From contig JAWQUS010000002.1 in assembly GCA_036365455.1 (NCBI GenBank), positions 4,154,001-4,218,000 on the forward strand: a stretch of DNA of 64,000 bases, in the 5' to 3' direction. This document shows, piece by piece, positions 1-64,000 of this stretch (positions within the stretch are counted from its first letter, which is position 1; the number at the start of each line of letters is the position of its first letter). This DNA is from Macrosoma leucophasiata. Taxonomy: Eukaryota; Arthropoda; Insecta; Lepidoptera; Hedylidae. The translations under genes were made by a program, and so were the position numbers. Under the pieces are notes generated by a model. That model did not search any database and had not been told where the DNA came from. It saw nothing but the letters and a program-made list of their open reading frames with translations.

Positions 1-31
1 ACCAGATTTGGAGACTTGCGATACGGAACCA
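1..31 (+). CDS. 3' part of an exon of the transmembrane-protein gene
   Basis: The window opens inside an exon that ends at a strong donor, CCA|GTAAGT, at 31/32. Reading from base 2 gives PDLETCDTEP and ends in phase 0. The next supported exon starts in phase 0, and this is the frame that leads into the transmembrane helix. The stub would be extracellular and juxtamembrane, with one Cys. The 5' limit, signal peptide and ectodomain lie outside the window. Only 31 bases are visible, so the call rests on the donor and phase agreement, not on homology. A chance donor-like site is the alternative. Confidence 0.55.
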
Positions 32-3000
32 GTAAGTTTCTAGCTTAACCTTTTAATTTTATTTAACAGCCATGCTTTTGAAAACTACATATTTGAATAT
101 AATTTGAGGCTTTCCTAGCAGTGGCAGCATTTTAATGCAAACTGACAGTTGTTCACTAATATTCGTTGTGGTATAGCCAAATAAATAGTTAGTAATAAAT
201 TTTATTTCATGTGGTTCAACTGAGTCACAAATAGGTATTCTCATTTGAAATCGCATTCTAGGTCATATAGGTAAGCAAATAAGTTTTAAGCAGTTAGGGT
301 ATTGATAATAATACATAGATGTTCAAATAATAATGAAACATTCATTTAAATAAGTTAAACTTAATAATCCTAAGCGAGAAGAGCATGGAAATATGCTTGG
401 AGCGTGCCAAGCAATTTCTCTTTGTACTGTAAGTGAATGATAGTTTCAAATATATCCTCAATGTATTTGGCAACGGTAGTCTATGACACCAGCTCGCATT
501 TGGAAGAAAGTTTATTTTATATTTGAATTATTATTTAGTTCTTTACTTGCTTTGAGCTTGATGTAGGACAATTTTAATGTTTGAATATTTACGTACGTTC
601 ATGCCTTGGTACTAATGCTAATGAGGCAAGACATTAAATATGATGACGAATTTTCAACTCAAACGTTTATTTCAAATTGGTTTACAAGGACACTTTTGCA
701 TTGTCGGTTTAGAAGCTATCTATAGTGAATGATTTTAATAAAAGATAGTAATCTCTTATAAATGCCCTTTGAATTAAATTACAATATTTTTATGATCTTA
801 TAATTATCAATTTATTATAAATCCTATATCCACAGAAAATTTTGTACACTCTTAGAAAATGCTACTTATAAAGCCAATAATGGCCTCAAATAGCGACACG
901 ATGAGAATATCGTAGGTATTTTATTCACAAGAATTTAAAAAAAATATTTACGAAAGGTATTTCGGGGCTAATATTAAAAAACTTCTCACATAAATCAAGA
1001 ATAATTTCACGCCAGCGCTACAGTAAACAATGAAACAGCAAAATCTCCACATTCCGCGTAAGCACACATGTGTAATAATGACTCAGTAACGACTAATCTC
1101 GAAATTACAGTACCACAAACATTTCACATTCTAACTTAGCAATAATGAAGTAATGAGGTAAGCAAAGAGAAAGTTCACAATCAATGTTTGCATAAGCAAA
1201 GATCCATACAGCCCGTTACATTTCGTAATTCCAAGTAAACATGAAACATTCCTTTATGAAGTGGATATAAAAAGAGGATAAAGTGTTGTACAGTTGGCGT
1301 GCTAAATATGAGAACATGGATAGATATTGAATCACTACCGTAATAAAGATTAAGTAAGGAAAAGTACAGATAAGTAAACAACGCTATTAGTTCCATTAGC
1401 TAATGATATTCTGCTAGTCACCGTGCCAGTTCTTAGTTAATGTATTATTAGTGCTTTTTCAGCATCGATTGAAGATAAATTGTTCTTGATTGTTCTTGAA
1501 TGTTGTTTACATTAAAACGCAATCATGTTAAGTTCAATAAAATTGACAATCTGCATTTTAAAAATATTTTTGAATTTAAATAACATAATGTGCAAACGCT
1601 TATATGTTAATGGAAAAACCAAATTATTTTTTGTAAACGCAAAGAGGTGGGTGCTGATCACCCCCTTGACAAACTTTGATAAAAAATATAAAAACAGAAC
1701 TGTTTTACGTAATGGTAATATGAAGCGAATCGATGAACATGTCAACATTAAGTTTAACTTCCAAGATTCCGCTTTGTGATTGTAGTGACAAACGAAAATA
1801 CTGTTCACAGATAGCAAGTGAATACTGCGGGCTATATAGGCAGATATCTATACGAAAACAGGTGAACCAGTTCACAGATGTTGTGCCTCTGCGATAGTTA
1901 TTACAGAGTCTATCATACATTATCATTTTATCAAAACATGATAGTTCTGAACACTTTCATAAGGCGTCGAAGATAGACTACTAGGAAACTAGGAACTCTA
2001 CCACCAATAAAAAGATATTAGAGAAAAAAATCCACTTATTCAACGATGCAGGTTTTCTTTTATTAAAATGACTATACAGTTACAATTCTAACATACCCAT
2101 AAATTCAATAATTAACGATCAAATTTCGTTTTTAATGACTTACCTTCGTTAAACATTTGACCCTTATCCCAAACCTTTTGTCACGACCCTACAACCTTTT
2201 ATCCTCGTTTGACAATTTTTATAGTGAACTGTACCTTAATGAAGGCCCACATATGTCAAATATTTACTAAGACAGATAAGGGACAGCAATGTTTGTTTCA
2301 TTAGCATTTCTGTAACAAAACTTGAAACGCGCAGATAAGATATTTTCGACCATCCATCAAGTTTCTTAAACAATGGGATATTTAGATCTGGAAGTGTTTT
2401 AGACATGAAATATTTTGGCATATTATGATACTGATAGTGGAGTTGTAGATAAACTTTTTTGCTATAACTTATTTATCTTTTGTAAACTTAACTAAAATTC
2501 CATTGTGAGGCTTCTTCGACATACTTAATTAACTTGAGAATTGTTAACTTGAGTTTTTAAAGTGTGAAATATTTTCATTAGAATGAAATGTAAATAAAGT
2601 GAATCTATTATCATTTTATAGCACTCATGAATGTACAGGTTTTTTTTATGTGATGTTCAAATTTCACACATGCGAAATTAAACTATGCCTTAGTTTGTAT
2701 AATAATATAATTGAACTTAATCTAAGTAAATCGTTACAAAAACAATTTCCCATGGTATTGCGTGCTCATACGTTCAAATGAAAAAAAAAACTATAAAACT
2801 TACGTCCGCTAGAGCGAGAAAAGTCCGGAAAGTGAGAAATTGCCGTTTGTAATTGAATAACACTAACTAAGATGGAAACAAATTGGTTGAATTAGTTTCA
2901 TTTCAAAAAACTCCGGACTTATTCTGTGAACCGACACACGTTTTTTGATTATGAAAATAATATAATTCCAAATATGTATCAATAACTCGTTAATGTTCTG

Positions 3001-3087
3001 ATAAATAAAAGTATAATTACTTAATATTTTACAGACAGTAAAACTGTAAATGTCTGTGCTAATACTTACCAATGATATTATGTGTCT

Positions 3088-4567
3088 TACTAATTATTAA
3101 ATTAATTTAATTTTTATTTAATTTAATTTAAAATTATTTGGGGGTCATGACGACCCGGTTAGCCCAGCGGTGTGAGATGACCGTTCTGCACCAGCTATCG
3201 AGTGATCAGTTTGATCAGTTTGGCAGCTAAAGTGTATGGGAAAGTCTTAGAAAGAAGTATGAAAGAGAAGTCCGACGGGTTGTTGTGGGATGCACAGGGT
3301 GGTTTCAGAACTGGAAGAGGATGTATGGATCAAGTTTTCTCCCTCCGCAACATCGTAGAGAAGCATCTGGCTGTGAGTCAGAAAGTTTTCTGCGGTTTTG
3401 TGGATTTGGAGAAAGCGTTTGATAGGGTATTACGAAAGGAGCTGTGGGACATTTTGCCAGAGTATGGTATTGATGGCAGTCTACTCCGTTCATTACAGTC
3501 CACGTATGTGGGCTGTCAAGCATGTGTGCGGGTAGGTGGTAACATGTCACCCTGGTTTGATGTTAACATCGGTGTCAGACAGGGTTGCGTGCTTTCGTCT
3601 AGGCTGTTTATCATATATCAAACATGGACAAATGCCTCCAGAGGGTGAAGTTGATGGATGTGGGAGTGCGTATGGGTGACTTAGTGGTGAACTGTCTGCT
3701 TTACGCAGATGATGCGGTAATTGTTAGCTCTACACCATCTGGGCTACAAGCACTAGTCACAGTCATGAAAGAGGATTGTATGGAGAAAGGCTTACAATTG
3801 AATGTGGATAAAACTAAAGTATTTTTCTTTGAAATAGATGAGCAGAGAACAAATGCAAGGGTAGTAGTAGATGATGCAGTGTTAGAACAGGTGGATGAAA
3901 TTGTATATCTTGGATGTGCTTTTAGCAAGCATGGTAGGACCACCACTGACATAGAAAGAAGAGTGCTTGCTGGGAATCGCGTGAATGGAGCGTGGGGTAA
4001 GCTGCTAGAATCTAAACATCTCAGCCAGCGGGCGCGACTAGCCGTACATAATGCTGTACTTACTCCAACGCTTTTATATGGAAGCGCGAGCTGGGTATGC
4101 AGGAAAGAGCATGAAAGTAAGTTGAACGCGGTCGAGATGAGATCATTGCGTAAGATCTGCGGTGTATCACTCACCGATCGCGTTCGTAATGAAGATGTAA
4201 GAAAGAGGCTTTGTGTGAATGATAGTATCGGTGTAAAAATGAAAAATGGCATGCTCCGATGGTTCGAGCATATAGAATGAACGTCGAATGAGCGAATGAC
4301 TAAACAGATATACAATGCGAATGTGGATGGTTGCAGAGGCCCAGGAAGACCAAGACTGACCTACCATGACCAAATAGGTCGAGTTCTGTCTGATGGTGGG
4401 ATCAAAATTCTTAGGAATCGGCGTGCATGTATGAATGGAATGATGAAAGTAGACGAGGCACGAGAGGTTTGTCAGAACCGGGATATCTGGCGCTCTACAC
4501 TCTCTGCCTACCCCGTTAGGGACCTGGCGTGAAGATACATACATACATACATATACTAATTATTAAA
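3088..4567 (+). mobile_element. LINE-X: truncated non-LTR retrotransposon with 14 bp target duplication
   Basis: A 5'-truncated LINE bounded by TACTAATTATTAAA at 3088-3101 and again at 4554-4567. It carries a reverse-transcriptase pseudogene (3202-4532) and ends in an (ATAC)n tail at 4533-4553. The 3' end, CTCTGCCTACCCC...GGCGTGAAG, recurs as short truncated copies on both strands elsewhere in the window. The first ~100 bp inside the duplication (3102-3201) are not obvious LINE sequence: an AT-rich run, then a piece with a tRNA box-A-like TTAGCCCAGCGG. I could not assign a clade. Confidence 0.85.
3202..4532 (+). pseudogene. LINE-X reverse transcriptase, C-terminal two-thirds, broken
   Basis: The frame at 3202-3619 encodes RT palm/finger motifs: GGFRTGRGCMDQVF, a catalytic FVDLEKAFDRV and the primer-grip-side GVRQGCVLS. 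A frameshift near 3620 moves the reading to the frame of 3624-4532. That frame carries LLYADDAVIV, with the catalytic YADD, and the usual post-RT region (TLLYGSASWVCR, NAVEMRSLRKICGV, GMLRWFEH). An in-frame TGA at 4278-4280 interrupts it, and the frame ends ...LSAYPVRDLA. No endonuclease domain is present, as expected for 5' truncation. The element cannot make an active enzyme. Its role in a live copy would be target-primed reverse transcription. Confidence 0.9.
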
Positions 4568-4586
4568 CTTTCTAAGAAATCTTAGC

Positions 4587-4800
4587 CACAGTACAAATAT
4601 GAACAGTGTGGAAACTACGTACAAAACGTTCGACACACATACACAAACATGCGCATCGACGCTCGAGTCGCGTGCGTCTCACTACTGCAGCACCGCGAGA
4701 ACCGCTTATGTGTCGTACCTCGTCGATGCGCATGTTTGTGTATGTGTGCCATTTCGAACGTTTTGTACGTAGTTTCCACACTGTTTATATTTGTACTGTG
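4587..4800. mobile_element. 214 bp palindromic MITE
   Basis: The left arm 4587-4660 (CACAGTACAAATATGAACAG...) is the near-exact reverse complement of the right arm 4722-4800, with a ~60 bp GC-richer centre. The arms differ by a short indel near CATTTCGAACG. There is no coding potential. It lies 19 bp downstream of the LINE-X insertion. No convincing target duplication is seen beyond a possible TTA, so the superfamily is not assigned. Confidence 0.8.
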
Positions 4801-5435
4801 TCTTAACTCTCAAATATGCTAGTTATAGTCTATACAACTAGTCTTTCAACTCTCGTTTATAAAATGTATAATTACATTTAATTATAAGTATCTCCTAGTC
4901 TGCGTGGGATTGCTTTTAGGCCAGGTCGTCTTTCATTTAACATGTTTCTGAGTACCTTCAACTTAAGGTTCTTACCCCACCACCAACATAGGTACATTTG
5001 TCTATTTGATATACAATTGTCAGTATTGCTTAGATAAACAAACTCTCCTGCCTTTTTCAGAACCAATTTCTTCGATATTTTGTCATAAAATCTGAAATAG
5101 ATCAGAATACGATCAGTTATTACAATTATTGCAGATTCAACGGAGATATAACCAAATCTGATCTGCGCTTGCGTCTATATTTGGTAGTGTTCTATTCCTA
5201 CACGCCATTCACATGTCGCGGCTTCACCGTTCTACTTGATATGCTAACAAATGTCATCGGTCTACAGGATCGTCTATTTTTGTGGTATTCCCACGGGCCT
5301 TGTTTGAACGGTGTTTTGTATTAACCAACTTTTGTGTTTCGTTCATGTTACATTAAATAGATTTTTCAAGTGAACCAGTATTAGCATTTTTTTAGGTCTT
5401 ATGTTAAATTAGGTTATCTTTTAGTTGTCGTGTTG

Positions 5436-5666
5436 TTTTTTTATGTCATAAAGTGACAAACAAGCCAGTTCATATTGATGGTAACAAATATTGTAGCCTA
5501 TAAACATCTACATGAAACCATTTCAGCTTAGACTCTGTGCCGAAAATTACGGGGCACATTAACACCTGACCGTGACACGATAGTGCTGAACGCTACCATT
5601 CGTGACAAGTAGAACGCCATGGGTATTTACGCCCATGATCACTGCCACTGGAACTATACCAATGGA
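5436..5666 (-). mobile_element. Family A copy, old and degenerate
   Basis: Begins with a T-run and TTATGTCATAAAGTGACAAA, then a diverged GTGCCGAAAATTACGGGGC, GACACGATAGTGCTGAACG and GCCACTGGAACTATACCA in the order of a minus-strand family A copy. Confidence 0.6.
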
Positions 5667-5937
5667 TACTTTATGAAAAACATTTAATAATAAAAAAGAA
5701 ATGAAATACAACCACGTAGACCATGAATCAATAAAGTATTGTTAACATTAATTATTTCACCGAAAGGGCGAACAAGTTCTGGGAACGAAGAATGCCGAAC
5801 TTTTTCAATTCGATACGTTATTTTATTTAGCCAATACGCGATGAAGTTTCATTGTTTTAAATTGATTGGCGAAGTATCAAAAGGTATTTGTAATAAGGGG
5901 TATTACTTTTTAAATTTTCTTGCTATAGTCGTAACTT

Positions 5938-6376
5938 CGAAGGTCACGCCTATAATCCCCGAATGGGTAGGCTGAGGTAAATGCATGCATTCAAGAATAC
6001 TAAGTTACTGGTGGTAGTGCTCCAGTGACGGAGCTCGCGGGAGTAGGCACCACCGCATTACCTAATATACTTGCCGCTAAATGGTAGTGTTCAGCACTAT
6101 TGTGTTCCGGTCAGGTGGTAATGTATGGCCCTGTAATTTCCGGCACAGAGGCGTAACACCTTAGGCCTGAGGAGTGGTGACGCATCTGTATCTTGGTCTT
6201 TGTGTGGGTGTCTATAGGCTGCAGTCATCACGTAACATCAATGTGAACTGCAAGCTTGATTGCCACTTCCGTTACACCTGCAAACACCTGCGATTCGCCA
6301 GTTACGTTTTGGCTCATCTAACAGGTGGCGAGCCAATTGACATCTCCGGGCACATTGCCAAACTTCGAGGTTATGT
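5938..6376 (-). mobile_element. Family B SINE, split by a family A insertion
   Basis: The B 3' end lies at 5938-6000 (CACGCCTATAATCCCCGAAT..GCATTCAAG). The next part of B resumes at about 6279 (TGCAAACACC..CGATTCGCC) and runs to about 6376. The two parts are contiguous in intact copies such as the minus-strand copy at 46257-46573. The tRNA-like head is missing. Confidence 0.75.
6006..6277 (+). mobile_element. Family A SINE nested in family B
   Basis: Starts ACTGGTGGTAGTGCTCCAG with the GAGCTC hairpin region and ends at CACTTCCGTTACAC without a long A tail. It interrupts the minus-strand B copy, so it is the younger insertion. No clean target duplication is visible. Confidence 0.8.
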
Positions 6377-6464
6377 GCCCGGTAATAATAACACACACTA
6401 GTGCTGTCAGTCAACCGAACAATGGCGGACAAATCATACCAGCAGCCAGATGGGCAACAGCTAT

Positions 6465-6535
6465 GAGCGATAAAACTATAGCCACAGAGATCGCCAATCC
6501 ACATGCCAAGCGTGGCGATTATGGCAATCCCTTAA
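6465..6535 (-). repeat. Fragment of the GATCGCCA hairpin repeat (family E)
   Basis: Contains GATCGCCAATCCACATGCCA followed by AGCGTGGCGATTATGGCA, the reverse complement of the core at 20757-20784. Similar pieces lie at 28436-28522, 39333-39410, 41770-41868 and 55195-55330. Confidence 0.6.
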
Positions 6536-6828
6536 GGTGAAGTTTTGAGTGATGTGATGATATCCTTCGAAATATGATGAATCTGGCAAAACAAAAAAAA
6601 ACAATAGCAAACAGATATTTTCGAAAACGTTCTTTTATTATCTACAATAGTAGATCTAAAAGGGCAATGGCACGAAATCATACAGCCAAATGAGATGAAA
6701 TATGACGATAAAAATCACGATGTTTCATACATAAATATGAATTGTACGTCCTTTCGGTGAAATGCAAAGATTAATCTCAAGATAATTTTTGGTTCATGCA
6801 AAATTCAACGCGAATTGTTTTTCAGCCT

Positions 6829-7222
6829 ATCCCTCTTAATATTATAAATACGAATGTGAGTTTGTTTGTTACGTTTTCACGCAAAAACTACTTAACAAAT
6901 CATCATGAAACTGTGTAAATGTTCTTCGAGGTATTAGAAGTAACATAGTTTTACTGTATGGCCCCGTAATAACTATCACAGAGACATCATGACATCATGA
7001 CACCTAAGGTCTCAGGGGTGGCAACGAATCTGCATTTTGACCTCCGGTTTTTATGTAGATGTCTATAGGCTGCAGTCATCACTTAACATCAATGTGAGCT
7101 GCATGCTTGTTTGTCACCTTCCTTACTTAAAAAAAAACATAGGATACTTTTTATTAAAAAAAAGTTTTTTTACGAAAAATTTTATTTGCTTTAATGTGAA
7201 AGAAGCCGCGGGTAAAAGCTAG
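6829..7222 (+). mobile_element. Helitron-like non-autonomous element split by family A
   Basis: The left part has CTTAATATTATAAATACGAA, GTTTGTTTGTTACG and TTCACGCAAAAACTACTTAA. The right part has AACATAGGATACTTTTTATT and ends GCCGCGGGTAAAAGCTAGTA. From general knowledge these ends recur widely in lepidopteran genomes, and the CTAG 3' end fits Helitron CTRR ends. The Helitron class is inferred. Confidence 0.6.
6942..7142 (+). mobile_element. Family A, old subfamily short form, with AACATAG duplication
   Basis: The 5'-truncated copy starts near TGTATGGCCCCGTAATAACT and ends in an A run. AACATAG lies at 6942-6948 and again at 7136-7142. The target is the Helitron-like element. Confidence 0.75.
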
Positions 7223-7614
7223 TACAAATATATAATAATGTTCATAGATAAAAATCATATTTAGAAATCTTGTAAAATATTTGACCGGCATCACAATCTG
7301 GTGCCAAGGAGTAAATTCCAAGAAAATTTCGCCTTCGACAAAAAAGACAATAAATTATTTTTAGAACGAACACCTCATGCCTCTTGAATAAATTTAAAGT
7401 AAGCGATGTATAAAAAAGAAGACTGTTTAAAAAACGAACAACGTAGTATTAAATTAATATTTAATAGAGTAATGTAATAAATATTGAATAGAGGATATAA
7501 AGAATCAATTTACTTTTTTGACATTTTACTCATGTTTTCGTTTACCTTTAACACGTAGTTGTTTAAGGCGGCGCTCACTTCTAGAAAATGTTTAAGATTC
7601 AATATCATGATAAT

Positions 7615-7815
7615 AATCATCAAAAGAAGCGAAGCGCGCATGGCCCCGCCGCTGGTGAAGATCGCAAGCGATCTACTCGGTTGTGCGATACGCGTTATAT
7701 ACGTATGTTGGGCGTGTGATGGGTGACCGCTAGTGGCAAATTAATTCGGAGGGCACGTTGAGGCGTCGGTTCTGGTTGCTACCGATAGATAACAGTCGTT
7801 AAACAACGAACGGTC
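7615..7815 (+). mobile_element. Family D LINE-like fragment (5' part of the 3' end)
   Basis: Shares GCGCGCATGGC, GATCTACTCGGTT, GGGTGACCGCTAGTGGCAAA and CGGAGGGCACGTTGAGGC with the fuller family D copies. It stops at about GTCGTTAAACAACGAACGG, so the (TTA)n tail is missing. Confidence 0.65.
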
Positions 7816-7904
7816 CTCTCATTCAGCGCTTGTCGGTGACCTTCTCAAGTTCTTGTGTCCATCTCGTGGGAGCCCTGCTTTGCGTTACAATTATGTTTTT
7901 ATTT

Positions 7905-8095
7905 GGCCTGACACTAAATAAATACGCTTACACTCACAGCCCCATACCAGGTAAAAACTAAAAACTTGTGTCTTCGGTGCCATTTTAAACACACAATAAT
8001 TAAACAAACATCCACACTTTGTCTCCGTACGGGGATCGGACCTCGATGAGCCTCGGTTCAAATGGTCGTCACCCACCGCTGGACCACCTAGCTTT
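7905..8095 (-). mobile_element. Possible tRNA-derived SINE of another family
   Basis: On the minus strand it starts AGCTAGGTGGTCCAGCGGTG, with box-A-like TGGTCCAGCGG and, about 45 bp later, box-B-like GGTCCGATCCC. An AT-rich body follows. Only one copy is in the window, so a chance match or tRNA pseudogene is possible. Confidence 0.4.
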
Positions 8096-8237
8096 TTATA
8101 CTTAAGTCTTCCGACTACAAACTGAAAAAAGTATATTCATGAAAATTGCCTGTCTCATATCTTCTTACTTGTCTATTTCAATTATTGGTATATATCTGAA
8201 TAGTCGTGCAAGATGAATTATTTTTCTATGTCAAAAG

Positions 8238-8400
8238 GTTTATAGACAAGCAGTCGGGCCACCTGATGGAAAGTGGTCACCTTCGCCTATGAACATTTAC
8301 AACACCAAGGGCCAACGCGCTGCTAGGCCTGAGTGGCTCTTTTTTGACGCAATTTCTGAAGAATCCCATCTTGTAACACCGACAGACTGGGATTAGTCAT
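8238..8400 (-). mobile_element. CR1-like LINE 3'-end fragment
   Basis: GGGCCACCTGATGGAAAGTG and TCACCTTCGCCTATGAACAT match the 3' end of the longer element at 10749-11447 (GGGCCACCTGATGGTAAGTG, TCACCGTCGCCTATGGACAT). Frames are degraded. Confidence 0.7.
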
Positions 8401-8746
8401 TTTTCGAAGATTCCCATGTCAATCTCGGAGTCGGATGGCAAGTTCACGTTTATAAAAAGGAATATCCATCTAAATTGCCTGTCTCATATTTTGTTACTTG
8501 TCACTTTTAAAGATGGGTGCGGCGCCTTAAAATTACCAGATCAGAATAATAATTTTGTTTTCGAGGCCAGACCACCAGCTAGATCCATTATTGCCAATAA
8601 TCACAGTTGTATTCGGGCGATAATTCCACCAATAAATTGTTGATAATCGATTCCCAATTAGCATAGAAACCGCGAGAGATTCCTGCGGTCGAGTTGATTG
8701 AGACGTTAAGAACTTGTTATGCGTGAGACGACATTATTTATGCGGG

Positions 8747-9037
8747 TTCTGCATGATTTTTTTTTTTTATTTTAATGGCATCGTTACAGAGTTACATTAA
8801 TTTGAGTACGATGGCTACTTTACCAGAACATTTACCATGAAGTTTTGGAGGCAACCCGAAAGAACGTGTTTTGCACTGTTATTCTATTTCACTATACACG
8901 AGCACTGTAATAAGCCTATGTCAAACAAAATGCCACCAATTTTATTAAATATAACTCAAAAATACACCAAGAAAATGAGATGAAATAAGAGCACCACACG
9001 CATCTTTCAAGCTTCCCGCCAAAACTCCTTCTGTATG
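8747..9037 (-). mobile_element. Family G SINE-like element with ~9 bp duplication
   Basis: On the minus strand it starts GGAGTTTTGGCGGGAAGC and ends GATGCCATTAAAATAAA plus an A run (T run on +). It is flanked by TTCTGCATG (8747) and TTCTGTATG (9029), one mismatch. It is shorter than the copies at 21.9 and 57.2 kb because an internal part near the 3' end is missing. Confidence 0.75.
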
Positions 9038-9167
9038 TTATATCACGAAAAATCTAATGAAGATTGAATGATGTCTGTCAGACAAATGTCACCTTAGTCT
9101 GCCCTAAGTAATTCCCATGCCAATCACGGAGTCGGATGGCAAGTGCAAGTTTGTCACATTTTTCTAA

Positions 9168-9360
9168 TGTAACGAAAGTGGCAAACTAACGTGCAGTTCA
9201 CATGGATGTTAAGTGACTGCAACCTATAGACACTTACACAAAAATCAGCGGTCACAAAGCAGAAGCGTTGCTGTTGCTTGCTACCCTCTAAGACTTAATT
9301 TTTTATGTGTTTGTAATAGTTATTGCGGGACCATACATTTGAATAAATGAAGAAATACCT
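9168..9360 (-). mobile_element. Family A copy, old and degenerate
   Basis: TCTAATGTAACGAAAGTGGC, then AACCTATAGACACTTACACA and a diverged GTAATAGTTATTGCGGGACC, as in the old subfamily. Confidence 0.6.
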
Positions 9361-9904
9361 ACTGCCTATTTTCAAGCAAAATAGTTAGTCAGAAGCGTGA
9401 CCACAATGGTTTACACGCAATTTCCACTGAACCCTACTAGAAAACATAGTAGGTGTTCCATGAGTAAGCGATGATTCGTACCACTTCCAAGAATCAACAA
9501 TTTTAATGTTAATGTGACATCGTTATGTTAAAAAGGGATAGGATAGATATTTTAACATGTTCTTTATATATCGGCAATTTACGGTGTAGCCTGGAAAGTT
9601 TGTCATATAAAATAATCAAATATAACTTTTATTACCAGGGTATAAATTCCTATTGTGGACTTTTTTCCCGTATCAATTCATCTTACAAGAAAGATTCTCA
9701 GTTGTTGCATTGCATATTCGAGCTCTGACTCGATTTAGTAGGATTTATAGGATTGCGTAGCAAAATATCAATAAAGATAAAAAAAATTATTTAATTTTAT
9801 TTTTATCTGTTGGATGTTCTTGGGCATGTCAGCGCCGCTTGATGCCGAAACTATGAAGGCTACATACTTGAAACTACGATAGATTTTCTGTGAACCTCTT
9901 TATT

Positions 9905-9972
9905 ATTTGCATACAAAAAAGATCCGGACGAATTGCGAACCTCCTCCTTTTTTTGAAGTCGGTTAGAAATAA
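9905..9972 (-). repeat. Lepidopteran CCGACTTC repeat end
   Basis: The reverse complement reads TAACCGACTTCAAAAAAAGG, then AGGAGGTTCGCAATTCG and a GGATC-T run. The same end is on the + strand at 21256-21318. This motif is familiar as the end of a common lepidopteran repeat. The class is not assigned. Confidence 0.6.
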
Positions 9973-10082
9973 AAATCAAATATATGGGGTCTAAATACAT
10001 GGGACTGAAAATAAAAAAAAAACATTCAATCAAATCCATGTCTGTAGACAGATCTTTAAAATTATGCTGAGATTACTTTACG

Positions 10083-10170
10083 CATATTTTTGAAAATATA
10101 TATCTTTACGCAAATTCCCTTACGGGGTAGGCATAGAATGTGGAACGCCAGACTTTTGAATATAATTAAG
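10083..10170 (-). mobile_element. LINE-X 3'-end fragment, diverged
   Basis: ACGGGGTAGGCATAGAATGT and GGAACGCCAGAC match the reverse complement of the LINE-X 3' end. About 80 bp are recognisable. Confidence 0.6.
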
Positions 10171-10237
10171 GTAGAAAACAAACATACAGTTGATGTGGGC
10201 TGTACATCAATGCTGCGGCATTTATACGTCTACATAC

Positions 10238-10395
10238 GTGGCAAACAAGCTTGCAGTTCACAATGATGTTATGTGGTGACTGCAGCTTAAAACACCCACA
10301 CAAAGACCAGAGGTCAAAATACAGATGCATAGACACCTGATGCTGAGACCTTAGTTATCATGTCTCTGTGACAGTTATTATGGGGCCATACAAAT
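10238..10395 (-). mobile_element. Family A, old subfamily fragment
   Basis: GCAAACAAGCTTGCAGTTCA, CACCCACACAAAGACCAGAG and GTGACAGTTATTATGGGGCC. The 5' half of the element is absent. Confidence 0.7.
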
Positions 10396-10748
10396 ACATT
10401 CCACACCTCTTTAAATTAATTACATACAAATTTTGGGACTTCATAATGTGTCTTTAGTCTTCCTAATGGAAACAAATTAGGACCTATCCAAACGACTCCG
10501 GCTCGCACTTGACTATTATTTTTTGTGTCGATCATGTAACATTGTTTAGGGTAAAAATTAAACTAATAGAACAATAGCCTCTACATATTCAATACGAAAA
10601 AAAGGATATTTAATTGTTTAAGATGAGTAAGCTTGTTATAAAAATGCGCATAATATCCTCGTATTAAGTTTTTGTTTGTTTGTCATAAGATATGAGAAGG
10701 ATGACTTTAGGGTTTGGATGATGAAATAAAACTAAAAGAATTCTTCAC

Positions 10749-11447
10749 TTTTTTTTTTTTTATGTCATTAAGTTGACAGACAAGCAGACGGGCCACCTGA
10801 TGGTAAGTGGTCACCGTCGCCTATGGACATTTGCAACACCAGGGGAGTTGCCAACGCGCTGCCAGCCCTGAAGGACTCTTTTGACAGTATTTTTGAAGAA
10901 CCCCATTTTGTAGCACCGAGGGAACACCTCAGAGGGAAGTTCGATCCACAATTTACACGTTCTGGGCAGAAACGAACGAGAAAACCGCACCGTTGAGCAC
11001 TGCCAGGTGTCCAGAAGGTGAGGGTGAAACTTCTCTCTTCGGCGGGTAGTACGGTGTAGAAAAAGAGACGGTGGTACCATGTCGAACAGTTCGACAGAGC
11101 ACTCACCATTGTAGAGACGGTATAACACGCACAGACTACCAATATCTCTGCGCAGGCTCACATGTTCGAGCCTGTCTGTAAGTCCCGGATCGTTAACAAT
11201 ACGAACGGCGCGTTTTTGTAGGGAGTCAAGTGGACCAAGCTGGTACTTGGGGGCTCCCGCCCACAAATGAGAGCAGTATTCCAGATGGGGCCGCACTTGG
11301 GCCTTATAAAGCTGTAGTAGCTGCCCCGATGTGAAATACTGCCTTGCTTTGTTAAGCACCCCCAACTTTTTGGATGCCAACTTGGTCTTACACTCAATGT
11401 GACTCCCAAATTGCACTTCGTTCGATATGTCAACGTAACTGTTCACT
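10749..11447 (-). mobile_element. CR1-like (CR1/Jockey-type) LINE, 5'-truncated
   Basis: The 3'-terminal ~700 bp of a non-LTR retrotransposon on the minus strand. A pol C-terminus (10811-11446) is followed by a short 3' tract ending TTAATGACATAAAAAAA (T run on + at 10749-10761). The 5' truncation is near 11447. The last ~28 bases resemble the 3' end of family A, suggesting this LINE type mobilises that SINE. Confidence 0.85.
10811..11446 (-). pseudogene. C-terminal part of CR1-like LINE polymerase ORF
   Basis: An open frame of 211 residues without a frameshift. It reads KLGVLNKARQYFTSGQLLQL, QVRPHLEYCSHLWAGAPKYQ, SLQKRAVRIVNDP, RRDIGSLCVLYRLYNGECS and FSRSFLPRTCKLWIELPSE, the conserved region downstream of the reverse-transcriptase core in CR1/Jockey-like elements of Lepidoptera. 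The catalytic YADD region is not included because of 5' truncation, so no function is retained. The ATG reported at the N-terminus is only an internal Met. The two other open frames over this interval are out-of-frame shadows. Integrity over 211 codons suggests a fairly recent insertion. Confidence 0.85.
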
Positions 11448-11566
11448 GTTATAGATTTAAATAGAATTTTATTGTTTTACTACTTTTTATCTGTTTTATA
11501 CACAAGCGAAAAAACCTTTTTTTAAACATAACAATTTCCATAGGTATAGGTTCATTGAGGGACACT

Positions 11567-11675
11567 TTTTTATGTTATGAAAGTGGCAATCAAGCATGCA
11601 GTTCACATTGATGTTCAGTTATGACTGCAGTCTATAGACACCCACACAAAGACCAGAGGTCAAAATACAGAACAC
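11567..11675 (-). mobile_element. Family A 3'-end fragment
   Basis: TTATGTTATGAAAGTGGCAA to GACCAGAGGTCAAAATACAG, about 110 bp from the poly-A end. Confidence 0.75.
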
Positions 11676-11927
11676 TACCTCACTATAAATACTGGCAAAA
11701 AATCACGTACGGGAGCCACCGTAAAATGTATTTGTTTATTCTGTTTTTAGTATTTATTGTAATAGTGGTAACAGAGTTAGGTGAAAATTTCAACTGTCTT
11801 GCTATTACGGTTCATGAGATACAGTTTGATGACAGACAGAGCGCTGGAGGAATGGTGGACGGGTGGATTGGATCCCGTTCTTACCCTTTAGGTATGGAAC
11901 TCTAAAAATAATGGTTTACCATCAAAG

Positions 11928-11956
11928 TCTATTCTATTCTATTCTATTCTATTCTA
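11928..11956 (+). repeat. (TTCTA)n microsatellite
   Basis: About five tandem ATTCT units. Confidence 0.9.
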
Positions 11957-12984
11957 AATCTAAAATCCCTTTGAAGTAACGCGAGTGTTATATTGTGTAA
12001 TATTTATGAAATGTACATAAATTTTGACATCCATGAAAAACTATTCACAAAAATTTATAACCTCATCAAATGAAGTACCTACATGATACCTCCTTTCTTA
12101 GTATGATCAAACCAGTAAAAAATGTATACCCAACAGATGCCGCAGACCAGCCACGTTTGAACTTCGAACCGATAAACTTTTTAAATTGTTACGGAATATT
12201 TGTAAGACATTGGTAGATTTGCAATATGCAATAGGTGACGCCGACGTTCCAACTATGTATTTATCGACACTCGTGTTCCGGTCCGATGATATACGCATCT
12301 ATCCGCACTATCGCAGATAGATTTCGTATTGCGGTAGTGCGTACGCTCTTGAGCTCCGAATCTAGTAAAAAAATCATCAGTAAAAAAATTGAAATTATAG
12401 GTTACACGGAAAACAAGCATTCGCACCCAATGCTTGTGTTCAAAATGTTTGAAAATTCGAATCCGAAAATTCATTTCTAGAAATATCCATTCGTTATAAA
12501 AGAATACTCATACGAAAAAAGTGAAATCAATCTTTTAATTTTTTATGTCAGCCAGCATTCAAAAATCACGAAGAATGTCCGCGCCAGGCTTCATAAAAAA
12601 TGGCGCCAACCTCCATCGTGTCAAAGAATTTATAATCTAATTTTAATTTCATCGCTAGCGTATAAAAAAGCAATTCTAGACATATTTCAACCCAACCCTC
12701 GGTTTGTTTTAAATCCAATAAAAAGCCTCTCGAAACTTTTAGGGGGTAACGATAATCATAATTTAAGAAAAAGTAAGCATACCGACCCAAATTAATTAAG
12801 CCTATTCAATTCTTTTCCTCGGACTTTTTATTAATTAAGGAAGGGCATTGACAAATCGCTACCGTCTAAGATCGATGGGCCGATAAATGGGGCCACCATC
12901 CGTTCGGATTTACTTGGACAAGTTGAAGAATAGTGTGAAAAGTAACCAGATGTAGTTGCAGTACACTTTTCACTAGTGGTTTTT

Positions 12985-13150
12985 CACTGATGGTGGAGCT
13001 GTGAGAAACCAGAGCTTGGAGACGCACCACCGGTTGCTAAATCTAGTTTTCGCCAAATTTTAGTCCTCAGCGCTATCGTGTTATGCTCAGGTGGTGGCCC
13101 TAAAATTTTTGATACAGAGGATTTACTGGATTTTTCAGTGTAAGGATTCG
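12985..13150 (+). mobile_element. Very diverged family A relative
   Basis: CACTGATGGTGGAGCTG, then CAGCGCTATCGTGTTATGCT and CAGGTGGTGGCCCTAAAA keep the order of family A, with many changes between. Confidence 0.4.
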
Positions 13151-13162
13151 AGGGTACAGGCT

Positions 13163-13397
13163 TCACCGCATTACCTAATATACTTGCCGCTAAATGGTAG
13201 TGTTCAGCACTACCGTGTTCAGGTCAGGTGGTAATGTATGGTCCTGTAATTTTCGGCTCAGAGTCATTTTAGGCCTCAGGAGTGGCAACGCATCTGCATT
13301 TTGACCTCTAACCTTTGTGTGGGTGTCTATAGGCTGCAGTAATCACTTAACATCCATATGACCTGGATATTTGCAACCTTCGTAAAATAAAAAAATA
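13163..13397 (+). mobile_element. Family A, 5'-truncated
   Basis: Starts CACCGCATTACCTAATATAC and runs to AAAATAAAAAAATAAG. Directly follows the diverged relative at 12985. Confidence 0.8.
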
Positions 13398-13686
13398 AGA
13401 GCTTAAGAATCGAAATATGATTGAATAAAAAAAATATGATAAGCATTTAAAATTTAACTAATCATGGAGTTTACAAATTAACAGTTAGAAACGTTATTCC
13501 TCAAAGAAATTTCTGCAACTGAATCCAATAACAATAAAGTACACACACATTACAGTAATAATGTTTCATTTTCCAACACTTAGCTATAAATTTTCCTTAG
13601 TGCAAGTCGTATATGTATTTGTGCAGATGGTTCATTTTTCTATGTTATGTATTTCAAAGTCTTTTTAAATTTCAACTATATTATCT

Positions 13687-13983
13687 ACTGGTGATAGAGC
13701 TCCAGTGACGGAGCTCGCGGGCGTAGGCACCACCGCATTACCTAATATACTTGCCGCTAAATGGTAGTGTTCAACACTATCGTGTTCCGGTCAGGTGGTA
13801 ATGTACGGCCCTGTAATTTCCGGCACAGAGGCATAAGACCTTAGGCCTCAGGAGTGCTAACGCATCTGCATTTTGACCTTGGTCTTTGTGTGGGTGTCTA
13901 TAGGCTGCAGTCATCACTTAACATCAATGTGAACTGCATGCTTGTTTACCACTTCCATAACATAAAAAAAAAAAAAAAAAAAA
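13687..13983 (+). mobile_element. Family A, full length
   Basis: Starts ACTGGTGATAGAGCTCCAGT and ends in a ~20 bp A run after TTCCATAACAT. One of the best preserved copies. Confidence 0.9.
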
Positions 13984-14099
13984 TTCAGTAGATATAGATC
14001 TATACTAACATCTTTACAAAAGCGTAACAATACGTTCAATTCAATAATTTCTTTGCGTTTCGCAATGGTAGTCTTCAAAAATGGTAGTCTTCATATTTT

Positions 14100-14232
14100 C
14101 TTACCTTTTAAACATTCCCTGGACAACAACAACTCATTCAAAACCAAAATTAGCCAAATCGCTCCAGCCGTTCTAGAGTTTTAGCGAGGCTAACGAACAG
14201 CAATTGATTTTTATAGGTATATATAGATTTAA
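14100..14232 (+). repeat. 3' end of a widespread lepidopteran repeat
   Basis: AAAATTAGCCAAATCGCTCC, AGCCGTTCTAGAGTTTTAGC and GCTAACGAACAGCAATTGAT resemble a repeat end I know from lepidopteran DNA. The class is not certain. Confidence 0.45.
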
Positions 14233-14319
14233 TTATTATTTCAACTATCATTAGTTACTGAACGTTACTACCTCTCCGATTGATTTTGTGAGTGTTATTT
14301 CTATTTAATTTCATAACAT

Positions 14320-14573
14320 TATCTTTTTTTTTTTTTTTTTTTTTATGTAATGGAAGTGGTAAACAAGCATGCAGTTCACATTGATGTTAAGTGATGACTG
14401 CAGCCTATAGACACCCACACAAAGACCAAGGTCAAAATGCAGATGCGTTACCACTCCTGAGGCCTAAGGTCTTATGCCTCTGTGCCGGAAATTACAGGGC
14501 CGTACATTACCACCTGACCGGAACACGATAGTGTTGAACACTACCATTTAGCGGCAAGTATATTAGGTAATCT
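14320..14573 (-). mobile_element. Family A, 5'-truncated
   Basis: A 22 bp T run at 14322-14343, then TATGTAATGGAAGTGGTAAA. It stops at AGTATATTAGGTAAT, lacking the first ~50 bp. AACATTATC before and AACATTCTT after are a possible imperfect duplication. Confidence 0.85.
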
Positions 14574-15527
14574 TTTTTAACATTCTTGTATCAAACCTTT
14601 TTTCCATGTTCTTCAAAATTCATTGTCGCCCTAACAGTACAAGAATTTTCGAATATCCTCCGTTCCAGATGCAACTGATATTACTTACAAGATACTATCA
14701 TTTTGGACCGATGACGAATGTACCAAGATAGTACGACATTTTGACAAATCGAAGTCCTGCCTGCTACTCGATTCTTATCACTGTTTTTATAAATTCGGTG
14801 ACCGTTATCTAATCCTTAGTTACAACCGATGTGCATTTCGATGTATCGATTTTGATCGATGCTAGTCCATTGTTGACAGATGGGATCTGACTTGATTTCC
14901 ATATTCTATATTTTTAAAACATATCGGGAGATGTTATCGAATTTCATCGCTTGGAACCAGTTTGGTCTGGATTACTCTGGATGAAGTATTTTTGTTTTGA
15001 AATGGAAGCAAATAACTAAAAGATGTAACTAAAAAGTAGATTGTACATTTTAGTATTCAATTGATCTTTATAACTTCGCAACTATTTATTCAATTTTAGT
15101 ATTCAAACTACGTTGCTATATGCTTTTAATCGATGGATAATAATGTGAAGACTTGTAACGAAGCAAGAAAAAAGTAAAATGGATCAACGTTAATAGAGAC
15201 ACACCGTGGGCAGGGCATAAAAAATATCTACTAAGTTGTCACGTCACAAGCAAATACGATTTGGTATGAGCCCTTATTCAGTCATTTCATAACTTGCAAC
15301 ATTTGAATGGTGATAATAATATCTCAACACGAATATATATAGACTAGTGGTTCCAAGAAAGATATTTAGGTACTACGTTTTCCTGTACATTTGAAATTGT
15401 ATAAAAATACCCTAATGTACTTGTAAAGCCTCGTATTCATGGTAAACATTTGTTTTTATATTATTTCGCATTAACACATGCTTGTGAAATATATTTTATT
15501 TTTAAAGAAAAATGGAAAGAAAAATTT

Positions 15528-15603
15528 GACTTCAGGCGAGGCTCGAACTCGCGACCAACTGGGAATCTAGTCCAGCCGCTCTTCCAATTGAGCTACTGAA
15601 GCC
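15528..15603 (-). pseudogene. tRNA-like unit, left arm of family T copy 1
   Basis: A 76 nt unit with box A TAGCTCAATTGG and box B AGTTCGAGCC. Acceptor, D and T stems can form. The anticodon stem GCTGG/CCAGT leaves a 9 nt loop, so no amino acid is assigned. A run of five T follows its 3' end, as a Pol III terminator would. Confidence 0.65.
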
Positions 15604-15723
15604 CTGCCCGATTTGTCAAATCTTTCCTTCACATCTATTGCATTGCTTTATGGTAGCAGTAGCGCCATCTATTACCAACTATGCTAGTTAGGCAACTCGG
15701 ACATATGTTGACAAATCGGGCAG

Positions 15724-15799
15724 GGCTTCAGTAGCTCAATTGGAAGAGCGGCTGGACTAGATTCCCAGTAGGTCGCGAGTTCGAGCCTCGCCTGAAGTC
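15724..15799 (+). pseudogene. tRNA-like unit, right arm of family T copy 1
   Basis: The mirror image of 15528-15603, head-to-head with it across a 120 bp centre. It contains U8, A14, GG at 18-19, a 5 bp T stem GCGAG/CTCGC with loop TTCGAGC, and CAAATTTTTC downstream. The oversized anticodon loop argues against a working tRNA gene. Confidence 0.65.
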
Positions 15800-16719
15800 A
15801 AATTTTTCTTTCCATTTTTCTTTAAAAATAAAATATGGTAAACATTTGTTTAGTAACATGGTTGCATAAACATGTTGCCAAGTTGCTGTCAACATATTGT
15901 AAGCAACACTAGTTTTGCGCAGTTGATCTTGCCATGTTGCAGAGTTCACAATAACAACTATGCAACCATGATGCTAAATAAATGTTTACCGTGAATAAGT
16001 GTCTTAATATTCTATTGTACTATAGATCTGAGCCCGGTCGTAGATAGCCAGCTGTCAGTCAATTAATTAACCAATCAATTATCACCACAATGCATCTTAC
16101 CCCGTATTGTCGGATATGTGTTATTATCATTGTCCGCTTCCAGTTAAAATATTTACATTCATTAATATCTCTTTCACTCCCTATCGTAAAAAACAACGTG
16201 TTCTCTCTTTCCGCTAACAAAACATAGGCTGTAATAAATTGTAATCAACATCTCGACACTAAGCAGGAATTAAACGCACACTAACATAAAATATTTCACG
16301 TAGCTATATCGTTTTTGTCTGTACAACAAACGCCCCGTATCAAGATTAAAATCTATTGGGTACAGCAAGCCAAATCGTACTACCGTTGAACGTTTGAAAT
16401 AGTGTGTTATACTGTACGTACTTTCTTTGCCGTCTGTACATTTTCTCCCCTACAAGATTGCATTTGTTTTTTGCAGCCATTTTGAAATTTTACGCACGAC
16501 TGGATGGTCAGTTTTTCGTGACATCGGATTATTTTTGTGGGTGCTGTTCGATATTATAAAAAAATAATTCTAAGCTTTGGGAACTTTTCGTACCTGGTAC
16601 AAAATTATTTGGTTACGGTTCTGTTTTATCATACTAAAAAATATCTGCCTGTTTAATTTGATTTTAGTAGGTAAATGTATAAGTGCCATAAACTACTAAT
16701 TAAATGTGATTCAGGTAGT

Positions 16720-17049
16720 GTATTGCTATAACTGCCTCGGTAGCCTAGTGGTAACAGGCCACTACTACTACGCTGAGGTCCTGGGTTCGATTCCCGGGTA
16801 GGGGGTCATCAGAGATAATGGTGAAAAAGCCTTTATCTCTGGTTCTATTGGGATTTTTCCATTTCTGGAAATTTCCCAGTACCTCAAAGTTTGGTAATGT
16901 GCCCGGAGATGTCAACAGGCTCGCCACCTGTTACATGGGCCAAAACGTAACCGGCGAATCGTGGGTGTTTGCATGTATGCTTGAATGCATGCATTTACCT
17001 CTGCCTACCCCTTCGGGGATTACAGGCGTGAAGTTACGTATTGCTATAA
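16720..17049 (+). mobile_element. Family B tRNA-derived SINE, complete, 12 bp duplication
   Basis: GTATTGCTATAA lies at 16720-16731 and 17038-17049, so the element is 16732-17037 (306 bp). The tRNA-like head has box A TAGCCTAGTGG and a perfect box B GGTTCGATTCC. A unique body follows (ATTTCCCAGTACCTC, GCCACCTGTTACATGGGCC). The 3' end CTCTGCCTACCCCTTCGGGG..GGCGTGAAGTTAC resembles that of LINE-X. Confidence 0.92.
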
Positions 17050-17117
17050 GTACGTACTTTCGATGCCGTACATTTCTCCTCCACAAGATTGCTTTTGTTT
17101 TTGCAGCATTTTATGCA

Positions 17118-17387
17118 TTTTTTTTTTGTAACAAAGGTAGCAACAAGTATGCAGTTCACTTGGATATTAAATGATGACTGCAGCCTATAGACACCCACAC
17201 AAAGACCAAGGTCAAAATGCAGATGCGTTACCACTCCTGAGGCCTAAGATGTTATGCCTCTGTACCGGAAATAACAAGGCCGTACATTACCACCTGACCG
17301 GAACACGATAGTGCTGAACACTACCATTTAGCGGCAAGTATATTAGGTAATGCGGTGGTGCCTATGCCACTGGAGCTCTACCACCAA
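17118..17387 (-). mobile_element. Family A with internal deletion
   Basis: Runs from the T run to CTCTACCACCAA, but CGCCCGCGAGCTCCGT is missing between GCCTATGC and CACTGGAGC. Confidence 0.85.
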
Positions 17388-17394
17388 TAAAATT

Positions 17395-17510
17395 ATGGGG
17401 CCATAGATTACCGTCTAACCGGCACACGATAGTGTTGTACACTACCATTTCGCAGCATATTGATTAGGTAATGCGGTGGTACCTACGCCCTCGACTCCCT
17501 ACACTGGAAC
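17395..17510 (-). mobile_element. Family A, old 5'-half fragment
   Basis: GGGGCCATAGATTACCGTCT, AACCGGCACACGATAGTG and CGCAGCATATTGATTAGGTA. It abuts the younger copy at 17118. Confidence 0.7.
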
Positions 17511-17538
17511 TAGAAAAAACCTCTAGAAAAAAATTAGA

Positions 17539-17777
17539 CCCATAGCACACCACGGACACTCCGCCAAAATTCCATACAAACGCTTAATTCGGTCTCTAAT
17601 ACACAGACATCAATCAATGACGTGTATTAGCACGCGCACCTGTGTGCGTAGCACGGAGATGGTATTCACCAAACGTCTCCCATAAGAGGGGAGGAGGTTG
17701 GGTGAGGCGGGGAAATCGGGCGGGATGTCGAAGTGTCCATTCTATACGTAGTATTATTACATATTCTCTGCCCATAG
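17539..17777 (-). mobile_element. Family C, 225 bp, with 7 bp duplication
   Basis: CCCATAG lies at 17539-17545 and 17771-17777. The 225 bp between start CACACCACGGACACTCC and end ATTACATATTCTCTG. Internal landmarks are AAACGTCTCCCATAAGAGGG and TCGAAGTGTCCATTCTATAC. The ends are 5'-CA...TG-3' without a long inverted repeat. There is no ORF. Confidence 0.85.
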
Positions 17778-18143
17778 TAAGAGTCCTAAGGATGAACAAA
17801 ATAACACCTTAAAATTTAGAAAATGTCTCACACACAAATCGATTTATATACGCAAATATATACTTGAAACAACACAAAACACCTCACAAAAATTACCTCG
17901 TCATGTCTCTGTCTTTCGCCCGACCGAGACAATAATACACCTATCTCATTCTTTGAACATGTAATTAGGGAAGGGGTCATATTACGTTTTGATATAGATG
18001 TTATCATAAAACAGCGCTTTATAATTACGGCAAACACAGCTGTTATGTTTATAATGGGCATCTATCACATTGTTATTGATACAATGTTTGTGTTTACAGG
18101 GAGTAGGATGTTGCTTGGATACCAAGCTATTCATAAAAGGTAC

Positions 18144-18312
18144 GTACGGCCCTGTAATTTCCGGCACAGAGGCGTAACACCTTAGGTTTCAGGAGTGGTA
18201 TCGCATCTGCATTTTGACCTTGGTCTTTGTACTGGTGTCCATAAGCTGCGTTCATCACTTAAAATTAATGTGAACTGCATGCTTGTTTGCCACTTCCATT
18301 ACATTAAAAAAA
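18144..18312 (+). mobile_element. Family A short form
   Basis: Starts at TACGGCCCTGTAATTTCC and ends ACTTCCATTACATTAAAAAA. Several other copies start at this same internal point. Confidence 0.85.
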
Positions 18313-18322
18313 CTCGTTAAGC

Positions 18323-18400
18323 TGAAGTTGGACCGATATCGGTTCACGAACAATTAGAAATCAGTTTGTCATATTTTTCTCGCGAGCTGACATTATCTAG
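18323..18400 (+). repeat. Repeat shared with the THAP-bearing insertion
   Basis: ACCGATATCGGTTCACGAAC and GTCATATTTTTCTCGCGAGC match 62435-62500 (GCCGATATCGGCTAAGAACA, GTCATATTTTTCTCGTGGCC). Confidence 0.6.
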
Positions 18401-18462
18401 TACAGTACGCAGCAAAATATATTGCACATGGACCTTAGGAGAGAGACTGCGGCTGGTTGTAA

Positions 18463-18738
18463 TTTTTTTTTAATTTAATGGAAACGGCCAACAGGCATGC
18501 AGTTCACATTAATGTTAAGTGATGACTGCAGCCTAAAGAGACCAGAGATCAAAATATAGATGCGTTACCACTTAAGGCCTAAGGTGTTATGCCTCTGTGC
18601 CGAAAATTACATTGTCGTACATTACCACCTGACCGGAACACGATAGTGCTGAACACTACCATTTAGCGGCAAGTATATAAGGTAATGCGGTGGTGCATAC
18701 ACCCGCGAGCTCCGTCACTGGAGGTCTACGACCAGTAG
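18463..18738 (-). mobile_element. Family A, near full length
   Basis: T run, then TTAATGGAAACGGCCAACAG, ending GGAGGTCTACGACCAGTA. The CACCCACACAA block is partly lost. Confidence 0.85.
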
Positions 18739-19423
18739 TAAAATTGAATTAATTCAATCCCGTTATTACGCTTGACCTACCAACAGTGCAGTAGTGGTAC
18801 AAGACACAGAACCTCAAATACGTCAAAATATTGAAACCAATAAACTTAGTTACTTGTAAATAATAAGAATTACAAAATATGTATTAGTTAAAATTACTAC
18901 ACATTATATTAAAGTTAAGGCTGTAGAAAAAACATCGTAAATTGAATTCTGTTTCCTATTTCGTATCCGAAAAACGACTCTTTTTGGGTTGTATTTATAA
19001 CCTCAAAATGGAACCATCTACCATATTTTGTCTACATAAAAAAAGAACACTGATCCCTACGTTAACAAAAACAAAAACCATTTTGGGCCAATCACCGGAC
19101 AACACCGAACAAAACGAAAATAACATTTACTATAATAATAGGGCAACCTTTTTTCGACCACAACGGATCAACATCCTAATGTTGCCCTAGCAAAGTAAAA
19201 TTGTAGTGGGGTGAAAGTTTTCCCCTCTGCTGGAGTTGCGTGACGTTTATTGCATAGCAATTAATATGAAAGACACCTCTATCCCTCAAACTCCAACACC
19301 TTGCAACGTGACTGTAATTGCTTCAATATTCTTCCACAAAAAAAAGTTTGAATAGCAGATGTCATTCTTTTTGGAATTTTCGTTTTGAATGACCAACTGA
19401 CATGCAACTCAATTGGACGATAT

Positions 19424-19580
19424 TTTTTTTTTATGTAATGGAAGTGGCAAACAAGCATGCAGTTATGCCATGACCAAGCATGACTGCAGCCTATAGACAC
19501 CCACACAAAGACCAGAGGTCAAAATGCAGATGCGTTACCACTTCTGAGGCCTGAAAATGACTCTGAGCCGAAAATTATGT
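19424..19580 (-). mobile_element. Family A 3' half
   Basis: TTATGTAATGGAAGTGGCAA to ACTCTGAGCCGAAAATTATG, abutting a family D copy. The CATTGATGTTAAGTG block is altered. Confidence 0.8.
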
Positions 19581-19582
19581 AT

Positions 19583-19848
19583 TAATGCGCGTTTCCGTGC
19601 TTCGGAGGGCACGTTAAGCCGTCGGTCCCGGTTGCTATCGATGGATAGCAGTCGTTAAACCTTGTCGGAGGCCTTATGGGCGGTTTGAAAACATCCGACA
19701 GTGGGTTGGCCACTAACCCACCCACCTCCACCAATCCGCGTTGGAGCAGCGTGGAGTAAGCTCCAGGCCTCCCCCCAAAAAAGGGGAGAGACTCGTGCCC
19801 AGCAGTGGGACGTATAATGGGTTGCCATTATTATTTATTATTATGAAA
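19583..19848 (+). mobile_element. Family D LINE-like 3' end
   Basis: GCGCGTTTCCGTGCTTCGGA, GGCCACTAACCCACCCACCT, GAGACTCGTGCCCAGCAGTG and GGTTGCCATTATTATTTATT. The TTA-type tail and moderate length suggest a truncated non-LTR element. No coding part is left. Confidence 0.75.
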
Positions 19849-20175
19849 TAATATACACTTTTGAATGAAAAAACGATAAATTCTACATCTGCAGACCCTA
19901 AAGCTGCCTCCTGGCAATTACAGCAATATGGCGTCAAATTGCTGACAACTGTTTTATCGAAATAGTTTTGAGTTCAGTTGGAAGTAATTAAAATGCTTCG
20001 TTGGAAAATTCTCACTTACATTAAAATTTATGGAATTGTGTCATTGAAATCTCTTTGCTTCTATGTAGGACATTTTTCCTTGTAGTGTTCCCAATGTTGT
20101 AGTTCGAAGGCGTAGGCCATAATATAATATTTTCATCTGCCGCCAGATGGTTCAGAATTATAGTGTTCTATTTAC

Positions 20176-20353
20176 TTAAGGAACGTGTCAATCAAGCATG
20201 CAGCTCACATTGATGTTAATTGATGACTGCAGCAACCTATAGATATTAACACAATCAAAATGCAGGTGCGTTGCCACCCCTGATACCTAAGTGGTTTTGT
20301 ATTTGTCATAGTTATAACTTAACCATACTTCACCATCTAACCGGAATACAATA
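20176..20353 (-). mobile_element. Family A, old copy, 29 bp from the splice acceptor
   Basis: GTCAATCAAGCATGCAGCTC, TGATGACTGCAGC, then a diverged GTCATAGTTATAACTTAACC and ATCTAACCGGAATAC. Its last part contains CTAAC at 20337-20341, 42 bases before the acceptor AG, where a branch point would be expected. Confidence 0.7.
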
Positions 20354-20382
20354 ATACAACATTGTTTTTCACTGTTTTACAG

Positions 20383-20495
20383 AAGATAGACGCGTACAAC
20401 CACAGTGGGCCGTCGATCCAGACATCTGCTGTTATTGCCCTCTGCTCCGTCGTGCTGGTCGTCGGAGTCCTCGTGGGGGTCATCCTTGTCTGGAA
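20383..20495 (+). CDS. Exon encoding the transmembrane helix
   Basis: This 113 bp exon lies between acceptor TTTTACAG and donor GGAA|GTAAGT. It enters in phase 0 and leaves in phase 2. It encodes KIDAYNHSGPSIQTS followed by a hydrophobic run AVIALCSVVLVVGVLVGVILVW of about 22 residues and then the basic KHKRK completed by the next exon. This is a classic single-pass type I layout: the N-glycosylation sequon NHS is just outside the membrane and the basic stop-transfer just inside. The local base composition is clearly GC-richer than the intron. The acceptor could instead be 3 bases later, dropping one Lys. The protein family is not recognised. Confidence 0.9.
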
Positions 20496-20715
20496 GTAAG
20501 TAATATAGCTCTTTATTACCTTCTTCTTAAAGCGCCACTTCTCTACAAAGGTTTGTCGACCAACATAGCAATCCTAATCTTTGAAGCTGCAGCACGTAAC
20601 AGAAAACGAGTACGAAGGTTGAACCATACTCTCAATTTTTTCAACCAGGATGTTCTCCTTCTACCAGATCTTCTTATTTATGACTTTTTCGTTGTAAATA
20701 TTCATATTTTGATGA

Positions 20716-20930
20716 TCCGCTTGGTTCAGCGGTGTGTGACATAGTGGACACATAATCGCCACGCTTGGCATGCGGGTTGGCGATCGCGTCCTGTATTAAA
20801 ATTGCTGTCACTGCAGCAATTTTTATACAGGACGCTACCGCTCCTGCGTAACTTATACCGCCATGGTTTGACCGCCATTGTTCGGTTGACTGACCTCCAC
20901 TAGTGGGTGGTGGGTCATCACGTCCCTACC
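20716..20930 (+). mobile_element. Family E repeat with tRNA-like start and two hairpins
   Basis: Starts GCTTGGTTCAGCGGTGTG (box-A-like). It then has ATCGCCACGCTTGGC facing GGTTGGCGAT. Next comes a strong hairpin formed by GCGTCCTGTATTAAAATTGC and its inverse ending ACAGGACGC. It ends near GGTGGTGGGTCATCACGTCC. A similar end lies at 55740-55780. Confidence 0.5.
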
Positions 20931-21255
20931 TTAGGCATTCTTAGTAGAGGCAGTAATAATGTTATTTATATTCGTTGCGTTAGTAACAGATTGTTCCAGA
21001 AAACTGATTCACTTTTCCATCCCGCAGATACTTCAATTATAATAATGAAAATGTGTTTCCTAGTAATACTTGAAAGTAAGATTTATGAAACTTTCAAGGT
21101 CTATTTGATGTTGGTTCAAAATAATTAGTTATTTTTTTATGTCATATAGGTGATAACTTTGTATGGAATAGTGTTTTACCGTAAAGTTCAGGTAATTCAA
21201 TGATAATTTTAATAAATCTCATGAGAATCCAAGCATTAAATTGGTAGTATTTTAT

Positions 21256-21320
21256 TAACCGACTTCGAAACAAGGAGGAGGGTCTCAATTCGTCCGGATT
21301 TTTTTTATGTATGTTCATTT
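21256..21320 (+). repeat. Lepidopteran CCGACTTC repeat end
   Basis: TTAACCGACTTCGAAACAAG, then AGGAGGGTCTCAATTCGTCC. The inverse counterpart is at 9905-9972. Confidence 0.6.
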
Positions 21321-21543
21321 TTTACATTCTTTTCTATTTCGGTCTTGTGCTTTGCTACAGTAGAATAAGAATATCAAATATAATACACTAAAACATGACC
21401 AAAGAAAACCTTTGATCTTAATATCTGTCATAATAATATTACATTTGGGAAAGTCTTTGAAGCAATAACTTAAAAAAAATGTATTTATTTCTCGGACTAT
21501 ATCTTTTATTCAACACTGAGATAGCAAAGCTAACTTTTTTTTT

Positions 21544-21825
21544 ACTGGTGGTAGAGTGCCAGTGTTCGAGCTCGAGGGCGTAGGCACCACCGCATTACCT
21601 AATATACTTGCCGCTAAATAGCAGTGTTCAGCACTATCGTGTTTCGGTCTGGTGGCAATGTACGGCCCTGTAATTTCCGGCACAGAGGCATAACACCTTA
21701 GGCCTCAGTTGTGGCAACGCATCTGCATTTTGACCTTGGTCTTTGTGTACGTGTCTATAGGCTGCAGTCATCACTTTACATCAATGTCAACTGCACGCTT
21801 GCTTGCCACTTCCATTACATAAAAA
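21544..21825 (+). mobile_element. Family A, full length
   Basis: Starts ACTGGTGGTAGAGTGCCAGT and ends CTTCCATTACATAAAAA. The GAGCTC hairpin is partly degraded. Confidence 0.9.
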
Positions 21826-21856
21826 TGAAGTCTAAGATCGTCTTTCCCAAGAAACC

Positions 21857-22267
21857 TCAACAAAGGAGTTTTGGCGGGAACCTTGAAAGAGGCGTGTGGT
21901 GCTCTTATTTTAATTCGTTTTCTGGGTGTATTTTTGAGTTATATTAAATAAAGTTGGTGGCATTTTGTTGGATATAGGTTTATTACAGTACCCGTGTAAA
22001 TTGACATAGAATAACAGTGCGAAAACACGGCCTATCAGGTTGCCTCCAAAACTTCATTGTAAATGTTCTGGTAAAGTGGCTATCGCTTTACTTGAATTAC
22101 TGACTGTGACTCTGACTGACTGACTGATAAATTGAGTCAATTTAAATTGACTGACTGACTCTGTCTTATACGCTGCTTATTACGAATATGAAATATCGTT
22201 TTACTTGATACTGGCAATATGCTTAATAGCGATGCCATAACTAACAATAAAAAAAAACTTCAACAAA
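21857..22267 (+). mobile_element. Family G SINE-like element, full length
   Basis: Starts GGAGTTTTGGCGGGAACCTT, contains TTGCCTCCAAAACTTCATTG and a GACT-rich stretch (22105-22155), and ends GCGATGCCATAACTAACAAT plus an A run. TCAACAAA at 21857-21864 recurs at 22260-22267. Confidence 0.8.
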
Positions 22268-22629
22268 ATTAAACAGTTTCAATTCTACATTCGTGGTACA
22301 ATAACTCGACGAATTAGCAGCATATTTTGGAAGTGACAACGTGCTTGTGACAGTTTAATCGGCGTTAAAACCGTCGTCACATACTGTAGGCAATGGTTTG
22401 GGAAAGTTGATTAGAGTGGCTGTCACCTATGCGAGATTTAATCCGGGGCTTGGCGCGTATGGTACAATTCACAAGCGATGGCGTTTGAAGTTCTTGTGTC
22501 TACAAAGCTAAAGTCTTCTCCATAATTTACCACCAACCTTATATTAAAAATATAACTTTTAAAACACTCGCATATAACACTCATTTTACTAATTTTACGA
22601 ACCGGGTCGTGACGCCATATAGATATTGG

Positions 22630-22730
22630 ATTTACCTTTATTCCGACGTTACGACTCGGTTGCACGAGTCCGTTTGTCTGCGACCACGGCTTGTGCAACT
22701 GAGTCGAAACGTCGAAATAAAGGTAAAAAG
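22630..22730. repeat. Inverted repeat, ~38 bp arms
   Basis: TTTACCTTTATTCCGACGTT at 22630 is mirrored by AACGTCGAAATAAAGGTAAA ending at 22729. The arms continue through ACTCGGTTGCACGA and TTGTGCAACTGAGT. Probably a piece of a fold-back element. Confidence 0.65.
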
Positions 22731-22848
22731 TGTTTTTACCCAATACTTATATAAAAAGTCTATAACAACGTAAGCTTTACTGCTGCTATTTCAAAACTAT
22801 CTCGGTATGAAAAACCGTAGCGAAACGCTGTCTATATACTAACTATTG

Positions 22849-23014
22849 TACGGCCCTGTAAGTTCCGGCACAGAGGCATAACACCTGAGGCCTCAGGAGT
22901 GGTAACGCATCTGCATTTTGACCTCCGGTCTTTGTGTAGGTGTCTATAGGCTGCAGTCATCACTTAACATCAATGTAAACTGCATGCTTGCTTGCCGATT
23001 TCATAACATAAAAA
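22849..23014 (+). mobile_element. Family A short form
   Basis: Starts TACGGCCCTGTAAGTTCC and ends GATTTCATAACATAAAAAA. Confidence 0.85.
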
Positions 23015-23734
23015 AACCGTCCACAATTTCTGGCATTATGTCAAAAGACTATGGGAACATCTTCATAAAAGACAAAGATATTAACACAAATGCGTTGCTT
23101 CCTTCGGCCTATAATTTCTTGCCTCAATTTGTGAAAAAACAGGGCCGTACTTAACGTAACATAAAATGTAACATAAGTGACATAAAGTATTTAGCAAAAA
23201 TGAGGCACCTCGCCTCGGCAACCGCTTCAGACTTGGACCAAAACAGTAGTATAATTAAAAACGTCACAATACTAGTGTCGTTACGGACAGTTTGACGTCG
23301 GATTTAGGATCTTATTGATATTGGCTTCACTTATATTATTTTAATTTGTTGATAAGATACTAGGTTTTTTGGTATTAGCTTGAGGTGTTTATGAATTAAA
23401 CATGCTTGTTTAAATGTCCGTGGTAATTTAATACGTTTAAACCGTCAAGACACGAGAGGCCGCCGGTGGTGTGAACAATGTAATCATTGGTTGTTAGGTT
23501 TTCACTAGCTACACTCATTTGAAATACAACTATTGTTAAGGATTTATCGGGTATCTTCTTATTATTTGCAAAGTCGATGGAGGTAGCTACACATAATTTT
23601 TCAAACTGCTGTCAGACAAATGCTACCTTAGTCTGTCCGGAACCACGGAATTATCTGAAAAGCGACCGAAAGGCGGGTTTTAAAAATCATTTTAGTTTAA
23701 TATACGCAAAATAAATCCTGGCGGATATCTTTTT

Positions 23735-23993
23735 ACTGGTGGTAGAACTCCAGTGACGGAACTCGCGGCCGTAGGCACCACCGCATTACTAAATATACTT
23801 GCCGCTATATGGTAGTGTTCAGCACTATCGTGTTCCGGTCGGGTGGTAATGCACGGCCCTGTAATTTCCGACACAGAGGCATAACACCTTAGGCCTCAGA
23901 AGTGGTAACGCACCTGCATTCTAACCTTGGTCTTTGTGTAAGTGTCTATAGGCTGCAGTCATCACTTCACATCAATGTGAACTGCATGCTTTC
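23735..23993 (+). mobile_element. Family A, 3'-truncated
   Basis: Starts ACTGGTGGTAGAACTCCAGT and stops in GAACTGCATGCTTT, where the next, older copy begins. No A tail. Confidence 0.85.
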
Positions 23994-23995
23994 TA

Positions 23996-24252
23996 GTGAA
24001 GGAACATGAGGGCGTGGGCACCACCGTATTACCTAATCTATCTGCCGCCAAAGGGTAGTGTACAGTGTACAGCACTATCGTGTGCTGGTTAGATGGTATG
24101 TGTAACCCCGTAATAACTATCACAGAGACGTAACAACTTAGGTCGTGGGTGGCAACGCATCTGCATTTTGACCTCTGGCTTTTGTATGTCTATAGGCAGC
24201 AGTCACTTAACATCAATGTGAGCTGCACGCTTGTTTAACACTTTCATTACTT
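23996..24252 (+). mobile_element. Family A, old subfamily, near full length
   Basis: GAGGGCGTGGGCACCACCGT, CTAATCTATCTGCCGCCAAA, AACCCCGTAATAACTATCAC and GTGAGCTGCACGCTTGTTTA. The copy that best shows the old-subfamily diagnostic blocks over their full length. Confidence 0.8.
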
Positions 24253-25062
24253 TAATAAGAGATCAGAGTACGGCCCTGTACGCTTGATTCCAACCTCAAC
24301 ATGAAAATCAGATTTCATGAGATCAAATTTTAATGTGGCTTATTAAAACCAAGTTATTTTAAGACAATATGGCGTTAACATTTGTTTATTATTCATAAAT
24401 CATACAACGTCAATACATGTAAACAACGCTAACACGATGTTTGGCTTGAGATAACATCCGGCAATTTGTGATGTATCAAGGATAATGATTTATGTAAGAT
24501 ATTTAGAATATATGACATTAGTATGTAAATGATTTATGGTTGTGAAGTTTGGTATCGTTATTTATGGGCTTGCGTTTAACTGTAAATGTATATATTAGTA
24601 ACTAATCTGATACTTAGGGACCTTACAGTGGATAGATAGCATTTTTATGACTATGCACTTAAATTTGTTATTACAGGTAGGTAGTTAATTCAGATGTGGT
24701 TTGAATCTCGCCACTGATGGTGGAGTAGTCGGAACATCGCGGAGTTTGAGTGAGTACGAGTCTCACACTACCCGTTGTGTGTTCCCCTAGACGGCGGGAG
24801 CCCATTGGGTATCCGCATAAAATAAAAGACGTGGCTTGAAGTCTATGTCCCTCTCACCGTATACTTCGTAGCCCTTGTCAAAAAGGCGTCCTAAAAACAA
24901 CACAACAGATGAAATTGCTGTCAAGTTGTTATTGGTATGTTGCATCGACGACACAACGCAGCTTCTTGACACCGGATCGATGAAGAGAATAGTTTGCAAT
25001 CTAGGAACATTGTTGCGCTCCGCGATCGAAGGTGTAATAGGTAGGTACTGGAACCGGCTGTA

Positions 25063-25172
25063 CGTATATCAACAGGCTCACCACATGGGCTAAAACGATA
25101 CCAGTTAACCGGGAAATTGAATTGTATGCTCATTTACCTCTACCTACCCCTTCGGGCATCAAAGGGGTGAAG
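25063..25172 (+). mobile_element. Family B 3' fragment
   Basis: TATCAACAGGCTCACCACAT, TTACCTCTACCTACCCCTTC and GGGGTGAAGTTACGTTTA. Internally deleted. Confidence 0.7.
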
Positions 25173-25192
25173 TTACGTTTAAATACACCTAC

Positions 25193-25325
25193 CCCCTTAT
25201 TCATAAACGTATTTTAGCTAAAGTGTTGCTAATCTCTCCTTTGTCTTTATCTATCCTGCACATTTGATAATGCAACTGACAAAGACATAGCATTCTATAG
25301 CTAAAACGTAGCTTTAGTCTACATC
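25193..25325. mobile_element. TTATTCATAAACG palindromic MITE, 3'-degraded
   Basis: CCCCCTTATTCATAAACGTA, CCTTTGTCTTTATCTATCCT and GACAAAGACATAGCATTCTA. The right terminus is lost. Better copies are at 27.0, 34.9 and 42.5 kb. Confidence 0.7.
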
Positions 25326-26130
25326 TAAAATTATGGATTTACAGTTACAACACATTCACACTAAAATTTTGCAGAACCCAAAAACCGCAAAGCTATTGAG
25401 CGTTCACATCACGAACAGTGGTAATAGCTTTTCGAAAATGTTAGCACGTTACAAAAACATGCAATTATTGTTAAAAATACACCGACTTCTATCTCTTTTT
25501 TTTTTGTTTCACAGCCGACGCTTTATAGTGAAGCGTGACTAATTATGCCAAAATTATACTTCACGTCGCGCCGTTCTCCTATTGGCCAATTTCAAAATGG
25601 CCGACCAATAAACGCCGAGGGCGGGCCGACTCCTGCGCACTTAGCTACATGAATATTCAAGCCCTTTTTTACTGATGGGAATCATTTATCAGCGTGAAGT
25701 ATTCCGATCTAGGTACCTACCTATGCACAAAGCAGGTGTTAAAAATCATGTCTTGCTATCCTTTGATTTTTATTTCTTAGACCAGTTTTTAAAAGTTGTG
25801 TCTTTTATGATGCTTACGCTACAATAAATGTGAATTTAAAACTTACCGAATGTTTTGGAAAATCTTAATATTTTTTAACTTAAATATCAACGATACACGC
25901 AACACTTTTTTTTTTTTAATTTAATTTTCCACAGATACATAATCAAGTAAACTTATAAACTAAAATCTCGCCAAACTGACGAAGCAGTTTGTTGGCAAGG
26001 TAAAACTCAGTTCTATACTATATGTACCTACCATAGCTGTTAATAAGACTTGATCTGGACAGCCGGTTAAAATTCTTCAATTTTGGTAGGAACATTGGAA
26101 CTTACCTAGGTATAGCAAGAACATTAACAT

Positions 26131-26508
26131 TTTTTTTTATGAAATGGCAGTGACAAACAAGCATGCAGTTCACATTGATGTAAAGTGATGAAAGACCAAG
26201 GTCAAAATGCAGATGCGTTACCACTCCAGAGGCCAAAGGTGTTATGCCTCTGTGCCTGAAATTACAGGACCGTACACTACCATCACCGCACCGTACCATA
26301 CATTACCATCACCTGACCGGAACACGATAGTGCTGAACACTACCATTTAGTGGCAAGTATATTTGGGTATTTGCATGTATGCTTGCATGCATTTACCTCT
26401 GTCTACCCCTTCGGGGATCACTGGCGTGAAGTTACGTTTACGTTATATTAGGTAATGCGGTGGTGCCTACGCCCGCGAGCTCCGTCACTGGAGCTCTACC
26501 ACCAGTGA
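26131..26508 (-). mobile_element. Family A, split by a family B fragment
   Basis: T run at 26131, then TTATGAAATGGCAGTGACAA, ending CTCTACCACCAGTGATAAC. The unit is interrupted at AAGTATATT (26363) and resumes at TATATTAGGTAATGCGG (26444). It also carries a small local duplication of CCGTAC..ACTACCATCACC. Confidence 0.85.
26358..26449 (+). mobile_element. Family B 3' end inserted in family A, 6 bp duplication
   Basis: TATATT lies at 26358-26363 and 26444-26449. The insert is the last ~80 bp of B (GGGTATTTGCATGTATGCTT..GGCGTGAAGTTACGT). Confidence 0.8.
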
Positions 26509-27020
26509 TAACAAGTAAGACCATCTTATAAAAATAATTTAAGCAAAGAATTAGATTTCACTCATCTCACAAAATCTATAGGTGTTAGAACGTTCTTCAA
26601 AGGAAAAAAAATGAGAAAATAATGAAAATAACACTAACAAAACCGGCCGTAGTTCAGCTGTGACCGTTTGGAAGGAACTCTCAAAACGGAATTTTGCACT
26701 CAAAAAACCCCGCATAAACTCGTTGAGGCCCCTTGAGCTTCCACACCGGTGGGGTCGGAGCACAATGGACTATTTACGAGGTCCTTTGTCTTAGCTTTGA
26801 GAGGCCAAGCACTTGAAACAAGAGCTAGCCTCAGGTAGGAAAAGACTGAGCGGAGTGCCTGCAGCGTAATTCCATTTTATTTGGTCGCTGTTAAATTCAT
26901 TAATGATTTTTTGGATCCTTTCTCTTTTTGAACAAACGCGTTGTTTGCTTGAGTAAAGTCATCAAAACAAATAACACACTAAGTATAAAACTTGTAACAT
27001 ACTTACACGCTTTATACTTA

Positions 27021-27167
27021 TCCCCTTATTCATAAACGTACATTAGATACGTTTTAGCTAAAGAATGCTTTGTCTTTGTCAGTTGCATTGTCAAATGTGC
27101 AGGATAGAAAAAGACAAAGGAGAGATTAGCAACATTTTATCTAAAATACGAATATGAATAAGGGGGT
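27021..27167. mobile_element. TTATTCATAAACG palindromic MITE
   Basis: CCCCTTATTCATAAACGTAC at the left, the inverse ATGAATAAGGGGG at the right, with CTTTGTCTTTGTCAGTTGCA facing AAAAAGACAAAGGAGAG inside. About 147 bp, no ORF. Confidence 0.8.
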
Positions 27168-27370
27168 TTGTCTTGAGCTTAATTTGGAATACAATCAAAG
27201 TAGGTACATGTAGATAAGTATGTATAAGTAGTTAACGTGTAAGAACTTTTTCTCAATATCCTTGCATTGTAGGTAGGTAAATATTAGGTAATAATAGATC
27301 ATAAAGATATCTTAAAATATTAGAGTTAATTTCTTTTTTTTTTTTAAAGAAAAAATGGAAAGAAAAATTT

Positions 27371-27446
27371 GACTTCAGGCAAGGCTCGAACTCGCGACCT
27401 ACTGGGAATCTAGTCCAGCCGCTCTTCCAATTGAGCTACTGAAGCC
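27371..27446 (-). pseudogene. tRNA-like unit, left arm of family T copy 2
   Basis: The same 76 nt unit as in copy 1, with GGCAAGGCTCGAACTCGC at its 3' side on the + strand, so one T-stem pair is changed. Box A and box B are intact. Confidence 0.6.
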
Positions 27447-27548
27447 ATGCCCGATTTGTCAAATCTTTCCTTCACATCTATTGCATTGCTTTATGGTAGC
27501 AGTAGCGCCATCCAGAGATGTGAAGGAAAGATTTGACAAATCGGGCAG

Positions 27549-27624
27549 GGCTTCAGTAGCTCAATTGGAAGAGCGGCTGGACTAGATTCCCAGTAGGTCG
27601 CGAGTTCGAGCCTCGCCTGAAGTC
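27549..27624 (+). pseudogene. tRNA-like unit, right arm of family T copy 2
   Basis: As far as I can read it, identical to 15724-15799 of copy 1 over its 76 bases, including the CAAATTTTTC that follows. Near-identity at two loci suggests recent spread or gene conversion. Confidence 0.65.
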
Positions 27625-28367
27625 AAATTTTTCTTTCCATTTTTCTTTAAAAAAAATAAAATATATTTCACAAGCATGTGTTAATGCGAAATAATATAAA
27701 AAACAATTATTAGAGTTAAGGTCTTAACTCGAACTGGGGCATGTTAGTGGATGCTTCCTTGTTGCAAAAGTAGGTCCAGTATCATTGTATAGAGTCTTGT
27801 GTTAAGTACCTCAAAATTTAATTACCAAAAGTAAATAATACTTAATATAAATTTGCCCAAATTATAATGAGTCAAAACTGTTTTTGATTAAAGCATCACA
27901 TTCATCATTTCAATACAATATAGTTTCGCAAACACAAAATAGATTTTCAATCATGAATAGTTATAATTTCTAGCCTCTAATAATTCACGCCTTTGCATCA
28001 TTGAATGCAATACCAAACAATCAATTTCCTTATCCTCTCCAATAGATATATCATCGAGCAATATGAAATTTAAATCTCACTAACAACCCGTTGGTTTGAC
28101 GTTGCCTAATGTTATCTACATCCTATAAGCTTAACGTCTTTATTAAGCCCATTGTCTGGCTCTTATTATGGTGAACGAAAGATACTCGTGCGCAACGGCC
28201 CTTATTATTGGCAATCTGCATACAATCACATATTTGCATAATATCTCAATTCATTCTTATGTCCCATGCTGATTTGAATAGGCATGGAACATTTCACGCA
28301 TGGCGGATTTTACGGGACTACACGGTTTAATGAAACCAAATATACTGATTAAGTACAAATTGGATGC

Positions 28368-28426
28368 TTTTTTAATGGCATTAAAGTGGCAAACAAGGAT
28401 ACAGTTCACATTATTGTTAAGACATC
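28368..28426 (-). mobile_element. Family A 3'-end scrap
   Basis: TTTTTAATGGCATTAAAGTG, then GCAAACAAGGATACAGTTCA. Only ~60 bp. Confidence 0.6.
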
Positions 28427-28435
28427 ATTTCATCC

Positions 28436-28522
28436 GAATAATGTCCACTGCTAGACCTAGACCCATAAGGGGATATGCCATAATCGCCACGCTTGGTATG
28501 CGGATTGGCGATCGAAGTGGTT
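28436..28522 (+). repeat. Family E hairpin fragment
   Basis: GTCCACTGCTAGACC, ATATGCCATAATCGCCACGC and TTGGTATGCGGATTGGCGAT. Confidence 0.6.
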
Positions 28523-28525
28523 AAT

Positions 28526-28802
28526 TTTTTTTATTCAATAAAAGTGGAAAACAAGCATGCAGTTCACATTGATGTTCAGTGATGTCTGCAGCCTATAGAC
28601 ACCCACACAAAGACCAAGGTCAAAATGCAGATGCGTTGCCACTCCTGAGGCCTAAGGTGTTATGCCTCAGCGCCGGAAATTACAAGGCCGTACATTACCA
28701 GGAACACGATAGTGCTGATTACTACCATTTAGAGGCAAGTATGTTAGGTAATGCGGTGGTGCCTACGCCCGCGAACCCCGTCACTGGTGCTCTACCACCA
28801 TT
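28526..28802 (-). mobile_element. Family A, near full length
   Basis: T run, then CAATAAAAGTGGAAAACAAG, ending GTGCTCTACCACCATTAA. Missing the CCACCTGACC block after GTACATTA. Confidence 0.85.
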
Positions 28803-28921
28803 AAGTTTTATTGCAAGACGCTGTTTTATTGCATTTACCCAATACCTTGAAGTTTCCAGTTATCACCAACCGATGACTATAGTGAAAATTGCGGCACCCC
28901 TAATCGCCCCAGGTCTCCCTT

Positions 28922-28951
28922 AAGTTAGCGCAACAGACGTTGCGCTAACTT
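28922..28951. repeat. Short perfect hairpin
   Basis: AAGTTAGCGCAA, a 6 base loop and TTGCGCTAACTT. No T run typical of a Pol III end and no gene beside it. Confidence 0.8.
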
Positions 28952-28956
28952 TAATC

Positions 28957-29128
28957 TACGGCCCTGTTATTTCCGGCACAGAGGTAATAACACCTTAGGC
29001 CTCAGGAGTGGTAACGCATCTGCATTTTGACCTTGGTCTTTGTGTGGGTGTCCATACGCTGTAGTCATCATTTAACATCAATGTGAACTGCATGCTTGTT
29101 TGTCACTTCCAATATATTGAAAAAAAAA
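28957..29128 (+). mobile_element. Family A short form
   Basis: Starts TACGGCCCTGTTATTTCC and ends CACTTCCAATATATTGAAAAAA. Confidence 0.8.
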
Positions 29129-29212
29129 CTTTATTTAAGCTGAGAGAACCCTCTGCACTCGCCGATTTCCCGGCGAAGTAGAGTGTCAAGTCGCGTCGCC
29201 TATATGAGTCTA

Positions 29213-29579
29213 TTTAAAAAAATAAACTAACTGCCTCGGTAGTCTAGTGGTAGCAGGTTACTACTACTACGCTGAGGTCCTGGGTTTGATTCCGAGAGGG
29301 GGGGAGGAGGGTTTAAAACAGAGATGATGGTGTAAAGTCCTTTATCTCTGGTTCTATTTCTTCCATTTTCTGGAAATTTCCCAGTAGCTCGAAGTTTGGT
29401 AATGTGCCCGGTGATATCAACAGGCTCGCCACCTGTTACATCGGCCAAACGTAACCGGCGAATCGTGGGTGTTTGCATGTATGCTTGAACGCATGTATGC
29501 TTGAATGCATGCATTTACCTCTGCCTATCCCTTTGGGGATTACAGACGTGAAGATTCGTTAACGTTTTAAAAAAATAAA
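29213..29579 (+). mobile_element. Family B tRNA-derived SINE, full length
   Basis: CTGCCTCGGTAGTCTAGTGG head, box B GGTTTGATTCC, ending ACAGACGTGAAGATTCGTTA. TTTAAAAAAATAAA at 29213-29226 and 29566-29579 is a likely 14 bp duplication but is low-complexity. It carries a small local duplication of CATGTATGCTTGAA. Confidence 0.85.
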
Positions 29580-29710
29580 AAGAATTATTTTCGGATGGTG
29601 AAGCAAGCACGACGAAATCAGATGCAATTTCGGTAATGTAAATTAATAACAAAAATCGGTAGCTTTTGCTATAATATCTGCATTGGGACACATTGCCATC
29701 GAAATAAGTT

Positions 29711-30004
29711 AACGTTTTACTGGTGGTAGAGCTCCAGTGACGGAGCTCGCGGGCGTAGGCACCACCGCATTACCTAATATACTTGCCGCTAAATGGTAGT
29801 GTTCAGTGTTCCGGTCAGGTGGTAATGTACGGCCCTGTAATTTCCGGCAGGCATAACACCTTAGGCCTCAAGAGTGGTAACGCATCTGCATTTTGATCTT
29901 GGTCTTTGTGTGGATGTCTATAGCCTGCAGTCATCACTTAACATCAATGTGAACTGCATGCTTGTTTGCCACTTCCATTACAATAAAAAAAAAAAAAACG
30001 TTTT
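29711..30004 (+). mobile_element. Family A, full length with 8 bp duplication
   Basis: AACGTTTT at 29711-29718 and 29997-30004. The element starts ACTGGTGGTAGAGCTCCAGT and ends in an A run. The CAGCACTATCG and ACAGA blocks are deleted. The clearest case that the ACTGGTGG end is a genuine 5' end. Confidence 0.9.
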
Positions 30005-30758
30005 TATACAATTCATTTCAGAAAGACGTTATTTAGATAACACACGTACATTAATTTTCGCGATATTTTGTTAAATTTATAAACATTGTCTCAAATTTTG
30101 CTGCTAAACCAGAACGCAGAACATTCTGATTTAACAGATAAAACAAAAATTTTGAGAGGATTTGATAAAGTCTGATAAACTTATTTGAAGGTTTCTAATT
30201 TAAAGTGATGTAGCGTCACTGAACCAATGCAGATATTTTTGGTAATAAATAACCATACTTGTGTTAAAAAAACATAGAACAGATAATTATTATATCGAAC
30301 AATACAGGCAGTTCGAGCAGAGATTAAATTCGCAAGCAATTTTGTACAGGTAGCAGAGACATCTAGCTGGAAAATGCTTATTCCCAATTTCAACTCAAAA
30401 TCAATGTACCTAAAATGTTTTTTAACCTTTTTGACTTAGAAAAGTTAGTTTGATCGATGTAAAATGTTTCATAGACTTTTGACTTAGAAAAGTTTGATTG
30501 ACTTATGATTGGATTGAATTCTGTCTTGAAAAAGATAAGTTAGATACCAAGTTTCAAGCACTTTCGATACAATATCTAACAACACAGACAGTTAGAGTAG
30601 AGATTAAATTCGCAAGCAATTTTGTTCGTTGTAGTCACACGGTATAACTTTTATGAAACTTCAATATGCCAATTTTGTTTGAACTTTTGCGCGATACAAC
30701 TAATAGTGTGTCTGGTATGTTTATTTCACCTTTTGGCTATATGGAAATATAAAAGTAT

Positions 30759-30833
30759 AACGTAACTTCACGCCTGTAATCCCAAATCCGTAAATGCATG
30801 CATTCAAGCATATATGCAAACACCCACGATACC
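30759..30833 (-). mobile_element. Family B 3' fragment
   Basis: CGTAACTTCACGCCTGTAAT, then TGCATGCATTCAAGCATATA and CAAACACCCACGAT. The CTACCCCTTCGGG block is altered. Confidence 0.7.
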
Positions 30834-30945
30834 GATTTCCGTCTCTACTCGAACTGTCTGTGTTGTTCGATATTGTATCGGAAGCGCTTGCAACTAGGTA
30901 TCTAACTATCAAACTTAATCTAAGACAAGTCAAACCAATCATACG

Positions 30946-31198
30946 AAACTTCACGCCTGTAATCCCCGAAGGAGTAGGCAGAGGTACATCCACGATTCGC
31001 CGGTTACGTTTTTGACCCATGTAACAGGTGGCGAGCCTGTTGACATCTCCGGGCACACCAAACTTTTCCCAAACTTCGAGGTACTGGGAAATTTCGAAAA
31101 AAATTGAAAAATCCCAATTAAACCAGAAATAACCCGGTACCCGGGAATAGAACCCAGGACCTCAGCGTAGTAGTAGTGGCCTTCTACCACTAGGCTAT
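30946..31198 (-). mobile_element. Family B SINE, full with head, in the inverted unit
   Basis: GAAACTTCACGCCTGTAATC at the 3' end, tRNA-like head inverse (CCACTAGGCTA) at the right. Its 3' junction is with GTATGATTGGTTTGAC, the same junction as the + copy at 31546-31825. Confidence 0.8.
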
Positions 31199-31531
31199 AA
31201 GTAAGTAAGTAATATAAAAATGTATATTTCTTAAATCGTTTCTATGACATTTCTTTCCTTTTAATTCTACTAATGCATTTGGCATAAATATAATACATAT
31301 ATGTCTACGCATAGTCCCTTAAACAGAGTCCGCGTGGAGCTGAAGACAAGATATATTATATATCTATACCTGCATTATCTTATTTCGACTTTCAATCAAC
31401 TTCAGGCAATTTGGTTACATGTAGCAGAGATATCTATCTGGAAGTTGCTTATTTTCAATTCCAACTCAAAATCAATATATTTTTTTTCACAGACTTTACT
31501 TTTTGACTTAGTAAAGTGAGTTTGATTGACT

Positions 31532-31839
31532 TATGGTTGGTTTGATTAACTGCCTCGGCCTAGTGGTAGCAAGCCACTACTACTACGCTGAGGTCCTGGC
31601 TTCGATTCCCGGGTTGGGGGTTATCAGAGATAATGGTGTAAAGTCCTTTATCTCCAGTTCTATTGGATTTTTTCCATTTTCTGGAAATTGCTTAGTACCT
31701 CGAAGTTTGGTAATCTGCCCGGCGATGTCAACAGGCTCGCAACCTGTTACATGGGCCAAACGTCACCGGCGAATCGTGGATGTACCTCTGCCTACTCCTT
31801 CGGGGATTACAGGCGTGAAGTTTCGTATGATTGGTTTGA
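31532..31839 (+). mobile_element. Family B SINE, 14 bp duplication
   Basis: TATGGTTGGTTTGA at 31532-31545 and TATGATTGGTTTGA at 31826-31839 (one mismatch). The head lacks TAG after CTGCCTCGG. Inserted in family H. Confidence 0.85.
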
Positions 31840-32171
31840 CTTCTGTCTTAGATTACGTTTGATAGTTAGATACCTAGTTGCAAGCGCTTCCGATACAATA
31901 TCGAACAACACAGACAGTTCGAGTAGAGATTAAATTCGCAAGCAATTTTGTTCGGTGCAGTCGCACGGTCTAACTTTTATGAAACTCCGATATGCCAATT
32001 CTGTTTTGAACTTTTGCGATACAACTAATGGATGTGTCTGGTCTGTTTATTTCACCTTTTGGCTGTATGTAAATATGAAATTATAATATAAGAATTATTT
32101 AGTGAAAATTACTTTGTATGTACAACAAATTTAAATTTAGTTATTTGTGTAAGTAAACATAATATAATTTT

Positions 32172-32466
32172 ACTGGTGGCAGAGCTCCAGTGACGGAGCT
32201 CGTGGGCATAGGCAGCACCGCATTACCTAATTTACTTGCCGCTAAATGGTAGTGTTCAGCACTATCGTGTTCCGGTCAAGTGGTAATTTACGGCCCTGTA
32301 ATTTCCGGCGCAGAGGCATAACACCTTAGGCCTCAGGGGTGGTAACGCATCTGCATTTTGACCTTGGTCTTCGTGTGGGTGTGTACCTAGATGTCTATAG
32401 GCTGCAGTCATCACCTAACATCAATGTGAACTGCATGCTTGTTTCCCACTTCCATAACATAAAAAA
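32172..32466 (+). mobile_element. Family A, full length
   Basis: Starts ACTGGTGGCAGAGCTCCAGT and ends TTCCATAACATAAAAAA. A local duplication gives GGGTGTGTACCTAGATGTCT. Confidence 0.9.
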
Positions 32467-33302
32467 TTATAATAATAACTTATCTGAATAAGTAGTCAAA
32501 GACTGAAACAGTCAAACATGACAGTAAAAACGTAATTTTCACAAATTGTATAATATTCGAAATAAAAACGTAAAGAAAACATTTAAAAAAATAATTAGGT
32601 ACGTATTGAACCATAACTACTTAAATATATCAAATTTAAACTTAACCTACTTGAAATTAAGTTACTTTTCATCAATTGGGAATATAATATGATACGTTGG
32701 TATTCAAAGCCAAAAAAACTTGCAGTGTGCAGTGAATAAATTTTTCAATTGTAATTTAAACATTTTTTAGACCATAAAAAACAAGAGTTCTGCTCAGTAA
32801 CTTGACTTGAATACCGTCTCAAATAACTCTTAAACTAAAAGCGAACTTATGTGGAAAACAGCAAATGCAATTTATTTTTAAGCCAAACGCACGTCTGCAG
32901 TCATCAATCCTCGATTACGTTCAGACCATTTGAGAGTTCGATACGTTTTAAGGACTGAAAACCGAATGTGCTCGAAAGTCTAGACGACTATAAATTAATG
33001 CATACACCTAAAGGAAGCTCTCAAACTACTAGATATGGTGCTGGCGATCATTCTAGAAGAACTTGGAAAATATTCTGATTTACTGGAAACGACCTAAAGT
33101 GTAAAATGAAAGCTTATAGCAGATGAAAGCGACTTAGCATCATCTTTATAGGATTGAATAATTTTAAGATAACAATATTAACTTGAAAATTGTTCAAAGA
33201 GGATCAGTGACATCTATCATTTGATACGTCATAAATGTTCATTGTAATACTTCGATAACAATCAGAATATTTTGATTATATAAATAAAACAGATAATAAT
33301 AA

Positions 33303-33917
33303 TATAATAGGTTGGGGAAAAAGTCTTTTCGCATTATAGTATGTATGAACTTGTAATAAAATCTCTTTGGCTGTAGTATTTGTATCTGGCTGGTTTCGGT
33401 ATCATTGAAAGTTAAAATTTTAAAGAACATAATTCCAAATTCAAATTAGGTAAATGTGTGATTTTCATTTGTTTTTCATACTGTCAAGATGAGTGAATCT
33501 AATGGAGAAATTCGATAAATTTTAAAATTTTACTACGAAAAAGGTAAAAATGCAACGCAAACCGCGAAAAAAATTTGCGATGTTTATGGACCTAGTGCAG
33601 TGTCTGTGAGAGTAGCACAAATTTGGTTTAAGTGTTTTCAATCCGGAAATTTTGAAGTCAAAGATGCACCTCGCTCTGGTCGCCCTATTTCGGATAAAAT
33701 GAATGCCATTTATGAAAAAGTGGAGCAAGATCCGCATCCGCCGTATAGTCCTGACCTTGCACCTTCAGATTTCCACCTGTTTCGGTCTCTTCAGAATTCT
33801 TTATGCTATGTTAGGTTAACATCACGAGAGGAGTGCCAAATCCACTTGTCGCGGTATTTTGATGAGAAGTCCCCAAATGTTTATAGCAATGGGATCATGT
33901 CCCTACCTATTGGAGTC
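33303..33917 (+). mobile_element. Mariner (cecropia-like), internally deleted and 3'-truncated
   Basis: The left end ATAGGTTGGGGAAAAAGTC and the untranslated leader match the longer copy at 47.17 kb. The ORF starts at 33489 but stops after nine codons. The body runs to ..VEQD, then jumps directly to the YSPDLAPSDFHLF region, losing about 560 bp. It ends at CCCTACCT. The first two catalytic acidic residues are absent. It cannot encode a transposase. Confidence 0.9.
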
Positions 33918-33955
33918 ATCCGACGCAGAAATCATAATACGGATTGCTAATTGCG

Positions 33956-34229
33956 CTGGTGGTAGAGCTCCAGTTACGGAGCTCCCGGGCGTAGGCACCA
34001 CCGCATTTCAGCTACATGGTAGTGCTCACCATCGTGTTCCGGTCAGGTGGTAATGTACAGTCCTGTAACTTCCGGCACAGAGGCATAACACCTTAGGCCT
34101 CAGGAGTGGTACCTAATGCATCTGCATTTTGACCTTGGTCTTTGTGTAAGCGTCTATAGGCTGCAGTCATCACTAAAGATCAATGTGCACTGCATGCATG
34201 TTCGCCACATCCATTACATTAAAAAAAAC
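33956..34229 (+). mobile_element. Family A, internally deleted
   Basis: CTGGTGGTAGAGCTCCAGTT to CCATTACATTAAAAAAAA. The ACCTAATATACTTGCCG block is lost. It begins ~40 bp beyond the mariner remnant. Confidence 0.85.
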
Positions 34230-34939
34230 TTTGAGGCAGATTAAATGTGTATAATATTAGTCTAGATATAAAAACCAAGGCTACATACGACCAGTACACG
34301 CCATATTTCTTCCATTTTAATTTACAATATTGTTCCTTAAGAGGGACACGTCTAGGCTATTACGAAAGGAAAGCCGTTTATGAAATCCTTGAGATGGAGC
34401 TTAGCAAAAGATGTTCCGAAAAGATATTTAATAAAGGGAATCCGGTTTTTTCCTTGGCAATAATTTTAGAATTATTATTTAATAAATTTCCGAACAATAA
34501 GACTCTTGATCCTGATCCGGATGCCGGGTTAATCCGGGCGGAATTGTTTGGGATGCCCGGATACAAATTATAATTGAAATGGAACATTATTTTGTGTTTT
34601 GAGTCCTCTAAAGTGGGCTTATTTTGGATATAAATTTATTAAATATAGGGTTTGGCTTATGATGCATTCAGCTTAAAAGTAGATGAGTATATAAACACAC
34701 TTGGTAAAAATAAAACAAACTATTATCAATGTGTAATCGTAGAATACATATTCGCTTGCTACTTACGAGTAGTTGACAAATTTTAACTGTAATATCTTAT
34801 TTCAATACAAACTGACTCTTATCTTGTCGGATCTTTATTCTATTTTAGTTTTATATAGCCTATAGCAATTCTCGGAATCAAAACAACTCATCTGATTTTT
34901 ATTTGACTTGGACAATCAGTTCTCGCACTTACACTTGCC

Positions 34940-35086
34940 CCCTTATTCATAAACGTACATTAGATACGTTTTAGCTATAGAGTGCTATGTCTTTGTCAGT
35001 TGCATTGTTAAATGTGCAGGATAGAAAAAGACATAGGAGAAATTAGCAACACTTCAGCTAAAATACGTTTATGAATAAGGGGGTTA
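34940..35086. mobile_element. TTATTCATAAACG palindromic MITE
   Basis: CCCCCTTATTCATAAACGTA and the inverse TACGTTTATGAATAAGGGGG are both complete. The best preserved copy of this MITE. Confidence 0.85.
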
Positions 35087-35153
35087 CTGTACAGACTAAA
35101 AATAAGCCGAAGTCTCCTTCCTAAAGTTGATATGCAATATTTCTTCTAGTTAG

Positions 35154-35520
35154 ATACTGTATAGAAAGCGCGCATGGCGTGGCGGCTGGTGTAGATCATA
35201 GGCGATCTACTCGGTTAAACACTACGGGCGGTAATGGGTGACCGCTAGTGGCAAATTAAATGCGCGTTTCCGTGCTTCGGAGGGCACGAGCTGTCGGTCC
35301 CGGTTGCTATCGATAGATAGCAGACGTTAAACCTTGTCGGAGGACTTATAGGTGCTTTGAAAACAACCGTCATCGGGTTGGCCACTAACCCACCCACCTC
35401 CACCAATCCGCAACGTGGTGGAGTAAGCTCCAGGCCCCCCAAAGGGGGAGAGACTCGTGCCCAGCAGTGCTACGTATAATCGGTTGCCATTATCATTCAT
35501 TATTATACTATACTGTACAG
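35154..35520 (+). mobile_element. Family D LINE-like 3' end with ~11 bp duplication
   Basis: ATACTGTATAG at 35154-35164 and ATACTGTACAG at 35510-35520 (one mismatch). Starts GCGCGCATGGCGTGGCGGC and ends GGTTGCCATTATCATTCATT. About 345 bp, no ORF. Confidence 0.8.
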
Positions 35521-35773
35521 GTCGATCCAAAATATGAGACATGTTGCAAAACCATCGAACCATGGCACTTGAGTACACCGCAACTTACAACGGATTAGAG
35601 ACAATACCGCGCCCGTATCGCTACGTAATTTAATCCCCTTTCAGCCTGTCTCGCCCGAACCCCGACACCTTCTGAGCCTATTACGTGTGGATGACGGATA
35701 GCGATAGCAAGGAACGCGACAAGACATATGAAATTTAGGATTGGATTTAATATTTTTTGATGGTAATTTGTTT

Positions 35774-36268
35774 TTTATGAAATGGAAGTGGCAAACAAGC
35801 ATGCAGTTCTCATTGATGTAAAGTGATGACTGCAGCCTATGGCAGAGAATATGTAATAATACTACGTATGGAATGGACACTTCAACGTCCCGCCCGATCT
35901 CCCCGCATCATCCAACCTCCTCCCCTCTTATGGACGACGGTTGGTATTTTGTACGTGCTACGCACACAGGTGCAAGTGTACCTAAGTATACGTCACTGAT
36001 TGATGTCTGTGTAATAGAGATCAAATTAAGCGTTTGTATGGAATTTTGGTGGAGTGTCCGCGGTGTGCCTATAGACCCACAAAAAGACCAAAGTAAAAAA
36101 TGACGATGCTTCACCACTCCTGAGGCCTAAGGTGTTATGCCTCTGTGCCGGCAATTACAGGGCCGTACGTTACCACCTGACCGGAACACGATAGACACTA
36201 CCATTTACCGCGGTTAAATGCGGTGGTGCCTACGCCCGCGAGCTCTGTCACTGAAGCTCTACCACCAG
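35774..36268 (-). mobile_element. Family A, split by family C
   Basis: TTTTTATGAAATGGAAGTGG to GCAGCCTAT at 35842, then CCTATAGACCCACAAAAAGA to CTCTACCACCAGTA at 36268. Confidence 0.85.
35836..36074 (+). mobile_element. Family C, 225 bp, nested in family A
   Basis: CCTATGG at 35836-35842 and CCTATAG at 36068-36074 are the 7 bp duplication of a family A site (one mismatch). The 225 bp insert, CAGAGAATATGTAATAATAC..GTCCGCGGTGTG, has exactly the length of the 17.5 kb copy in inverse orientation. Confidence 0.85.
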
Positions 36269-36589
36269 TATATATAATTTTAAATATTCCAGGATTTACA
36301 AAGATTTTTTTAAATAGATGAACCATGATAGACCATACTATATTTTTTAAGGAACTCATTGTGAGATTGACTCGACTAATGCAGCATTTTCAAGGACTTT
36401 TTTATATCAAATTATTCTAAAATATGCCTTTGTAAAGGTAATTTTATGTTTAAGGATCTGGTGGTGACAATGATATGGCCAAAATAATGAACTACATTTA
36501 TTTTACCACAGTCTAAAGAAAACAAACATGTCATGTTACTATAAAAGCGCAATAAATTGAGGACATTTTTAAACTATGTATTATTCTAT

Positions 36590-36935
36590 ATATTAGTCCT
36601 CCTCCTCGCATCGTACTCCTTATTACTGAGGGTCGTGATTCCTCCGATGGGAAATTAATTGCCGATGGATGATATTCTTCCATCGGTGTCTGTCCTTGGC
36701 GTCATGGAGTGCATCGTGAAGATTTGTGTCTAGAGTACAGCGGATTTGGTCACACCATCTGACTGGGCTTCGACCTCTAGGCCTTCTGCCATCGACCTTA
36801 CCAGTAACCATAAGCTGCTCAAGGTTATGTCCATCTTTTCGAGCAATGTGTCCAAATAATTCGAGGATTCTTCGCAGGCAGATGGTAAAGAGCCTGGTTT
36901 TGATGTTGAGCTCATGCTTAGCAGCTCATCATCTA
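36590..36935 (-). pseudogene. C-terminal end of another LINE polymerase
   Basis: On the minus strand, with a frameshift near 36780, it reads LFGHIARKDGHNLEQLMVTG, then KVDGRRPRGRSPVRWCDQIR and AKDRHRWKNIIHRQ, ending NHDPQ-stop, followed by a GGAGGAGG-rich 3' end. This GRP-RGR-RW-DQ arrangement is usual at the C-terminus of insect non-LTR polymerases. It differs from LINE-X and the CR1-like LINE, so it is a third LINE type. No catalytic motif is included. Confidence 0.75.
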
Positions 36936-36937
36936 GT

Positions 36938-37107
36938 TTGGCCCCGTAATTACTATCAGAGACATAACAACTTAGGTCTTAGAAGTGGCAGGGCATCTGC
37001 ATTTGACCTCTAGCTTTTGTGTAGATGTCTATAGGTTGCAGTCATCGCTTAACATCAATGTGAGCTGCATGCTTGTTTGCCACCTCCCTAACATTAAAAA
37101 AAACTTA
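36938..37107 (+). mobile_element. Family A, old subfamily short form
   Basis: Starts TTGGCCCCGTAATTACTATC and ends CACCTCCCTAACATTAAAAAA. Abuts the LINE fragment. Confidence 0.8.
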
Positions 37108-37388
37108 AATAGACATTCAAATTCATTCCAGTCTTAAACCTTAAACTAGGTTGATATCTTGTGACATTCTTGAAACATTAAAAAAAGATTGTAACAGAAA
37201 AAAAAATCACCGCGATTTTCAGGGAAAATAGAAATCTCTTAAATTGGCTCTCAAGCCTTGATATTATAATAAAAAAATACAAATTTTCCGTAATTTCAGC
37301 TTTCTTTCTTGGAACAATCTTAGCTAAAAGTCATGAAATTAAAGATCAAATGATACAGGGACGGCAAGTACGTTGATATCTTTTTGTT

Positions 37389-37497
37389 AGGGGGGCCACA
37401 CAAAACTGCGATACGATCGTAGGATCGCAGGCGATGCATTCGTGCGAGCGCAGATATTTGCAATGCGATGCGAATTCGCAGTTATGTGTGGGAGCCC
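37389..37497. mobile_element. ~109 bp palindromic MITE
   Basis: GGGGGCCACACAAAACTGCG at the left is mirrored by CGCAGTTATGTGTGGGAGCC at the right. The centre is rich in GATCG and GCGATGC hairpins. Confidence 0.7.
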
Positions 37498-37827
37498 TTA
37501 TTCCCTACAATCAAAGCTTCGTGGTAAATGTCACTGCGTCCAGGTTCAATTGATAAAGCCGATGATGGCTGAGGTTGTTTGCTTTTTTTTTATTGTTTTA
37601 CAAGTTTTTTAAGGGATTTTAATACACTTAATATCTCCAGGGATAACATTCAGAAAACTCTGAATAACCCCTGGAGACTGTATTTTTCTTCTTTCTTTCT
37701 TAACTATGATATCTTCCGAAGTTCGGAAAATACGCTTACACTCACACGTTCAAAATCTTTCTGCACGTTAGATAAGAATAATTAATTAAAGAATTTTAAG
37801 TAATTATTATTATTTAATGAATTAAGC

Positions 37828-38058
37828 ATTTACCTAATATACTGGCCGCTAAATGGCGGTGTTCAGCACTATCGTGTTCCGGTCCGGTGGTAATGTACGA
37901 CCCTGTAATTTCCGGCACACAGGCATAACACCTTAGGCCTCAGGAGTGGTAACGCATCTACATTTTGACCTTGGTCTTTGTGTGTCTATAGGCTGCAGTC
38001 ATCACTTAACATCAATGTGAACTGCATGCTTGTTTGCCACTTCCTTAACATAAAAAAC
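37828..38058 (+). mobile_element. Family A, 5'-truncated
   Basis: Starts GCATTTACCTAATATACTGG and ends CACTTCCTTAACATAAAAAA. Confidence 0.85.
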
Positions 38059-38472
38059 CCAATCTCTAAGAGGAATACATTTCATATTAATATGTAATAG
38101 AGCAATATTTTGGACACTTCCCGAAGGCGCCGCTCGAGTCGTGCTCGTTCAGTTGTTATGAATTAGCGGTACTCTCTAATCAGACCACCATCAGTGTTCG
38201 GTTGCTACAAATGTATCAGGATTATGCAGCTCGCATCATTAATTATTGGAAGCAGGAAGGGTTTGGATGTGGGTGGGTCGAAGTTGTTAACGGGTAACTA
38301 TAGCCCTCTGATATTTGACGACAGGGATTTCGGCATCATAAATATAGTAGTATTAATCAGCTGGTATTCCATCTTTGACAGATTATTTCTATAATAACAA
38401 ATTGGTGGTGAATTGTCACTTTTGTATTTTATGTATCGGGTAAGAGCGTTCACATTTAATTTTGATGTTTCT

Positions 38473-38640
38473 TTTAATGGAAGTGCAGCAGTGCAGTGCA
38501 GCGGAAACGAGCATGCAGTTTATATTGATGTTAAGTGATAACTGCAGCATATAGACACCCACACAAAGACCAAGGTCAAAACGCAGATGCGTTACCACTA
38601 CTGAGGCTTAAGGAGTTATGCCTCTGTGCTGGATATTTAG
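38473..38640 (-). mobile_element. Family A 3' half with a GTGCA duplication
   Basis: TTTTAATGGAAGTGCAGCAG, with GTGCAGCAGTGCAGTGCAGC replacing the usual GTGGCAAACAAGC. Ends GCCTCTGTGCTGGATA. Confidence 0.8.
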
Positions 38641-38679
38641 CAGGCATTGAGTAATAGCTGACCTAGTTAACGATTTAGT

Positions 38680-39215
38680 TAGTGACCGCTAGTGGCAAAT
38701 TGAAATACGCGTTTCCGTGCTTCGGAGGGCACGTTGCACGGGCAGGCTTGTCGGAGGCCTTTTTTTTATGTAATAAAAGTGGCAAACAAGCGTGCAGTTC
38801 ACATTGATGCTAAGTGATGACTGCAGCCTATAGACACCCACACAATGACCAGAGGTCAAAATGCAAATGCGCTGCCACTCCTGAGGCATTAGGTGTTATG
38901 CCTCTGTGCCGGAAATTACAGAGCCGTACATTACCACCTGACCGAAACACGATAGTGCTGAACACTACCATTTAACGGCAAGTATATTAGGTAATGCGGT
39001 GGTGCCTACGCCCGCGAGCTCCATCACTGGAGCTCTACCACCAGCCTTATGGGCGATTTGAAAACATCCGACAGTGGGTTGGTCAGCCTCTAACCCGTAT
39101 CTCCACCAATCCGTATTGGAGCAGCGTGGTGGAGTAAGCTCCAGGCCTCCCCCCAAAAAAGGGAGAGACTCGTACCCAGCAGTGGGACGTACAATGGGTT
39201 GCCATAATTTATTAT
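38680..39215 (+). mobile_element. Family D split by family A
   Basis: The left part, GTGACCGCTAGTGGCAAATT..TTGTCGGAGGCCT, ends at ~38761. It resumes at CCTTATGGGCGATTTGAAAA (39045) and runs to GGTTGCCATAATTTATTATC. Confidence 0.8.
38761..39046 (-). mobile_element. Family A, full length, nested in family D
   Basis: T run, then TATGTAATAAAAGTGGCAAA, ending GGAGCTCTACCACCAG. CCTT at both edges is a minimal duplication that merges with the T run. Confidence 0.88.
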
Positions 39216-39332
39216 CAGTAGTTGCGGGTGTACTTTGTATGTTAGTGGTTCAGTCACTCAGTTCGTAATCGCTCTAACACTCCGTCAGTAACGTAAGATT
39301 TTTATTTATATCGATTTTAATTATTATTGCGT

Positions 39333-39410
39333 CCCGTAATAAAATTACCGCCACTGCGATCGCCACTCAGCCTACCAAGCGTGGCAATTCTCCCCTGATT
39401 ACGGCTAACA
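39333..39410 (-). repeat. Family E hairpin fragment
   Basis: GTCCCGTAATAAAATTACCG, CGATCGCCACTCAGCCTACC and AAGCGTGGCAATT. Confidence 0.5.
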
Positions 39411-40118
39411 CTGTTATGGGCTGGATATATTTGAAAAACCTTCCCGAAGCCGGGAATTGTTTTGCACGTAGCAAAATCAATTCAGGTTCTATTATCAGTG
39501 AGTTCATTCTAACAAAATTCAGCGTAAATCAAGGACATGCCACATAGCAAATTGCTTAAGAGATAATGCTTATACTCTCAAGCACCGCCAGTCTAACATG
39601 AGAAAGATTTGATACATTTCATTTTAGCATAATAATATGAGTTCAAGTAATAAATTAGTAAATTAAAGCAGTCTGAAATACTTTCACTCTACATTTATAA
39701 GCAAAATGTTTTATTAACACGACTGTACTTCAGTACTTTGAAAGGCTTAAGTACAGTTGCGAACAGCTGTGAGAGCGCCGGAAAATTTACATATCGTATA
39801 CGAACCTTGACATGAAAATAGTTTCAAATAACAAATAGCGAATTCCATAAAACTTGGCCAACCGCAACGAATGTACTAAAATTGATATGGACACCGTTTT
39901 GTCGATAGGCACAATAAGATATCGCGTTACGATGCGCGCATCACTAATCGCTAGTGACGTGAAATGTGATTGATTGGCGCACGACGTTATTATTTTCGAC
40001 GTGGATAGATAATGAGGTGAGTGTATTTGGTGTGATGTTTTACACTTTAATTGACTTTGTGTTGTGGTGACCTTTATTTATTTTTCAAATTAATGCCTTG
40101 GTTTGTTAATCATTGATT

Positions 40119-40318
40119 CTTACGGAGTAGGCAGAGAGCCTGGATTCCCAGATATACCGGATTTTATAGACGTCCCTTTTTTTACATTCATCACTCTTCA
40201 TACATGCATGCCGATTCCTAGTAAGACTTATGTCATCTTCTGACAATAATTTTTTTTGATCTATTTTCCCATTTTTAGGAATACCCTGGGCCTCTGCAAC
40301 CATTTTTTTACTTAAAAG
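40119..40318 (-). mobile_element. LINE-X 3'-end fragment, diverged
   Basis: TTACGGAGTAGGCAGAGAGC, CCAGATATACCGG, TTCATACATGCATGCCGATT and CCTGGGCCTCTGCAACCATT follow the LINE-X 3' ~200 bp in inverse order with indels. Residual coding is visible as RNRHACM. Confidence 0.75.
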
Positions 40319-40513
40319 TATTCTTTGTTATGATTATAACGTAACTGAGCACGTAAAACCGTTGGTCCTGCTCCCGATCCCTCTCCGGTCGTGTCGGATT
40401 GCCGTCCCATCGGGCTATGAGAATAAGGGAATAGAGAGTGCACTTGTTTGCGCATACACTTGTGCACTATAATACTCCCGCGCAATTCGGTCTGGAGGAC
40501 ATTATTATTATAA

Positions 40514-40545
40514 CGTAACTTCACGCATGTAATCCTCAAGGGTGG
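40514..40545 (-). mobile_element. Family B terminal scrap
   Basis: CGTAACTTCACGCATGTAAT, then CCTCAAGGGTGG. Only ~32 bp. Confidence 0.5.
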
Positions 40546-41320
40546 TAATAAAGTGTTAGGTGTGACCTGACACTTTGTAATATTATTACGAATTGAAGTG
40601 ATTATTATATCATTTTGACGCATTTGGAAAATTAAAGTATGATGTTATTAAAATTTAAATAGCTTTTGAGTAGCTTTCGGATAAAAAGAAAGAAGAAGAC
40701 CGTTTTTACTGAAGAGAAATAATTTTGGTTATACGTAATTCTATATCTCAATTACTCCTACAAATACTTCTCTAATCTCCGCACTGTTATCTATTTTTTT
40801 GCAATGAATGGTTTTAGCAAGTTTTGTTTTTGTTGATACAAGTATTGAAATAGCAATTACATTAAAGCCCATAAAATAATCATTAAAACATATCTCAAAT
40901 ATTCAAATTATTGATAACATCTGATGTTTTAAGACCATTTATGTTACCCAACCTGTAATACGTTTGTTGATTTATTGCATTATTTTATCGAAACGTTCAC
41001 AACACTAGTGTGAAACTTAATTAGAGCTGTATTTATTTGAAATTGGTCTTTATTTCTATTGAAATAATCATCGATATAATGTTTGCTGGATCGTTATAGA
41101 AATTTGTAGGATTTGTCATTGAAAAATTTGATAACAGATAAACAAATTGTAAATATAGTTTGGATTGTTGAAAAGCGGTTTTTGTAATATGTTATGAATT
41201 TAATTAACATAATCATTGATTTCAATTTTTTTTAATGTAACGCTTCCTATTATTACGTCTTAAGGCATACGACATATATTATTCACATAAGATTATCGGC
41301 AGAAAAAAAACATCTTTTAT

Positions 41321-41591
41321 TTTTTTTTTATGTAATGGGAGTGGCAAACAAGCTTGCAGTTCTCATTGATGTTAAGTGATGACTGCAGCCTATAGACACC
41401 CACACGAAGACTAAGGTCAAAATGCATATGCGTTACCACTCCTGAGGCCTTAGGTGTTGCCGGAAATTACAGCGCCTAACATTACCACCTGAACGGAACA
41501 TGATAGTGCTGAACACTACCATTTAGAGGCAAGTAAATAAGGTAATGCGGTGGTGCCTACGCCCGCGAGCTCCGTCACTGGAGCTCTACCA
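41321..41591 (-). mobile_element. Family A, near full length
   Basis: T run, then TTATGTAATGGGAGTGGCAA, ending CTGGAGCTCTACCAC. Short deletion after TTAGGTGTT. Confidence 0.88.
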
Positions 41592-41612
41592 CTTCTCTTA
41601 TAAAAAGAGTTC

Positions 41613-41770
41613 TAGTATAGGGATTCGAGGGCGTAGGCACTACCGAATCACCTAATTTATCTGCCGCCAAATGGTAGTGTTCATTACTATCGTGTTAGTT
41701 AATAATGTATGGCCCGTAATATAACAGAGAACAACTTAGGTTTCAACTTGCATTTTGACCTCTGGTTTAT
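41613..41770 (+). mobile_element. Family A, old subfamily
   Basis: GAGGGCGTAGGCACTACCGA, CTAATTTATCTGCCGCCAAA and GTATGGCCCGTAATATAACA, ending in GACCTCTGGTTTATG. Confidence 0.7.
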
Positions 41771-41868
41771 GCAACAGGGACTCGCGATAAGACTGCCGCC
41801 ATTGCGATCGCCAATCTAAATGCCAAGCGTGACGATTATGGCATATTCCGCTCATCCAGTTTGCCAGA
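41770..41868 (-). repeat. Family E hairpin fragment
   Basis: CTGCCGCCATTGCGATCGCC, AATCTAAATGCCAAGCGTGA and CGATTATGGCATATTCC. Confidence 0.6.
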
Positions 41869-42113
41869 GGATGGAGGGGTACCCCAAATATGTTATCACG
41901 ACCACCCACAGAATAGTAACCACGCTTGACTTGTTTATAATAAAATTGTAATGTCACTTGTCTCTGTTTACAATTTCGTGGAAATGTGATCATCGGCCCT
42001 TTTATGTTTTTCTTGGTAATGCCGACTGTTGACTGCTGAAGAGGAAAGTACATCCTTTGTAGGTCTGTTTTTAAAGCTAACCTAATTATGCAATTAAGTA
42101 AACAAACTTATTT

Positions 42114-42399
42114 ACTGGTGGTAGAGCTCCAGTGACGGAGCTCGCGGGCGTAGGCACCACCGCATTACCTAATATACTTGCCGCTAAATGGTAGTGTTCA
42201 GCACTATCGTGTTCCGGTCAGGTGGTAATGTACGGCTCTGTAATTTCCGGCACAGAGGCATAACCTTAGGCCTCAGGGGTGGTAACGCATCTGCACTTCG
42301 ACCTTGGTCTTTTTGTGGGTGTCTATAGGCTGCAGTCATCACTTAACATCAATGTGAACTGCATGCTTGTTTGCCACTTCCATTACATAAAAAAAAAAA
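42114..42399 (+). mobile_element. Family A, full length
   Basis: Starts ACTGGTGGTAGAGCTCCAGT and ends TTCCATTACAT plus an A run. Close to the consensus throughout. Confidence 0.92.
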
Positions 42400-42461
42400 T
42401 AGCTAGTATGGGTGGTACACGGTGCGGAAATTGAGTATAATTCCAAAAATCGAAACCTTAA

Positions 42462-42608
42462 CCCACTTATTCATAAACGTACATTAGATACGTTTTAGCT
42501 ATAGAATGCTTTGTCTTTGTCCGTTGCATTGTCAAATGTGCAGGATAGAAAAAGACAAAGGAGAGATTAGCAACACTTCAGCTCAAATACGTTTATGAAT
42601 AAAGGGCT
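42462..42608. mobile_element. TTATTCATAAACG palindromic MITE
   Basis: CCCACTTATTCATAAACGTA and the inverse TACGTTTATGAATAAAGGGC. TTAA lies directly outside both ends (CCTTAACCC, GGGCTTAATG), which hints at a TTAA target. Confidence 0.8.
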
Positions 42609-42649
42609 TAATGTATAAATTTCTTTAGCCTAACTTATAATAAATACGC

Positions 42650-42737
42650 AAGTTAATCTGTTACTTTGTACGTATGTTACGCTTCCATGTTTTAAATGCT
42701 GAACCGATTTTGATAATTTTTAATTGAATACGTAAGT
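42650..42737 (+). repeat. Fragment of a widespread lepidopteran repeat
   Basis: TTACTTTGTACGTATGTTAC and AATGCTGAACCGATTTTGAT resemble the 5' part of the Helitron-like elements. Confidence 0.4.
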
Positions 42738-42977
42738 AATTTTTTTAATGTATCGAAGGTGGCAAACAAGCTTGCGGTTCATATAGACGTTTAAGTGGAA
42801 TTATGGGTAGTTTCCACTATCTAGCCCCGAAATAACTACCACGGAGTTATAGCAACTAAAGTCTCAGTTTTCTCAATGTTGGCCTCTGGTCTTTGTGTGG
42901 GTGTCTTTAGGCTGCAGTCATCACTTAACATCAATGTGAACTGCATGCTTGTTTGACACCTTTATTTTATAAAAAAA
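42738..42977. mobile_element. Two facing family A fragments
   Basis: A minus-strand scrap, TTAATGTATCGAAGGTGGCA, at 42738-42800. A plus-strand old-subfamily short form follows at 42819-42977 (TAGCCCCGAAATAACTACCA to CTTTATTTTATAAAAAAA). Confidence 0.7.
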
Positions 42978-44444
42978 TGCACCCCCGAAAATAATCAAAC
43001 TCAACATAGCATAGAGCTTTCAATGCATTCTTGTAGAGGAACTGTTTTTCTTCTGCTTCACTCATACTTTGATTATGAACAGCAAAGGGGTTTCGTAAAC
43101 AAATAGGTATAGATTGGTACCTGAGTAGCAATTCAGTTACTTGAAAATAAATCAGCAGCTAGACCCTATAGGGTCTAAGACAATAAGAAATCTATTGTTA
43201 TGTTTTTTAAGGCCTGAAAGATTCGACGTATTCTGTAAAAATATCTTTGATAGCCATTATAATCGCTATAATACAAATATAATTTCATTAAAATGGTCCC
43301 ATTAATAGTACATCGCTACCTGCCTTAAGTGGCTCCCACTTGGAAGGGACCTCATCCGTGAAACCGACTAAAGTTTAACTTATTAAATATGAAATAGATA
43401 TATTATTATACGTACTTATATCAGGACGTACCGTAATAATTGCCTCGCAGAAGACAACAATAACCGGTTTTTCAGTCTGCTCTGTAAAGTTTAATTTGAA
43501 AGGTAGACTATTGTAATATGGTTATAGTATTTAATTCCAATAATAATTTTCTATATTAGAAGTCACAAATATCCGTATATTTATTTTATGTTATTTAGGG
43601 TCATCTGTTAAACTAGAACACTTTGAGACATTGGAATCTTTTGTTTTCAACCCCAAGACCTTATATAGTGTTATCTACGGTCCCTTTGAATACATCTAAG
43701 AACTATTAAAACGATATCCAAACTCAAAAATTCATTTAATCACTTGGAAATAATAGAATTTGCTTGTGAAAGGTCAAATTACAAATATAAAATTAAATCG
43801 AATAACAACCGATACGTTGATTAATATGTCAAAGTAAACAAAATAAAATAAATAATAGTCCAAAAATACTTAATGATAAAAATAGGTATCAACAGAATGT
43901 TCCATACCTTCTTTTACAAACGGCAAGATAAGACTAAACAAAAAAATATGGGACATTCTTTGTCATTCACTGGCAGAGTTCCAAAGCCCACATTACTGAG
44001 AAAAAACCTGCCAAAACAAAACTCAGTAGGGTCTTTTCAAAATATGTTCACTTACAACTATTTTCACAATATGATACTTATAACTATGTTTTATTATATC
44101 TAGTACAATGCACATTTATTTCACAAAATTATTGTTTAAAGTCTTGTGAAGCTAGAACAGCATTTGTCCAGGCATCTCGACAATGAATGCATCCCTAATC
44201 TAAACCTTATACCTCTCCATGTAGAGTATGCCGTTTCGAGTATCTTTATACGCTTACCCATCTTCTTCTTCTTCGTATCAACGACTTCAAAGCAAAATGT
44301 AATAAGTGAAATAATCTTGGCCCAAAACATAGTAATGGCTACGCTTACGCTACAAAAAGGATTTCCATGGTCTCATCATCTCCTTAAATTAGATATTCAA
44401 TATTTGCAGGAAACTAAATATTATTACTACTAATACTAATTTTC

Positions 44445-44729
44445 ACTGGTGGTAGAGCTCCAGTGACGGAGCTCGTGGGCGTAGGCGCCACTGCATTACC
44501 TAATTTACTTGCCGCTAAATGGTATTGTTCAGCACTATCGTGTTCCGGTCAGGTTGTAATGTACGGCCCAGTAATTTCCGGCACAGAGGCATAACACCTT
44601 AGGCCTCAGGAGTGGTAACGCATCTGCATTTTGACCTTGGTCTTTGTGTGGGTGTCGATAGGCTGCAGTCATCACTTTACATCAATGTGAACTGCATGCT
44701 TGTTTACCACTTCCATTACATAAAAAAAC
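44445..44729 (+). mobile_element. Family A, full length
   Basis: Starts ACTGGTGGTAGAGCTCCAGT and ends ACTTCCATTACATAAAAAAA. Followed 20 bp later by a LINE-X tail insertion. Confidence 0.92.
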
Positions 44730-44748
44730 AAACGAAGTCACAGGGAAA

Positions 44749-44889
44749 CATCTAATACATGTATGTATCTTCACGCCAGGTCCCTAACGGGGTAGGCAGA
44801 GAGTGTAGAGCGCCAGATATCCCGGTTCTGACAAACCTCTCGTGCCTCGTCTACCGTCATCATTCTCTTCATACATGCATCTAATACAT
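44749..44889 (-). mobile_element. LINE-X 3'-end insertion, 12 bp duplication
   Basis: CATCTAATACAT at 44749-44760 and 44878-44889. The 117 bp insert is only the 3' end of LINE-X (GTATCTTCACGCCAGGTCCC to TCTTCATACATG). Confidence 0.9.
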
Positions 44890-45127
44890 ATATTATTTAT
44901 TCTAAAATTCTAAAGGAAAAATGAACCAAATTTAACCAATCGTACCCTACAGAACAATTCAATGCTTGTAAAACTGGCGCATCTGTGGTAAACGGGAAAT
45001 TAGTAGCTAATAGGTTTATGATGCCCCCGCGTGTGCGAATAATTGAAAGGGATGCTTTTGCACGTGTAACGCGCAGTCATCGCATTAGAAAGGTGAATGT
45101 GGATGCGATTTTTATATTAATTTAAGA

Positions 45128-45530
45128 TGTTTACTTATAATAATAATAATAATAATGGCAACCCATTATACGTCCCACTGCTGGGCACGAGTCTCTCCTT
45201 TTTTTTGGGGGGAGGCCTGGAGCTTACTCCACCACGCTGCTCTAATGCAGATTGGTGGAGGTGTTTGGGTTAGTGACCAACCCGCTGTCGGATGTTTTCA
45301 AACCGCCCATAAGGTCTCCGACAAGGTTTAACGACTTCTATCCATCGATAGCAACTGGGACCGACGGCTTAACGTGCTCTCCGAAGCACGGAAACGCGCA
45401 TTATATTGCCACTAGCGGTCACCCATCACACTACACGACCGCGCCCGTAGTGCTTAACCGAGTAGATCGTTAACGATCTACACCAGCCGCCGGGCCATGC
45501 GCGCTTCTTATGCTTCTATTGTTTACTTAT
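45128..45530 (-). mobile_element. Family D with 11 bp duplication and (TAA)n tail
   Basis: TGTTTACTTAT at 45128-45138 and 45520-45530. On the minus strand it starts GCGCGCATGGCCCGGCGGC and ends GGTTGCCATTATTATTATTA. About 380 bp. The best preserved D copy. Confidence 0.88.
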
Positions 45531-45762
45531 GCTTGCCGCTAAATGGTAATGTTTAGCACTATCGTGTTCCGGTCAGGTGGTAATAACAGTAGGTACAGCC
45601 CTGTAATTTCCGGCACAGAGGCATAACACCTTAGGCCTCAGGAGTGGTAACGCATCTGCATTTTGACCTTGGTCTTTGTGTAGGTGTCTATTGGCTGCAG
45701 TCATCACTTAACATCAATGTGACCTGCATGCTTGTTTGCCACTTTCATAACATAAAAAAAAT
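45531..45762 (+). mobile_element. Family A, 5'-truncated, abutting family D
   Basis: Starts CTTGCCGCTAAATGGTAATG directly after the D duplication and ends ACTTTCATAACATAAAAAAA. Confidence 0.85.
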
Positions 45763-46065
45763 GTTTCGTAGCTTGCTGCAAATTATACTTTTTATGAAAA
45801 ATTTAAAGTAAATGAGAAAGCATTTAGTTTTTTTGATACTAGTATATCAGATATTGATGAAATTGTATAAACGTACATGCTGTAGGCCATTATTATTTCT
45901 TAGTTTTCGATCCCTGCAAGGTATACTATTCCAAATTTAACCCTTGCGTTCTGCCCAGATTCAAATAATCAATCAGAACTGAATGTGTAGTAGCAAAGTT
46001 AATCAAAAATTCTAAATTGTGGAAAAACTACAATACTAATATTGAAAATCAATGTCACCTTAGTG

Positions 46066-46636
46066 CTTAGTCTATACTAATCTATACTACTCGTAATATT
46101 ATAGAGGTTATGTTTGTGACTTTGATTGTCTGTTTGTTTGTTTGAAGTTGGTAATCTTCGGAAATACTGAACTTATCATGAAAATTATTTCACAATCAGA
46201 CAGCTACACTATTCAGGAGTGCTTATAGGCTATTTTATAATGATAGTAGTAATACGTAAACGTAACTTCACGCCTGTAATCCCCGAAGGGGTAGACAGAG
46301 GTAAATGCATGCATTCAAGCATACATGCAAACACCCACGATTCGCCGGTTACGTTTTAGGCCCATGTAACAGGTGGCGAACCTGTTGATATCTCCGGGCA
46401 CATTACCAAACTTCGAGGTACTGGTAAATTTCCAGAAAATGGAAAAATCCCAATAGAACCAGAGATAAAGGACTTTACACCATTATCTCTGATAATCCCC
46501 TACCCGGGAATCGAACTCAGGACCTCAGCGTAGTAGTAGTGGCCTGCTACCACTAAGCTTCCGAGGCAGTTAGTTAGTAGTAGTAATGTAGGTAACATTT
46601 CACCTGAGCGAAGCCGGGGCGGGCCGCTAGTGTATA
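46066..46636 (+). mobile_element. Helitron-like element split by family B
   Basis: Left end TCTATACTAATCTATACTAC, with TAATATTATAGAGGTTATG. The right end GCGAAGCCGGGGCGGGCCGC, then TAGT. Compare the 6.83 kb element. Class inferred. Confidence 0.55.
46244..46587 (-). mobile_element. Family B tRNA-derived SINE, full length, 10 bp duplication
   Basis: TAGTAGTAAT at 46244-46253 and 46578-46587. The head, on the minus strand, has the inverse of GGGAATCGAACTCAGGACC and CTTCCGAGGCAG. The 3' end is CGTAACTTCACGCCTGTAAT. Confidence 0.88.
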
Positions 46637-47172
46637 ATAAAATGAACACAAGCGTATCGTTCAAAGGTTTGCGTAGTTTTGCTTAAAAAAAAGGACAATA
46701 TGAATATCAAGTTTTCATTCAACGTTAAACTCCCAAAACAGTCTCATCCCTTTTGTAATACACAAATCACATCTCACATCTAAATCCACGTGACTAAAGT
46801 AACCAAATTTTGACTTTTATTAAAATCTTTATTGGCGGTCCCATAGATCGACAGCTGTGCCGATTTTGCTATTGCCAGCGTTAGCTCCGCTTACATTATT
46901 GAATCCGGGAACGATCATGTCACGCCTACATTTATATAAAGCTAGTTCAATGAGAATTCAGGTAATATTCTATTGAATGAAAGTTATCACACTCTAATAA
47001 TGTATTGTATTTTTAGCAATTACACATGCCAGTGAAATAAACACTAAAAATAATAGAAGTAATGGAAAGCAAAAGAAAATCCCGAAGCATGAGCAAGAAT
47101 AAAATGTGAAAGAGAAATCGATAATCGGGTGTAGAACTGGGCTAAAGCACAATTTTTTCTCTGATGAACATA

Positions 47173-48452
47173 ATAGGTTGGGGAAAAAGTCTGTTCGCAT
47201 TATAGTATGTATGAACTTGTAATAAAATCGCTTTGGCTATGGTATTTGTATCTGGCTGGTTTTGGTATAATTGAAAGTTAAAATTTTAAAGAACATAATT
47301 CCAAATTCAAATTAGGCAAATGTGTGATTTTCATTTGTTTTTCGTACTGTCAAGATGAGTGAATCTAATGAAAAAATTCGATACATTTTAAAATTTTACT
47401 ACAAAAAAGGTAAAAATGCAACGCAAGCAGCAAAAAAAATTTGCGATGACCTAGTGCAGTGTCTGTGAGAGTAGCACAAATTTGGTTTAAGCGTTTTCAA
47501 TCCGGAAATTTTGATGTCAAAAATGCACCTCGCTCTGGTCGCCCTATTACGGATAAAATGGATGCCATTTTTGAAAAAGTGGAGCAAGATCGACATATCG
47601 GTAGTTACGACGTAGCTGAAAAACTGAGAATTGATCACAAAACAGTTTCGGCGCATTTGAAAAAAGCTGGGTACAAAAAAAAGCTCGATATTCGGGTACC
47701 TCACGAGCTCACTGAAAGAAACCTAATAAACCGTGTACTCATTTGTGATTCTTTATTACGACGTAATGAAACCGAATCATTTTTGAAGAAGCTGATAACT
47801 GGTGATGAAAAGTGGATCACGTACGACATGAACGTGCGAAAAAGGTCGTGGTCAAAGGCCGGTCAGGCTTCACAGACTGTGGCGAAACCCGGGTTAACTC
47901 GCAATAAGATGATGTTGTGTGTGTGGTGGGATTGGAAGGGCATTTATTCATTATGTGCTATTACCACCAGGCAGGACTATCGATTCTGAACTCTACTGCG
48001 AACAACTGATGAGATTAAAGCAAGAAGTTGAGAGAAAGCGGCCGGAATTGATCAACAGAAGGGTTGTGGTGTTTCATCATGATAACGCTAGACCTCACAC
48101 ATCTATAGGCACTCAGCAAAAATTAAGAGAGTTTGGCTGGGAGGTGTTAATGCATCCACCGTATAGTCCTGACCTTGCACCTTCAGATTTTCACCTGTTT
48201 CGGTCTCTTCAGAATTCTTTATGCAATGTCAGGTTAACATCACGAGAGGACTGCCAAATCCACTTGTCGCGGTATTTTGATGTGAAGCCCCAAAATTTTT
48301 ATAGCAATGGGATCATGTCCCTACCTACAAGATGGCAAAAGGTTATCGAACAAAATGGTACATACATACTTTAGTTAAATTTAAATAAACTATATTAAAA
48401 AATGTTTTGAATTATCTTAAAAAATGCGAAGAAACTTTTTCCCCAGCATTCC
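47173..48452 (+). mobile_element. Mariner (cecropia-like), near full length
   Basis: The left end, TA then ATAGGTTGGGGAAAAAGTC, is mirrored by a diverged right end ACTTTTTCCCCAGC. About 1.28 kb with a broken transposase. The left end is shared with the deleted copy at 33.3 kb. Confidence 0.88.
47355..48374 (+). pseudogene. Mariner transposase with two frameshifts
   Basis: Starts MSESNEKIRYILKFYYKKGK at 47355. A 7 bp deletion at about 47447, seen by comparison with the 33.5 kb copy, shifts the frame. The frame of 47459-47989 carries the HTH region (VSVRVAQIWFKRFQSGN) and the first catalytic Asp in ITGDEKWITYD. A second shift near 47940 leads to the frame of 47919-48374, with HHDNARPHTS and YSPDLAPSDFHLF. 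These hold the second and third catalytic Asp, 34 residues apart, so D,D34D. Family knowledge: Tc1/mariner cut-and-paste transposase with TA targets. This copy is inactive. Confidence 0.93.
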
Positions 48453-48861
48453 TAAGATTTTTATATTCAAATAAGATTAATTATTAAATTAAAAAAAAAA
48501 CGTTCGTTAGAAAACCTTTTAGGCCTATTTAAACTTGATCGACGTGTCCGGCCGAATAAGTACGAGCTACTTATTGTACGTAGGTAATTTATCATAGCGA
48601 TTTCGAATTGTACCTATTGTCATTATGACGAATGACTAAGATAACAAAAGTGCTTCTAATGATGGTTATACGCGATAACTATGCTCATTATCTAAATAAT
48701 AAATCACTAACAGGCTAGCCATAACCAAAAACCATTTAGTATTTGAAAAAAAAAATCGACGATATCCAAAGTGCCGTTAATTGAACTGACTCAGTCAAAA
48801 CAACTTACAGTACCCATCAAGAAAAATTGCACATCGAAGATAGACAAGAGACAAGAGACTT

Positions 48862-49016
48862 GTTTCGACTTCGTAGAGCGTTATCTCTGTTGCACACAGC
48901 TTACGTTAGTAGTAAGTACTGATAGTACTAGGTCAAAATTCGATGAAAGTGGTCGGCAAACGTCACATAGGTAGTAGGTAGTGTGCGAAGGAAATAACGC
49001 TCTGCAGAGTCGAAAT
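48862..49016. mobile_element. ~155 bp palindromic MITE
   Basis: TTTCGACTTCGTAGAGCGTT at the left is mirrored by AACGCTCTGCAGAGTCGAAA at the right. TTGCACAC and GTGTGCGAA continue the arms. Confidence 0.75.
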
Positions 49017-49068
49017 TATACAAAATTTATTTCCAAGTCAATGTGCAATAAGTGTAGACTGTAAGTAT

Positions 49069-49350
49069 GTGGTAGAGCTCCAGTGACGGAGCTTGTGAGC
49101 GTAGGCACCACCGCATTACCTAATATACTTGCCGCTTAATGGAAGTGTTCAGCACTATCGTTTTTTGCGGTCAGGTGTTAATCTACGGCCCTGTAATTTC
49201 CGGCACAGAAGCATAACACCTTAGGCCTCAGGAGTGGTAACGCATCTGCATTTTGACCTTGGTCTTAGTGTGGGTGTCTATACGCTGCAATCATCACTTA
49301 ACATCAATGTGAACTACATGCTTGTTTGCCACTTCCATTACATAAAAAAA
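49069..49350 (+). mobile_element. Family A, nearly full length
   Basis: Starts GTGGTAGAGCTCCAGTGACG and ends CTTCCATTACATAAAAAAA. Confidence 0.88.
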
Positions 49351-50147
49351 CCTTAAGAATATTGGCCGGAAAAAATATTGCGTATCCATACAAATCTAAT
49401 GAAGAAAAAAGCTGAAAATAAATTACTCGATGCCTACCGCAAAAAAGATGAAGATACGGTATTGTGCCCAGACAAATATTAATAGAGATATCAAGATAAG
49501 TGCTCGCAACCGACTAAAGCTTTTGTAGTTCGAGAAACCGTTGGGTCAGTTACCTACTGATTCAATAATAGATGTTGCACTTGAAAAATTAAATATCTTG
49601 ATAAATTCGTGTATTGTGTGCTTTATTGAATATGATAACACAAGTAATATCAAAGCCTCTAACATTCCAAATAAGATGTATAAATAGAATGTTGATAACA
49701 TTTACGGGGCTTCAAATACATAAAATGTAAATTGAATGTAATTTGATATTTTATTATTATGGCAAGCTGTTTCAGTATAATCAGATGTTGTTTTATCAGA
49801 CGAAAGGTTACATTGAATGATATTCAAGACTGTCTTTATAAATCGAATAAATATTTTGGTGTATCTTGGTTTATAAATAATGAAAAAGTAAAGGAAAACA
49901 AAATCACTTGAGTGTATTTAGATTTGGGATATTAAAAACAAAAATGCATTCTTTCTCGAAATTCCTATTTTTTCAGTAGTGTTATTTTTTGCAAACAGCG
50001 AAGTAAAAGTATGGTATTTAGATGTACGTAGAAAACGTATAAGAAACATTTTTTTTTAATATATTCTCTCTTCACGGTTACCTTTTATTTTTTCATCGAT
50101 GTAACTAGTAAAATTAAATTTTTCAGCATTCATCACGGACATACTTT

Positions 50148-50294
50148 AAGGTTTGGTTACACCAAAATAATGTTAAAGTTGTAAAATTTTTCATCCTTCT
50201 CTAACTTCAGCAAATTTGCTAAAGTTAAAGAAGAATATAAAATTTTACATTAACAATAACTTTGACAAATATTTTGGTGTAGGTAAACGAACCT
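50148..50294. mobile_element. ~147 bp palindromic MITE
   Basis: AAGGTTTGGTTACACCAAAA at the left is mirrored by TTTTGGTGTAGGTAAACGAA at the right. Inside, CTAACTTCAGCAAATTTGCT and AAAGTTAAAGAAG close the fold. Confidence 0.75.
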
Positions 50295-50504
50295 GAGATT
50301 TTTTAAACAAATCTTCTCATAAACAATCGTAGCGTTCATAAATGATGAAAATTCATAGACGCCGTCTTATTCCTATGTTTGTCTTAAAAAAAAAAACTCT
50401 TCTTTATGATATACGTATTTCTTCGGTACACATACGCACGTGTGTGACTGAACTCCTCCTAATCGGCTGGACTGATTTTGAATGAGTTTAAGTGGATCAT
50501 ATTT

Positions 50505-50890
50505 ATAACTAGCTGACCTGGCAAACTTCGCATTGCATCACAATGAAATAATGTGTAAAAGGTAGGTAGTTAGGACAGATACGGACTATTTGTATAGGAA
50601 AATGAAATTAAATGTTGAGATTCCCGTGGGAATGAGTGATTTTCCCGCAGTAAAAGGAAGCCTAAATGTTGGCCAGGCTTAGTATCTATACACCACAAAA
50701 AGTTTCATTCGAATCCGTTCAGTATCTTCGGAGATTAGCCTGGACAAAGGGACAAACAGACAGACAAAAAATTTAAAATTCATTGAAAAGTGTTCTAATA
50801 CTATTTTAACATCGCCGCCTTTTGGTTTTTTGTAAAAATATACAATGTACAGACACGCGGATTTTACTGTTTTATTATATCTATAGATTC
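50505..50890 (+). repeat. Insect-type CTAGCTGACC repeat
   Basis: Starts AACTAGCTGACCTGGCAAAC. It contains AAGTTTCATTCGAATCCGTT and GACAAACAGACAGACAAAAA and ends TATATCTATAGATT. I know this motif order from many insect genomes as a non-autonomous repeat. The class is not assigned. Confidence 0.55.
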
Positions 50891-51102
50891 AGTACTACAC
50901 ATCACTAACAACTTTTTAATTTTAAAAAATTATATCTTTTTGTCATCTCCAGTGTGAGTGTGGATCCAGTAGGATAACTACATATTTACATCCCATTTTA
51001 TACGGTTTATTCCCGTTGTCCCCGTGCGCCGTGTCCCCGTCACGGGGACAGAGGGACGTCTGTAAATTCCTTTCACTAACAACAAATATCTTTTTTTCGC
51101 AG

Positions 51103-51268
51103 ACATAAAAGAAAAGTAACGAATCTACTGCCATCAAAGTCTTCAGCCCCTAACCAGGGAGGTTCACAACGCAGAGCACCGCCACCGGCACCACTTTACG
51201 AAGATCTCCAAGACTTGCCTCGTAGACCACCCCTACCTCATCGACCTGAGATGGAACCCCAATTAGAG
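51103..51268 (+). CDS. Exon encoding the juxtamembrane cytoplasmic region
   Basis: This 166 bp exon lies between acceptor TTTTTTTCGCAG and donor GAG|GTAATT. Its first base completes the Lys codon split from the previous exon, and it ends in phase 0. It encodes HKRKVTNLLPSKSSAPN, then QRRAPPPAPLYEDLQDLPRR and PPLPHRPEMEPQLE. The basic HKRK directly after the membrane fits the positive-inside rule. The Pro-rich segments PPPAP and RRPPLPHRP could bind SH3-type domains. YEDL is a YxxL-type motif that could serve in endocytic sorting or as a phosphotyrosine site. These roles are inferred from motif form only. Confidence 0.9.
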
Positions 51269-52611
51269 GTAATTACTCTTTTAAAATATAAATGGAAATA
51301 ATATGTCCTAAATAGCCGCACGAAATGTAAAAAAACTAACCGGTCCACTGTCAATTGGACAATGGTGCATTCGATATTGCTTTTAATATCCAGATTTTTT
51401 AATAGGTTTTCCTGTAGTTTATAGGTAGGTAAAGAATGTTTTTTGTTTTTCAAAAGTTTTTTTTTTATGTAATGGAAGTGGCAAACAAGTATGCAGTTCA
51501 CTTTGATGTTAAGTGATGACTGCAGCCTATAGACACCCACACAAAGACCAAGTTCAAGATGCAGATGCGTTACCACTCCCGAGGCCTAAGGTGTTATGGC
51601 TCTGTGCCGGAAATTACATGGCCGTACATTACCACCTGACCGGAACACGATAGTGCTGAACACTACCATTTAGCGGCAAAAATGTTAGGTAATGCGGTGA
51701 TGCCTATGCCCGCGAGCTCCGTCACTGGAGCTCTACCACCAGTGAACTAGTAATTTTATTTATAGTATGTCATGAAATGTTTTTATATGATTAATAGTAA
51801 ATTATAAAACAAATGTATCTGAGACATCACAAAATGACCCTTTATTCGATAGTAGGTCACGATATCATTTGAAAAATTTTTAAAGGTTTTTTTATTTATT
51901 CCCAAAAGTGGCCGCATGTTTAAAATTAATTAATTAAGTCATGTCTGAGTCACTCATTTATATTATGTGTACCATCTTTCAATTCAATCTGCCCATAGTT
52001 TTGAAGTAAATTAGCCGCGACAGATAGGCTCATTTTTGTCCCTTCGATAAACGAAACCCAAAAAACAGCTAGACATTCATTTTATATTCTTAAGCATATT
52101 CATATATTTTTAACACGAGTAAAATGGATTCATGTTATTTTGCTATTACTCATATTTTAGGGCTAAAAAGACAATGCTTTTATGAGAGAGCACACCTATA
52201 CAGCACTATCTGTAATGCTTTTAAAAATTCATCACATTGAAGGCAGCATAAGTAATAAAAACGCGACGTTCAGCCACATTTTCCATTCCACAGTAGTAAA
52301 AACTAGGCAGTAGTAAGATATGACCTATTTAATAATTTATGGTCGCAATGTGGATACCCAGGTAAGCGAATAACAGTCACGTAAATGTCTCCTTCATGCC
52401 AGCTGGCATCGCTGTATTAAAGGTCAATAATTCATTTTTATCTTTGATAGATGAGATGAGAAGTTAATTTGTGCAAAATGTTCATCATTCTTCAATATTT
52501 TGACTTTAAAAGACGTTTATACCCACTTTACAGACTCATAAGCTGCTAAAGATAAGATCTTTTAAAGTATTAAGACATGTTAATAGTAACAAATGCCTTG
52601 TTTCTTTCCAG
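51269..52611 (+). other. Intron 3 (1.34 kb)
   Basis: GTAATT to acceptor TTTCTTTCCAG. It holds one family A copy. The rest (51269-51456 and 51744-52611) shows no recognised feature. Confidence 0.9.
51457..51743 (-). mobile_element. Family A, full length, in intron 3
   Basis: T run, then TTATGTAATGGAAGTGGCAA, ending GGAGCTCTACCACCAGT. Antisense to the host gene. Confidence 0.92.
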
Positions 52612-53247
52612 ATGGTTGAGACGAAACGGCCTAACTGCCAAGGACGAGTTTTTGTCTGCGGAACTGGCGGTTCATGGAGAGGAGGCAACAGCTGTGGAGG
52701 AGACACATGCGGTGCACCTCTGTATGAAGAACTGCCTCATCGATCAGATGACTCTGTCCACAGTGACGACCACTTTGCGGAAGACGAACTAAGTCTCGTC
52801 GGTGAAGCGGTACCCTGTCGGACCTGTTCGAGACCACCTGCTCCCCAATCCTTGCCTCATCGTCCTAGACAGCAACGTCTAGATCGGAGACCGAAATCTC
52901 TAGAACGACGACGAGCCCAACATCGAGTTCCTCGACACGTGCATCCACCTGATCCTTCAGAGTTCCACGAAGGTGTTCTTCTGGATGCGTTGTTACGGTT
53001 ATACCCTCAAGTTGGGACGGTTGGAGCGAGGCCGCCTGGTCCGATGCCTGTAGGAGCTGGTGGTGCCTGGCCTGGAGGTGAACTTCCTGGAATTGCATGT
53101 TGGCGAGGTCCACGAGCATCTCCTAAGCCCCCAAGCGGAGATTCCTCGTTTGGTTCTGATTCTGGATACAGTAATAATACCTGTGGAACCTGCGGCACAA
53201 GAGCTTCATCAAGGCATCGCCTTTCAGCTGAAATACCAATGTCATGA
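52612..53247 (+). CDS. Terminal coding exon: cytoplasmic tail
   Basis: The acceptor CTTTCCAG is followed in phase 0 by 211 codons and TGA at 53245-53247. The first codon happens to be ATG, but the phase match shows it is internal. The tail opens MVETKRPNCQGRVFVCGTGG, a Gly/Cys-rich patch. A second APLYEEL follows 61 residues after the APLYEDL of the previous exon, then an acidic RSDDSVHSDDHFAEDELS and a long Pro/Arg/His-rich stretch. It ends GSDSGYSNNTCGTCG..SAEIPMS. There is no enzyme domain and no obvious PDZ ligand. It is most likely a signalling or adaptor-binding tail of a receptor or adhesion protein. The family is not recognised. Confidence 0.92.
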   Translation: MVETKRPNCQGRVFVCGTGGSWRGGNSCGGDTCGAPLYEELPHRSDDSVHSDDHFAEDELSLVGEAVPCRTCSRPPAPQSLPHRPRQQRLDRRPKSLERRRAQHRVPRHVHPPDPSEFHEGVLLDALLRLYPQVGTVGARPPGPMPVGAGGAWPGGELPGIACWRGPRASPKPPSGDSSFGSDSGYSNNTCGTCGTRASSRHRLSAEIPMS

Positions 53248-54375
53248 ATGGGACATTATATGGTCTCGTGCCATATCGTTTCCATGAGTGATATGTTTCA
53301 ATAAGAAGCATTTACTAGTTTTAACACTTGTGATGGCCTAATTCCACTGATATTCAGTATGGCCTCCTTATGCCTTTCTTGATATAGTGTTTGTGTCTAT
53401 CAAATATTTGAAGACTTTAGGAACCTTGTAGTGTCTATATTTCTACAGACATGTACAAATTATTAGGTAGATTCTCTTCCAATTAGAGTTAATTGCGTCA
53501 TTTACTTTCGACCTCAATTCACGATGAGGTGGTTAAGTTAAACCAATAGACGATTTTGTACAAAAATTCTCGTGACCATAACTCTATTAGTCATAGAAGT
53601 TTTGTCCTTGTAAGTTATTTCGAGCTAGTCCTTAAATTATCACAATTATGAACTATCAAATTATTATGTATCACAATTTGATTTTATGTAAAGACAAATT
53701 GAGAAATGTTAAGGGAAAAAATTGTAAATCGGTTCACTGAAATTGTAGATATTGTAAAGACTTAGGTAAACGAAAATAAGTTAGTGATAGTAAGTTGAAT
53801 TTTATAATCATATCACATTAAATTATCCGTATTGCATTAATAACGTAACATCACGATTTTCTTTCTTGTAATTCTTCAGAACGTAAATAATTTTTACAAG
53901 TGTTTTTTTCTACTGGTGCTACAAATCTTGTATCTGTTATTTCAAAATCAACTTTGCCTGTGTACACAATCAATCAATTTTAATTCATTCTGTTTTTCAT
54001 TGTCTTGGTTATTTGAAATTGTTTAAACTTAATCGATTCTTTCATTTTTATCACTGTATTTATACTATTTTCATCCAATTCCATGGAATAACAAAATTAT
54101 TATTTTTATCTCAAACTATGATTTTATCTTTGTATTATACATTGTATACTATGAACGGAATATATTTAGTTAAACTGAATTTTGGTTGTCAAAATTTGTT
54201 ATTTTTGTTTTGTATTTATAATTGAAGTGATATTTATTTTTTTACCTTTGTTTCACATTGTATAGTTTCAAAAGTTGCATCACTAATGTAATTAAAAATT
54301 TCGGACGCAAACTGTCCAGTCTATGAATATGAAAAGCACAATAAAATGAAAAATAAATACATTTTTTAAAAACGA
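53248..54375 (+). other. 3' untranslated region
   Basis: AT-rich, with no repeat copies in ~1.1 kb, which contrasts with the repeat-packed introns. The 3' limit is inferred from the poly-A signals. Confidence 0.65.
54340..54357 (+). terminator. Tandem polyadenylation signals
   Basis: AATAAA at 54340 and 54352, followed by a T-rich stretch (ATTGTATTTTATTTTATTTA) suited as a downstream element. Confidence 0.65.
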
Positions 54376-54612
54376 TAAACATTGTATTTTATTTTATTTA
54401 TAGTTATATCAATTGGCAAAGATTACAAAAAAGGAAACTTAATCTTCAAAAAAACCTATTACAGCCGAAAACTACCTCGATAGTTACTCTTAATTATAAA
54501 CAATAACGGTTTCAACCCCAGGTGAGAAATAATGACCAATTTCACTTAATTTTTTTTTTATTCGGGAAATGATCTCTCTTTGATTTAACGCTGATGATCT
54601 AGGACGCTGATT

Positions 54613-54864
54613 ACTGGTAGTTGAGCTCCAGGAACGGAGCTCGCGGGCGTAGCCATCACCGCATTACCTAATATACTTGCCGCTAAATGGTAGTGTTCAG
54701 CACTATCGTGTTCCGGTCAGGTGGTAGTGTACGGCCCTGTAATTTTCAGAAAAGAGGCATAACACCTTAGGCCTCAGGAGTGGTAAAGCACCTGCATTTT
54801 GACCATCACTTAACATCAATGTGAACTGCATGCTTGTTTGCTACTGCCATAACATACAAAAAAC
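54613..54864 (+). mobile_element. Family A with internal deletion
   Basis: Starts ACTGGTAGTTGAGCTCCAGG. The block TTGGTCTTTGTGTGGGTGTC to GCAGT is deleted between GACC and ATCACTTAAC. Ends CATAACATACAAAAAA. Confidence 0.87.
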
Positions 54865-54913
54865 GGAGATTATCAGCTTTATTTCGTTGATGATTTCCTT
54901 AATCATCGCACTT

Positions 54914-55094
54914 TGTACGGCCCTGTAATTTCCGGCACAGAGGCAAAACACCTTAGGCCTCAGGAGTGGTAACGCATTTGCATTTTGACCTTGGTCTTTG
55001 TGTGGGTGTCTATAGGCTGCAGTCATCACTTAACATCAATGTGAACTGCATGCTTGTTTGCCACTTAAATTACATAAAAAAAAAAAAAAAACTT
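54914..55094 (+). mobile_element. Family A short form
   Basis: Starts TGTACGGCCCTGTAATTTCC and ends TAAATTACAT plus a 16 bp A run. Lies 50 bp after the previous copy, same strand. Confidence 0.88.
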
Positions 55095-55194
55095 ACGTAC
55101 ATGAACCTAAAAATACATTAATAGCAAATCATGGCTCCATCTAAGTATGTGTGCAAGAGTAGATACTCCACTGCCTACACTATCAAAGCAAATG

Positions 55195-55370
55195 TCATCG
55201 CCAAAGACGTCCACTGCTGGACTGATAACTGCTAAACGATGCTCACTACATGCTTGTGCGTCATTAGGGAAGAATATGCCATAATTGTCACGCTTGGCAA
55301 AACAGTTGGTGATCAGAGTGTCGGTTGCTAAATTGCAGGACGCTGCTGCCTATGCCACATTATTAGGTAC
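55195..55370 (+). repeat. Family E hairpin fragment
   Basis: GTCCACTGCTGGACTGATAA, AATATGCCATAATTGTCACG, AACAGTTGGTGATCAGAGTG and GCAGGACGCTGCTGCC. Confidence 0.5.
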
Positions 55371-55387
55371 ATTTACTGCTCTATTTA

Positions 55388-55785
55388 AACCATAAAGCAA
55401 CACCGGAGGGGAGTAGCCATATGCAGGCTTTCACCTCTGCCAAAGTACAAGCCCAAATGGGCCTACACATGTCGCCTAGATGTTTAAATGTGCGCGTGAA
55501 ATTGTTTCTGTATTTTGTCAAAGTCAAGATGTGAGTTTCGTAGTAATAGACGATTTTTGTAGTGTGCGTGTATGTCGCACGCATTTCCCCCCGCAAAAAA
55601 TGACAGACTGTTTTGCATCAGTAATACACGCTATGGCTACTCTCCTCCAGTCCGCCGCGGCAGGTGGCCCGTGTTGCTTTATGACTCAAACGGTTTGACC
55701 GCTATCGTTCGGTGGATTGACTGCACTGCGGAAGGATTCTCCTCCAATAGTGGATAGTGGGGTCATCACGTCTTGATGCTTAGAT
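55388..55785 (+). repeat. Family F repeat, copy 1
   Basis: 55497-55682 matches the reverse complement of 63680-63870: GTGAGTTTCGTAGTAATAGA, CGATTTTTGTAGTGTGCG, ATTTCCCCCCGCAAAA and CTCCAGTCCGCCGCGG. The left edge (GGAGGGGAGTAGCCATATG) looks like an inverted piece of the same family. The end resembles the family E end. Confidence 0.6.
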
Positions 55786-55988
55786 CGAAGTATCATAATA
55801 TTATGTTAATTGGTTGACATTAATTTGATGCAAATATGCAATAATATCCAATATATCTGTTTTCCTAAAATGATGGTAATTATCAAGTTACTTTAAAACA
55901 GCAGTGTTCTGTTCAAATTTATTTCAACTGTTTCAGTTCAAGCAAAACAAAACAAAAATAAATTGGACTCAATAAGTAGTCCAGTAAA

Positions 55989-56187
55989 TAGTTCTCTTAG
56001 AAATTAAAGAAAAACCGGAAAGAAAAATTTGACTTCGGGCAGGAATCGAACCTGCGACCTCAGGATAACCAGTCCAGCTGCTTTACCCTCCTGCCCGAAG
56101 TCATTTTTTTTCCCGTTTTTTCTTTAATTTCTAAAGTTCACTCGCATGTGTTATTGCGAAAAATAAATAGTAAAATTAGTTCTCTTA
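55989..56187 (-). mobile_element. Family T fold-back SINE, copy 3 (short variant)
   Basis: TAGTTCTCTTA at 55989-55999 and 56177-56187, a perfect 11 bp duplication. Arms at 56000-56044 and 56089-56132 are inverse of each other (AGAAATTAAAGAAAAAC..GACTTCGGGCAGGA). The head with CGCATGTGTTATTGCGAAAA at the right matches copies 1 and 2. It has a single tRNA-like unit. Confidence 0.8.
56031..56102 (-). pseudogene. Degenerate tRNA-like unit of family T copy 3
   Basis: The minus strand reads GACTTCGGGCAGGAGGG..GCTGGACTGGTTATCCTGAG, then GTCGCAGGTTCGATTCCTGC. Box B GGTTCGATTCC is perfect. The D-arm half is replaced, so a cloverleaf does not form. Confidence 0.55.
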
Positions 56188-57191
56188 TACAAACACGAAA
56201 GGCAGAACACTTTTTTGAATACATTTAATTCTATTCACATACTACATATAGGAACCTAATTAACGCGTTCGTTTTCTTTAGACTGTGCTACACATGTGAA
56301 TAGAAAACTCGAATGGCCTCACAATGAGGTATTAGATATAAAACTTTTCAAAAATTAAATGTCTGTGCTTGTTTTAAATAACACAGGTAAAAAAAATACG
56401 AAAAAGAAAATAAAGAGTCATGAAAAGAGAAATTTGCAAAAAATGTCAGAAGCCTAAAAACTGAGCACAAACCTTTGGCGTTTCCGAAAATATTAACAAG
56501 GCAGTTAATGAGGACATCAAAAAAAGGTTTTATGTTGAAATTAAAAACCTGTGCAGACAGCCTTCTTTATGTTTTGTTTTATTAAAATAAAACAAAATAT
56601 TTTTACGTGAAACAATAAACAGTAAAACTTAAGTTATTTCTATGAAAAAAAAAACAGTATTTATGCGATTCTGACGCAACGTTCTAGTCCAGTAAAACTA
56701 ATTGTTTTTTTGTTTAAATATAATTTTTACTTTTCTACTTCTACATGGCTAATATACAGCAGCTCTCAGAACGCAAAGCTTTAGAGTTGGGATTTTATGA
56801 CTTACATTTATTTTGACAATAAGTAAAACACTTCTATTGAACCTGTGGTCTACTTAGTATTCGATAATGGTTCATGAAAGTAAGAAAATTCTCAATGACG
56901 TACCTGGAGCTTGAACACGTGCTTGATGGATGTTGATAGGCTCATCACACGTACCTTCTTGCAATTAACCGTCAGCGGTTCTGACCGCTCCTTCAATTCC
57001 ATACAAATCTGCGTTTACTCTTACGCGATCGAATTCGCATAAAATCTCGCACTAGGCACTCAGTTCATGGGTGTAGTAAACGTGACAATGTGTACATGTA
57101 TGGTGTGTCAGTGTGCGTCACTTGAGTAACGGAGGCGAATCCCTCCTCGCTGCCACACATGCACTTACACATGTATCAACACAACTTTATC
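56188..57191. other. No recognised feature
   Basis: AT-rich flank downstream of the gene. The short stretch 56930-57190 is somewhat GC-richer and contains ATTCCATACAAATCTGC, but nothing I can assign. Confidence 0.5.
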
Positions 57192-57636
57192 AAAACCAAG
57201 CATCGGAGAGTTTTGGCGGGAACCTTGAAAGAGGCGTATGGTGCTCTTATTTTATTTCATTTTCTTGGTGTATTTTTAAGTAATATTGAATAAAGTTGGT
57301 GGCATTTTGTTTTATATAGGTTTATTACAGTGCCCGTGTATAGTGAAATAGAATAACAGTGCGAAAACACGACTTTTCAGGTTGCCTCCAAAACTTCATT
57401 GTAAATGTTCTGGTAAAGTAGCCATCGCTTTACTCGAATAACTTGACTGTAACTCACTTGACTGACATATTATACTTCATAACTTATTTATTTGATACTT
57501 ACATATTATACTTGATGACTATAATAAACTAACTTTTACACTGCTTAAATAAATACGAAATATCGTTTTACTTGACACTGGCAATATGCGTAATAGCGAT
57601 GCCATAATACAAAAAAAAAAAAAAAACCAAGCATCG
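57192..57636 (+). mobile_element. Family G SINE-like element, full length, 14 bp duplication
   Basis: AAAACCAAGCATCG at 57192-57205 and 57623-57636. Starts GAGAGTTTTGGCGGGAACCT, then TTGCCTCCAAAACTTCATTG, ending GCGATGCCATAATAC plus an A run. Confidence 0.85.
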
Positions 57637-58124
57637 ACCAAACTCACAATTAAGTTTCTCAAAAATATATGTGATGATTTATGCAATGATTTATTTGAAG
57701 TATGCATGTATACAGCCTACCTTTTCGAGGAAATTATATGTTAAAATATGAATACTGAAAAAGGACGAAATTTAATTACTCCCCACCATTTGCTCAAACA
57801 TAAATCTAGTGTCGTGCGAAAGTGATAATCACTTGCAAAGTCAGGTTTTTAATAATAACCGCCTCTTCGCTTTCTTCAGAGGAGACAAATACAAATAGAG
57901 TTGTTACGGTACAGTCGGATACAGAAATGTTGCGATTTTACACAACGTTTATACTTTTTCTTCTATTAAATAGCAGGACTTCATTACATAATTTGCAGGG
58001 ATTTATTTATAAAATAAATATTGGATTGAATACTTACCTTCAGTCCCCAAAGTACCTTTTATTGTTCAAAATTGTAAGTATCAGAAGAAATTTAATCTCT
58101 GAAAAGAGATAAAATCATATCGCA

Positions 58125-58345
58125 TGAGCGAATAACCAAAAAATATGTTATGTTTACTGACGTTGCGAATTTTCACAAAGGCCCAGGAAGACCGATACTA
58201 ACCTGCCTTTACCAAGTAGGTCTAGTGCTCTTCAAAGGCGGGGTTAAAAGTGTCAGTAAGGAGCATGCATGAAGAAAATGATGTACATATCGGAGGTACG
58301 GAAAGTGTGTAAGGACCGAGATATACAGATTAATGATCCGCTCCA
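58125..58345 (+). mobile_element. LINE-X 3' fragment, diverged
   Basis: GCGAATAACCAAAAAATATG, AGGCCCAGGAAGACCGATAC, TAGGTCTAGTGCTCTTCAAA and GGACCGAGATATACAGATTA match the LINE-X C-terminal coding and 3' end with indels. Confidence 0.7.
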
Positions 58346-58910
58346 CGAATGCGCATGAAAAGCGACAGTGCGGGAAGAATGGTGACGGATTATGAAACTT
58401 GCCACCTCGCCTAATGTGACGACTACAACTACTACAAAGAGTGTGACGCCGAAGAAGAAAAATAATTTAAGTCGGATCATTTAAAATTTTCCCATCCGAC
58501 TGTACAGACCTACTCACCGAATCTTGCATGTTTCTGTGTGCAAGCAACAATTGTGCCCGAGATAGAATCTCACTTATATTGCCATTGCAGATGTAGCGAT
58601 TACTAGATGTGACATATTTAAAATTCCATGAAAATAGTTCTACAGTTCTTTTAAGTTTAGTAATGGTTATTCAAAAAGGTTCTTTTTTTTGGTATTAATA
58701 TATAATCAAACAAGAATAATTTTAACATAAAATAAATGTTGAGGGGGGGTAGACTGAACGGCACCGATCGCGACGTTCTGAAGTTCCAGAATAACAAATA
58801 TAGTACCTCCTTAATTAAAAATTTCAAACAATGTACCACTCTGTTTACGTATGTATGATCTATCAATACCGAGTCACCAGAAAAAATATTAGTCAAAAAA
58901 TTATTAAGTA

Positions 58911-59136
58911 TATTACCGCGGACAATCCGCCAAAGTTGCATACAAACGCTTAATTTGGTCTCTATTACACATACATCAATCAGTGACGTGTATTTACACG
59001 TGCACCTGTGTGCGTGGCACGTAGAGAATACCAAACGTCGCCCATAAGAGGGGAGGAGGTTGGATGAGGTGGGGAAATCGGGCGGGACGTCGAAATGTCC
59101 ATTCTATACGTAGTATTACATATTCTCTGGTATTAC
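58911..59136 (-). mobile_element. Family C copy
   Basis: CCGCGGACAATCCGCC to ATTACATATTCTCTG. Flanks ATATTAC and GTATTAC could be a 7 bp duplication with one mismatch. The first four bases of the element are missing. Confidence 0.8.
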
Positions 59137-59226
59137 TTTTACGTCGCTAACGTATTACTATATTTACTGTAGAGAAACTTGATTATAACTATTTCAACAT
59201 CAACAGGATTTCTGCATAGACATTAT

Positions 59227-59389
59227 ACTTATTTGTATGTATGTATGTATGTATCTTCACGCCAGGTCCCTAACGGGGTAGGCAGAGAGTGTAGAGCGCC
59301 AGACATCCCGGTTCTGACAAACCTCTCGTGCCTCGTCTACCTTCATCATTCTCTTCATACATGCACGCCGATTCCTAAGACTTATTTGT
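59227..59389 (-). mobile_element. LINE-X 3'-end insertion, 10 bp duplication
   Basis: ACTTATTTGT at 59227-59236 and 59380-59389. The tail is (GTAT)n on +, and the body TCTTCACGCCAGGTCCCTAA to CACGCCGATTCCTAAG. Confidence 0.88.
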
Positions 59390-60137
59390 CATTAGTAGTA
59401 AGTAGCGCAGTCTTTTAAATAAGCCGGAGGTCAATGTCAATGCAGATACGTCCCTAGTCCCTCCTGATTCCTAAACTAACCAGAAATGCCGTATATTTAC
59501 AGATGTGCTACATGTGGTTAACAGGAATATTCTGTTAAAAGAGAGAGATATTAGATACTACTATGATTACAAACTTTAAGGTCTGGACAGACAGGCGGCG
59601 GCGTGGCTTAGCGGGTGGGTAATGTTGTAATGTACTTACTAGACTTAATATTATATCGAATATGCCACAACCGTCATCGCGCCGATTGTCTGACCACACC
59701 TCAAGAAGTCATGTAAGGTGGTCACTGAATCACACATTTTGAATAAAGTAGGCAGTTTTCATACCACATCTAGTAGCAAGATATCTACGTACCAGCAAAT
59801 ATTAATAAGCCGCCTAAGGCAGTGTTGATTTATGTGTTTATCTCACTAGATGAATATATTTTAACAACTCACACTAACACGCATGTCATATCGTCGGGTA
59901 TGTCGCCGCTAAATAAATGCTCTTATTATTTATTATGCTCATGTTTTTGATGTTTTTCGTATAAGACGAAACTAATGCTTTGTGGAGATTAAACGAACAG
60001 GAATTTCCATTCATTGATTTAGACTATAATTAAGTACATATTTGTTAAATAGTTTTTCAGTAGTAGTAAATTTGCAGCGTCAAAGTCTGATACTTTTTTC
60101 GATTTAGATATTACTTCATTGAGCACTAATATAACGT
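59390..60137. other. No recognised feature
   Basis: Contains GGCGGCGGCGTGGCTTAGCG near 59596 and AGGTGGTCACTGAATCACAC near 59714 but no gene or clear repeat. Confidence 0.5.
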
Positions 60138-60436
60138 AACTGCCTCAGTAGCCTAGTGTTAGCAGGCCACTACCACTTCATCCTGTGTTCGATTCCCAGA
60201 TAAGGGCCTATGAGAGATAATGATATAAAATCCTTTATCTCTGGTTCTATTGGGATTTTCCTATTTTCTTGAAATTTCCCAGTACCTCGAAGTATGGTAA
60301 TGTGCCCGGAGCTGTCAATAGGCTCGCTAACCATTACATGGGCCAAAAAGTAACCGGCGCATCATGGGTTTGCATGTATGCTTGAACGCATGCATTTACC
60401 TCTACCTACCCCTTGAGCGATTACAGACGTGAAGTT
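60138..60436 (+). mobile_element. Family B SINE, diverged, full length
   Basis: CTGCCTCAGTAGCCTAGTGT head, box B TGTTCGATTCC, body GGAAATTTCCCAGTACC-like, ending GATTACAGACGTGAAGTTGC. More diverged than the other B copies. Confidence 0.8.
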
Positions 60437-60439
60437 GCG

Positions 60440-60590
60440 TTACATTCAGCACTATCGTATTCCTGTTATAATACAGAGACAATGACAGAGTAATGAGTCT
60501 CAGAGTGAAACAACTCAGACCTGAGTTGTGACAACACAACTTCATTTTGTCCTCTGGCCTTTAAATATAGTCACATGCCCCCTTCAATAT
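60440..60590 (+). mobile_element. Family A, very diverged
   Basis: TTCAGCACTATCGTATTCCT, ACCTGAGTTGTGACAACAC and TTCATTTTGTCCTCTGGCCT. Confidence 0.5.
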
Positions 60591-60715
60591 AATAAATAAT
60601 ACAACCTTCTGAATATAAAAAATCTGCATCAAATAGCTACGCATCATAATCCCTAGGTGAGTACTAATAGCATCATGAAATTGCCTGGCAAAACGAAAAG
60701 TAATTCCGAGATTGA

Positions 60716-60985
60716 ATGCCTATTTATTACATCATTAATGCATATTTTCAGGTTTACTTCCTTCTCTTCGTAATTTGTGTTAATCATATGAATATCACAA
60801 CCCCATGTACAGGTAAAGCCAATAAAAGCGTATGCAATTATGGGGTGAATGAAACTCAGGCCGATGTTATGATAACGTATAAATTTTTCGATGAGGACCC
60901 TAACACACCACGTTCTGTTACGCGCCGTCGAAACGCTAGCACGGCCCGCGTGTTGTTATTCCTGTTATCACTAATCGAAAAGTAG
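60716..60985 (+). other. 89-codon ORF, unrecognised
   Basis: MPIYYIINAYFQVYFLLFVI looks hydrophobic at the N-terminus, followed by two N-glycosylation sequons and a basic SVTRRRNASTARV. Within it, TTTTCAG|GTTTAC and CCATGTACAG|GTAAAG form an acceptor-donor pair framing 61 bp. It could be a small secreted-type ORF, an exon of an unseen gene, or chance. The downstream half is GC-richer than its surroundings. Confidence 0.2.
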
Positions 60986-61248
60986 GGCAAGACTAATACT
61001 GCCCCCATTCGCAAAAGTCTCACATGTATCCCCTCTACGCCGGTTGCCCGGTGAAGTTGACTAGTGTCTTTTCGACGAGCCGCCTACGTATGCCTAAATA
61101 GAAAGGGCGCCTATGAAGCGCGTTTGACTGCCATAAGTTAGAGGCGCTGCTAGACTTGAGAACAGTCAGATAACTTCCGATTGTATTGCTGTGATATAAA
61201 CGCGCGTGATCTGCTCTCTTTGCATCATAAAACACACATGTTACGCAT
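60986..61248. other. GC-richer stretch, unexplained
   Basis: Contains CGCCGGTTGCCCGGTGAAGT and GTGATATAAACGCGCGTGAT. The TATAAA is a possible core promoter on +, but no gene follows within reach. Confidence 0.2.
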
Positions 61249-61541
61249 TTTTTTTATGTTATGAAAGTGTCAAACAAGCATGCAGTTTACATTGATGTTA
61301 AATGATGACTGCAGCTTATAGACACTAACGCAAAGACCAGAGGTCAAAATGCAGATGCGCTACCACTCCTGAGGCCTAAGGTGTTATGCCTCTGTGCCGG
61401 AAATTACAGGGCCGTACATTATCACCTGACCGGAACACGATATTGCTGAACACTACCATTTAACGACAAGTAATTATAGTAGTTAATGCGGTGGTGACTA
61501 CGCCCGCGAGCTCCGTCACTGGAGCTCTACTACCAGTAAAA
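61249..61541 (-). mobile_element. Family A, full length
   Basis: T run, then ATGTTATGAAAGTGTCAAAC, ending GGAGCTCTACTACCAGTA. Confidence 0.9.
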
Positions 61542-61674
61542 TGACCATGCGGATTGAACAATGAATGTGTCCGATATTTACGTTTCTTTGATACATTTTT
61601 ATTGAAATAAAACTGTTTTTACGGATTTATCCCACGTATATTAAACTAAAATGATTTTTAAAATCAATTAAAAT

Positions 61675-61863
61675 ATGAGTACCTATATCAATAATAATAT
61701 TTCAATGAGTGAAGCTCGCGAAAACCTTAGAACATTATTACATTTTTGCGTTCTGATTGCACAAAACGCGCGTCGACGGCGCCTGAAACGTGGTGTGCGT
61801 AGGTCCTTATCCAGTAAGTTTATTTTTTCATTGACTGCACTACGATTCCGAATGAAAAGCTAA
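61675..61863 (+). other. 62-codon ORF, unrecognised, possible exon
   Basis: MSTYINNNISMSEARENLRT, then a basic ARRRRLKRGVRRSL. A donor-like TATCCA|GTAAGT at 61816 would end it before the AT-rich end. It could be the first exon of a transposon gene. There is no identifiable domain. Confidence 0.2.
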
Positions 61864-62013
61864 CTTTTAATACAAAGTTTATTTAACACGAAAGTCAAAA
61901 CTTACTCTAGGCAGACAATATGTACTACGTATAGAATGGACACTTCGACGTCCCGCCCATTTGCCGCGCTACACCCAATCTCTTCCCCTCTTATGGGCGA
62001 CGGCTGGTACTCT

Positions 62014-62630
62014 ACAGCGAGGTTGCGAACGGCCTAGTTTTGATTAATTTGTAATTGAATATTTTATTTATTAACATTATGATGGTGCTTTATTGTGCAG
62101 TTTATGGCTGTATTTCAACAAGTCGTGACAAAAAAAGATCATTTTTCAGTTTCCCGAAGGCAAAGATACCTAAATCATTATGTTCACAAATACAAAACTT
62201 TTTTATGTTATAATTTCTTACCTTTACGCTATGTGATTGTATTGCATTAGTAATAAAAGTGTTTCAGTATATTGAATTGAAGTGACTTGTCGACGTAATG
62301 AGTAGGTAGTGAGTATTATTTTCTAAAACTTGTGCTATTTGTTGAAGTGTTTGTGTTTTTATGTTTTTACAATGCACCGGTAAACTGGGTGAAACTGGTA
62401 AATAGAAATTTGCCTTACTGTTGAGCCCCAGTTGGCCGATATCGGCTAAGAACAATAAAATTAGAAACCAGTTGTCATATTTTTCTCGTGGCCTGACGGG
62501 GTGCATAGTGTAAACCGGGTCAAAGAATAGAAAGAAAGAAAGAAATATCTACATAAGTACATAGTATTATTTTATTTCTATAGTGTTGGTCCGAGGCCTA
62601 AAGTCATAACACTCATAACCTCATAACCCT
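62014..62630 (+). mobile_element. Insertion carrying a THAP-domain fragment
   Basis: About 610 bp with CTAC at both edges. It contains the THAP ORF, the GCCGATATCGGCTAAG repeat and an (AAAG)n run. There is no clear terminal repeat. A remnant of a THAP-encoding (P-like) transposon is possible but unproven. Confidence 0.5.
62079..62213 (+). pseudogene. N-terminal THAP zinc-finger fragment
   Basis: MMVLYCAVYGCISTSRDKKR, then SFFSFPKAKIPKSLC before a stop at 62211, 44 codons from 62079. CAVYGC gives the first two Cys of the C2CH THAP finger and FFSFPK the conserved F-x-FPK core. The second Cys-His pair and all later parts are absent. In the family, THAP domains bind DNA in P-element transposases and in cellular factors. 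This piece is either a decayed exon or a cut-off first exon. Confidence 0.65.
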
Positions 62631-63063
62631 ACGTGCTACGCTGTGTTCGTGCACGTGTGACTACACGTCACTGATTGATGTCTGTGTAATAGGTAACCAA
62701 AATAAGCGATTGTATGGAATTTTGGCGGAGTGTCCGCGGTGTGCTTTAGGTTCTTACGGAAGCCGACTCTGAAGGCGAAATTCATAGATCGCACTACAAC
62801 TTTAATAATCAAACTTTTATGGTCTATTTTGTTTCACAAACTTGTCAAACCCATACACACTTGGATTTTACTAGTTGATTTTTGTTTATACAAATATACA
62901 TGTGTTAGATGTTCACTTGTATCTATTTTAATGATTGTCTGCATTACATTTAAGAACCAACTTAAACAAGGCTCGCCCTATAATTCCTTACATTTACTTT
63001 CCAAAGCAAAATAGAGCATTAAGCACAAAAGAACAAGTCGGTAAAACAAAATTAGAGTTTGTA

Positions 63064-63182
63064 CAGAAACGTCTCCCATAAGAGGGGAGGAGGTTGGGTG
63101 AGGCAGGGAAATCGGGCGGGAAGTCGAAGTGTCCATTCTATACGTAGTTTTATTACATATTTTCTGGTAGCGGTCTACCTAA
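63064..63182 (-). mobile_element. Family C, half copy
   Basis: AAACGTCTCCCATAAGAGGG to ATTACATATTTTCTGGTA. The CACACC half is missing. Confidence 0.75.
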
Positions 63183-63650
63183 GCCAACGAGAAATGCAAT
63201 AAAGTCTTAAATTGATTAGCAACAAAACTGCGCCCAACGAGATAACACGCAAACCTTAAAATAGATACAGGGTAAGAAAGCAGTCCCATCTTGTTTACGT
63301 ATGCACACGTAAAGTCCTAAAAATAGAGGGGCCGTTTTTTCAGAAATTTATTGCAGGTATCTTCCAAAATGTAGGACGGATTGTTTTTGTTGAATTAATC
63401 GTTGGCTGTGCGTTAATTGAGTTTTTGAAGTAAATTTATTTGCCTTCTTTCTTTCTCTTATTATTTTTCACAGTATAACCAAAATTGTTACCTTAGCGTA
63501 GGTATATTATTATGAATGTTGATTTTTAACACTACCAATACTTCTTTATTTTCCTGGTCAAACTATCAGTTTATGAAATCTGAATTGTGACCAAAATAAT
63601 GGGTAAAAGAACACCTTTTTAATACACATTTTTTATGTAGGTATGATATA
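63183..63650. other. No recognised feature
   Basis: AT-rich, no repeat or coding signature seen. Confidence 0.5.
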
Positions 63651-63885
63651 AGATTGATAAGGGTTGATGGGCATTATGCTGTATCATAGAGTAACGCGGG
63701 CCACCGGCCGCCGCGGACTGGAGGGGAGTGGCCATAGCGTTTATTACCGATGCAAAACAGTCTGTCAACTTTTGCGGGGGGAAATACGTGCGACACACAC
63801 TCACTCTACAAAAATCGTCTATTACTACGAAACTCACACCTTGACTTTAACAAAATACATAAACAATTTCATTTAAATACCTGAC
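63651..63885 (-). repeat. Family F repeat, copy 2
   Basis: CGCCGCGGACTGGAGGGGAG, TGCAAAACAGTCTGTCAACT and TCGTCTATTACTACGAAACT are the inverse of the 55.5 kb copy. The last 115 bases of the window (63886-64000) hold nothing I can assign. Confidence 0.65.
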
Positions 63886-64000
63886 CGGTGGGCCGAGTTG
63901 CTCTATGTGCTGGATAGTAGCTAGAGTTGCCTCATTTAAACATTTGCAACTCCAGAAGAGTAAGGGTCATAGCTCACTAGAGCCACCCGGCGCCCGACCA

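Follow-up and report, generated by a model that had tools for sequence, protein, structure and literature searches.

The element described here is a short retroposon with a 307-bp unit that includes one tRNA-like segment, and comparison of its copies indicates that its RNA probably served as template for two cDNAs, one started at each end of the cut target, that met head to head. The fold-back form adopted by many copies is most likely produced anew at each insertion by this priming from both target ends, as judged from sequence. Two-sided priming would explain outer ends that are unlike but repeatable, a centre that is free to vary, arms that derive from one source, and the single duplication that surrounds each insert. 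The three copies in the window, which is the entire 64,000-nt stretch of DNA under study, pointed to twin priming or snap-back synthesis, and a sample of copies from elsewhere in the genome decided between these two.

The first of these copies, T1, was proposed in the initial annotation to consist of two 129-nt inverted arms, each with a tRNA-like unit, enclosed by a perfect 17-bp duplication. This structure was confirmed (Table 1). The two arms, each of 129 nt, are 99% complementary with one mismatch and are separated by 88 nt. The Rfam tRNA scores for both T1 units derive from a scan of a small region; the scan of the whole window with default filters reported tRNA in one T2 unit and the single T3 unit only. 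T1 interrupts a MITE-like inverted-repeat element in which positions 15434-15455 pair with 15976-15997 and positions 15837-15868 pair with 15959-15990. Removal of T1 together with one copy of the duplication restores this element whole, which provides independent support for the 17-bp duplication. The terminal inverted repeats of the MITE-like element are roughly 39 bp, and a second full copy of it was not found in the window.

T2 and T3 had been listed as further copies of the same family. Both inserts do reside within duplications, of 12 bp and 11 bp, respectively, but T3 possesses a single tRNA-like unit instead of a pair and is treated here as a member of a related family. The arms of T2 are 152 nt in length and 95% complementary with a loop of 36 nt, and the arm pieces of T3 are 32 nt and 22 nt and 91% complementary. 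The tail, which comprises a stem-loop motif and an A-rich end, is present at one end only: on the left in T1 and on the right in T2 and T3. In folding predictions, the RNA hairpins of T2 (-270.8 kcal/mol, z -31) and T3 (z -9.8) had energies far below those of shuffled sequences. A fourth locus, T4, is a degraded tail-side fragment of a relative for which a duplication and long arms were sought and neither was found.

Table 1. Positions of T1-T4, of the element interrupted by T1, and of related pieces in the flanks of sampled copies (positions without an L number are those of the window).
Feature	Position	Strand	Remarks
T1 target duplication, left copy	15439-15455	none	perfect 17-bp match to 15835-15851
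T1 target duplication, right copy	15835-15851	none	direct repeat
T1 insert, two-armed	15456-15834	-	3' tail at left, so element reads on - strand
T1 3' tail	15456-15505	-	conserved stem-loop motif 15465-15488 and A-rich end
T1 tail-side arm	15491-15619	-	inverted-repeat comparison
tRNA-like unit, T1 tail-side arm	15527-15603	-	ARAGORN; Rfam tRNA 48.5 bits
T1 loop, body segment present once	15620-15707	-	between arms
T1 predicted RNA first base, A at 15697 (U96), with DPE-like AGATG at 15670-15666 (+28 to +32)	15666-15697	-	
T1 second (5') arm	15708-15836	+	outer end at U302, just before tail stem-loop; overlaps duplication by 2 bases
tRNA-like unit, T1 second arm	15724-15800	+	ARAGORN; Rfam tRNA 49.4 bits
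MITE-like inverted-repeat element interrupted by T1	15434-15997	none	inverted repeats flanking T1
T2 target duplication, left	27318-27329	none	12 bp
T2 target duplication, right	27708-27719	none	12 bp
T2 insert, two-armed, tail at right	27330-27707	+	repeat and tail comparison
T2 second (5') arm	27328-27479	-	contains tRNA-like unit 27370-27446 (-)
T2 tail-side arm	27516-27667	+	contains tRNA-like unit 27549-27625 (+)
T2 3' tail	27667-27707	+	tail motif
T3 target duplication, left	55989-55999	none	11 bp
T3 target duplication, right	56177-56187	none	11 bp
T3 insert, a fold-back of the related family with Thr-like tRNA unit	56000-56176	+	one tRNA-like unit
T3 tRNA-like unit	56030-56102	-	antisense to tail; ARAGORN and Rfam
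T3 3' tail with shared stem-loop motif	56137-56176	+	tail motif
T4, relic of a relative (degraded tail-side part)	46991-47074	-	motif 47013-47036
T3-type piece (window)	55989-56187		T3 with its duplications
T3-type piece	L067:8194-8370		two-armed
T3-type piece	L058:5247-5402		two-armed
T3-type piece	L068:1850-1974		one-armed
T3-type piece	L050:8460-8598		one-armed
T3-type piece	L058:2389-2479		not readable
Flank relative	L059:6990-7420		two-armed
Flank relative	L065:2060-2340		two-armed
Flank relative	L057:355-445		two-armed (22-nt tail piece)
Flank relative	L053:5900-6025		one-armed
Flank relative	L063:357-389		not readable
Flank relative	L050:8815-8878		not readable

The genome was searched with T1 across 616 Mb in 61 contigs, which gave 472 first-look candidates of which 40 were scored. 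The sample of 41 copies that was analyzed comprises all 39 scored places besides T1, designated by L numbers, together with T1 and T2; T3 was counted apart as a relative. Twenty of the 39 places were examined again with 10 kb. A search with one unit as the query produced 1311 candidates in the genome, 40 of which were scored. Across the 41 copies, the T1-type element consists of the 307-bp unit either singly or in head-to-tail arrays, with sizes that range from less than one unit to ~22 units. The unit includes a body (U96-190) and the tRNA-like segment (U191-265), followed by two T5 runs. The usual 3' end is at U32-41, and a linker of ~58 nt (U38-95) intervenes between tandem units. The predicted stem of the tail pairs U300-305 with ~U22-27 and is weakly better than shuffled sequences (z -1.9 and -1.2). 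The GC content of the unit consensus is 0.36.

Two orientations with the tails outward were present in 27 of the 41 copies and one orientation in 14, a ratio that overstates the rate of two-armed copies because the query itself had two arms and scoring covered 40 of the 472 candidates. The 13 higher-ranked places, T1 and T2 were all two-oriented. The 26 lower-ranked places, in which the best match covered approximately the tail-side part of the query only, were divided between 12 two-oriented and 14 one-oriented copies. L036 and L061 have short inverted pieces at the 5' end that were noticed on visual reading, and these were left out of the arm count. Long arrays, for which the results depend on the assembly, included L051 with 7.93 units one way and 4.72 the other, and L052 with 15.56 and 6.79. 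The latter (L052:555-7419) is an inverted array of 6.9 kb and ~22 units with zero base substitutions among 20 full periods, of which 18 are identical and two have one extra A. It is probably a very young insertion.

A duplication was found around the entire array in 34 of the 41 copies with scores of 7.6-16.4, compared to three of 41 with scores of 5.0-5.5 when the right flanks were swapped between loci as a control. Of the 27 copies with two orientations, 22 had a duplication, as did 12 of the 14 with one orientation. In the 33 copies that were orientable, the duplications were 9-20 bp in length, most often 13 bp, a few with one mismatch. The 6.9-kb array in L052 is bounded by a duplication of 15 bp. 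None was detected at L015, L035, L048, L057, L058, L063 and L066, including at L058 when its right edge was corrected for a neighboring T3-type copy. No strong endonuclease consensus was seen at the target sites. The duplications of 9-20 bp and the 3' tail that recur across copies bear out the proposal in the initial annotation that the element moves by retroposition. That annotation had also named, as grounds for refutation, copies elsewhere that are mostly single-armed or duplications that do not recur. The sample goes halfway towards this refutation: single-armed copies account for 14 of the 41 overall and 14 of the 26 lower-ranked places, and the duplications hold in the 34 copies noted above.

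The outer ends of the two-oriented copies were repeatable. One outer end was the 3' tail (U32-50) in all 27. In 24, the other fell in the interval from U295 to U4 of the following unit, on the 5' side of the stem predicted for the tail. The three exceptions terminated at U203 (L048), U94 (L058) and U224 (L063); all lack a duplication and may be damaged. Centre junctions were distinct in 26 of the 27 copies. Repeatable outer ends in combination with differing centres argue that the fold-back is made anew in each insertion instead of being inherited. Position U96 was the start of 23 of the 77 aligned blocks, distributed in 23 of the 41 copies, and the next commonest position was the start of three. 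Among the 14 one-oriented copies, eight started at U96 and one at U94, with U39, U70, U71, U157 and U299 used in the rest.

The commonest start, U96, is situated 95 nt upstream of the tRNA-like unit, which begins at U191. When the A at U96 is designated as +1, TCAGTT matches the Initiator consensus (TCAKTY) and AGATG at +28 to +32 matches the DPE consensus (RGWYV), as these are stated in the available text of PMC1538597. Most internal units possess TCGGTT in place of TCAGTT, and in T1 the bases that precede A 15697 belong to the centre junction. Within every unit the template crosses two T5 runs, a passage not expected of Pol III. The start at U96 and the passage through these runs suggest that the template probably is a linear RNA of Pol II type rather than a Pol III SINE transcript, and that transcription of the mobile RNA probably is no longer driven by the tRNA-like unit. 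The divergent Pol III transcripts envisaged in the initial annotation are contradicted by the same two features as the makers of copies. Rfam tRNA matches of ~53 bits were obtained in L068 and L036, and L052 gave none at the gathering threshold. A hairpin transcribed from inserted copies is a possible Dicer substrate and this is a candidate role. Rfam matches to microRNA precursors at the centre of L023 were set aside, as several unrelated hairpin families matched one long palindrome and all were below gathering scores.

The form of the template also was assessed from the composition of the arrays. The base that precedes GTTGCC was A in 23 of 28 terminal places and G in 66 of 74 internal places, the sorting being automatic such that the terminal row for L033 is a chance match and an internal row for L037 is really terminal. 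The A at U96 was found internally in eight of 74 cases and was clear in L014, L027, L036, L061 and L062. The difference between terminal A and internal G implies that the first unit of the template usually is unlike the next, and thus that the template is linear and can contain multiple units. In L027, a unit with 175C and 260C precedes a unit with 189A and 199G in each of the two arms, which are offset by one unit, and one arm has one additional unit outside. This shared order directly shows a multi-unit template. The 23 unit cores of L052 are identical and differ by at least 5.4% from the units of other copies that were compared; cores that are identical yet distinctive argue for the same source for both arms. 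The cores within L050, L051, L059 and L060 also are identical, but have exact matches at other loci and therefore say little about a common source. Divergence of 2.4-3.6% was apparent within one orientation in L027, L053 and L066. The arms may represent one RNA copied twice or two sister RNAs.

Repeated copying of a circular 307-nt RNA from both target ends, as in a retrozyme, is unlikely, albeit in keeping with the constant unit length and the identical units within L051 and L052. Indeed, the near-identity of L052 fits a circular template or later homogenization as well as it fits a homogeneous source array. Tandem units of ~300 bp that form dimers to large multimers, low GC content and duplications are described for metazoan non-LTR retrozymes in the available portion of PMC7229834, and tandem units within the range of ~150-450 bp (307 bp), low GC (0.36) and duplications were all observed for the T1-type element. 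However, arms that pass U96 many times still end there, with the terminal A and internal G noted above, and the unit types in L027 are in fixed order in both arms. No hammerhead was found in Rfam scans of the window, of L027 and L023 at E values up to 5, and of L036, L052 and L068, and the core motif was absent on both strands of the unit consensus. In addition to this lack of a detected hammerhead and the signature of a linear template, the T1-type element differs from retrozymes in its tRNA-like unit and its head-to-head arrays.

An inverted arm also would result if the 3' end of the first cDNA folded and primed its own second strand, and short pieces of this kind were evident. In L010, L015 and L020, a snap-back of 21-36 nt (U104 to U124-U139) is joined at U104 to U96. 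The snap-back of 21-22 nt at U96 is common to L010 and L015, in which the second arm is joined at U185 and U202, and is one of three switches in L020. Structure prediction for a one-unit RNA places a hairpin near these snap-backs, at its 5' end. Self-priming adds something in these copies, but as the source of the second arm in general it is improbable. The outer end of that arm is at one site in 24 of 27 copies, which self-priming does not predict. Moreover, the second arm is the longer in eight of 24 copies (L013, L018, L027, L049, L052, L056, L057 and L059), and snap-back is thus not the main route. In L059 the second arm extends for 3.68 units compared to a tail arm of 58 nt.

Growth of a monomer or dimer after insertion, by unequal exchange, inverted insertion or gene conversion, is quite improbable. 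Arrays can homogenize, and the distinction between internal G and terminal A would survive growth from a dimer. Nevertheless, the arms of L027 share both variants and unit order, arms terminate directly against the duplications and do so at two recurrent kinds of site, and L052 is already head to head with no substitution in its 20 full periods.

A self-complementary SINE transcript that acts as the template, so that the fold-back is inherited as a unit, is highly improbable. Two-armed copies do recur, the arms of T1 and T2 are nearly identical, and the centres of L018 and L048 agree within 3 nt, although with the roles of the arms exchanged. However, the loops of T1 and T2 share sequence but are in opposite directions relative to the tail, and the arms of T3 are 90% identical to each other compared to 69-83% with the arms of T1 and T2, both of which argue against inheritance of the fold-back as a unit, as do the centres, distinct in 26 of 27 copies, and the one-armed copies, of which eight of 14 start at U96. 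Thus, the recurring family of self-complementary SINEs that was first suggested stands insofar as the fold-back recurs in 27 of the 41 copies of the biased sample, but not in the inheritance of that structure. The inverted arms alone recall foldback or MITE-type DNA transposons, an explanation that can practically be dismissed as the duplications vary from 9 to 20 bp and the outer ends are unlike, one being the tail in every two-oriented copy.

In the preferred reading of two-sided priming, tandem source copies would be transcribed from U96, in Pol II-type fashion, into linear RNAs that contain a single unit or many. A putative partner non-LTR reverse transcriptase would bind the tail stem-loop and prime the first cDNA at the tail from the first nick; the element that encodes this putative partner may end in TTCACnnGCATGTGTTAnTGCGAA. 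The second cDNA would be primed by the other target end, either on the same RNA or on a sister of it, at a position immediately upstream of the stem-loop. The two cDNAs would be joined wherever each stops, often at the 5' end of the RNA, thereby producing an inverted repeat with a copy-specific centre, and the first cDNA alone would yield a one-armed copy. A broader and more tentative proposal is that the T1-type family habitually inserts in this two-sided manner: linear multi-unit Pol II RNAs may undergo reverse transcription primed at each end of a single break, the base of the tail stem-loop being the fixed site of the second start, and single events may generate inverted satellite-like arrays of up to ~22 units, near-perfect palindromes of kilobase length with tandem promoters, that at the same time are possible new sources and possible hairpin small-RNA loci. 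If correct, target-primed reverse transcription from both target ends would be a family habit in which the site is set by RNA structure, and would allow long inverted repeats and seeds of satellite arrays, which usually are ascribed to recombination, to form in one step. The fixed second start would make the two-primer model of non-LTR integration directly testable, and the inverted arrays are candidate sources of hairpin-derived small RNAs.

The closest known systems are twin priming, tRNA-derived SINEs and the metazoan retrozymes discussed above. In twin priming by L1, both target ends also prime and an inverted 5' segment is flanked by duplications of 10-20 bp. According to the available text of PMC12016303, the cDNAs in L1 twin priming have a median overlap of 12 bp where they overlap, and inversions affect 0.02% of germline Alu and 0% of SVA insertions; in one assay in human cells, 5' inversions were nearly confined to L1 (PMC4245944, available part). 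In contrast, both cDNAs of the T1-type element cover one stretch, of 129 nt in T1 and of several units in L049, L051 and L052, the second start is at one site, and the event is common among the sampled copies. tRNA-derived SINEs similarly are short and dispersed with a tRNA-like unit, a conserved 3' tail and duplications (lepidopteran examples in PMC8010984, as far as its available text extends), whereas the commonest start among T1-type copies is 95 nt ahead of the tRNA-like unit, their template crossed T5 runs, and the copies are found in tandem and head-to-head arrays. The joins between tandem T1-type units carry a common linker (~58 nt, U38-95), unlike the tandem cDNAs with head-to-tail joins that the R2 reverse transcriptase reportedly produces by end-to-end template jumping, and this linker suggests tandem templates rather than joined RNA ends. 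Viral and genome contig collections yielded no relative when searched with patterns from the tail, the tRNA part and the body, a tail match in one viral contig (L001) being regarded as chance as the surroundings resemble a phage gene and share nothing else with the element. A published family with the T1-type layout was not found in listings from the open-licence PMC literature, which is not proof of absence.

The T3 type is a second family, with a Thr-like tRNA unit, that has the tail motif in common with the T1 family. At least eight T3-type pieces were noted in the ~262 kb of the window and flanks, and the family is probably abundant. Relatives in the flanks of L049-L068, which were not chosen for arms and were classed by reading of the sequence, comprised five two-armed, three one-armed and three unreadable pieces. 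The relative family behaves in a similar way to the T1 type: inverted pieces are paired in T3, L067, L058 (5247-5402) and L057, and by reading one piece ends beside the stem-loop in T3, L067 and L057. Where the 5' end of a T3-type relative could be read, the copy starts close to its tRNA-like unit and resembles an ordinary tRNA SINE that has the T1-type tail motif. Open reading frames at 3624-4280 (+) and 10811-11446 (-) of the window encode putative fragments of what we take to be LINE-type reverse transcriptase; no connection of these frames to the T1-type tail was found. Close to T4, the reading frames at 47459-48374 presumably represent a putative broken transposase of mariner type.
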